Below are positions 1 to 64,000 of a stretch of 64,000 nucleotides of DNA, piece after piece. Source of the DNA: Chiridota heheva (Eukaryota; Echinodermata; Holothuroidea; Apodida; Chiridotidae); NCBI GenBank assembly GCA_020152595.1, contig JAIGNY010002171.1:907001-971000 (forward strand), written 5' to 3'. The notes below the pieces were generated by a model that saw only the letters and a program-made list of their open reading frames with translations, was not told the origin of the DNA and made no database searches. Made by a program: the position numbers and the translations under genes. Each line of letters starts with the position of its first letter. The stretch's first letter is position 1.

Positions 1-365
1 ATCATATCTATAAACAGTGTGAGACAATAGTTATAATTATATCTATAAAGTGGAAGAATGGTTATAATCATATCTATAAACAGTGTGGAACAATGCTTAT
101 AATCATATTTATAAACAGTGTGAAACAATAGTTATAATTATATCTATAAAGTGGAAGAATGGTTATAATCATATCTATAAACTGGAACAATGCTTATAAT
201 CATATCTATAAACTGTGGAACAATGCTTATAATCATATCTGTAAACTGGAACAATGGTTTTAATTATATCAATAAACTGTGGAACAATGCTTATAATCAT
301 ATCTATAAACTGTGGAACAATGCTTATAATCATATCTATAAACTGTGGAACAATGCCTATAAGCA
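1..365. repeat. 33-bp minisatellite in a TOP2 intron
   Basis: Tandem copies of a unit of about 33 bp (ATAATCATATCTATAAAC followed by TGTGGAACAATGCTT) run from the left edge to about 365. Some copies lack part of the unit or replace it with AAGTGGAAGAATGG. The array lies upstream of the first visible TOP2 exon, so it is presumably intronic. Short ORFs on both strands here only read the repeat and should not be called genes. From 366 to 719 there is ordinary AT-rich intron sequence with nothing recognisable. Confidence 0.85.
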
Positions 366-719
366 TCTAAACTGAAAATAATCACAAGACAGCATAAACA
401 CAAGAGAAGATGTAACTTTTAACCATAGTATGTGGTTAAAAAAGCATTCACATTTGTTAATTCCTGGAATTGGTACTGCACATTTAATGCTATATTCTTC
501 ACTGTGTTAAAATGGGGAACGTTGTGATTGTCATACATTCTTTTGAAAGTTTTAAGAACAGTTAATTGTATACCATTAGCACATTTGACTGACGCGATGC
601 CGTTAAACATCAACAAACCAAATCAAGTTAATTGTATACCAAGTAATGAGGCCATGGGAGTAGCCATAGCAGTTTCTTGTATCCAGTCAGTCTGAATTAT
701 CTGTTGTTATTCCCACCAG

Positions 720-2806
720 AAACAAAGAAGAAACCAACAGCAGTGAAGAGGAAGAAGAATATGTCTGATTCTGATTCAGACTTTGGCGCCCCCAAGAAGT
801 CTAAAGCTAAACCTGCAAAGAAAGGTGTGTATGTTTCCTTTCTTTGCTTATAAAATTGGGACACTGTTTCCTGCACATCAAGTACTGAAGCAAATAGTTG
901 TTTTAATTGTGATTGACATTCATATAAAATGGTAAAGAATTTCCAGTGGTGGACAAAATTTCTTATTTTATATTTACTGGATTTGTTATTCTGTTAACAA
1001 AGTTGTAAGGTTACAGTAATTTTATGAGTAGCCTTTTGTGCTGTTTATTGCAAAATATTTCAATTGTGATCAAAAATATGGTCGCTATGTTTACTGGAAT
1101 TGTTATACTGTTAAAAAGGCTGTAATGATATATTTTTGAGCTGTTTGTTCCATTTACCAGTCATTCTTGTGCAAATTTGTGTGAAAACTGTATTAATAAC
1201 CCTGTTGACCTTAAATTTAAGTGATGCAAATCCACTTTAAGTGATGCAAATCCACTTTAAGTGATGCAAATCCACTTTAAGTGATGCAAATCCAATTTAG
1301 GTGATGCAAATCCAATTTAAGTTATGCAAATCTAATTTAAGTGATGCAAATCCAATTTAAGTGATGCAAGTCCAATTTAAGTGATGCAAATCCAATTTAA
1401 GTTATGCAAATCCAATTTAAGTGATGCAAATCCAATTTAAGTGATGCAAATCCAATTTAAGTGATGCAAATCCAATTTAAGTTATGCAAATCCAATTTAA
1501 GTTATGCAAATCTAATTTAAGTGATGCAAATCCTTTTTAAGTGATGCAAATCCTTTTTAAGTGATGCAAATCCTTTTTAAGTGATGCAAATCAAAAATAT
1601 GAAGAAAAAAGTAAAATAAAGAACCTGTCAGTATAAAGTGCTTGCATTCTCTTGACAGTTAACAACAACATGCTCTCACTGTAAAGTAGCAGTACAGCAT
1701 CATACCTGTATCCCTACACTAAGTTCCTGACTATCCTGCTTTTCGAAATATAGTGTAAAGTTACATTTATTTGCTGACATCGCAGGCATAAGAAAAAAAA
1801 AACATGCAACATGGTTTTGGACTTTTATCTCACGTTTTATTTCCCATGTTAAACAACTTTTTCTTAGTGGAATTAATCGTATTACAGAATTTGAAAGGCA
1901 ACTTAAATGTTCCGTAAGTTATTTTGAAAGTTCTTCTTTAACAGATAAATCAACAACTGAATCTGAAAATGGAGAAAAGCCTAAGAAAAAGAAGGCAGCA
2001 CCCAAGAAGAAGCCTGCCAAAGCCTCAACCACAGAATCAGAAGATGGCGAGAAACCAAAAAAGAAACCTGCTGTGAAAAAACCAGCTGCCAAGGTATTGA
2101 CCTGTTCTTTGATTGCTGGATCTAGCAATAAGCAGTTAGATGAAACGAGCGATCTCATCAAACTTGGGGGGAAAATTTGCCCTTCTACAGCTTTTGTTGA
2201 TTACTTTTCAGGCATTATGATGCTTTAGAGAGCAGTTGATTTTCAAAGATAGCATCACCTCTATCTATTTAAGAGGAAAATATAATAATCTTTTTTGATA
2301 TTATGATAATTATTAATAAAATTTAAGTTGGAAATTAAGATTAATTTTTTTTTAAAGTACTGAAAGACCTGGAATTGTCTTCCTTATTGATACATCTCAA
2401 CCTCGCATGTATTAAGACTTCAAACTTTGTTCAGCCGTAAGTCTGCAAACTAAACGTGTCACATTGTTAATTTTCACAATTTTATGTAATTAAACTGAAT
2501 ATATTATTTCTACAAACCTTTTTTGTATACTTGATGTTATTCATTCAAGCACTTCCGTTTTGCATAAAGTAAGTCAGGCAGAAGATAGTTTAAATCATCC
2601 TAATTCGTATCCACGTAAACTTTTGTTTTTCTCCTCTACAGAACCCACCGAAGAAGAAATACAATTTCTCTGATTCAGATGAGGCTAGCATATGTGATAG
2701 TGACAACGATGAATCATTTGGAACTCCGCCTCCAAGGGCTGACCGAGGAGGTAGGAGAGGTGCTGCACCTGTCAAGTACACGTTTGAAGATAGCGATAGC
2801 GACTAA
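720..2806 (+). CDS. TOP2: DNA topoisomerase II, C-terminal exons (partial gene)
   Basis: Three coding exons are visible: 720..824, 1945..2093 and 2642..2806 (stop TAA 2804-2806). All have AG acceptors and GT donors, and the phases join (first exon ends with G, which pairs with AT of the next). The encoded tail is rich in lysine, proline and acidic residues. It holds SDSDSDFGAPKK, two TTESE(N/D)GEKPKKK blocks, and an end containing PPPRADRGGRR and VKYTFEDSDSD. From memory this resembles the vertebrate TOP2B tail (SDSDSEFGIPKK and a final aromatic-acidic VKY segment). Type II topoisomerase passes one duplex through another in the nucleus; this poorly conserved tail carries nuclear localisation and phosphorylation sites, not the active site. 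The ATPase, TOPRIM and cleavage domains must lie left of the window. Confidence rests on tail composition and two short motif matches. Confidence 0.82.
1221..1592. repeat. 20-bp minisatellite carrying POU octamer motifs, TOP2 intron
   Basis: Nineteen head-to-tail copies of a 20-bp unit (GTGATGCAAATCCAATTTAA and close variants) start at 1221 and recur every 20 bases to 1581. Eighteen copies contain the perfect octamer ATGCAAAT; the copy at 1361 reads ATGCAAGT. Sub-families are clustered: CCACTTT at the left, CCAATTT in the middle, CCTTTTT at the right. This is typical of expansion by unequal exchange. The array lies in the intron between the exons ending at 824 and starting at 1945. Confidence 0.95.
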
Positions 2807-5800
2807 TTGCGAATTATATATTTATTACTGCATGACACCTCGACTAAGGAAAGTCATTTTTCTTGATTTGTGTACATAGATGTTTTTCTTTTAATGTAGG
2901 TGTGAATTAATTTAATGATGCTTCTTTATCATGTTGTAAAGGTTTACATGTTCATGTCTTTTTCTTGTTAAGTTTTAAATCATTTTTCAGTTGTGGTTCT
3001 GAGGATTCTTGTAAAATTGTTTTGATAAAATATTTTTAATGAGCTTACAGCTCTTGAAATTAAACAAGTGTAGGTTTGGAATTCTCAACAGCCACTTAAT
3101 TGTGATCAAAAGGGTGAAAAGTGTTTGTGTTTACTATTGTTTAAGACACATTTTGAACATAGATTTTGGGTTTTCCTCTTTTGTACTTACCTGTATTAGT
3201 ATTCATTAATTTGAGTTGTATCAAATGTTTCCCAGCATTTGTTTTATTTAGTGATCATATACCAGTAGTGCACTAAAATTTTACAATCCAATATATTTAA
3301 GATTTGCGTTTTATATACCTCGCTAGTCAAAGTTTACCCTCCCACTGGAAAGGAATTTATCTGAATGGTTCAGATTGTATTTTGTCAGTAACGACTTGCA
3401 CTTGGTTATCTTTATACATGTTTGAACTTTGGAAGTGCTAGTAAAGATCGTTTTGGAAGAAAAATATGACAAAATAAGTATAATGATAAAACTGCTTTCT
3501 GAAATGCATGTAATAAAATAGATTTTTACTGGTGTTTCAACTGTAGATATCCAATTTGTATGATGTATATGCACTATAGTATAAGAACGCACAAGTTAAA
3601 TGTTTCATTTCATTTTGCACATATTCTGTATAAAAGGCAAGAATTTAAATTTGTAATCATAGTTGGACTTCAATTCACATTGCCAGAGAACAAGTCCCTG
3701 CTTTCTGAATATCCTCTAGTTGCAGCTATTTTTCACCTGATCTATTTTTAATGGAGTTATCAAGTAAGAATTAATTTATTAAGGCACAACCTCAAGTCCA
3801 CATTATGTGACTTAATCAATCAATTTTTAATTGAATGAAAATGTTAGAAAAAGAAGGGGAAAAAACGGCAAAGCTGTGAAAAAGCTGTAATGTATCTTTG
3901 TATGACATCCTGTTACTCTTTAATTCACATTTCTTACAAGCTTTCAAAAATGGTAAAGTTAGTTCATTTCTGATGTTAAAGGTGTTGGGTTCGAATCCCA
4001 GTCAAGTACATAGCCAAACATTGTGGGAAGATAGTTCGTAAAAGAACATTTGAACGGAAAACTCAGGAATGAGGGATGAAAGTGTCCTCACTTCATCAGA
4101 AAGAATGAAGGTGTGAAATTTTACTCTCTTTGGAAAGGTTTCGTTGAAAAGAGTTTGGCCCCTAAAACTTGTGTCATGGTGCACCTTTTGTCAGCTGATT
4201 GACTGATAGTATTTTGCCTAGTTTATTGTTTGTATACAGGTTTGCATGCATGCATTCTCTGATTCCACTCCAGCATACAGAAGAAGGTATTTTTTTAGTA
4301 TTTCAATGAATTTAATGGTATCACAGGTAATTACCATCTAAAGGATTACCAGATCCAGCACTGTATGTAGCCATGATTGATTGATTTTGTCTTTAATCCT
4401 AAATTTCACTGGATAGTGATCATATGCTGTTTTAAAATGTAAAGATTCTAAGAACCATTGTAGTTAATATTAGTACATTCCTATTGGCTAAATTCTGTAC
4501 ATACCTTGTTTTGTGGATTCTTTTTAATAATACATTGCAACTTAATGAACACACATTTTGTTTGTTTGTACCTTGTTGTTAAATACTGTATGAAGTGAAG
4601 TAATAACAAGTCCAGAGGCATAGGAAATTGGAGGGCTGAGGGGAGGGGGAGGGGGAAGGGGGGTTTTAAGAGCAAAATAATTCCCCCTTTACCTTTCCCT
4701 GTTTCTAACATTTTTTGCAATAGAGGTGCAAAATTGGGAAATTATTCAAATAAAATTTGAGGGACATTTTAGCCCAATTTCGGGAAGATACACATGCCAA
4801 TGTTCTTTGCAAACATATAAGAACAAGAACCACATGTAAGAACAAAATTAAATGAATCTCTGTAGGATGGGATACCGAGTCCTTGTTCTTTAATACATGT
4901 AGAGTAGCAGCTCCCAAGTAAGCTCTAAGAATTATTGATATGATATTTGCATCCTAGGATCATTTTGGTTGTCCAGAGGGGTTAGTAGAGTGGTATTGCC
5001 CAGGACCAGAGACTTGATTGTACCAAATAAACTGGCTTGGATTTACAATGCGAACAGTTCTTTAAATTTGTCTCCTTACGGCAGTAATGCTAGGCTGTTG
5101 ATGAGATGATGTGTTTCCCACTTTACTTGTTATTCTATTCAGAGCCTAGGGCTTTCCACTTTACTTGTTATTCTATTCAGAGCCTAGGGCTGTTCCTTGC
5201 TGGCTAGGACAACTTCCTGATTGAACTTGCAAAGGCAATGTTGATAGATATTAATCAATGAAACCTTTACCATGCAGACGATTGCTTCCTTGCAATCTGA
5301 GCTCTCCATTCACAGGAAAATCGTGCCCCTTCTGGGTTGATCACTTCAATGATGGCTGTGATAGAAAAGCCAATCAAAAATTATTTAATTCTTTGATTAT
5401 CAAATTCCTTCATTTATGGGAAAATTTCTTCAATTTCTTGAAAATGTCCGTATATCAATGGGATCAATCAGTGGTGTGGAGCTGGAGATGATGCTCAGTA
5501 ACTACGCATACACCATTCATATTTTCTATGCCTGCCAGTGGGGCATTTTAACTACAATGTGAAGATTAATGTGACTTGAATTGTCACTGGTTTTTAAGTA
5601 CTGAGACACCTAAAAATTTACCAGGGTTGGGGGAAATGGCATGGCCCGGTAAGGCCAAGAGCCCCAATCATTTTTAAATACCTCTTTGCCCGCCGATAGA
5701 CAATTGCCAACATTGGTCCTGTGGCCCTGAACCCCATCAATCTTAATCCTTTGTCAAATTGTCAGTGTGGCCCTGACATTTGCTGTGCTCCCCACCCCAT

Positions 5801-7100
5801 TGCAATGGAATTTAAAATGTTACATATTAATTTATTTTTGAAGTACAGCGCCTTGTTTAACAAACTTAATTGGGACCAAGATTGGACACCACTTGGCAAA
5901 ATTTGGAGACCAGTGATGGTAAAACCCGATGACTGATCTCCAAAAAAATTGATGCTCAACATGGTTAATAGCTAAGCTCTTGTAACGTTACGTAAGGCTT
6001 TAACGTTAGGATAGCAAAGGATCATGGGAAATATCACAAAATGGCACCCAAGAATTTTAAAGTCATGCAGCTATATTCTTCAGATGTTGTGATAAAATGT
6101 CATAGTTTCTAATTTACGTACTTGAAATATTAAAAATCATTAAGTTGAAAAAGATTTTAATTTTAAAAATGGCCCTTTCGCGCCAAAAAGCCTAGCTTTA
6201 TTGTATAATATTTCGAAAACGGCATGGTGAACATATTAAATGTGAGTCACATTGGAAATGTTGTAGCCATGACAATAATAAAGAAATTTTCATGAGTTTT
6301 AAGTTTCCCCTACCAAAGATATTTTTCCCAGACATATTTCAAATTGAAATATGTAACAATGCATAAGGCTTCAACGTTAGGATAGCAAAAGATGATGGGA
6401 AATATCACAAAATGGCGACTTCCATGTAGTAAAAAGTTTTGGGAACATTTTTGTTTCCATTAATAGGCATGCTACTGGACTTATGATACGATTTTGGTTT
6501 GGTCAAATGAATAAAGTGTTTTGGGACTCGAAAAGTGGATCCAATATTACTTTAGATAGTGTCAACATAAGTTCAGATTTAATCCACCTCCAATTCATGG
6601 TCCTCAAGTTTGATCATGTCTACGCCGAGCTACGTGTCACGAAGAATATAATGTGAAATATTATTGTTTGGAAATTCAAGTATACGTCAATCCAGGAGTT
6701 TGCAATTCGTTGTATTATATTACAATGCAAACCACCGGAACCCCACAACACATATTGTTCACCTTTTCTTATAATGGTAGTGCCCAACTTATTTTGTAAT
6801 TAGGGCTTTAAATATATAAATATAGGATTAATTTTCAGATTTTTCTAAATATAACAAAATCCTTAGTTTGATTTACAAATGTTTGTAACTATTCTTAACT
6901 TTTCAAGTAAAGCGTAGCAAAGATGGCGGATTTTGAGCATGGAGTTTTAATAGACCTGTCGCGTTCTGAGGGCCATAACGGAAAAACTGGAAGACATTAC
7001 TAGCACGGCGTTCACTTCTGAATGTACACAGTATTGGACGATATCAAACTATTTACAACTGATTATAAACATTAAATCAAGTCAAATGTGTAACAAATAG
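2807..7100. other. TOP2 3' UTR and gene-free flank
   Basis: After the TOP2 stop comes AT-rich sequence with candidate AATAAA signals, for example at 3512. There is no further credible coding exon. Small features inside are a T-arm-like motif GGTTCGAATCC near 3986 (tRNA or SINE fossil), a purine-rich run near 4630-4662, a tandem duplication of about 40 bp at 5132-5210 that includes GAGCCTAGGGCT, and a direct repeat of about 60 bp at 5988-6045 and 6361-6418. Short ORFs here have no recognisable homology. Confidence 0.6.
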
Positions 7101-7119
7101 TCTTTGCTTTTTGGTACCA

Positions 7120-7575
7120 AACTTATGCCCTCTCAATACCAAGTTATGCCCTTTCGATACCAAGTTATGCCCTTTCGATACCAAGTTACGCCCTCTCGAT
7201 ACCAAGTTATGCCCTCTCGATACCAAGTTACGCCCTCTCGATACCAAGTTATGCCCTTTCGATACCAAGTTACGCCCTCTCGATTTCAATACGCCCCAAG
7301 TTATGCCCTCTCGATACCAAGTTACGCCCTCTCGATACCAAGTTACGCCCTCTCGATACCAACTTATGCCCTCTCGATACCAAGTTACGCCCTCTCGATA
7401 CCAAGTTACGCCCTCTCGATTTCAAGTTACGCCCTCTCGATACCAAGTTACGCCCTCTCGATACCAAGTTATGCCCTCTCGATACCAAGTTATGCCCTCT
7501 CGATACCAAGTTATGCCCTCTCGATACCAAGTTATGCCCTTTCGATATCAAGTTATGGCCTCTCGATACCAATTT
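7120..7575. repeat. 21-bp minisatellite (heptapeptide-coding by chance)
   Basis: About 21 tandem copies of a 21-bp unit (GCCCTCTCGATACCAAGTTA with C or T variants) fill this stretch, with one irregular unit near 7283-7300. Because 21 is divisible by three, every frame repeats a heptapeptide such as MPSRYQV or LCPLDTK. Several ORFs of 113 to 187 codons therefore appear on both strands. No splice context, start context or non-repeat coding sequence supports translation. Confidence 0.93.
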
Positions 7576-8059
7576 ATCAGTTTGGTACCCAGAAATAAAA
7601 TCCGTTACCAAGTGGCTTTAAATCTATTTCATCAAATTTGGTATTACCAAATGGCAATCCTGCAATTTAACTGAACTATATTATAAAGTCCAGTGTGTCA
7701 GCATGCGATTATTTATAGGTCACATCAGCATTCTGAAAACTTCATTATTGTGAGGTTTCTGACAGTTGTTTGTCATTCTGTTGTTTGGTCTGTTCTTCTA
7801 GTGGCGTGATCATGCATAGTGGACGCATGATTATGATTCATTAGCGCATGCAGGCGCGACGAGATGACTCATGCGTGTGTGTGTGTGTCGTAATAACAGG
7901 CAGTACGAATTTCCGATTCCTCTGCACTGCACTACGCGGTGTAATATTATTTTAGATTTGAGTCTGAATCTGAATCGGTTAAGTCGGCAAAAATCCTTCA
8001 AGAGGACATGAACGCCAACCGAGCGTAAATAGTATGAGTAAAAAATAATATAAAAAAAA

Positions 8060-8368
8060 CTAGTTAGCAATACAGGTGTTAGTAAGTTTAGCTTTGAAAC
8101 AGTTGAGACTTAGTGCATGAACAATGTCTGACGGTAAAGCATTCCAATCCTTTAGTGTGTGAGGGAAGAAAGAGTGTTTATATACATTCTTTTTAGCATA
8201 GGGAATCTGGAAATTAAGGTCATGATTATTTCTTGTATTAGTTCTAACGGTGGGGATAAGTTCATCTTTATTGATGGCGACAAGATTGTTATTGATTTTA
8301 TATAGCATATGTAGCCGGGTGTTGTATCGTCTTGTTTTAAGCAGGGGCCAATCTAATTTATAAAGCAT
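8060..8368 (-). pseudogene. Frameshifted C-terminal end of the CR1-like ORF
   Basis: This frame continues the reverse transcriptase after the break, with LYKLDWPLLKTRR and later HTLKDWNALPSDIV, the usual CR1/jockey C-terminal motif (WN.LP..I). It overlaps the upstream frame by a few codons and ends at TAA (8060-8062). A 3' UTR of about 100 bases follows on the minus strand. The separate frame shows that the copy is disrupted. Confidence 0.85.
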
Positions 8369-11300
8369 GTTTTTACACTAGATTTATAAGAGTAGTCTGC
8401 CATACAGAACCTGGCTGCTCTCCTTTGAATAGATTCAAGTTTATCCACATCGCACTGGTGATGGGGGTCCCAGACTGCAGATGCGTACTCAAGTACTGGC
8501 CTGACTAGAGCTTTATAAGCAGTGGATTTAACGTCGGTGGGACAGTTTGAGAGGTTACGTTTTAAAAGGCCAAGTATAGAGTTAGCTTTCTTGGTTATGT
8601 TATGTATATGTTTATCCCATCTAAGTTTATTATCAATTTCAATACCTAGGTATGGGTGGGAGTTGACATGTTTTAGTGGCTGGTTGCATAAGGTATAAAC
8701 AGGTGATTTAAAGCATTTCTTAGAGGAAATTGACAAGATGTAGCATTTGGAGGGGTTGAAATTCATTTGCCATTTGTTTTGCCATTGTTCAAGTTTGTTA
8801 AGATCATCTTGGAGGATTTGTTGGTCAGAGGGGTTATCAATTGTTCTGTACACAAGGCAGTCATCAGCAAACAGTCTGACTGTGCTGTTTATATTATCAG
8901 GGATGTCATTTACATATAAGAGGAAAAGTAATGGACCCAAGACAGTACCTTGTGGTACACCGGATAAAACCTGTTTAGAATCAGAGATTTCACCATCGCA
9001 AACAACACGCTGGATGCGGTTGTGAAGGAATGATGCAAACCAGGCCAGAAGATTTCCATCAATGCCATAGGCGGAAAGTTTGGATAACAGGCGCTGGTGG
9101 GGGACTTTATCAAAGGCTTTTGAGAAGTCAAGAATAGCCATAGAGACGTTACTGTTTTGGTCAATTTGTTTAGAGATATCATTTATTGTTAAGAGGAGTT
9201 GTGTTTCAGTCGATCTTTTTGCACGGAAGCCATGTTGTAAATCAGTTAAGATATTATGCTCATCAAGGAATTTCATCACATGTGAGTGGATTATATGCTC
9301 AAGGATTTTACTACAAACGCAGGTGAGGGAAATAGGTCTATAATTAGCTGGGTTTTGTTTATCACCTTTCTTAAAAACACTACATATGTTTGCTTCTTTC
9401 CACTTGTTAGGGATAGTACCATTATCGACAGAGGTTTGAAAGAGATCAGTTAGAATTTCATAGAGGTCATCAGCATGTGCTTTTAGAAACCATGGTGGTA
9501 TTTGGTCAGGACCTGAGGCTTTGTTGGGGTCTAGGTTATGCAGTTGCTTTTTGACACCTTCTGGGGTAATTATAAGTTGGTTTATTTTGCTGTTGGTAAG
9601 TGGTTTAGTTACAGGAATTTGGGAGGTGTTTTCTACTGTGAAAACACTGAAAAACTGATCATTTAGAATGTTAGCTTTAGTTTTACTGTCACTGCAGAGT
9701 TTACCGTTATTTAGTAGATCAGACACACCTACAGAGTTACTTCTTAATCTTTTGATATAGGACCAAAATGCCTTTGGGTTTTCGTTAAGTGAGTTTTTAA
9801 GTTTATCACAGATGAAGGTGTTTCTAGCTGCTTTGAGGTTTTTATGGACAGCCTTTCTAAAGCTTTTATAGGTAGTCCAGTCATTGGCTTGTTGATTAGT
9901 CTTAGCTTTTTTAAACAGTTTATGTTTTTTCCTGCAGAGACGGCGTTGGATACGGGTAAACCAGGGCAGATTTAGTTTAGTTGAGGTGAATTTGTGAGGC
10001 GTGTTTTTATCAATAATCAATTTAATTTCTTGTTCAAAGAAATTCCATTTTTCATCAACATCAATGGAGGAATTAAATTGAGTATAATATTGCAGTTTAA
10101 ATTTGATCAGGTCTTCTTTTATTCGTTTTATGTTGGCTTTTTTCTTTAAATAGATTTTACGTTTAGGTAACTTTTTACGAGGAGGGGAGATATTTAGGGT
10201 CAATTCAACAATATCATGGTCACTTATACCGGGAATGACATTAGCTGAGGTAACAGCTGGTGAATTGTTAGTAAAAACAAGATCAAGGATGTTGTTATCT
10301 CTGGTGGGTGACTGCACCATTTGAGTGAGATTGAATGAATTGGTCACTTCAAGAAGAATTTTGGCTGCCTCGGAGGAAGCGTTAGTTCCTGAAATAATGT
10401 TTTGACTCCAGTCAATATTAGGTTGGTTGAAATCACCAGCAAGAATAACATTGTTTTTGTCAGCATTTTTACCAAGCTTTTGGAGGGATTTTTTCAACTC
10501 AAGTAGGCTAGTGAGATCATTGTGACTGGGTCTGTAAAATGTTCCTATATACATGCTCTTTTCCTTAGGAAATTGGAATTTGGTCCAGATAATTTCACAG
10601 TCAGAGTCTAATTTAGTGAGCTCAGTGAAAACCAGGTCATTTTTTATTGCCTGTAGTACACCACCATAAGTATTTGAATTTCTATCTTTGCGAACAACTG
10701 TATAGTTGTCCGGGAAAATTTCAGCGCTGGTAATTTCGGAATTAAGCCAGGTTTCAGTGCCAATAATGACATCTGGGTCTTTTTCTTTGATAAGACTTTC
10801 CACGGAGGCCGTCTTGTTTCGAACACTCTGAAAGTTGATAACAAGAAGTTTTAGAACCTTCCTTTTTTCCCTTTTGGGATTTGTTTTCAATTTGACATCG
10901 GGATGGTGGTTGGATCCCGAGTCAAGGCCAGAAGAATAATTTTGAAGTGGCTCATATGAGTTAGTACAGTTGATGGAATTGTTAGTTGAGAAGAAAGAAT
11001 CAGAGAAGTTCATGAAGTCGCAAGTGTCACACACCCAGGTACAGCTAGAATGCATGAGATCGCTGTATTTTGAGTCGTCAATGCTACAGCACTTAGTGTG
11101 GATCCATAGATCACAATTGTCACACTGTACTGCTTTTTCGGATCTCCTACACTGGAGTCCACACAGGCCACAAGGTGCCAAACATTCCAAACAAAACCAA
11201 TCATCAGATGATGATGCAAGAGTATTGTAAGCTGCATTACTAATGCCTGCACACTTACTATGAACCCACGAATCACAATCATCACAACAAATACCTTTCT

Positions 11301-11679
11301 GGTTATTTTTAACAGATTTGTTGCATTGTTTGCAAGGATATTTTGGGGAGGGTCCGGGATTGCTTTCAATATCACCAGAAAGGGTAAGGAGTAAAAGGAG
11401 TAATTTTCTCCTGCGTGAGTTGAATTTTGTCAATTTCCAACTTGATTTGTACGAATGTAATTGCCCATCGATACAAAGATAAGTTGCAAGTGAGTAATTT
11501 GAATAATCACTAGAGCCAAACAAAACATGGTAACCAGTTCCTGGGGCGTTTAGAGGCAAATTTGATGCCTGGGATGAATGAGGTTGCGATGAATACAAGA
11601 AGTTTAGAGAGTTAGAGACTCGGGAGTATGTTAACAAGAACAGTACAGGGAAGACGAGATTGTGAGTGAGAATGAACAT
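8353..11679 (-). CDS. CR1-like polyprotein: 2A peptide, double PHD, APE endonuclease, reverse transcriptase
   Basis: The frame is open from 11781, but the first ATG is at 11677-11679, which gives about 1108 codons; numbering below starts there. Residues 1-20 are strongly hydrophobic (MFILTHNLVFPVLFLL), like a signal peptide. Residues 93-110 end in SGDIESNPGP, a canonical 2A skip motif (positions 11350-11403). Two Cys/His PHD-like fingers follow at about 116-166 and 170-221. The APE endonuclease spans about 276-496 with TETWL, AGDFN and GISDHDIV. The RT has motif A ILDFSKAFDKVPH (about 849), motif B SGVPQGTVLGPLLF and motif C FADDCLVY (about 937). In the family such proteins nick target DNA and prime reverse transcription. 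The frame ends early after YKSSVK. The true continuation lies in another frame (8060-8368), so one base has probably been gained or lost in the A-run near 8371. Confidence 0.9.
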   Translation of the reverse strand: MFILTHNLVFPVLFLLTYSRVSNSLNFLYSSQPHSSQASNLPLNAPGTGYHVLFGSSDYSNYSLATYLCIDGQLHSYKSSWKLTKFNSRRRKLLLLLLTLSGDIESNPGPSPKYPCKQCNKSVKNNQKGICCDDCDSWVHSKCAGISNAAYNTLASSSDDWFCLECLAPCGLCGLQCRRSEKAVQCDNCDLWIHTKCCSIDDSKYSDLMHSSCTWVCDTCDFMNFSDSFFSTNNSINCTNSYEPLQNYSSGLDSGSNHHPDVKLKTNPKREKRKVLKLLVINFQSVRNKTASVESLIKEKDPDVIIGTETWLNSEITSAEIFPDNYTVVRKDRNSNTYGGVLQAIKNDLVFTELTKLDSDCEIIWTKFQFPKEKSMYIGTFYRPSHNDLTSLLELKKSLQKLGKNADKNNVILAGDFNQPNIDWSQNIISGTNASSEAAKILLEVTNSFNLTQMVQSPTRDNNILDLVFTNNSPAVTSANVIPGISDHDIVELTLNISPPRKKLPKRKIYLKKKANIKRIKEDLIKFKLQYYTQFNSSIDVDEKWNFFEQEIKLIIDKNTPHKFTSTKLNLPWFTRIQRRLCRKKHKLFKKAKTNQQANDWTTYKSFRKAVHKNLKAARNTFICDKLKNSLNENPKAFWSYIKRLRSNSVGVSDLLNNGKLCSDSKTKANILNDQFFSVFTVENTSQIPVTKPLTNSKINQLIITPEGVKKQLHNLDPNKASGPDQIPPWFLKAHADDLYEILTDLFQTSVDNGTIPNKWKEANICSVFKKGDKQNPANYRPISLTCVCSKILEHIIHSHVMKFLDEHNILTDLQHGFRAKRSTETQLLLTINDISKQIDQNSNVSMAILDFSKAFDKVPHQRLLSKLSAYGIDGNLLAWFASFLHNRIQRVVCDGEISDSKQVLSGVPQGTVLGPLLFLLYVNDIPDNINSTVRLFADDCLVYRTIDNPSDQQILQDDLNKLEQWQNKWQMNFNPSKCYILSISSKKCFKSPVYTLCNQPLKHVNSHPYLGIEIDNKLRWDKHIHNITKKANSILGLLKRNLSNCPTDVKSTAYKALVRPVLEYASAVWDPHHQCDVDKLESIQRRAARFCMADYSYKSSVKTCFIN

Positions 11680-13149
11680 GATTGATGGCAAGAAGAATGA
11701 ATATACTTGACAAACAGGAAAAACAGAATGGTAGAGCAAATAAACACTGTAATACAGAAAAGAATATGAATGGAATGACAATAAACAATAAACTTACTCA
11801 GGTCACAGTATTAATAATGTTCCGATCACCGAATAAAAAAATGTGGAAATGGTAAAACTACAAAGGCCTAGCTCGTTTGTTTTATCTTGACAGCTGTCTG
11901 CGATACTGTTGTCTTTTTTGTTTTGTTTTGCGTGAGTTGAAGTTGAGTAAAGAAAAAACACTTTTTAACCGACGCCACTGAAATACGTTATGCATCTAAG
12001 GGAATAAAAAGCAAAAATAAAGGCTAACTCTATAGCTGTACGCGGTCACCTACTGTTTTCAACATGTCTGAGGGTGAAACATTTGCAAGAGTGTTGTCGT
12101 TGGCTCTGTCACAGTGATGTAATAACAGAAGGGTAACTGTCCGGCCTTGTTGGCTTTTCATTGAAATCTACCCTTGGGACACATTTATGGAGAAGTCTCT
12201 TAGCAGTCATGCTCAGGGGTGGCGGAAGATGTTTGAATTTGGGGGCACACACAGCGGAGAATTTCTAAACTTAATCTGTTGGAAAATTACTGCTGATCTT
12301 TTGTGCATTTTTAAAATATTGTATTATTCTATTATTTTTTTGCAACCACGAAAAGTTGTCAATTTTAGATCAAGATATTTAGGACCAAACTTCGGGGAAA
12401 AAAGATTTACGAATTTACGATTATTGAGAAACTTATTGTTTATAAGTCTTGAAATCAGAAATATTTAGATGATTGACCATGATTAATCAATTGTGTAAGT
12501 TGAACAAGGTTCTGAATGTTTAAGTGTTATACAATGTGAAAGGCAAATAAGGTGTCATTAAAATGGTTCAAGATGAAAAGTTGAATAATTTTCATATGAA
12601 TTCAATTAAGTTATTTGGATACATCATTATTATGTTAGACAAGTTAGCTCAAATTCACACTCCTCAGCGAGTAAGTGACAAGTTAAGGCCCCCAATTGTA
12701 AGTTTTTTCCTCTAGTTTGTATTAAACAGTTAAAGGTGGCCCTCATTAAAATTTGGGTGCTTCAAGCCTTGCACAAAGAAGTTGTGTACTTTCTTTAATT
12801 TGTCAATAAAAAGAAGGGACTTGTAATTTAATATGATACAGAAGCAGGGGCGTTAATACCGGGTGTGTGCTGTCACCCCCCAACCACCACCACCCCCAAT
12901 TGTGAGTTTCTGAGACGGTAAATCTGGTATAAGGACAGTAAAATTTCAGGTTTGGAATACGAAACAAGCCAATTTGCCAATTGATGAGCCAATTTTGATT
13001 ATTAGTTGAACTTTTAACTTAATCTATATAAGATATAACAAGTTTGTTCTTACATCGAAATCGTCTTATGAACAATCCGACGTATTGCACATGTAATTAG
13101 CAGTGCCTCCGTGCCTTAAACCCAAAATGGCTCCTCAGTCCTAACTTGC

Positions 13150-13680
13150 GCTGCAAAAAGTGTAATTTGCTGCTAATCGGAAAATCGCCTTCAACTTTCA
13201 GGAAATATTGCCAAATTTTACCATAATTTTCAATAATTTTACAAATTTCCCTTCCATTTTCAACTTCATTCTGAAAATTTCCCATATTAATTTCCCAACC
13301 AGAAAGAGAGCATATAACCGAGGAGAAATCCTCTCAATATCAGTTTTCTCCGGGAAATTTCCTTTCTTTTCGGGCAATTTCAAATTGTCAGCCTTCGGGA
13401 AATTGTCTTCAATTTTTAGAAAATGTTGCCAAATTCTTACATTAATTTCAAACAATTTAAACAATTTTTCTATCAATGTTTTCCATTAAATGTTTTCCAA
13501 CTTGACTTCTAGCCGGGAAGAAAACATACAATCAAATTGAAATCCTCTATTAGATTTTCTTGGAAAATTTCCTTCATATTAGAATTTTTTGTCGCTTTTC
13601 GAGAATTTTTTTCAATTTTTAGAAAATCTTGAAAAGTATTCAATTAAATAATTTGAATATTATTCCTTCAGTCTGTCAGT
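13150..13680. repeat. Degenerate tandem repeat of about 200 bp
   Basis: Three diverged blocks begin near 13185, 13395 and 13600. Each reads roughly CTTCAATTTTTAGAAAAT followed by a similar AATTTT-rich stretch and TTTTC..GGGAAATTTCC blocks. The short ORFs across it are low-complexity artefacts. Confidence 0.55.
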
Positions 13681-14969
13681 TGTAGCAAATTTGTATTAGT
13701 ATTTTATCAATTTTAGCTCCGAAGGGGTCTGGAAAAAGCATGCAATCGGGAAGGTGAAATTTTCTCATGCAAGGCTACAAGCAGGCAGTTATTTTTCAAA
13801 TGGGATATAGGTTAATTTGAAGTTGTCGGTAAATATTATTTACAGACCTTTTAGGAAAAAAGTTAAGGGTTGTTTCGCCTCTAACATTATATGATTATGC
13901 GCACGAAGCGAGTACAATTTCATAATTTTAGTCTCTTTTCGGCGGGTGATATTTGTCAGTATGTGTTACTTTCTTCAATAGAAGGATCAGTCACTGAGAT
14001 ACATGCATATATTGTTTGAAAGGGCACGTTCCTTCTCTGGACTGCTGGAAAGGGCACTTTTTCCTTTAAAAAAAGAGTCACACAAGGTCCCTAATAATTG
14101 TATTGTGGGACCAAGTACTACCCCCCCCCCCCTCCCCCTTTCTTTCTCTCTCCTTCCACTCCTAATAAAAAGCCTGTGTCTGGGCCCTGTTAAACCTTTG
14201 CGAAAAACAAACTGAATCATTATCCTTGACCAGTTTCTGAAAAAGTAAGAAGTGCTTGAATTTTTAATAATTTTTCTTTCTGAAAGTTGAATGTTTTGGT
14301 GACCATGTAAAACATGCAGGTTGAACGGTTTTTAGGAACAAAGATTAGTTTACGCACAAAGGTACGAACATGACTACTTGATGGACGATTAACCATTTGC
14401 CTTCACTGCACAGAGGCAATGGGCCAAAAAGCTTCCTTTATTATAGCCCGGTCAATTCAATGGTTTAAATTTAACCCTTCGCTCATTCACAACACAACCA
14501 TCAGACATATGTATTTGTCATAAAAAAGATTCATAACTGATCCCGATCTGATCAGACCTGGTTCTGACAACTCTTCAATTTCTAAGTCCACAAGACTTAG
14601 TCCCACTATATACGCATAATCCGGTTTCCCATTTTCAAAATTGAAGGAAATTATTTGAAATGAAGAGAACTAAATTGAAAAAAAAAATACTTGTTTTAAA
14701 ACATATGGCGTCCAGGGGACGAATCTATCGCACCTTCAAAATGTTTTTATTTCGCCACCGTAAAACAAATAATGCGAAATTGATAACTCAAATCAATATT
14801 AGATAAATATCAATTATCAAAGTTGAAAAGAAACAGAAAGGATTAAAGTTTAATACTAAAAACGGTTAGCTGTGTGAAAATATATTGTTTTATAGTGTTA
14901 TAAATGATTTTGGAGAACATTTAAAAAAATGTCGTTTGCTTTCCCAGACCCCTCCCCTGGATCCGCCTT

Positions 14970-15980
14970 TGCTTTGACCTTTAATTGACATGTCCCAATA
15001 TAAGCGCGACACAACACTAGTACACGACATCACCTTTCACCAACCCACCAAGGGCCAATCCAATATCACTTACGCTTCACCAAGAAGTACGACACAAAAT
15101 GTACTATTATAATAATTCATTTGACACTGACCTTTGACCTTTTAAGCGGAATATCCCTTTATATGTAGGACATAACCCTGTACCAGCCTCCACCAACCCA
15201 CTAGCCCCACCACAGTAAAAAACTGCCACCAACTAACCAAGGATGAATACATAGAATTAAGTTTTTTAACAAAATGCAATTCAAAATGCACAACTTTTCA
15301 TCATCCGTCATCAATCCACAAATTAACAACCCAAGTGCACTTGCGGTATTTGCCTAACACGCAACCAACCAAAATGTATTATTTTAAATCAATTATTTGA
15401 CCTCTGATCTTTAACCTTTAAATGACATATCCCATTATGTGTGGGACATAATCTTGCATCGCCCTCCATCAACCCACCAAGTAATAAAGTCTAGACACCA
15501 ACCTATCAAGGATCAATAAAATAGCAATTACGTTTTCCAACGGAATGCAGCACAAAATTCACCATTATTATTTGACCTTTGACCTTATAGCGACATGTCA
15601 CATCTTTTCCGAGACACAACTTTACGTCATCCTTTATCGACCCACCAAGTAACAACCAATTGCACTTACGGTTTTGTGACAAACCAAAATTTTCCATTTT
15701 AAATCAATTATTCGACCTCTGACCATTGAACCTTCAGTGACATGTCCCGTTTTGTGCAAGAAACAACCCTATATCACCTCCCACTATCCCAAGTAACAAC
15801 CTAATATCACTTACGGGTTTTTTCAGGAAGCACCACACAAATTTATAATTCTAAAATCAATTATTTGACCTCTGTTTTTCACAGTACATAATCCACCTTG
15901 AGCAGGACATAAGTTTACATCACCCCACACCCTCCCACCAAGTTTCAACTTGGATAGCTTTTACGGTTTTCTCTGGAGAT
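14970..15980. repeat. Degenerate tandem array with TTTGACCT units
   Basis: Units of roughly 150-270 bp repeat here. Each carries TTTGACCTTTAA, then GACATGTCCC, a stretch like GGACATAA..T..CATC, ACCCACCAAG, and CACTTACGGTTT. Starts are near 14977, 15128, 15398, 15575, 15715 and 15865. A related array in the opposite orientation lies at 39945-40350, where the plus strand reads GGACATGCC..AAAGGTCAGAGGTCAAA. Confidence 0.7.
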
Positions 15981-16743
15981 GCGACGCAAAATTGTGTACC
16001 CCCTCCCGCCCACACACACACACACACACACACACACCCTCACGCACACGCACATATACACACACACGTGAGTACAATACCTTATCGCCATATAAACTAT
16101 ATGCTGCGATAAGTTGATAATTAGTAATTTAGTTTCAAAATATTCTTACGAAAATTCGCTAGAGCAAAGTTATCACCACTGAATTTCACCATGCGAGGAA
16201 GGGGGTTCCACGCCACTGTCAATTCCGGTCATGGCAACTTATATGAGGTTGAAGACAGAGGAATCTGACACTCACAACACGCTGTATGTCAATCTAGTAC
16301 GCGTACGCGTACATATTGCGTAGGACTAGCCGGTTGCGCGTAGATTCATGGACAATGAGAATAATGCTCATGCCGCAAATAAGTTTAACATTAATATTTT
16401 TGTTCCTCTTGAACAATTTAAAAATAAAAACTGTGAATTTAAGAAACCTAATTTAATCCTAATTCTAATAGTACTGTATGACGACTACTTTTTTCCAATA
16501 AGTTGTACTTTTTGTTGTTTTTAAATTAAACAAAATGAATAGGACATTTAAATTGATTAAGATAAACTTATTTGCGGCATCCGCATTCTTCCCCATTTTT
16601 TCCAAACCGACCAAATTGCGCCTAACGTTAGTAAAGTGACAATTATGATTGATTGATCCGCAGACCAGCAGAACTTGAGTGATCATCGTGTTTTAGTTGC
16701 TAGTATATATCGGACGATCGGCATATTTGTGCCATAATTTACA

Positions 16744-37818
<21,075 letters not shown>

Positions 37819-39424
37819 TAATGCCAGGCAGTGAGAATAGTAATCCTGAAGCAAGCAGGCATTTATGGTTGTCTGAAGGGCACATTTTGCACATCTTCAA
37901 AGTTTTTAATTAATGTTGTTTTTATTAGAATTGCTGTGGGGAAAATATTAAATGGCACTGGTATCAAATATAAGTTTCTGGAATTCTGAGCAATACTTGC
38001 ATTGAATAGGTAGTGACTAAGTATATAATACAGGGTAGCAGTAATGCACCCTGATTGAGAGGTGCTGTGGCTTAGTGGTTAAGGAGTCATGCTAATTTTC
38101 GAGAGGTACCGAGTTCCATTTCTGTCGTGAGCGCTGCATTGTGTCCTTGAGCAGGACACTTTACTTGCTTCAGTCCAGTCAGCTGTAAAATGAGTACCAG
38201 CACTGCTGGGGAGTTAATCTGTGATTCACTGGCATCCCGTCCATGGGGAGTCATGTACTCTCATTCGCTTGCACCATGGAAACAAGGGATAAGCACCGGC
38301 TCAATGAGCCTAGTGGCTTGGATGAATTTAGCTTTTTTAAGCCTTTTTTAGCAGTGATGCAACATCTATCAGTGGAGAAAACTCACCAAAACAATTTTGA
38401 GTCTGTACCATACCGCGATAAAATTCTAGCAGGAATATACTTTTCCATCATTTTCAGTGATTGGGATTTATGAAAGACATTTAAAAAAATGTTTTGTTGT
38501 CTGTCCAATCATACATCACAAATTTAGCATAGTGATCAACCATAACTCAGAAACTATTAGTAAGTACTATTCTAAACCTGATCTCAGATTTCAACAATCT
38601 TAACCAATATAGAAATATGTGTCCATAGACCTTTAAAAATTAAGATTTTATGGTTCAGATATAAATATCCACTTTCATTTAAGGAGAATTTCCATTACTC
38701 TTTTCTGGTGTGATTTAATGAGAGAAAGTCATCAGAGAGATTCCGAGGCTTTTCGGAGGATAATTTACTTCTGGTCATGCCGTTAAGCCTTCATCAAACA
38801 AACAAACTAATTATGCATGTTGATTCTATGTATTAGAGAAGAACAAAAGGGCAAAGAAAGTAATTAAGTATCTTATTCTACGATGAACATCTGACAGATT
38901 CGTTTAGAAATGATTGCTATACTAGAATTGGCATCTCAGATTTGTTTTACTTAAATTAAAAATTCTGTTTCAATATTTCTCTTCCAAGTTTTTGGCTGAA
39001 TGCCACAAGTAGTAAATTGTATAACAGAATATTATTCTGTAATTAGGATCTACCATCTCAGCAGAAAAGGCAGCGTTATATCACCATAGGATTTACAATT
39101 GTTTCTTTTTGTTCTCATTATGGATGGTAATATCAGACCAATAAATTATTGAAGCTGGGTACATTTTGATACCAGTTTTTATCATGAAGTGTGGTTGTAG
39201 TCTTCTGGAGAAACTAACTTGAGAGGACCTTATATTCATATAATCCACCTTGTTTTTATAAACATTGTACACCTTTAAGGCTTAATGGATCTTACCTTGT
39301 TAACTCGTTGTTTGTTGAGGGTGGTTTTCCAAATAAATAATAAGTAATATAGCATAAAAAGTTTATGGAAGTATAGCGGCGAATTTATTTTAGCAGGAAA
39401 ACACTTTCTGATATTAAACCTTAT
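37819..39424. other. CNPPD1 3' flank
   Basis: Presumed 3' UTR and downstream DNA. It contains the SINE listed separately, a 3' tail remnant of the RNase H LINE family near 38775-38812 (GCCGTTAAG..CATCAAACAAACAAAC), and AATAAA signals at 39140 and about 39335. No further exon is recognised. Confidence 0.5.
38055..38345 (+). mobile_element. tRNA-derived SINE, plus orientation
   Basis: The head is tRNA-like: an A-box-like TGGCTTAGTGGTTAAGGAG near 38070 and a degenerate B-box (GGTACCGAGTTCC) near 38105. A conserved body follows: GTGTCCTTGAGCAGGACACT, CAGTCAGCTGTAAAATGAG, then ATAAGCACCGGCTCAATGAG and TGGCTTGGATGA. A second copy lies in inverse orientation at 25008-25262. The element is in the 3' flank of CNPPD1. 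Confidence 0.8.
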
Positions 39425-39534
39425 TTAACCCTTACTCTACCATGCGGCGATATTATCGCCATTTTGGGTGCCCCATCTTTGGCTCCGCCTCCCAGAGTGC
39501 AATTTCAAAAGAGTGCTGGTAGAGTAAGGGTTAA
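39425..39534. mobile_element. Small piggyBac-like MITE, copy 1
   Basis: TTAA followed by CCCTTACTCTACCA at the left, and TGGTAGAGTAAGGG followed by TTAA at the right, giving perfect 14-bp inverted ends inside TTAA flanks. The interior of about 70 bp includes ATTATCGCCATTTTGGGTGC and CTTTGGCTCCGCCTCCC. TTAA target duplication and CCC-starting ends are typical of piggyBac elements; the assignment is inference. Confidence 0.82.
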
Positions 39535-39671
39535 TTCAACCCGCTACAAATGCGCCAACTCGAAAATATATGCCACGTGGTCCCGATGGGCGGCCCAGCG
39601 GGTCACTGAAGCAGATTGGGCCTGAATCTGCTGCTTGGAAGACGGTGGACCCTTCAGTAATCAGCCCTTGA

Positions 39672-39778
39672 TTAAACCTTACTCTACCACGCGGTAAAAT
39701 TATCGCCATTTTGGGTGCCCCATCTTTGGCTCCGCCTCCCGAGCGATTTTTAAAAAGTGCTGGTAGAGTAAGGGTTAA
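39672..39778. mobile_element. Small piggyBac-like MITE, copy 2
   Basis: A second copy of the same element, 107 bp including TTAA flanks, in the same orientation 138 bp downstream. It shares the interior ATTATCGCCATTTTGGGTGC and the right end TGGTAGAGTAAGGGTTAA. The left end has one base change (TTAAACCTTACTCTACCA). The copies differ by a few substitutions and small deletions. Confidence 0.82.
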
Positions 39779-39944
39779 GAGACTGATAAAAAGAAATACC
39801 AAGAATCACAAGATTTTCAGCTTTCAGCCAGTCCTTCATGACAAATTTAGCATTGCATTGAAAACGCTTTAAACCTTGTTCAGCCATAAATCAATGAGCT
39901 ATTATAAGAGCTCTTTCCTGGTGAAAACCTGTCATTTATCTTGG

Positions 39945-40350
39945 ATTAGTGGAGGGTAATGCGAAGGTCTGTCCTGCACATAACGGGACATGCCACCTAA
40001 AAGGTCAGAGGTCAAATAAAAAAATTAAATTGTAAATTTTGGTTGTCCTGGAAAAAGCGTATTTAGGTTGTTACTTGTGTTGATGAAAGGATATGTACAG
40101 TTATATCCTACTCCAGATATGACATGTCACTCAAAGGTTACAGGTCAAAATGATATTGGTAATTTTGTTGGCAAAGCTTATTGTTACTGGGTTGAGGGTT
40201 AGATAAAAGGTGATGTATAGTCGATTCTCATGCATGTGACATTAAGAGTTCAAGTATTTGAAACGATACATTTCATGTCATGTTTCCTGGAAAAACAGTT
40301 GATCATTTTACAAATTATACACGACAGAGGTCAATAAGGTCACCAACTCT
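39945..40350. repeat. Degenerate TTTGACCT array, inverse orientation
   Basis: The plus strand reads GGACATGCC..AAAGGTCAGAGGTCAAA, then GACATGTCACTCAAAGGTTA, then TGTGACATTAAGAG in units of about 130 bp. On the minus strand these match the array at 14970-15980 (TTTGACCT then GACATGTCCC). Apart from this, 39779-41640 holds no exon I can recognise. Confidence 0.6.
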
Positions 40351-41646
40351 GGATTGCCATCTTGTGTAACTTAAATTTTTATCATACATAGACCTTTAAG
40401 GTCAGCAAACTCAGCATGAAAGACCATTTAAATTGAGTAGTATTTTACATGACATCTGTGTGCTAAAGACTTGTGGTGTTTTCGTATCAGAAATTGTCAT
40501 TGGGCAATTCCATTGTGGTAGTAGGGTCTTTCAAAATTCTAACCCTAAATACTAAATATCAATAATCAGCCTGCAAAGCCTAAGGATGATGAACACAAAT
40601 GCTATCTTTTAAGTTTTATTTGCAAAAACCTGTGAAGGGATGTATTGAAGAGACTTTATTGTTGTGATCATATTTTTTAACTTGAATAGTAACAAGGACA
40701 TTTTCAAAGTATTGGGCCAAACCCTTAAAAAAGTATTGTTTTTTTTTTATTCCTAATATTTTCATTGTGATTTTGCATGAATATAAATAAACTGGGTGAA
40801 TTAAATGAGGGGGGTGACTAATGTTAAGTCCTAACAATGACTATGTTCCTCAAGTTTGTACCTTATTAGCAAAAGTAATCAATTGAACAATGAGACATTT
40901 AGTGTGTACTGTTTTTCTAAGGTCATTTATTTGATAAGATATTCATCTTATCCACATAGCAACTACATAAAGTATCTTATTTGCCATTGTTACTGGAGAA
41001 GACGGTGGAAATGATATCATATAGCAGACAAGTAAAATACAAAATGGGATTGAACAGACCTGAAGGAGGAATGTTATACAATATTTTCAATCAGTCGGCA
41101 GAATGTGTGTGATGTCACTCCTCTAGACTACATATAAACACATGAATATTATTCAAGGAGCAGTACATGTCTATCAAAAAAAAAAAAATATTTTGATTTT
41201 TAACAAATCAAAAGGGTATTTAACATAAGATAACACGACTACGGGCTAAGAAAGGTTGCTGACCCCATTAAAAGCCCAAACTAACACCACCACAAAATTT
41301 TTTTAAAGACGCCCAGAGTTAGTAAAGAACTTATCAATGTTGACTTCAAAATTGTGAACAGAATTAGAGCGAACTACCCACTCAGACAAACCATTCCACT
41401 CATTAATAACTCTTTGCAAAAAGCCAAAACAACAAATATCTATCCATGAGAACTCTTTGGTCAACTTCAAACTTACCACAAGGATTAGCTGAAGTATGCA
41501 AGAAATAACAGGAAGTCAAAGCATTACTACCAGATAGGAACTTAAAAACCTGAATCATATCGCCATGAACTCGTCTCAACTCAAGCGTGCTCAAACCAAA
41601 ATGACCACAAATTTCTTCCAGTTCTGTAGATATTTTTTGTCCTGTA
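40351..41646. other. Intergenic DNA between CNPPD1 and AAMP
   Basis: AT-rich sequence with A-runs. No coding exon, hairpin or tandem array is recognised here. The short ORFs have no family features. Confidence 0.45.
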
Positions 41647-42232
41647 TTATATCAGATAGACATGTATGCTCACTGAGGCTGCTCTCTCAATGACATATCA
41701 GATAGACCTGTATGCCCACTAGGCTGCTCTCTCAATGACTTAATTATATCAGATAGACATGTATGCTCACTGAGGCTGCTCTCTTAATGACTCATCAGAT
41801 AGACCTGTATACCCACTAGGCTGCTCTCTCAATGACTTAATTATATCAGATAGACATGTATGCCCACTGAGGCTGCTCTCTTAATGACTCATCAGATAGA
41901 CCTGTATACCCACTAGGCTGCTCTCTCAATGACTTAATTATATCAGAAAGACATGCATGCCCACTAGACTGCTCTCTCAATGACTTAACTATATCAGATA
42001 GACATGTATGCTCACTAGGCTGCTCTCTTAATGACATAACATATCAGATAGACCTGTATGCCCACTAGGCTGCTCTCTCAATGACTTAATTATATCAGAT
42101 AGACATGTATGCCCACTAGGCTGCTCTCCTAATGACTCATCAGATAGACCTGTATACCCACTAGGCTGCTCTCTGAATGACTTATATATCAGATAGACCT
42201 GTATGCCCACTAGGCTGCTCTCTCAATGATTT
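41647..42232. repeat. Minisatellite of alternating 45/51-bp units
   Basis: About a dozen copies of ATCAGATAGACATGTATG plus CCCACTAGGCTGCTCTCTCA plus ATGACTTAATT. Units with ACATGTATGCTCACTGAGG alternate with units with CCTGTATACCCACTAGG, giving a dimer period near 96 bp. Short minus-strand ORFs (SLREQPSGHTCLSD repeats) only read the array. It lies downstream of the AAMP stop. Confidence 0.9.
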
Positions 42233-43269
42233 ACTTTGAACTAAAACCTACTTCGGGGAAGAAATCCTTCACACTTAATGATGTAATATTCTCTTCAAAG
42301 TGATATAACATGTCCGATATGATGGGGTGTCTAAAGCTGTCAATAAATTTCAAACGGAAGTCACACTTGGAGAGTGCCTCAACCCAGTGATGAATGTGCT
42401 TGACTTCAGGAAATAGATTGCCTTTCAAGCTTAATGTTCTATATCCATGACTTTAAGGCACATATATACTTTTTTACCAGGAACATGATTCATTTCATGT
42501 AAACAATGACAATATGGATGCTATTTTCAGATACCTCAAGGTTCCTATATATTGTTAAGTTTAAGCCCCCAAAAAATGAAATGTACCACTTATTGTTATA
42601 CCTGAAATTTTGCACCCAAAAGAAGCCTTTTTGAAGATTTTGTTTCTCACTCAGTAATTCACTGTCACTCAATAACTCAGATCTGCACTATTTTCTGATC
42701 AAAGTCTTTTGAGTTTTGAAGAAATGGAATGAAAACACAAATTTCCAATTTTACAAAGCGTTTGATGAAAAATAAAATAAGTTGCCCAACAAATTCCTGT
42801 AGTTTAATTTGTGTTGTCCAACCAGCAATACTGATCAAGATTGCCATAGTGACAAGTAAACGTCAAATTTACAAATGGTTTATAGACATTATGATGGTAC
42901 TTGCACATGAATTTAGCTCATGATAAACACAGGCATCAAATAAGACTAAAAATGAGAACTGAAGGTTGAATCAATGGCTCATAAACTTAACATATGCAAT
43001 TTTACAGCCTTGTAGCTTTCCAGAAATACATACATGTTCCCCAAGATGTATTTTGAGCAATTTGGAATATGATAAAATAAAGATGTGCAAGTCATACAAG
43101 TAATGTTCCAAGTTACGATTATGTTGCAAGTTACGAGTTATGATCCATAATACGAGTTATGATCCATAATAGGAGTTATGATCCATAATACGAGTTATGA
43201 TCCATACGAGTTATGATCCGTAATACGAGTTTCAATCATGATCCTTCTATCTTGGATTTGAGGTCATCA
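42233..43269. other. AAMP 3' flank
   Basis: Presumed AAMP 3' UTR or flank on the minus strand. It contains a short tandem array of about six 19-bp units (ACGAGTTATGATCCATAAT) at 43110-43235. No other feature is recognised. Confidence 0.5.
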
Positions 43270-46200
43270 CTACCTGTCTGGCTGGGTAACTTTGAACATT
43301 CTACATGTTGAATCACTGGAAGCTGTTAGAATTGTGTTCCCATCCCTAAAAGTAAAGAGAAAAAGGATTTCAGTGCTGATATCTTGTTAATCAAAATTAC
43401 TGATCAACTTGTTGGGTTGAAATAGTGATCTAAAGATACAACTCTCAGACTTAACCACACACAAGCCAACAAATTTCTTGATTGGAACACAGATTCTTTT
43501 TAATTAGGAGAATAATAACACTAAGAAAATATCATCATGCATATTTCATCTTCTTGGGACTGTTTTATATTAAGTTGAGATCTCAGGGACTGAAGTCATT
43601 AAACATGTATGGGTGGTCACTACTCGGATATTGCTGTTTATAGATGCACAACACTTAAAGTACTTTAGGTACTAATTCAAATAATATACTTTGTATGATT
43701 CAGAGATGGGGAACATAGCCCTATCCCCAACTTTTCTCTAGGGCTAAAAGTATCCCACCTACTTTTTAGGGCTGAATATTGCTTTTTTAAATGTTGAGGA
43801 AGAACTTTTTTTAGGCCATATAGATGGATATTTTGCATTGGTAATAAGGCTTTCACATGGGCCCCTCCCCTTTATGCTACTAAAAACAGTTAATAGGGTA
43901 TTTCAACCCCATTAATATAAATACTGTGGCTCCCTTTGGGTCTGCAGTCTTGAGGCAAGACTTGGGGTCTCTTGGCAAAAGTTTGCTTTTATGAAGAAAG
44001 TTTCAGGACTTGATTTTTATATGTGAGACTGTTGATTGTCCTGGGGGCCTAGCCAATGGAGTGCACCCCAAATGGGAGTTTTGAGCCCTTTCAAAAGCAC
44101 TGCTTTAATTAAGGTTGATTTAAGAGTACCCTCCCCAAATTCTAGGTATTTTTAACCACTACCTATGATTAACCTGGGCAATGTCAACCTTACCTGCTAA
44201 TGGCTAAATCTAAGATTTCTCCTTCATGACCTGCCCATCTCGTAACAAGCTGACCCGACCTGCAATCCCAAAGTTTGACCAGTCCATCAAGACCAGCAAC
44301 AAAAATAGAGGGCGACGAACAATCCCATTGTAACCTCACTATTCCTGCCTGCATGTAAAAAATTGTATATAATTTTAGGTTAAAAAAAAAAAAAGGCTTC
44401 TCCAAAGAAAAAAACAAACAGAAATGAGACAAAAAAAGTTTACTAATACCATATCTGGCATAATAAGCACCCAGGGCACATATGAAAATAAAATTGCACC
44501 ACTTCTTAGGCCTAAAATTTCTTTTTAATAAGTGACCATGCTTAGTTTCGCATACAGCAAGCTATTTAAATGGCATGTGAACTGGTTGCAAACCAGCCCC
44601 ACAATAACCACCACAAAAACATTGTGAGCGTCAGACACAAAATAAGCAAAGAATGTAATATAACATACATTTTTAAGTCTTCAAATTAATCAAATAAATT
44701 ATGTTATCAGTCAAAAAATGTTGGGTGCACGCTTATTAGAGCAGGGGCGCTTAAAATGGTCCTGCCATGCCTTCCAAAAAAAATTGAGATTTAACCTGAT
44801 AGAGGTTTTTCATATCCCTAAATTCAATAATCTGTCAAGGAAATCCTGCTTCTAAATCCATTTTTATGATGAAAAAGGATTTTAAAAATTGATCATTTAT
44901 TGCTTGCTCTGAAAAAAAGTTGAAAGCGATTTGTGATGTAACAATTTGCCACGTCATTTTAGGGACTGCTGATTGTAAACAATGCATGACACACATATTA
45001 ACCACGTACAAATAGCGTCTGATTACGAAGGTTTTTCGGGCTGTTCAGATCTTAATTTGTCATTTTCAAGTTCAAGCTATAAAAAAATGATTTGGAAATA
45101 AATGAAAGCATTCTCATAATGAAGGGAGGTCATTCCTTTTTAATTTAAACCACTTGCAGACAAGAAATAAAGGTCAGGCTTACAACCTTTCACACGGTCC
45201 TACAGTACAAAGCCTGCATATAGTCGGCATGAAATTCTTACTGTTTCGCAAGTAATATTTTAATTAAAGTGTTTGCAACAACATCTACCTTTTAATTTTA
45301 CATCTAATGGAAATATGAAGTTTTCTTTATCAATGTTCAAGTCTGTGTTTTTAATCAGAAGGCCTACGTGAACTTAATACTTCATTCACGCAATTCCGTT
45401 TGCGTTTTTGCACTTTAATTGAAAGTTTTTGAAGAAATTGTGAAAATTGTGTTATTTTATTTTTTAAAGTTTGATATGCTAAAAGGGACGGCTTGGCATA
45501 TGGACACAATAATTACAATTCAGTTCTATTTTATCGATTTTTCTTCCTTCGAACATATTCCACACTATATATAAAATAAATCATACAAATTTTCAACTGA
45601 TTAAGTAGCCCAGTCGGTTACAGCTTCATCTTTTGAGCGAGAGGTTACGAGTTTAAATCTTACCCAGTCTTATTTATTTTATTTTTTTCTTCCTCTGTTT
45701 CTTTCATTTGAATTTGTAGAGACGATGCGGTCAAGCTACTGTTTAAATCGAACAGAACAGGGGTAACAACCTGGCATAAGCTGAATATGACACTGTACCC
45801 AGTAAGCCACAAAAACTCAGTTCATGTCGAGTGCACAAAACACGTCCAGAATTGTCTTGATTTGTTGCCCTTTGCCATTGATAAACAACTTTTAGTTTGA
45901 GAATTTATATTACTGCATCCTCCAATTACACAATGCTGTAATATTTTGTTTAATATTTGCTTGGAAAATGTAACATTTTAGAAGAACAAACAGAGATGCT
46001 ATCGATACTACTTGTGAAATTTCAATGGCGGCCACACGTTATACGTGGCATCGATGCATTGTTTACATACAGGCCTTCTCAAAATGACGTGATTGCGTAC
46101 TGAGCCTTATTCTGGTTTTTTGCGTCAAGGTGACAAAAACTGCATTGTTCTTTTGCGATTTTCTCGTAACTGATGGGGTTTTGTGAACAAAAAGTTTTAA

Positions 46201-49200
46201 TTTTTGCAAATCAAATAATCCAAATAACACATTTAATGTAAGATTCGACCCCCATGGCAGGACCACTTTAATATATTAAATACAGTATATTTGTTGCTAT
46301 TTCACAATAACACAAATTCTAGCACTGATGTCAGATACCCCAAAACGGTTTTCTCATGTTATTAAAATACTCATAAGATGAATCTTTTCGATTCAGATAA
46401 AAAATAAATGTGAAAATCACCACAATCACTTATACTATCATTGCTTTATCAACCCTTAGATCCACACACAGTCAAAAACATGATTAATTTTTTGATTTTA
46501 TTTTTTTCAAAGTTAATTTTCACAACTTTCGTTTGTTTTCTATCACTACAAGTTTGGTGTATGTGAATGCTAAGACAATAAAACATTTCAATAAAAAAAA
46601 TATTGACATAAATCTGCAAATTGTATTATTGCTTGCATTATTTCTTGTGAATAATGAAAATGGATTTTTGTACAGTTTAAGATTGTTTGTGAAATTTCTT
46701 TTTCATTGATACCAGTCTAATTTTTTTTATTCTCAAAGCAAAACATGCAGAAACAATAAAAAAAATAAAAATAATAATAATCACCCCTGTAATTACTTTT
46801 AAACAAAGCCGCGCACTTATACTACATCAAATTTGTCCCGAGAGAGGAAAATAATTTCGAAATAGAAACAAAAGCTGGTTTTAGTTCAATGTATTTACAA
46901 AAGAGTAGTAAATATTTTACACAAAATCAGTTGTCCAATACAGCACTGCCCCAGAGGTTTTACATTTACAGACAAAATGATTCAATAATTATTTATTACT
47001 TATTGAGTCACAATAATTTAACTACTTATTTCTTCACATGTCACATTAGTAAAGGATTACCATGAAATTGACCCTCTATCTCACATATTATACAGGGAAA
47101 ACCCCCTTCATAAACTAACCACAAAACTTACCTCATTTTTACAATGGTGCCTCATTTTCTGGGATGGGATATCCCAGATACCCAAAGTGCCATTCAGAGA
47201 GCCCACAGCTGCCAGAGGCTGGCTGCAAGAAAATAACAAAAGATAAAGATGAACAAGCAGAAACACCCAAACGATACTAAAGGACGCCAATACAATTTTT
47301 TGCAGTATTTACTTGGAAAAGTTTACATTTTCTGAGCAGAATAGTTTTTAATGTTTCCAAAAACCTCTGTTACTTCTACATATATAACTGACAAATGTTT
47401 GAAGATTGTTCAAATACAGGGAAAATATGAGATATTTTGAAATAAAAATCTTTGAAATTTTTGATGATGAGGATTGAGGAGGTTATTTTTGCCAGATCAA
47501 GAACAGTTGAGTGCATGAAAACCAATTAAAAATGATGAAAAAATTGAGCTTGTGTGTTTTATACATTGGATGAGAAATAGATAATAGATTTCCAATAGAA
47601 CATCACTACAGAGGGGCTACCCTTCTAAATTTGTGAATTGTCTCGCACATTTCCATTACATAAGTACAAATACATCATTGCTTCTGTACAGCTTCTTTAC
47701 CAAATAACAAATCCACAATTTTGGGCTTATATTCAAGAAGCTTCCTACAATACTTCAGCTTTAACACAACTTACAAAGTGACATGAAAACGAAGCAATTC
47801 TAATAATGGAAACAAGAGAATGGGGTACATAATTAAAGCCTAACCAATTCAAATAAAGGCAAATTTGCTCTAAAGCCCTAAGTGCACAGACAGTCACTTA
47901 TGGCATGCTTGAGAGAGTATCAAATTCCCATCAGATCACTTTTTGAATTAAAAAAAAAAGCATTTTTATTTATCTTATTTTAAGGTCACCCTGTATTACA
48001 TCACAAAATATGCAAATTAATGGGTAAAAGCACTGTACAATGGTCGATGTTTAACCAATTTTGAGGGAAGTTTCTGCTACTATGTTGGTTATTGATAGAT
48101 TATGAAGCAATTCAGATCATGCTGCCTCTACATACCCCGGTATCTTTAAATGCTAAAAGAGAAACAACTTTCCTGATGAAACTTGAGGGTTCATTTCATT
48201 TTTTAGAAGTTATCTATAAGCAAACAATACATGGTGAGTTTTGGGTTCAGTCAATTGAGGAGAAAAAGCAGGGGACTTGATGTGTTTTGGAGTTAAGTAA
48301 AACCAAAACAAACCTACCTAGGGAAAATCCTACACATTCAACTGAATTGGTTTCTCCTATGTTGGTATCCACATCTCCTGCTGAAAATGTTGCAACAACC
48401 TGCAGAAATAAACCATATATTAAAGGTATTACCCATCAGAAAAAAAACTTAAATACAGAGGAAAGGACAGCCAGAAGGAATACTAACACAAATAAGATCT
48501 GGAGGTGAAACTTTATGAGAAAAGGGTCATCAAACTCATCTTTTGATCCTAACTCTTAACAAGTCTAACAAATTATGTGGTTCACTAATTGAAAAACCAT
48601 TTTCCTCAAGTTAACCTAACTAACTATAATATACAAATTTTTCAAAAAATTGTTCAAGTCATGAAGTTTTGATGCTTAGCAACACTAAAAGATTACTGGA
48701 GGTGAACTGCTTATGGACACCACCAGCCTTACTTTATTATGTAAACAAGTTTAATCACAATACCTTTCCGTTGTTCGTACTGATCAATTTTGCTGTGCCA
48801 TCCACTGAACCACTCAGAACCATGATGTTGTCCTTGTTGCAGTCCAAACAAGTCACACTTTCTTTGTGCGCATGGCCTGAAAATATCAATCTTAGTCCGT
48901 TAATCTACTTTGAATACAAAGATCTAGATGGATTAATTGTTAATAAATCACAATAAGCCATTTAGGCCACGAATTTTAGCTTTAACCTGGAAATAGCTGG
49001 TAACAAGCTGATTTTTTTCAGGATAGGTCCAGAATAATGTGTAGAGTAACATATTAAAATCCTTAGAAATCCTCCTTGAGCTTTCCCTGAAATCCAAGAT
49101 GGCATCCAAACTGGCTACTATTTTCATTTTTTATCATAACTTTGCATCCAAAAAAGTTAGAAGTAAGAAATAGATGTCTTAAACATATGTTTTAAGGGAC

Positions 49201-52200
49201 AAGTAATCCATTGGAAGCATCACTAAGAGGTTTAAACATCTCCAAACATCTCAAGATTGCATCTAAAATAGCCACCAATTTTTAATTTTCATGATATCAT
49301 TTCCACCTGACAAGTTCACAATGCAAAAAAAAAGTCCAACAATATGTTATAATGAACAAATTATCCAATAAAAAAAAATACTAATAGTTTACAAAACAAT
49401 AAGGCACCAAAATGACCAAGATGGCGTCCAAAATTCTGTCAACTGGGTCCCAAAATATAGCATATGATTATCACAAAATCCCTTATACACCTTTGTACAC
49501 ATCAAGTACATTTGCAACCACTATCTCATAATCTGTTAATTTATAGAAACTGTGACCCACCATACCTAAATGAGGTATTTCAAAAAAAAAAAAAAAATTT
49601 TGCAATGGAAAGAAGGAGATTTTATTTGTGACATGTTAGATTTTTCTCCCTATGGACTTTTTTTTTCTTCAAAAAGATTGGAAGATATGAATCGGTCTGG
49701 TCTCAGAAAATTAACAAGAAGAATTTTCCACCATTTCCACATGCAAATAAATGAAAAACCATGATTTGAAATGTTCTTGTGTAACTAATTAAAACATTGC
49801 GAACTATAAACTCATCTTCATCGTGTGCATGATCTTCAATACTACTTATGTCCAGTGATGTTGGCACATCATCATTGACATCTAGAGATGTGAGTGCAGT
49901 GTTGTTGCAGGTTTGACCTGTGCATTTGCTGCACATGGAGGTGCAAAACAGTCCAAGTTTCTTGCAACTACATGTCATGTTGGCACAACCTTCAGCTTTA
50001 CACCCACATGGTACTATGTTGAGCAAGGTGTCTGGGGCAACAGGTATGTTTATTTCTACTGGTGCAAGAGTTCCATCCATGATCGCCATCCCTAGTCTGA
50101 TGGAGGCAGAGGATTTCCCATCCATTGTTGAACTGTGAGGTAAGTGCGGTAGGAATGTTGCTTTGCTGCAGCACTAGATGGGGGTAAGCTTGCCAGCTGG
50201 AATGATGAACTAAGGAAACTCCTACCAACCGCCCGTTTATATGCTATGTGGCGATATTCATCCCAGAGATTTATTGTTGCTTGCTCCATACAACTTGAGA
50301 ATGAAACTTTCTCCTGCTTTCTTCACCTCTGCAAGTGTGCATTCAGCCTTTGTGAATGTGTCCAACTGATCATACTTCTGTGTTTTGTGCACAAGATTAA
50401 ATGCCTTGTGTTTGCCCTGACGATAGATGGCAGAAACAGTATCACATCCTGTTATAGCATGTATAACCATCAAGTGCTTGGCTGTGTCTCCGATCGCCTG
50501 CTGAATTTCATGAATGTTGTTCAAAGTTGTTGAGTTGCTGCGTCATAACATGTACACATTTGTAAAAGTAGTTGCCCAAGCCACTAGCATGACCAATAAG
50601 TCAGTATCTGTTCCTACAACAATGACTGGCAACTCTGCTACGACAAGTGCTGTGGACACAATTATTGAATCTGCATCTGCCTTCTTAATGCATATGACAA
50701 ACATTTGCATCTTTTCACATAGATTTTGAATCAGTTTTTTCTTGTTCATACTGTTTGTCAAGAATGCTGATTGAGGAGTGGTAGTTGGTGTGTTATTATC
50801 AAATATAACCTCACTGGATGTACACTTCTGAGTTCTCTGCCTGAGCTCAGCTATCTTCGTTGCAGTGGTGCTGCCATAACCATCAAAAACCACTGTCAAT
50901 CCAATACCATAATGCTTCAGGAGTATGATATATACGACTGACATACATCACCATAGGTTGACAACTGATGCCAAATGACTGTTTAAAGTAGGTGCCCACC
51001 ATCTAAAGTGAATAGGTAAGTTCCTGGTACATTGGATTGCTGTGTAACAAATGATTTTAAAAGGACACCAAGATAATTTTTACATGCTTCCGCATTAAAC
51101 CATCATGGAAGAGGGAAGGTGGTTGAGGAGCAAGCTTGTAAGCCAAGAACGCTTACATCTCAGAACTTTTGTTAAGAACACACTTGATTCTGTAGAATAA
51201 CAAACTTGGGTTGACTTCCATGTTCTCTCCTCTGATTGACAGTCTTGTTTTGGTACTGGTGATTGTGTCCACCTTGTCATTGTGATGCAGTGTAGCTTCT
51301 GTGAATTTTTGCCATCCATTTGTGAGGCAGCTGCCAGAACAATATTTACCGCATTATCGCAGTTGACTGATGCATCTGCAACAATTCCAGTTGATATGGA
51401 AACTAGATGATCTGGTTCGTATCCAGCATATGGTGGATGTGCCTACAGCCACTTTATTAAAGTCACAGGATGTCTGTTGCCCCTTGACTGGGTGCTAGAA
51501 AAAAGGTCTCTGTGTTGCTCAGATGTGGCAATGTGCACCCCAGTGAACTGCTCCAGTGCCTGACAGACAGGAACACAGCGAAGTGATACATGGACCCACT
51601 TTGTTAATGTACTATCTGTGATACCCAGGCCATGAGTCATTCCTCCAAAATTTTCAGCATTCGCATTAAGAACTGCTCGGTGGTCTGGTCTGAAAAGTTT
51701 CCACTCCAGAATTAATCAAGATGCCAGATAGTAAAGTATCCCTTCACTGTAAAGAGTTTGTACTCCTCAACTGGCATTGTCTGCTCTAAAGCTTTCATTT
51801 GTTTTTGATACAATCAACGCCTTTGCGTAATGGAGGTGACCTGAGGCATAGAAATGTGGATCATTTCTCTCAAACAGTAGAGGTGAAGTTTCCATTCACC
51901 CATCCTTTCAGCACAAATGAAGTGTTGCATGAGTGCCCAGGACTTGCCAGAGTACTGCACCCAGAGTTTTCAGTCCTGCTCTCTTTTGGTCAAGTATTGT
52001 TAATATGAGCTGGTTAAACACTTTGATAGACTCCTCCTCAGCTACTTCAGTGGCATTCTGTGTTTGGTTAAGAAGGCCTTTGTAAAGGTTCTTTATATCA
52101 ATGCTGTCCAAGGAACCAGGTGTATCATTAAAACACAGATGAGGGCTGATGATGTAAGAATGTGAGCATGGAGTGCACGAGTGAAGGCATGGTCATAACA

Positions 52201-55200
52201 TGTGTACAACAGATCCTTTGCGACACCGTCTGCCAAAGCTCCGCTATTCCACTTCCTGGCATAATCTGCCCAAATGCTGCAAGAAAAGACATCAGGAGAT
52301 GGAATCCACAAAGGCGCACAACGACTTTGTGTTGATCTTCTGGGAAACTACAATCTCCGCAGCTTTAATGTATAAGGGCTGATCAAATGTGACTGGCCTA
52401 CCTGCAAGTCATGTTTCTCACACTGTTTTTGAGCAAAGCATAAATTAGTGTTGATAGTGCTTAACTGGTTGCAACCAGATTGATGAAGGGAAGGGTTACA
52501 ATTCTGCTTCTCTCATACTCTTGATTCGTCAGTCACTTTCATAAAGCCACTCCATGAGGGGCATTGGATATATCTAGAATGCAGCCACACACCCACAGGG
52601 CATCTAGGGCAACTGCTGATCCTAGGCATGATGGTTCCTGGCTAGGAATCTAGAGGGCTCCATTGTAACAGACTGTAGACCTAAAACAGCTGGTTTGCTA
52701 TACGTCTTATATGGAAATTTGTCCAAAGCACCAGTGATTTTAGAAGACTGGAGCTTTACTTCGTGATTGTTAGGTGAGCTATTCACAATACTAGATGGTG
52801 CTTCACAAGCTACACCACCCATACTATAAAAAGTGTTGTGTCCCGTAACTGTAGCTACATTGAAGTCAGCGTTATCAAACACAAACTGTGTGAAACCATT
52901 CAGGTCATATGACAGGTCACTCACTACCTGACATAAGGACTTGCTCAAACCGCTACATCTCTTTGTAGTTATCTGCAAAGCAAATGCTGTTAAGAATGTC
53001 AATCAGTTCACGGGAGGCATAATTGCGGTGTATTTACACAGCTATTCCAAGCAATAGTGTTGAGATAAAGAATATGGGTCTGCTTGCAGAAATTAGAGCA
53101 TGTGCTATGGCTGTGCATTTCCTATCTGAAACAGTGCTGCTTTCACCCTAACCACCCACCAAGTTGTGTAGGAAACGCTTAAGAGAACTGGGTATCAATG
53201 TGTCTCTGTTTTCTGTTCCTTCCAATGTTGTGTACTCATCACAGTCATACACTGTCAATTTTATATCGTTCATCTCTGGAATAATAGAAGCAGCCATATC
53301 TATTATCAGTTCACTTTGACTACTCACATCAATCACCTTATCAATCAGGTTCCCTATCATACTTGGTTTTCCAGTAAATCACTTTCACCATAATGTTTCT
53401 TAAGTTTGGCCTTTAATTACTTCACTGAGTATTCTTCAGATCCATCGAAGAATGTGCTCATGTATTCCAAAAGCTCCTGCACTGAGTATTAACACTCATC
53501 ATTATTAATTAGAAATTCGCAGAGCTTCTTAAATGCTTCCCCCCTCAAATTCTCATTTGGCCTTTCCTCACAAATAATTGGGCACACTTTATACTAAACC
53601 GCCGCTGCTAAAAGGTCATGTCTGTTGTACACGTTCTGCAACAACATTGCCCCACTAGTCTTGTCCTTCTCTTTCACATTTTAATACTGTTGCTTAAAAG
53701 TTCGAAGGTCTTCACATTGCTTACTACTCTCCTTTTATATGGTCTCTTAATGTCTAGTTTGTTTGTTTGCTTGTTTGATGAGGGCTCAACAGCACCATGA
53801 CAGCGAGAGTCAAATTGTGCCTGAGAGGTTAGATCATTCCAGAGGAAGGAAGAAAAGAAAACAGAAGGAGTCTGAGAGAAGTACAGGGGCTAATAGCCAA
53901 AAAGCTGGGATCGAAAGAGGAAGTGCAGGAGTGCAAAAAATAAAAGGGGGTAAATTTAGGTAGAGGGGGTGGGAGAGGGGGACTAAATATGGTTGTAGAG
54001 GGAGGCATGATTAAGGAAGGAGATAATTTTATACAAAGGGTTTTTCTGGAACAGCTCCGCTATGGAGTTGTGAGGGGTGAGGGAAGCTCTGGGGAGGTTG
54101 TACAGGGGGCAGGCAAGGAGGATGTGGTGGATTTTGAGGGAAAATGGCAATTGTTGCAGAGGGGTGAGGGAGCCAGTGAGGAGGTGGGAGTGAGTGAGGT
54201 GGGTGTGACCTATTCTAAGGTGGGTAATGTGGATGTTGTCGATACGGGAGAGATTTGTGGATGGTGGGTTTGGTCAGAATAATCGGCTGGATGTCCTGGA
54301 GTTTCTTATCAATTTGGGAGTCCCATGAGGTTTGTCTGCAGTCACGAACAAGGGAAGCGATAAGTGGTTTGATGTCAGAAAGGGGTTTGGGAAAGGGGGT
54401 AGGGGGAAGGTTGAGGGCAAACGTAGTGGCTGAAACAGCTCTGTCATTGCCAGGGATGCCAACATGGCTGGGTGTCCAGAAAAAAAGAATGCTTTTCATG
54501 CAAAGGGGAGGGGGGGGGGGGTGAAAGGAGTTTACAGGGGAGGTGGGACGTGGGGTTATCCCACCTAAGATTGAGTAAAGAAGTAAGGACAGACTTGGAG
54601 TTTGAGAAAATGGCAAAGTGGGGAGTACTCAGTATAGTTGAGGGCGAGTAGGATGGCCTTGGCCGAGAAGATGGACGAGTAGTTGGGAAGCCTGTTACTG
54701 AGGGTGATGTTTTGGATGACGGCAGCAGCAGCTAGCTGTCTTGTCGCCTTCCTTGGAGCTATCAGTATAGAGGTGTAGTTTGAGAGTTGGTCTTTGATTT
54801 GGTTGTGGAGTTTGATGAAGAGGTTGGGGTGGGTTTGGGTTTTGTGATGAGGGGAGAGGCCCAGGTGGATGGAAGGGAGGGGTGTCCCAGGGAGGAAGAG
54901 TGGGCCAGAAGAAGGTGCCAAGAGTGGCAGGGTTGATGTCGAGATGGTGGAGGTTAGATTTAGTGTGTAAGCTGAAGGAAGGGGATAGGGTTTTAGTCCT
55001 ATTAAAGAGGGTGGAGAAATTGGGGTACCTAATGAGGTTGTATACAGGGTTTTCGGTGTTGGTGAGGACTCTGAAAGCATAGGAAAGGGTAAGTTTTCTA
55101 CACCTGAGCAGAAGGGAGGGGGAGGGGGGGGGAGTTTGTTGGATTCAACGTGAAAGCTGGTGATGGGGGATGTCCTGTAGGCACCCAGACAAAATCTGAG

Positions 55201-58200
55201 TGCTTCATTTTCAATGGTATTGAGGTAAGAGTTGTGAGCGGCACAGTTGACAATATTGCCATAGTCGAGCTTGGCACGAATGGTGAGCCTGAAGATTTTG
55301 AGAGAGCGTGGGGGTCTGCACCCCAAGTGATGTTGGGGAGGAGGCAAATGTTGAGGGAGCTGTTGAATTTCTGTTTCAGGTTGTTACAGGTTGGTGATGT
55401 GTTGTTTGTACGAAAACTTGGGGTCTAAAATTTAAAGCCAGCAACTTAGTGTGGTCAACTTTAGAGATGGATTGCCATTGAGCATGAGGTTGGGTGGAGG
55501 TTGTTGAAATGACAGAAGTGCATGCAGAGTGTCTTGTCTTTGGAGCAGCTAAAACCGTTATTGTTGCACCAGTCTTGCAGCCGGTTAAGGCTAAGTTTTT
55601 CGACGAGAGAAAAGCTAGGGGAGGAGTAGAAGATGGTGAAGTCGTCCATGTAGAGGGCACATTTGAAGTTGGGGCCAAGGTTGTCCGCGATGTTGTTAAT
55701 GCTCAGGTTAAGAAAGTAGGGGAGAGGATGCTGCCTTAGGGGCACCCTTTTTTGGGGAGGTCGGGGTTGGAGAGGGTGTGGCCAATACAAATTTGGAACT
55801 GCCTGGGTGAGGAAGTTTTGAATAAAGATGGGGAGGTGGCCTCTGAGGCCGATGGTGTGAAGCTTGCGGTAGTGCTGTATTTCCAAGTATTGTCAAAAGC
55901 TTTCTCGAGGTCAAAAAATATGGCAATGAGGTGTTTGTTTTTGCAAAGGATTCCTGGATAGCAGTGTCCAGCGTGATTAACTGGTCCAAAATATTGCGAC
56001 ATTTTCAGAAGCCACTTTGATGATGGGAGAAGATTCTGTTGATCTCAAGGAACCAGTTTAAGTCTCTGGTTAATGATCCTTTCCATAATTTTACAGAGAC
56101 AGAAGGTGAGGGAGATGGGACGGTAGCTGGAGGGGTTGGTGCTGTCCTTCCCCGTTTTGAGGATGGGGACAATGATAGCTGTCCTCAAGATAGGAGGAAA
56201 GGAGTGTAAGGACCAAATGTGGTTGAGGATGGTTGAGTACAGTAGTGTTGGCCTTGTTGGGGAGGTGTTTCAGGAACTGGTAGGGGATGTTATCTAGGCC
56301 CTTGAAGATGCAGCCAGCATCTTGGATGGTTTGTTTAATTCAGATAGGGTGAGAGGGGTGTTGTAGCTATCAGTGTTGTCGAAGGAAAGGGTAATACTCC
56401 GGGTTTTGTCGCAAGCTTTTTTGGCTTTGAAAGCATTGGGGTAGTTGGCCGAGGACAAGATGTTGCTGAAAGAGGCGGTTAGCGATATCCTTTTTCCCGG
56501 TGAGAAGATTACCATTCTGGGAGAGATGGGAGACTTGCCCACCCTGCCGTGGAAGCTGTTTACCATACTCAAAATCTTCTTAGTGAGAATGTTGGTGGTA
56601 AGAAAAGAGATGAAGTTGTTTTAAGTGTTGGTTTTACTGTCCTTAATAGTGTGCCTGGCTTTGGAGTTTGATGGCATTTGAAGTGTTGGGGTAGGGGAAA
56701 AGGAAGGAAGGTTGGGAACAGAGGTGGTGGTGGGGTGATTTGTATAAAGGGTGTGGTTGGCTTGTTGGCAAAGGCGATGGGCTTAGGTCTCACCAAGAAG
56801 AGCCAGGTGAGGTCGGTTTGGGCATTTCAGTCAGTTTTAGTTGTATTAGGGGGGCTGTATTGGTATTTGAGGAGACTGTGCTCGAGTAGGAAGGTTTGGT
56901 GTGGAGGAAAATAAGGAATTGCTTCCTGGCCTCTGGGTAAATGATGCTGGGATTAAGGATTTTCAGTTTTTGTATCTGTTTTCCTGAATCCAGGTGGGGC
57001 AGTCTTTTGAGAAGGAGGGATGGTTGGCTGGGTGAGTACTGTTGCAATTGGTGCATTGTTGGGTGTTGGTGCATTGTTGGGTGTTGGTGCACTGTGGGGT
57101 GTTGGTGCACTGTGGGGTATTGGTGCAAGAGGTGATGTCATGGTCCAGGGCTCCACAGTTGCCACAGCGCGCTTGGCTATGGCAGGATTTGCCCATGGCC
57201 ATACCTTTGGCACTTATGACAACGGAGGAGGTTGGGAATGTAGGGGTGACTGGGATTCTCAGATAGCCGGCAGTGATGTGGGAGAGGGGAGAGTTGCTGT
57301 GGCAAAAGTCAGGAAGATGGTATTGGTGGGTGTTTTGGCACCGTCTCTCTTGAGGACTAGACGACAGGCCTCAGTGACGTGTTGGCTGGCAAGTGGCAAG
57401 TTCCTCAATAGGGTTTCATTAAACAAGTGGGCAAGGTCTCTGGTTCTAATGATGCCTTTGCTGGAGTTCAGGCAATGGTGGGAGTGACTGTTATGTTGAT
57501 ACCAGTATTAGCCAGGGTTTTGGTGGTGAGGAGGGTGGTGGATTGAGTGTCCCTGGTGCAGTGCACCAGGAGATTGCTGGATCTGAGGGTAAAACCTTGG
57601 GGGAGGGTAACAACAAGGCCGTGGAGTGCCTTGTGTATGAGGAAGGGAAACTCTTTTGAAACTTTTGTTGGTGGCCTGAATGATTAAAATTTTGGGGACT
57701 GGGCCGAGGAATGGTCAATGGAGGTAGCAGGTAGGTCACGGGGGGGGAGAGAGTTAAGGTCAAGGTAGAAGCGTTTAGTCATGTTAAAAAAAATACCAAG
57801 GCCGGAGACCCGAGGCAACTAAAAAGAAAAAAAAAGTCGTGGAACTACTATACGAGAACCACTGTAAAAGTACTGAAAAGGGCGTGATTGCCTCACAACG
57901 GAGTGAAAAATATAAAGGTCGACAACTGAAAGCAGCCACCCATCCACAAAGGAAAAAAAAAAAAAGTTTAGGTGGAAAAACTAGAAAAGTTTGAGAGAAC
58001 AGACAGGAAGTCACATTGCTCTCAACAAGCTCTGTAGCTCTGGTGTTTCTGCCAAGTTAAACATGTTTTGACACTGTGTTGATATTTGTTACATTTCGTA
58101 GTTATGGTAAAAATAGATAAAATGGCGGCCATTTTGGACACCATCTTGGTTTGACGTAATTTGGGATGTTATAACCTCTAAAGTGCTGCTATCAATGAAT

Positions 58201-61200
58201 TACTTGTCCCTAAAAACATATGTTTAAACACTTACCTTTTTATTTAAAACCTCTCTGGATGCAAAGTTATGATAAAAATGAAAATGATGGCCATTTTGGA
58301 GACCATCTTGGATTTCTGGGAAAGCTCAAGGAGGATTTCAGGGGACTTTTAGTATGTTTTCTACACATAATTCTGGACCTATTCTGGAAAAAATCAACTT
58401 GTTACCAGCTATTTCAGGATTGGGCCATTTTTTATCTAAAATTCTTGGTCTAATTAGGAATCACTTACTCAATCATGGGTAATATTCTTATCTTAAGAAA
58501 ACTTTCATCCTGTAGTGAAGTTTCTTATTTGATTTGCAAATTGTATACACAGCTGGATCCTAATTCTCAGTAATAGTAATAGTAATTATTTTATATAGCA
58601 CCCTTTGTGTACAAGTATATTTAAGAGCGCTTTACAAACATCAGAGCTTTAGCATAGGGGAGAGCTGCCCATCATCCATCCATTAGCTCAGGGAAGTGAA
58701 TGAACACCACGTTTTCAAGCTTCTCTTCTCGAATAGTGTTCAGAGAACCAGGTATGGTGTGACTGTCCTACCATCGGGACCTTTGAAGGACGGCGAGCAC
58801 CATTCAACCATTGCCACTTCTCTCCACAGCTGAATGGGGAGCAGAAGCTGCAACGATGTACTTCCGCATGGAAGTACATCAGGGGACATTTCTTATATCT
58901 TTAGAAAGTTGCAATCATTATTTATTCTAATTACCCAATATTGTGCAAAAACAGGAGGAGCCTGGTCAAGTACATACCCATTGTACATTGCAAAAGTCGC
59001 AACATAAAATTGAAGAAATTTTAAAATTGAACAAATATTGTACAACACTAACCCCCTTTCAGATGGTGTAATACTGTTTCTTCTTTGAAATCCCACACCT
59101 TAAATGACCCATCCTCATATCCTGAGATGCATCTCTTCCCATCAGGCATCACTCTACCACATGTTGTCTGGCAACCGTGACCAGGCATCATCTTGGTGTT
59201 TCCTGATGGTATCTTCCACATCCACGTTTCACCCTCAGAGGTCCCAGCAAGCAGCACATGAGCAACAGGATGCCATGTTAACCACTATAACAGAAAAGGG
59301 GATATCTACAAATTAATTCTACAACTTTACATCAAGAATCAATTATGTTAAAATGATAATTTGATTGTTTTAGGGAATCTTTTCTAAAATATAAAAACCT
59401 TTAAGTATTTTAAATTCTCTTTTAAGACAATTTTTTTATTCTAAAACAAGTGTCCTTTAATCAATCAGACCACTGGAACTTAGACATGAACTACAGCAAA
59501 CAGCTACAAACATAATGTAAGATATTAACAAATCCTTTCAAGTACTGTGAGCACCTTGAATGCAAAAATGGAAATGAGGAGGCCAGATGCAGAGTACGAG
59601 AACCCCGGATATTACGTCCAATTCCTGGAAAACATATGGCATTGCCCCGCGGAAAGGAACACTTAATTTCATACTGGTGCTTTGTGGGGTACACACCTGC
59701 AATTAAATAGATTGCTTGCTATGGAGGTCACACACTCTTATCTACTTACAAAGTTAAACACAAACACGTACCAGCTTCATACATAACAGACTCTCCAATA
59801 TTCTGGTAAGTGATATTCAGATTTATCCTACCTCAAGATCTGGACCCTCAAATGTCCATATCTCCTCTTTGCTGTCCACATTCCACACTTTGATGATGCC
59901 ACTCATATCTCCTGTAGCTACCAGAGTTCCATCATGGCTGAAGCTTAGACATGTCACTGAATCCTTGTGACCTACAAAAATGTTAACAATATTAAAAACT
60001 ATTCAACCTTGTGACCTGTCAAATGTTAAAATCTAGATATTAACACCTATTTTGGTTTCTGGTCTAGGATTCCTTGTCAACAACAGTAGCAATATATTTG
60101 CCTGTTTACCTTTCATTTATTTTTTTCTCATCATTACATGCTTTATCTGGAGTATTTACAAGATTACTTTCAAATCCTTTTGTATTCTTTTTATTAAAAA
60201 ATTTTAGGGGTAAAGAATTAGCGAATACTGAGAAATAAGAATAAGCATTAAAACTATGACCTGTCTCTTCCTTTAATTGGATTGTAATTCTTTTATTATA
60301 GGTTTACAACTAGACAGGTAAATACAATCATCGTTCGCATGCCCATGCTAATTAACACCCAAATCATATGACCTGCCCAATTATAAGAATGGTAACCCAC
60401 TGTCTGTCCCACAAGGTATCCCATGTCCCACATGGCATCCCATCTCATGTCCCATATCTCATGTCCCAAATGGCATCCTATTCCACATGGCATCCCACTC
60501 CATGTCCACATGACATCCAATCCCATGTCCCACATGCTATTCAACCATATGGAATTCCACCATGTCCCTCATTAGATCCCACCATATGTCCCACATGGCA
60601 TCCCACCCTATGTCCCACATGGCATCCCTCCCTATGCCTCCCATGGCATCTCATTTAAAGTTCAGCATCAATGGCTTCCTACCCAATGTCCCATATGGTA
60701 TCCCCTATGTCCCACATTAGATCCCAGCAAATGTCCCACATGGTATCCTTCCCCATGTCACAATGACATCCCACTTATGTCCTGCATGACCTCCTACCCT
60801 AGGTCCCACATGGCATCCTACCCTAGGTCAAAATGGCATCCTACCATGTCACATTTTGTACACATCACTTGTGGCATCCCACCCATGTCCCACATTACAT
60901 CCCATGTCCCACATGGCATGGCATTCCATGTCCCACATGGCATCCAATGTCCCAGATGGCATACCATTATATGGCATTTCACCATACATGGTATTCCACT
61001 ATATGGCATTCCACCATATGTCCCACATAGCATCCAACCATATGTCTCACATGGCATCCCACCATATGTCCCACATAGCATCCCACAAGGCATCCCATCC
61101 TATGTCCCACATTGGATTCCACTATGTCTCACATGGCATGGTATCCCACCATACATGGCATCCCATGTCCCACATGGCATCCCATGCCCCACATGGCATC

Positions 61201-63750
61201 CCATGTCCCACATGGCATCCCATGTCCCACATAGCATCCTATGTCCCACATGGCATCCCATGTCCCACATTTCCCACATGGCATCCCATGTCCCACATAG
61301 CATCCCATGTCCCACATGGCATCCCATGTCCCACATGGCATCCCATGTCCCATGTGGCCTCTTATTTCCCACATGGCATCCCATGTCCCACATTTCCCAC
61401 ATGGCATCCCATGTCCCACATGTCATCCCATGTCCCACATGTCATCCCATGTCCCACATGTCATCCCATGTCCCACATGACATCCCAAGTCCCATATGGC
61501 ATCCCATGCCCCACATGGCATCCCATGCCCCACATGGCATACCATGTCTCACATGGCATCCCATGTCCCACATGGCATCCCATGTCCCACATGGCATCCC
61601 ATGTCCCACATGGCATCCCATGTCCCACATAGCATCCCATGTCCCACATGGCATCCCATGTCCCACATGGCATCCCATGTCCCACATGGCATCCCATGTC
61701 CCATATGGCATACCATGTCCCACATGGCATCCCATCATATGTCCCATATTGGATCCCACCATGTCTCACATGGCATCCCTCCCTATACCCACATGGCATC
61801 CCCCCTATGTTCCCCATGTTATGTCCCACTCAGTGGCTTCCCACATGTCATATCCTAAATTATGTCTCACATTAATCCCACCATGTCTCACACAACATCC
61901 CATGTTCCATGTGGCATTCCACCATATGTCCCACTTGGTATCATGTCCCACATATCATTCCATCCTATGTTTCACATTGGATCCCACCATGTCCCACATG
62001 GCATCCCTCCCAATGTCCTACAACATGGCTTCCCTCCCTATGTCCTACATGGTATCCCTCACTATGTCTCTCATGGCAAGCCAACTTATGTCCCACATGT
62101 CATCACATCCTATGTCCCACATGGCATCACATCCTATGTCCCACATGGCCACCTACCCTATGTCACACATGGCACCCACTCTAAGTCACACTCTGTGTCT
62201 CACATGATATCCCATCTGATATCCAACATTGCATCCCATCTGTCTTACATAGCCTCCCAACCTATGTCACATGTGGTATCCCACCCTGTGTCACATGTGG
62301 GATCCACCATGTCCCACATGACATCCCATCCGATTTCACACATGGCACCCACCATATGTCACATGTGGCATCCCACTCTATATCCCACATAGCATCCCAT
62401 CTGATGTCACCACATGTCATCCCACCCTACATGTATGTCCATAAACTCCATAAGCAGTCTCGTCCTACAATCGTGGCAAAAAGTAGTTGGGACAACACCC
62501 CACTCCCCTCGATCAATGTTGAAAGTCACATTTTACCATGTTTTTGAGCAAAGTGGGAAAACATTGTTTAAAAAGAGGGAGCACTTTTGGCCATGATTGT
62601 AGCTAAAATGCTATTTAAATTTTTTAGCAGTTTTAAAAAAATTAAATGGAGTCAAATAATCATGCCTGATTTAGAGCATACCACATGGTATATATCCCAT
62701 CCTATGTCCCACATGGCATCCCTCCCAATGTCCATATGCAGTCACACTCCCTGACTGAGCATACTAAGTATAAAAGTCTTGTCAACAAAAGTAGCAAATT
62801 TATGCAAATGAACAGAATAATAAAGGCAGAGTTTAATAATCATGCCTGATACAGCCGTTGGTGCACAAATATTTTGAAGAATTTTAAAGATTTTAAACCT
62901 CAAGTGTTATGAGAGACAGTTGGGGATCTCTGAAGAATACTGGAAAAGTATATCATCTTACAGTTATCTTCTAAGAAAATATCAAATGTTTTGCAGACTT
63001 CTTAAGGAAACTAGTTTTCAACCTGTCTAAAGATCTCTGAAAAACTTCAAATTTTTAAAAGAAAAATCCAGCCTTCCATGAGGATATCTTAAGAAACTTT
63101 CAACTTTTTCAGACGAATTCTTAAGAAGCTTTAACATTTTCTGAGGATTTTTCAAAATACTAACATTTCTGAAGAAATCTCAGGAAAAAATGTGGACAGT
63201 TGGACAAAATCGCTATTGCATAAGTCTGCATTATGCTTTGCATGCTCACCAAAAACACTCTCACAAATGCCTTGACACACTCACCAATGTCATTTTAAAG
63301 TTTTTCAAAATCAGGGCATGATATTCAGCCCTAGTTACTTATCAATGATACATTTAAACACTTTCCAATAAAAACTCTTTTTGGTAGCAACTAGTTTATG
63401 GTACAAGCTTCATGCCTACAGTACCAACATGAACGACAAATACTCCAAGGAGGGAACTTTTCCACTCTGAGATATCTGTGCAAATATTCAATCAAATTTG
63501 TTATTTTCACAAATAATAGTATCAATGTTTTCTACATGTATCAGAAAATTAAAACATCAATATTCAATGTAATTCAAAAACCACCAAACTTGTTAGCTGG
63601 ATATATGTAAAAACAAGACATAAAGCTAACCAGTGCATTTCATGTACAATTCACCACTCTCCACACTCCAGAGGTAGGCTTGGTCATCCTCCCCACCAGA
63701 AATAGCAATTAATCCATCGGTTGGCTCTATAGCACAACAGAAAACAGATC
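43270..63750 (-). CDS. AAMP: AAMP, angio-associated migratory cell protein, WD40 repeats (partial: N terminus off window)
   Basis: Eight minus-strand coding exons, in transcript order: 63631..63750, 59832..59971, 59053..59284, 48764..48876, 48314..48399, 47132..47222, 44194..44348 and 43270..43345 (stop TAG 43270-43272). All have GT-AG borders and compatible phases, giving 336 complete residues; human AAMP has 434, so about 100 N-terminal residues lie to the right. Matches to the human protein recalled from memory run in order: [123 protein letters not shown] and a final FKVTQPDR. It forms a WD40 propeller; the yeast orthologue Sqt1 is a ribosomal protein chaperone, while animal roles in migration are less defined. 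The donor at 48313 is GTTTGT; it was chosen over GTAGG four bases earlier because only it keeps the frame. The third intron is 10 kb and holds a transposon. Confidence 0.93.
44755..46267. mobile_element. 1.5-kb TTAA-flanked TIR element in an AAMP intron
   Basis: The left end after TTAA (44751-44754) reads AATGGTCCTGCCATG. The right end reads CATGGCAGGACCACT before TTAA (46268-46271), giving 15-bp inverted ends with one mismatch inside a TTAA target duplication. No transposase is visible in the interior. It contains a tRNA-like stretch near 45605-45670 (AGCCCAGTCGGTTACAGC then GAGTTTAAATC). TTAA duplication is shared by piggyBac and Kolobok families; which one applies is not clear. Confidence 0.75.
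45605..45670 (+). other. tRNA-like fossil
   Basis: TAGCCCAGTCGGTTACAGC resembles a tRNA D-arm/A-box. GTTACGAGTTTAAATC about 35 bases later resembles a mutated T-arm/B-box (normal GGTTCGAATCC). The acceptor stem cannot be paired, so this is a tRNA-derived relic and not a working gene. Confidence 0.35.
46272..47131. other. AAMP intron
   Basis: AT-rich intron sequence with poly-A and AAT runs. No exon, hairpin or tandem array is recognised. Confidence 0.45.
47223..48313. other. AAMP intron
   Basis: AT-rich intron sequence between the exons at 47132-47222 and 48314-48399. Nothing is recognised apart from small chance ORFs. Confidence 0.45.
48963..49300. repeat. Left long terminal inverted repeat of the Academ-like element
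   Basis: It pairs with 58090-58452. Shared blocks include CTCCTTGAGCTTTCCC, AAATCCAAGATGG, ATCATAACTTTGCATCCA and GGGACAAGTAAT. Beyond 49300 a further diverged sub-repeat (ACAAATTATCCAATAA, AAGATGGCGTCCAAAAT) continues the terminal region. Confidence 0.82.
49790..53400 (-). pseudogene. Decayed transposon gene: XPG/FEN1-like nuclease motifs plus CXC cysteine-rich domain
   Basis: Read on the minus strand, fragments in changing frames fall in a sensible order. 53148-53360 gives an N-terminal piece ([10 protein letters not shown]). 52622-53002 gives [20 protein letters not shown]. 51443-52111 gives middle pieces with LGAVLW and DSTLTKWVH. 50543-50944 gives VVFDGYGS, then [10 protein letters not shown] and [12 protein letters not shown]. 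50258-50524 gives [19 protein letters not shown]. 49790-50125 gives a Cys-rich CGCKAEGC, then [10 protein letters not shown] and CSKCTGQTC. The ADAD..GTDTDLL..TGCD..S order is that of the XPG-I and helix-hairpin regions of FEN1-type nucleases. The Cys cluster resembles tesmin/TSO1 CXC domains. Such proteins are multicopy in many invertebrate genomes. Frame changes and stops show that this copy is dead. Confidence 0.72.
53757..57785 (-). mobile_element. RNase H-bearing LINE (I-like), decayed, inserted in the Academ-like element
   Basis: Minus strand. The 3' tail lies at 53757-53785 (complement of CATCAAACAAGCAAACAAAC). RNase H is at 54215-54720 ([16 protein letters not shown], upstream [10 protein letters not shown]). 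Thumb and linker region is at 54565-55440. RT pieces are at 55460-56300: [17 protein letters not shown] (motif A), then PFFLN-like motif B remains and [12 protein letters not shown] (motif C). Pre-RT sequence at 56290-56570 has [12 protein letters not shown] Gag-like zinc-knuckle region is at about 57000-57200 ([14 protein letters not shown]) with an internal 18-bp repeat at 57050-57125. Frames shift throughout. There is no room for an APE endonuclease between Gag and RT, so that part seems deleted. It is the same family as 19165-20080. Confidence 0.85.
58090..58452. repeat. Right long terminal inverted repeat of the Academ-like element
   Basis: The inverted copy of 48963-49300; on the plus strand it reads ATTACTTGTCCC, GGATGCAAAGTTATGAT, CCATCTTGGATTTC and GGGAAAGCTCAAGGAGGATT. 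The two copies differ by roughly a fifth to a quarter of positions by eye, which implies an old insertion. Confidence 0.82.
58563..58880 (-). mobile_element. Retroposon 3' end with TATATAA and ATT-type tail
   Basis: On the minus strand the sequence ends GTAAAGCGCTCTTAAATA, then GGGTGCTATATAAAATAATT and ACTATTACTATTACT. This is the familiar form of SINE/LINE 3' ends in marine animals (GTAAAGCGC..GCTATATAAA followed by a trinucleotide tail). The upstream part, to about 58880, has no coding content and forms a short hairpin (GTACTTCCGCATGGAAGTAC) at 58858-58877. The family is not identified. Confidence 0.55.
60390..62440. repeat. 19-bp minisatellite in an AAMP intron
   Basis: About one hundred copies of a 19-bp unit (CCCATGTCCCACATGGCAT), regular at 61150-61740 and more diverged on both sides. 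A detached piece lies at 62690-62735. Three units make 57 bases, so all plus-strand frames read a 19-residue motif ([19 protein letters not shown]). ORFs of up to 476 codons appear on the plus strand and shorter ones on the minus strand. The array is intronic to AAMP and antisense for the largest ORF. It is a repeat artefact, not a gene. Confidence 0.95.
62441..63630. other. AAMP intron
   Basis: AT-rich intron sequence. Apart from a detached minisatellite fragment at 62690-62735 and a few CTTAAGAAA..TTTTCAGA-like blocks at 62930-63180, nothing is recognised. Confidence 0.45.
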
Positions 63751-64000
63751 CTAACAGAAAAAGAGAAAAGACTTTACAGGCAAAGAAAAAACACAGGAAA
63801 CTAATATTTTTTACATCTCACCTTCATAAAAAGCAAAAATAATTTCTCAAAAAGAAAATTGTTTTAAATAAAATGCCTTAAACCACAGCCTGGCCCAATA
63901 CTTAATTATGCACCTTACAATCATCACACACTCATATTCAAAAATATCTCTGATTACTTTTCATACAAAATCACAGAAATTAAAGATAACTATCAAATTG
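63751..64000. other. AAMP intron at the right edge
   Basis: Intron sequence upstream of the AAMP exon starting at 63750 (minus strand). No exon is visible before the window ends. Confidence 0.5.

Follow-up and report, generated by a model that had tools for sequence, protein, structure and literature searches.

The locus raises the question of whether a 2A (StopGo) sequence near the N terminus of a retrotransposon protein divides that protein into two products, and whether the peptide cut off in this way is a product in its own right. We addressed this in the window, the whole stretch of 64,000 nucleotides analysed here, together with related copies and other 2A sites in the same genome.

A 2A sequence ahead of LINE enzyme domains

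Translation of the minus strand gave LLLLLLTLSGDIESNPGP at 11403-11350, inside an open reading frame (ORF) of 1142 codons (8353-11781). The 18-residue 2A sequence (11350..11403, minus strand; LLLLLLTLSGDIESNPG^P) is made up of LLLLLL, TLSG and DIESNPGP. An in-frame 2A preceded by a run of leucines had been proposed here in the initial annotation; its coordinates proved exact, the core is DIESNPGP and the six leucines are indeed read on the minus strand. No second NPGP was observed in any of the six frames of the 64-kb window. The core agrees with (D/G/C/N)(V/I)ExNPGP as defined in the accessible part of PMC12846837. Section 10 of that source, in its accessible part, also describes a class of RNA-virus StopGo sequences in which a leucine-rich stretch with (A/S/C)G at its end is followed by D at p12, with S at p15, and compared by eye with this description the window carries a known functional upstream context, LLTLSG ahead of p12=D and p15=S. 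Four upstream motifs were tested according to the same accessible text, all of them active and one of them leucine-rich (motif 6), a member of which was active in reticulocyte lysate. Judged by its residues, the upstream hexapeptide of the window 2A fits the LLLLSG class of StopGo sequences.

Downstream of the 2A and in the same frame, Pfam identified two PHD stretches, an APE-type endonuclease and a reverse transcriptase (RT), which bears out the double PHD module and enzyme domains of the initial annotation (E-values for the window ORF of 4.1e-11 for PHD, 4.2e-14 for Exo_endo_phos_2 and 4.2e-35 for RVT_1). All are encoded on the minus strand, with PHD finger 1 at 11182..11334 (PF00628, residues 150-200 of the TTG-started ORF), PHD finger 2 at 11014..11172 (delimited by eye on its Cys/His pattern), the endonuclease at 10207..10824 (PF03372, residues 320-522; PF14529, residues 411-525) and the RT at 8638..9360 (PF00078, residues 808-1048). 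An ORF in another frame (8060..8368, minus strand) continues the protein with what is by eye a typical LINE C terminus, and this continuation had no Pfam match. The window copy retains 999 residues after the skip point, and its frame of 1146 codons compares with frames of 1212-1282 codons (stops read through) in the sister copies L002, L003, L004, L006 and L015. The APE endonuclease and RT within one protein (Pfam) identify the element as a LINE, and the N-terminal PHD followed by endonuclease and RT in one ORF gives it the PHD-bearing single-ORF layout. By this architecture a CR1-like placement in the CR1/L2 lineage is plausible, the name CR1 coming from architecture and recall.

Ends and completeness of the element

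Sister copies were collected with a protein search in which the best 40 of 39065 candidates were scored and 49 pieces listed, and 30 loci were taken (L001 being the window). Homology common to the window and its sisters (blastn) stops at 11864 (at precisely this position in 11 copies) and at ~7960, which delimits a window copy of 3905 bp (7960..11864, minus strand; 3' limit approximate) with its 3' end in ATTCAG-type repeats. Position 11864 was considered as the 5' end of the element itself and ruled out, as the 11 copies whose shared homology stops there continue upstream and the truncated copy is that of the window. Upstream sequence was compared in 15 copies; 14 of them continue beyond 11864, and ten of these reach a common point ~240-250 nt further up, beyond which the flanks diverge; L004, L025, L012 and L008 stop short of this point and L006 has no match there. 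Because its sisters extend upstream of 11864, we regard the window copy as 5'-truncated, with ~244-248 nt missing.

A perfect 90-bp target-site duplication lies flush with both ends of L002, the one copy among the 24 tested with a clear duplication, and none adjoins the window copy. Since this duplication fixes the ends, the complete element measures ~4.17 kb, and its 5' untranslated leader ~430 nt. Stops in all three frames of this leader, and no ATG-started frame longer than ~20 codons, were seen by eye in four copies, and it therefore contains no ORF1; the full-length element is a single-ORF LINE. Further LINE traits were observed in the many copies, their frequent 5' truncation, the simple 3' repeat tail and the target-site duplication. 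A full-length element whose reading frame leaves out the 2A segment was also sought, and L002, the sole copy clearly bounded by a target-site duplication, aligns over residues 1-1139 straight through it (its core reads DIESNPGS, and its frame has four stops). The window copy is probably dead, given its 5' truncation and the C terminus in another frame. In L023 the first bases of the element (GAGCGTACATAG...) were found in tandem at its 5' end.

Elsewhere in the window, a tandem array with a 21-bp unit (7115-7577) lies a few hundred bases past the 3' end of the element. Large tandem arrays occupy 28777-30001, 30448-32974 and 61081-62423, the latter two containing long repetitive ORFs that are probably spurious, and the start of an ORF at 54565-55347 (minus strand) resembles an RT C terminus by eye and is possibly the remnant of another LINE. 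Rfam gave no match in the window at gathering thresholds.

Start codon and leader peptide

The predicted leader peptide ends with the G of NPG and is 109 residues long, with the P that follows starting product 2 (11350..11679, minus strand); it is supported by ATG conservation, dN/dS and hydropathy. Its ATG, at 11679, is preceded by no other in-frame ATG in the window copy. Among 44 aligned rows, in which two loci appear twice with different ids, 34 have ATG at this column, seven are without data and three are changed; further upstream, in-frame ATGs were seen only in L003 and L021, immediately ahead of the start. The remaining 5' untranslated leader (11680..11864, minus strand) carries stops in this frame in most copies. 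Homology to A2, a sister subfamily ~83-87% identical in nucleotides (A1 being the subfamily that includes the window copy), begins one or two codons before the ATG in four distinct A2 loci. As the ATG is conserved and A2 homology begins there, an ORF start at ATG 11679 is well supported.

Residues 8-18 of the leader form a hydrophobic, signal-like stretch (hydropathy 2.33), and a second hydrophobic segment lies at residues ~93-104, after RRRK. The leader region had no Pfam match in the whole-ORF scan, and its matches among solved structures included no convincing relative (four matches, best E 0.62). Kinship with the leader of the DIELNPGP family described below, which had seemed likely by eye, was rejected, with 100 of 2000 shuffles scoring equally (67 of 2000 when the shuffles were windowed).

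Selection on the leader, the 2A and the enzyme

Four A2 loci were compared with 47 A1 sequences, of which one is the window, 29 came from the protein search and 17 from a motif search; pairs covering less than 60% of a region's codons were dropped, which kept 58 to 148 pairs. Between A1 and A2, dN/dS was 0.29 for leader codons 1-82 and 0.25, 0.27 and 0.19 for the PHD, endonuclease and RT, respectively, while codons 83-92, just before the 2A, showed no constraint (1.09). The 18-residue 2A gave 0.16, a value that, unlike those of the leader and PHD, is biased downward because the four A2 loci were found through the motif. Ratios within A1 were 0.34 to 0.64 (1.07 for codons 83-92), higher as expected from A1 copies being largely dead. 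When the window was compared with each A2 locus, the excess of silent changes in the leader was significant in all four cases (Fisher test, p 3.2e-6 to 4.7e-4), and the 2A alone reached p < 0.05 in three of four. In the single pair checked, the two other frames of the leader had pN/pS of ~0.75 and 0.97. The leader is under codon-level purifying selection, and for this reason the 109-residue peptide is probably a real product.

Conservation of the motif within the family

Whole-protein similarity provided 29 A1 copies other than the window, 21 of which align over the region and 19 of which cover the motif; 15 of these 19 keep it, and one of the four changed cores merely lacks its last codon. 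For A2 the sample came from a DNA search with the PHD region (best 40 of 672 candidates scored, 20 loci taken from the first 23 places), leaving out the query's own locus as well as C769 and C557, both known to be intact from the motif search. The core was intact in six of these 20 loci and changed in 14, or intact in eight of 22 with C769 and C557 included. One changed A2 core, NIENNPGP, still falls within the broadened core given in the accessible part of PMC12846837. The changes differ between copies, with some common to L067 and L068, to L075 and L086, or to L076, L077 and L083. Because copies that were not chosen for the motif retain it in both subfamilies, the 2A is, as judged from its distribution, ancestral to the family, and the founders of A1 and A2 carried both the motif and its leucine-rich context.

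2A sites across the genome

The pattern D(V/I/M)ExNPGP occurs at 356 sites (167 + 189) in the 1.10-Gb genome against a single site for the reversed pattern, a control which argues that the motif is not there by chance. Of the 356, a sample was read, and its loci were mostly decayed. By translation, 20 of 30 loci extracted around motif matches belong to the window family, and 29 of the 41 sites whose second place is V, counted by eye, represent one sequence type (GATGTTGAACTT...). L066, a member of this type, carries LLLLAG-DVELNPGP ahead of a coiled-coil-like domain, which is followed by an endonuclease (Pfam E 3.5e-8) and what looks by eye like an RT. An L1-ORF1-like identity was considered for its first domain and set aside; as there was no solved-structure match, and the Pfam matches were all below curated cut-offs, we term this domain only 'coiled coil'. 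In the DIELNPGP type the endonuclease comes directly after the 2A (L057, Pfam E 1.2e-5; L046 and L056 by eye). L062 combines DIETNPGP with a sequence that looks coiled-coil-like by eye and with an endonuclease (Pfam E 9.1e-8), and L033 has DIETNPGP followed by a PHD that lies in another frame (E 3.9e-4, under the Pfam cut-off) and an endonuclease-like piece seen by eye. In L066, the DIELNPGP type, L062 and L033 alike, no recognisable domain precedes the 2A. Coiled-coil-like sequence also follows the 2A in L045, L048 and L053, and the stretch around the motif in L061 contained no recognisable LINE domain. As read from these loci, the genome holds at least three further LINE types with a predicted 2A upstream of the endonuclease.

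In L048 a DVELNPGP-type 2A and coiled-coil-like sequence are followed, at most ~400 nt on, by RT C-terminal sequence ~80% identical to that of the window family, and we take this locus to be a nested, deleted or recombined element.

Discussion

The explanation that we consider very likely is a single-ORF APE-type LINE in which StopGo would split a 109-residue leader from a PHD-PHD-endonuclease-RT protein. Translation would begin at ATG 11679 and produce the leader ending in ...LLLLLLTLSGDIESNPG, where the nascent 2A would stall the ribosome and the leader would be freed without a stop codon; the ribosome would then restart at the proline and make the PHD-PHD-endonuclease-RT portion as its own protein. 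The 2A may in this way replace the second ORF with its own start found in two-ORF LINEs, one mRNA giving a small first product and the enzyme. The motif, its frame, the ends of the element and the codon constraint on leader and enzyme are observed, and to these we add an inferred skipping activity and efficiency. As to the leader's role, likewise inferred, the signal-like hydrophobic start at residues 8-18 and the sea-urchin NLR precedent in the accessible text of PMC4981915 point to membrane targeting as a fair guess.

The 2A might instead be a relic or a chance motif, with the element making one fusion protein in which the leader is a plain N-terminal domain. This would suit the lack of constraint on codons 83-92 and the cores changed in 4 of 19 A1 and 14 of 20 A2 copies, and skipping activity is here predicted from sequence. 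Yet the founders of both subfamilies kept the motif and its leucine-rich context, the changes are mostly copy-specific, with some in two or three loci, as expected of dead copies, and both the genome-wide excess over the reversed pattern and the other LINE types with a 2A ahead of their first domain weigh against it, so that we judge a relic or chance motif highly unlikely. We give hardly any credence to the leader region being 5' UTR only, with a later start codon and a 2A never read together with the leader: the window copy does lack part of its 5' leader and its start site is a prediction, but the constraint on the leader is codon-based, its other frames giving the pN/pS of ~0.75 and 0.97 cited above for a single pair, and ATG 11679 is both conserved and the first in frame.

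Two further readings build on StopGo activity. The leader with its 2A may chiefly be a dual targeting signal, the skipped product 2 being cytosolic or nuclear and the unskipped protein being retained in the secretory pathway, a reading that adds to the StopGo explanation and does not exclude it. The hydrophobic segments at residues 8-18 and ~93-104, the second after RRRK, and the published precedent of sea-urchin NLR 2A signal sequences (PMC4981915, accessible text) speak for such a signal, whereas the leader has no K or R among its first residues and the published case, as that text describes it, is a 26-residue N-terminal 2A set against 109 residues here; on balance we find it doubtful. It is rather improbable, as a bolder proposal would have it, that leader-plus-2A is a portable 5' module that several LINE lineages of this genome place before first domains as different as a double PHD, a second kind of PHD, a coiled coil or the endonuclease itself, and also a translational switch, by which skipping would give a nuclear-competent enzyme and its failure an enzyme tethered to the membrane by the leader.

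Under the preferred StopGo split of leader and enzyme, the sequence evidence indicates that a leader cut off by a LINE 2A would be a constrained product, not dead weight, and that both products would be selected. The complete element has no ORF1, and LINEs of differing structure within one genome repeatedly carry a 2A before their first domain. Whether a 2A stands in for the two-ORF layout thereby becomes testable within one host.

Comparison with known systems

2As in APE-type LINEs of multicellular organisms were reportedly described by Odon et al. 2013 (Mol Biol Evol 30:1955), and are said to occur in the Rex1, Crack, L2, L2A, CR1 and Ingi clades with some correlation with single-ORF elements. 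Those elements and the window element share a 2A in an APE-type LINE ORF and a single ORF. L1Tc of Trypanosoma cruzi (Heras et al. 2006) is also said to carry a 2A in frame with LINE proteins, a frame arrangement like that of the window element in a different clade and host, and we take it to have no PHD.

The accessible part of PMC4981915 states that non-LTR retrotransposons contain active 2As. The sea-urchin NLR 2A signal sequences described there are likewise near the N terminus and of signal-sequence character, but belong to a host gene, with a 26-residue N-terminal sequence and no LINE enzyme. The LLLLSG-class viral StopGo sequences in the accessible part of PMC12846837 share with the window the leucine-rich stretch ending in SG and D(I)ES-NPGP, with p12=D and p15=S, but come from RNA viruses and not from a LINE. 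In the accessible part of PMC4120745, a survey of ORF1 in the Jockey superfamily, CR1 subgroup 6 and L2 subgroup 4 are apparently single-ORF elements with an N-terminal PHD and endonuclease and RT downstream; one PHD is reported there, in contrast to two in the window element, and the term '2A-like' occurs zero times in that main text, in contrast to the 2A found here. The combination of 2A, PHD and retrotransposon was not found in the literature searched, a scope outside which the text of Odon et al. 2013 lies, and its absence is thus unproven.

The initial annotation had called the pairing of a 2A with a double PHD notable. Both features are real, but the novelty is less than was implied, because 2As in APE-type LINEs and PHDs in single-ORF CR1/L2 elements have each been described previously. 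The window element joins these two known features, the 2A of an APE-type LINE and the N-terminal PHD of single-ORF CR1/L2 elements.
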